From positions 1 to 5,016 of the forward strand of contig JAUPLM010000145.1 in NCBI GenBank assembly GCA_030836965.1: a stretch of 5,016 nt of DNA, in the 5' to 3' direction. Positions 1 to 5,016 of this stretch are shown here, one piece after another (within the stretch, counting starts at the first letter, position 1; each line of letters opens with the position of its first letter). This DNA comes from Thermodesulfobacteriota bacterium (lineage in GTDB: Bacteria; Desulfobacterota; Desulfobacteria; Desulfobacterales; RPRI01). Under the pieces are notes generated by a model that was not told where the DNA came from, ran no database searches, and worked only from the letters and a program-made list of their open reading frames with translations. The position numbers and the translations under genes were made by a program.

Positions 1-159
1 CTCCGGGCAATATTCGGAGAAAAGGCAGGTGATGTAAAAGATACTTCCCTGAGGGTTCCTCCCGGAGTTGACGGTATTGTAATTGACGCCAAGGTTTTTG
101 CCAGGCGCGGCATAGAGAAGGATGACAGGACCGTCCTTATAGAGGAGTCGGAGAAATAG
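1..159 (+). CDS. rpoB: RNA polymerase beta subunit, upstream part (5' incomplete), ending at an in-frame TAG
   Basis: This is the middle of beta, open at the left edge and read in frame 1 for 52 codons before TAG. The translation begins [20 protein letters not shown] and continues through a stretch rich in GVDG, VFARRG and IEES. It matches the conserved beta segment that in E. coli reads [19 protein letters not shown] and leads up to about residue 945. Beta forms half of the RNA polymerase active cleft in the cytoplasm. In almost all bacteria it is one chain of roughly 1,200-1,400 residues, so a stop here would leave a beta fragment lacking its C-terminal third. The downstream 405 codons continue the same protein in the same frame with no gap in the alignment. 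This is therefore either the 5' gene of a split rpoB or part of one gene crossed by an amber codon. The identity of the protein is very secure; its true 3' boundary is not. Confidence 0.93.
150..153 (+). promoter_or_regulatory. Candidate ribosome binding site for a restart at GTG 160
   Basis: GGAG lies six bases before the GTG that directly follows the amber codon, which is a normal Shine-Dalgarno spacing. A second purine-rich core, AGAGGAG at 141-147, is too far upstream to be the best site. The match could be chance, because this stretch codes for a Glu/Lys-rich segment and such codons resemble Shine-Dalgarno sites. It does make a coupled translational restart mechanically plausible. Confidence 0.4.
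157..159 (+). other. In-frame amber codon inside rpoB
   Basis: The frame-1 codons around it read gag aaa TAG gtg ctg gag. Aligned by eye to E. coli beta (IEEMQLKQAKKDLSEE against [19 protein letters not shown]), the stop takes the place of a single residue, Lys in E. coli, with no insertion or deletion on either side. It lies at the start of the beta i9/DR2 insertion (E. coli about 938-1042). A one-base change from AAG or CAG would create it. No other in-frame stop interrupts the visible rpoB or rpoC coding sequence before the rpoB TAA at 1375. Natural split, readthrough or recoding, and sequence error all remain possible. Confidence 0.9.
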
Positions 160-1377
160 GTGCTGGAGAGAAACCGCGATGACGAGATCGCTGTTATTGA
201 AGAGATAGTCCGGGGGCAGATACAGGAAATATTAAAAGGCCAGATATGCATCACTCCTGTTAAAAAGGGCAAAAAGGTTATAATTGCAAAAGGTGACAAG
301 ATAGATTCCGGAGTACTTGCGGATGTGCCTGTTGCCCAGCTTGAAGGGGTTGTGTTGAAGGATGCAGGGATTACCGAGAAGCTGCACGATCTTCTTGAAA
401 AGTACAGGAATCAGCGCGATCTCTGCAGGCAGAATTTTGAAAAACAGATCAGCCGATACGAAAAGGGCGACGATCTTCCGCCGGGTGTTATTAAGATGGT
501 CAAAGTATATGTTGCCATGAAACGGAAGCTTTCCGTCGGCGATAAAATGGCGGGCCGGCACGGTAACAAGGGTGTGGTGTCAAGAATTCTTCCTCAGGAG
601 GATATGCCGTATTTTGAAGACGGGACCCCGGTCGATATGGTTTTAAATCCTCTTGGAGTTCCTTCACGAATGAACGTGGGGCAGATACTTGAAATTCATC
701 TGGGACGTGCGGCCAAAGGCCTGGGCGAGCAGCTGAATAAATTCATTGAAGAGAACAATATAAAGGCGCTTCGCGATAAGATTAAAAAAATATTTGCCGA
801 TCCTTCATTAAACAAAGCTGTTGGAAAAATGGATGATAAGGAGCTGTGTGATTTCGCTGCTTATTATAAAAACGGCGTTCACATGGCAACACCGGTTTTT
901 GACGGCGCAAAAGAGTCTGAAATCAAGGTTCTTCTGGAAGAAGCCGGATTATGTCCGACCGGCCAGGCTACGCTTTACGACGGACGGACCGGCAATTCCT
1001 TTAAGGGGAGAATTACTGTAGGAACCATGTACATGCTGAAGCTCCATCATCTTGTGGACGACAAGATCCATGCCCGGTCCATAGGCCCCTATTCGCTTGT
1101 CACTCAGCAACCGCTCGGAGGAAAGGCCCAGTTTGGAGGTCAGCGTCTCGGAGAAATGGAAGTATGGGCGATGGAGGCGTACGGAGCTGCTAACGCATTG
1201 CAGGAATTCCTGACCGTAAAATCCGATGATATGGCCGGAAGAACAAGAATGTATGAAAAAATAGTTAAAGGCCAGAACATGCTTGAACCAGGCATTCCCG
1301 AGTCTTTCAAGGTAATGACGAAAGAGTTGCAGAGCCTGGGTTTAGACATAACGCTTATCGAAGGGAATAAGGAGTAA
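160..1377 (+). CDS. rpoB: RNA polymerase beta subunit, C-terminal part (405 codons from GTG)
   Basis: This is the C-terminal third of beta. Residues 1-105 are the i9/DR2 insertion, with charged segments likely to form coiled coil. Then come the core blocks in order: [15 protein letters not shown] (residues ~110-124) and [12 protein letters not shown] (~127-138), then [20 protein letters not shown] (~155), [14 protein letters not shown] (~243), [19 protein letters not shown], and the [21 protein letters not shown] motif that meets beta'. The C-terminal LTVKSDD...MYEKIVKG...GIPESFKV segment packs in the clamp. These blocks hold the RNA-DNA hybrid and the beta-beta' interface. GTG 160 is chosen because it immediately follows the TAG and has GGAG six bases upstream; the first in-frame ATG (496) would already delete most of i9. 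If the amber codon is read through or is an error, this is simply the continuation of the upstream entry. The TAA end matches the normal beta C-terminus, and rpoC follows after three bases. Confidence 0.93.
1369..1374 (+). promoter_or_regulatory. Ribosome binding site of rpoC
   Basis: AAGGAG occupies the last two sense codons of rpoB and ends six bases before TTG 1381. It decides the rpoC start, since a TTG would otherwise be a weak choice. The site overlaps the end of rpoB and spans its termination region, so translation of the two genes is probably coupled. Confidence 0.8.
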
Positions 1378-1380
1378 AAT

Positions 1381-4300
1381 TTGGAAACCTTATACGATTT
1401 CTTTGCCAAACCTATTGATCCGAAACAGTATTCCGGAGTCAGAATTGCTTTGGCTTCATCCGAGCAGATCCGGCAGTGGTCTTTCGGCGAAATTAAAAAA
1501 CCGGAGACAATAAACTACCGGACTTTCAAGCCGGAAAGAGACGGGCTTTTCTGCGCAAAAATCTTCGGCCCAACCAAAGACTATGAATGCAACTGCGGCA
1601 AGTACAAGCGGATGAAGCACAGAGGAGTTGTCTGTGAAAAATGCGGTGTTGAGGTTATTCAGTCGAAAGTCCGCAGGGAAAGGATGGGGCATATCGAACT
1701 CGCCACACCGGTTGCCCACATATGGTTTTTAAAAAGCCTTCCCAGCAAGATAGGAAACCTCCTTGATCTGACATTAAAGAGCATGGAAAAAGTTTTATAC
1801 TTCGACAGCTATATAGTTCTGGATCCGAAAGATACCCCGCTTACGAAGTGTCAGCTTCTTTCTGATGACAAGTACCGCGAGGCAATAGAAACATACGGTG
1901 CAAAATTTGAAGCGGGAATTGGTGCTGAAGCCGTCAAGCGCCTGATGGAAGATATAAATCTTGATGCCCTTTATAAGGAGCTGAGGACCGAAATAAAGAC
2001 TACAAGCTCTGTCGCAAAAAGGCAGAAACTTTCAAAACGGCTTAAGATTGTCGATGCTTTCAGGCGTTCGGGAGTTAATCCGGTCTGGATGATAATGGAT
2101 GCGATTCCGGTACTGCCGCCCGATCTGCGCCCCCTTGTTCCTCTTGAAGGCGGAAGATTTGCGACATCAGATCTTAATGATCTGTACAGGAGAGTCATAA
2201 ACCGCAACAACAGATTAAAAAGACTTATCGATCTGAAGGCTCCCGATATCATTGTACGAAACGAGAAAAGAATGCTTCAGGAAGCAGTGGATGTCCTGTT
2301 CGATAACGGACGGCACGGCAGGGTTATTACCGGTACAAACAAGCGGCCATTAAAATCATTAAGCGACACCTTAAAAGGAAAACAGGGACGTTTCCGCCAG
2401 AATCTTCTCGGCAAACGCGTCGATTATTCAGGACGAACCGTTATCACAATCGGACCCAACCTGAGGCTGCACCAGTGCGGCCTTCCTAAAAAAATGGCGC
2501 TCGAACTTTTTAAGCCTTTCGTTTATTACCGTCTGGAGAAGAAAGGGCTCGTTTCAACGGTAAAGAGCGCCAAGAAGATGGTTGAACGGGAGATACCGGA
2601 AGTCTGGGATACTCTTGATGAGGTTGTTAAAGAATATCCTGTTATGCTTAACCGCGCTCCGACTCTTCATCGTCTTGGTATTCAGGCGTTTGAGCCGATT
2701 CTTATTGAGGGGAAAGCCATTCAGCTTCATCCTCTTGTATGTACGGCATTCAATGCCGACTTCGACGGCGACCAGATGGCTGTCCATGTTCCTCTTTCCG
2801 TGGAATCGCAGATAGAAGCACGCGTTCTGATGCTTTCAAGCAACAATATCCTTTCGCCGGCCAACGGAAGCCCGATTATTGTTCCGACGCAGGATATTGT
2901 TCTTGGAATCTATTACATGACAAGAGGAATTTCAGGCTCAAAGGGCGACGGCAAAATATTTGCCGGCCCTGCCGAGGTTCGTTCAGCATATGATTCAGGG
3001 TCCATAGATCTTCATGCAAAGATAACTGTCCGGATGGACGGGAAGCGCGTTAATACTACAACAGGCCGTATTCTGCTCTGGGAGATTATCCCCAAGGATA
3101 ATATTATCAGAATGAGCCACATACAGGTTTCTTCGGAAGAGGACACAAAATCGATTCTTGACAGGATCAGTAACGGCGAATCTTTTTCGAAGCTGGCAGT
3201 TGAGTATCCGGAAAATTCAGGGAAGGAGACGGACGGCGATATAGGCCTTTTGAGAAGGGAGGAGTTCAAGAGGATATTCAACGTCAGCGGGGCTGAAGCC
3301 GACAAGATTTTTTCTCTTGATGAAGGCGGAATAAGCGGGGCTGTTTTATCGGAAGAAAAATACCATATATTTCAGATTAATGAAAAAAGACCCGAGATTC
3401 CTTTTGATGCCGTCAACAGAGTTCAGGATAAAAAGTCTTTAAGGGATCTTGTCGAATACGCCTATAGAAATCTGGGCCCCAAGGCTACGGTTGTACTCGC
3501 GGACAGGCTCAAAGATATCGGTTACCGGTACTCTACAGAGGCCGGCCTTTCAATATCGATAGGCGATATGATCATTCCGGCGGCAAAAGAGGAGATAATC
3601 AGGAAAGCCGAAAGAAAAGTTTCGGAAATCGGCCGGCAGTATACCGAAGGGCTTATAACCCAGGGAGAGAAATACAACAAGGTAGTCGATATATGGGCGA
3701 AAGCGACCGATGATGTGGCCAATGAAATGATGGAGGCGATGAAGGTTGAACCCCTGAGAGACAGCAGCGGGGAGCCGGTTATGGATAAGAAGGGAAAGCC
3801 GGTTTACGAAGAAAGCTTTAACCCCATATACATGATGGCTGATTCCGGAGCAAGAGGAAGCAAGGACCAGATGCGCCAGCTGGCCGGTATGCGCGGTCTT
3901 ATGGCCAAACCGTCCGGGGAAATTATCGAAACGCCCATCAGCGCAAACTTCCGTGAAGGACTTTCCGTCCTCCAGTATTTTATCTCGACTCACGGCGCAA
4001 GAAAGGGTCTTGCCGATACCGCTCTAAAAACGGCAAACTCGGGATACCTGACACGAAGGCTTGCCGACGTTGCACAGGATTGTGTAGTTATGGAGAACGA
4101 CTGCGGCACAATGATGGGAGTTGATGTCGAGCCTCTTGTTGAAGGCGGGGAGGTTATTCAGCGCCTTGGCGAAAGAGTGCTGGGGCGTGTAGCGGTAGAT
4201 GATATTATTGATCCCTTTACGGATGATGTTCTTGTTAAAAAAGGTGATGAGCTTGATGAGAAGGCGGCGAAAAGAATAGAAGATGCCGGAATAACAAGCA

Positions 4301-5016
4301 TAAGAATCAGGTCTGTTCTTACATGCAAATCAAGACAGGGAGTATGTGCAAAATGTTACGGAAGGGATCTTTCTCACGGCGGCGCTGTTGAACTCGGACA
4401 GGCTGTTGGAATCCTTGCCGCCCAGTCGATAGGCGAACCGGGAACACAGCTTACGATGCGTACGTTCCATATCGGAGGCACCGCGAGCCGGAGGGTCGAA
4501 CAGGCGGATATCAGGGCAAGAGTCGATGGAACCATCAAATTTATCGACCTGCATGTGGTAAGAAACGCGGAAAACCAGTATATCGTAATGAACCGCCGTG
4601 GCGGTAAATTTACGATAGTGAGTGATACCGGCCGTGAGCTTGAAAGCTGTCCCGTTATTTACGGTGCGCACATAATGGTAAAGGATGGCCAGAAGGTTAA
4701 AGGACCTGATGCCGAAGCTGGAAGACCGGGCGATCTTCTCGCGACCTGGGATCCGTTTACAACCCCCATCATTACAGAGGTGGATGGCACGGTTAAATTC
4801 GGGGATATTGTTCCCGGCAAAACAATGAAGGAGAAGGTCGACCCTGTTACCGGAAAGTCGAGCCGGACTATTATTGAATCGAAAGGCGCTGAGGTCAGGC
4901 CCAGGATTTCGATAAAAGATAAAGAAGGCAAAACCGCTAAACTTCCGAAATCATCAGGAATGGCCCGTTATATTCTTCCGATAGATGCGGTATTGATGGT
5001 TGAAGAAGATCGGAAG
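1381..5016 (+). CDS. rpoC: RNA polymerase beta' subunit with an inserted parvulin-like domain (3' incomplete)
   Basis: This is the catalytic beta' subunit; 1212 codons are visible without a stop, running off the right edge. The TTG start is supported by the AAGGAG site and by the product [14 protein letters not shown], which matches the family N-terminus; there is no earlier start after the rpoB TAA. Domains in order: zinc ribbon with C70, C72, C85, C88; rudder/lid region around [15 protein letters not shown] (~308); the Mg-binding NADFDGD with D460, D462, D464, at the same numbers as E. coli; the parvulin-like insertion at 574-672; rim helices from about 735; second zinc site C908, C982, C989, C992; bridge helix around [20 protein letters not shown] (~869-888); trigger loop [10 protein letters not shown] with M1026, R1027, H1030; then SI3 from about 1037. 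Every E. coli landmark after the rim-helix hairpin is shifted by exactly +94 residues. I attribute this to about -13 before the insertion, +99 for it and +8 after the rim helices. Roughly the last 250-300 residues lie outside the window. All catalytic elements seen are intact, so the enzyme looks functional. Confidence 0.98.
3100..3396 (+). other. Parvulin/PpiC-type peptidyl-prolyl isomerase-like domain inserted in RpoC
   Basis: Residues ~574-672 of beta' have no counterpart in E. coli beta'. The flanks rejoin the family alignment cleanly: [12 protein letters not shown] before and [19 protein letters not shown] after, against GRAILWMIVPKG and LPYSIVNQALGKKAISKML. The insert follows the parvulin pattern: MSHIQV (H580), a helix ending NGESFSKLA (598-605), DGDIG (618-622, for the family GGDLG), an F629/F633 pair where E. 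coli parvulin has M and [11 protein letters not shown] (family F-L-G-xIS-P), and [11 protein letters not shown] with H662 (family GYHIIKV). From the first His to the GDLG motif it aligns to E. coli parvulin (Par10) with no gap. The usual active-site Cys is N612, so catalysis is uncertain. The role is unknown: it could isomerise prolines in RNA polymerase or bound factors, or serve only as a binding or folding module. Confidence 0.87.
4489..5016 (+). other. Beta' SI3 insertion in the trigger loop (3' incomplete)
   Basis: After the trigger-loop motif [14 protein letters not shown], beta' departs into a long segment instead of closing the loop. It aligns with the start and middle of E. coli SI3 (943-1130), sharing the pattern VPYGA / [30 protein letters not shown], and a C-terminal YILP. 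SI3 is built of sandwich-barrel hybrid motifs and is found in proteobacteria and several other Gram-negative groups. In E. coli it moves with trigger-loop folding and affects pausing and cleavage. Its presence supports the Gram-negative assignment of this window and shows that the parvulin-like domain is an addition to, not a replacement of, SI3. Confidence 0.85.

Follow-up and report, generated by a model that had tools for sequence, protein, structure and literature searches.

A parvulin-type domain in frame within the RNA polymerase beta' subunit of most sampled Desulfobacterales

The 5,016-nucleotide stretch of DNA analysed here (the window) raises the question of why the gene for a catalytic subunit of RNA polymerase (RNAP) should contain what looks like a prolyl isomerase, and whether that insertion is real, shared and of use to the enzyme. 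The open frame that carries it has 1212 visible codons and no stop before the window ends. Its translation scores 1444.5 bits against TIGR02386, the RpoC equivalog model (cut-off 963.5), and retains the catalytic NADFDGD motif intact (as NADFDGDQM), both of which place it within RpoC. The source assembly is a draft of 2.14 Mb in 442 contigs with a completeness of 63.6%. An in-frame TAG at window positions 157-159 interrupts rpoB, the gene upstream of rpoC. Three of five relatives (L179, L180 and L181) have no stop at the corresponding position, and in the remaining two this region could not be located; the TAG is either a base error of the draft or a genuine lesion, and the insert is unaffected by it. 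The features to which we refer in rpoC are as follows.

1381..5016, + strand: rpoC (RNA polymerase beta'), starting at TTG and truncated by the end of the window (open frame; TIGR02386)
3097..3393, + strand: inserted parvulin (PpiC-type PPIase) domain, residues 573-671 (alignment break, Pfam profiles, predicted fold)
3280..3297, + strand: about six additional residues after F633 (gap against stand-alone parvulins)
3430..3435, + strand: K684-K685, equivalent to E. coli beta' K598/K599, start of a helix (ungapped alignment)
3481..3504, + strand: K701 to D708, equivalent to E. coli ppGpp site-1 residues K615 and D622 (ungapped alignment)

The inserted domain and its place on the polymerase

Alignment of the frame with E. 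coli-type beta' chains splits in two: query residue 572 pairs with E. coli 585, and the alignment resumes at query 673, which pairs with E. coli 587. The insertion point between E. coli 585/586 and 587, and the intact RpoC on either side of it, are thus as an earlier reading made from the letters of the window had described them. That sequence-only reading gave the insert as 3100-3396, a single codon off at either end; the exact ends are those listed above. It had also called the insert a parvulin, and this identification held when a 130-residue piece was compared with the rotamase profiles of Pfam, as all three were above their cut-offs (PF13616, 36.6 bits against 22.5; PF00639, 34.4 against 21.7; PF13145, 31.2 against 27). 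With the whole protein as query, PF13616 and PF00639 were still above cut-off and PF13145 was slightly below (26.3). Sequence matches in the PDB are parvulins as well, namely 2m08 (NmPin), PrsA, SurA and Pin1. The predicted fold of the insert matches PrsA and Pin1, and the strands and helices of the model, together with the PDB matches, give the beta-alpha3-beta-alpha-beta2 arrangement of parvulins. By profile and predicted fold, then, a parvulin-type domain in frame within beta' is confirmed. In the alignments listed, the insert profile has about six residues following F633 where the stand-alone parvulins of the order show a gap.

The cyanobacterial RpoC2 profile begins to match at query residue 678 (profile position 3), so that the end of the insert coincides with the start of cyanobacterial RpoC2. 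The RpoC1 profile match ends at query 559 (position 561 of 619), with the last 58 positions unaligned and the RpoC1 end unplaced. Cryo-EM of the cyanobacterial enzyme puts the RpoC1/RpoC2 split in a surface loop of RNAP between two helices (PMC10120043), and by analogy the insertion site is probably exposed on the surface of this RNAP too. The insertion point sits 11 residues ahead of K684/K685. In E. coli, DksA lies 6-10 Å from beta' K598/K599, and the helix that starts there ends at K615, which helps bind ppGpp and omega (PMC7676912). The K615 and D622 equivalents of the window are unchanged relative to E. coli, and the nearness of the insert to the secondary channel, as suggested before, is supported by its distance to the DksA-contacting lysines. 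A 571-residue model that included the beta' core had a pLDDT of 58.4, too poor for placing the domain on RNAP. In one genome of another order (G476, locus L131) the loop at the insertion site is about nine residues longer and holds no parvulin, so this site tolerates other insertions.

Distribution, gain and loss

Most sampled Desulfobacterales carry a parvulin domain in RpoC. An RpoC-sized frame (at least 900 codons) with the insert was found in 51 of 59 genomes, the source genome included; a frame of that size with the domain was lacking in eight (G010, G013, G015, G021, G026, G030, G039 and G044). Absence from close relatives, which would have spoken against the insert, was therefore not what we saw. 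A local assembly artefact is excluded because the insert recurs in these 51 genomes and in seven one-contig genomes.

The wider class sample comprised 291 genomes, searched with RpoC plus insert as the query. All 150 RpoC matches among those listed span the insert, and insert-spanning matches occur in one-contig genomes G018, G158, G198, G231, G236, G271 and G275. Another 103 genomes score 2.6e-61 or better and are classed mainly by score, their spans not being among those listed; the insert was confirmed separately in some of them (for example G014, G017, G028, G032, G043, G046, G053, G183 and G266). RpoC lacks the insert in nine genomes (G013, G026, G030, G068, G107, G188, G247, G264 and G279) and is split among several frames in G159. 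The match was too weak to call in 21, among them G190, which has part of the insert, and was absent in seven. A profile of the insert alone matched 254 of the 291 genomes at E 1e-12 or better; a few of these matches, those in G013 and G264 with certainty, must be stand-alone parvulins, since RpoC there has no insert. Counting the listed rows alone, the insert is present in at least 54 family codes of the order. Of 17 genomes with the insert in RpoC, PF00639 by itself detects it in 11, and hence part of the inserts must have diverged.

The phylum sample held 198 genomes, 191 of them from other orders. None of the 143 RpoC matches listed from other orders includes the insert, as all begin at query residue 127-132, past it, and among the listed matches of the insert-only profile in the 191 genomes none falls within a frame longer than 652 aa. 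Presence of the insert throughout the phylum can thus be rejected within this sample. Outgroups in the survey were drawn from the remaining orders of the phylum; the evidence on other phyla comes from solved RNAPs and a protein search (best 120 of 153 matches), and an additional protein search from a divergent query gave five matches. The insert-bearing order is Desulfobacterales, going by the record names of relatives, which are Desulfobacterales, Desulfobacteraceae, Desulfosarcina, Desulfatibia, Deltaproteobacteria, Proteobacteria/Pseudomonadota and Thermodesulfobacteriota (46 loci, their frames not individually checked, plus protein matches). Many members of the Desulfobacterales are sulfate reducers. 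In frame, confined to one lineage and missing from the outgroups, the insert has the marks of a lineage-specific beta' insert.

A tree of the flanks, that is, of RpoC without the insert (73 rows and 494 columns; rows are the loci plus the window, with other P-proteins excluded), requires four changes of the insert trait, against 13.9 with shuffled labels, and its well-supported branches force three. L063 is a long branch in this tree and many forks are weakly supported. Families f5 and f63 are basal in the order and have a short loop resembling that of the outgroups. The simplest reading of these sequences would therefore be one gain inside the order after f5/f63, followed by two or three losses. 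The candidate losses are G068 and, possibly as one event, G026 and family f22. In G068, 93 codons are cleanly missing from RpoC, and the codons on both sides hardly differ from those of G031 and G283, which have the insert. The RpoC of G068 (L064) is a natural domain-free version nested within an insert-bearing genus, and provides a ready-made comparison for the function of the domain.

Active-site residues and sequence evolution

The active site was examined in 230 aligned RpoC rows, 15 without the insert and 215 with it; the latter reduce to 84 non-redundant inserts at an 80% identity cut. The positions concerned are these.

3118..3120, + strand: H580, first dual-His histidine (alignments; H in 70 of 84 non-redundant inserts)
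3214..3216, + strand: N612, catalytic Cys/Asp position (aligned with D of 2m08 and PrsA)
3265..3267, + strand: F629, proline-pocket position (F in 72 of 84, L in 8 of 84)
3277..3279, + strand: F633, proline-pocket position (F in 71 of 84, Y in 10 of 84)
3364..3366, + strand: H662, second dual-His histidine (H in 71 of 84 non-redundant inserts)

We take H580 to be the counterpart of Pin1 H59, N612 to stand at the position of C113 and H662 to match H157, with F629 and F633 presumably at the positions of M130 and F134. Both histidines are present in the window and in 64 of the 84 inserts, whereas at least one is missing in the other 20, close relatives of the window included. The proline pocket is intact in 79 of 84. 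The catalytic Cys/Asp position of parvulin-type PPIases is occupied by Asn in the window and mostly by Ser elsewhere (S45, G12, A9, D5, T4 and N3 of 84). Because this position is not kept, we use the term parvulin-fold domain rather than active PPIase. Conservation averaged over the six active-site columns is 3.04 bits, compared to 2.17 across the insert, and 583 of 100000 random draws reach the active-site value. Ranked by conservation among the 99 insert columns, the histidines are 15th and 11th, the L122-type position 39th and the Cys/Asp position 52nd.

The insert evolves rapidly relative to its surroundings, with a median pair identity of 0.35 vs. 0.78 for the flanks and a dN/dS roughly 2-13 times theirs. 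These ratios come from nine relatives of the genus, excluding the window row (36 pairs, of which 10 saturated ones were set aside to leave 26). The dN/dS of the insert is 0.08-0.21 in 23 of the 26 pairs, many of which have dS above 1, and 0.36-0.45 in three pairs among G002, G001 and G008, the closest relatives of the window. Judged by these codon ratios, the insert is shown to be under purifying selection. Both histidines are lost in G001 and the first in G008, a possible sign that the function is being relaxed in the vicinity of the window. The length of the insert is nearly constant, with 98 counted columns in 181 of 215 insert rows, near-copies counted. Longer inserts with extra stretches occur in L108 (G046), L109 (G053), L110 (G014) and L111 (G043), and one or both histidines are gone in all of these except L109. 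Such changes would fit a domain that is decaying or becoming specialised in some lineages.

Possible roles and related systems

The stand-alone parvulins of the order look different from the insert in one respect, as all ten that were screened appear to be exported: a crude hydrophobicity screen, applied with no signal-peptide predictor to 10 of 12 loci (L087 and L092 were left out), found a hydrophobic N-terminal stretch in each. Of 17 genomes with the insert, four have a small PF00639 frame of 82-97 codons among the listed matches, and one of these frames has an internal stop. Since the screened stand-alone parvulins look exported and the small frames are few, the RpoC copy may be a rare cytosolic parvulin and, by this PF00639-based count, often the only one. 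Eight genomes without the insert (G068, G026, G030, G107, G247, G013, G188 and G264) have no small PF00639 frame among the listed matches, and therefore loss or absence of the insert has no visible substitute; a small parvulin compensating for it is rejected for these eight, as far as PF00639 detects such proteins. DksA-type zinc-finger genes are present in 27 of 28 genomes, insert-bearing or not (the source genome being the miss), and GreA in 26 of 28, likewise irrespective of the insert (the misses are the source genome, which is 64% complete, and G247). Gene content in these 28 genomes gives no sign that the insert replaces DksA or GreA. In a one-contig relative, a parvulin match lies within a 3878-codon open frame (G198:C1:1679185-1679466).

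The alignments establish what the domain is, where it sits, that it is conserved in frame and under purifying selection, and that most lineages retain its histidines. Building on this, we tentatively favor, at somewhat under even confidence, the view that the insert is a tethered, prolyl-isomerase-like arm that binds proline peptides and docks or remodels a transcription partner near the helix that connects the secondary channel with the site of ppGpp and omega. Held in beta' at the point where RpoC2 would start, the arm would bind its peptide beside this helix, perhaps with weak residual catalysis. Candidate partners are an RNAP subunit still in synthesis or assembly, or a factor of the kind of NusG or Rho. 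We prefer tethered binding because the pocket and histidines are mostly kept while the Cys/Asp position is not, because loss is tolerated and because selection is purifying. Some of the same observations count against it, namely the mostly-Ser Cys/Asp position, the low conservation ranks of this and the L122-type position, the histidine losses in 20 of 84, the detection of the insert by PF00639 in no more than 11 of 17 genomes, the fast evolution and the two or three lineage losses; in addition, the pocket may be conserved simply because the fold requires it. More ambitious is the idea of a working prolyl isomerase, built in across the order, that acts at the secondary-channel mouth, where it would switch or recruit a factor (or an RNAP loop) and so couple proline isomerisation to DksA/ppGpp control, and this we regard as unlikely. 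A strict enzyme would be at odds with Ser at most Cys/Asp positions and with the missing histidines, and an indispensable role with the two or three lineages that appear to have lost the domain.

Parvulins are foldases, which lends some appeal to a domain that acts in cis, isomerising prolines during the synthesis and assembly of beta' and other RNAP subunits with little role in transcription itself. RpoB, RpoC and RpoA do aggregate in E. coli lacking all six cytosolic PPIases (PMC7353009). A scarcity of other cytosolic parvulins would also fit, given the hydrophobic N-termini of all ten screened stand-alone proteins and the small frames in just 4 of 17 insert-bearing genomes, one stop-interrupted. 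However, such a foldase would hardly be expected to have replaced its catalytic Cys/Asp and lost histidines in 20 of 84 cases, or to be dispensed with in eight genomes that show no listed small PF00639 substitute, and we consider it doubtful. That the insert binds no proline peptide and instead tunes DksA, Gre or ppGpp allosterically from the channel mouth, through the K598-K615 helix, seems quite unlikely: retained parvulin active-site residues would then be unneeded, and the near-universal DksA-type and GreA genes (27 and 26 of 28) do not suggest a cyanobacteria-like trade-off. It does have in its favor the 11 residues that separate the insert from K598/K599, themselves 6-10 Å from DksA in E. 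coli (PMC7676912), the unchanged K615 and D622 equivalents in the window, and a precedent in cyanobacterial Si3, an insert described as covering this binding site (PMC10802570). Equally improbable in our estimation is a parvulin that entered a permissive loop a single time and has stayed only because it folds and is harmless. The site does accept a chain break in cyanobacteria and an altered loop length in G476 (L131), and fast evolution with two or three losses is what such a passenger might show, yet purifying selection, the near-constant length (181 of 215 rows), both histidines in 64 of 84 inserts and presence in at least 54 family codes all speak against it.

Compared to the PpiC, PrsA, SurA and Pin1 parvulins, the insert shares the profile match and the predicted fold, and in most members the dual histidines and the aromatic pocket, but it differs in being embedded in RNAP beta', in its mostly-Ser Cys/Asp position and in its six additional residues. 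Pin1/Ess1 is a parvulin that acts with RNA polymerase II, and thus a parvulin and an RNA polymerase meet in both cases; however, Pin1 is a separate, phospho-specific protein, whereas the insert is built into the subunit. The cyanobacterial RpoC1/RpoC2 split occupies the same place, the start of RpoC2 being the C-terminal edge of the insert, with a chain break there and a domain insertion here. Lineage-specific beta' inserts, including SI3 of E. coli and of cyanobacteria, are likewise in-frame, lineage-restricted domain accretions, but in the available text of a 2024 survey of beta/beta' inserts, which covers HABAS, BEAN and sLC domains, most are of the HABAS (sandwich-barrel hybrid) or BEAN type (PMC11515920), unlike the enzyme-type fold predicted here. 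For our insert, the Pfam and listed PDB matches are rotamase/parvulin. With such a fold retained in the catalytic subunit across an order of environmental importance, and with relatives that naturally lack the domain, a use of polymerase-internal prolyl isomerisation, or of proline-peptide docking, in transcription becomes directly testable.

The terms parvulin, rotamase, isomerase, PpiC and Desulfo- do not occur in the main text of the 2024 survey, in the portion available (PMC11515920), and the first three are likewise missing from the available text of a 2026 survey of domain insertions (PMC13114784). Our literature search found no description of a parvulin insert in RpoC, although an earlier entry is possible in Lane & Darst 2010 or Iyer et al. 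2004. Lineage-specific beta' inserts are known, then, and as far as our search went one of the parvulin type is undescribed. The earlier reading had left it undecided whether this insertion was already catalogued for some clade; in an implicit way it is, through automated annotation, but no published description was found. In our protein search (best 120 of 153 matches), the precomputed Pfam domains of public RpoC entries include rotamase, and two public fragments are labelled 'peptidylprolyl isomerase, partial'.
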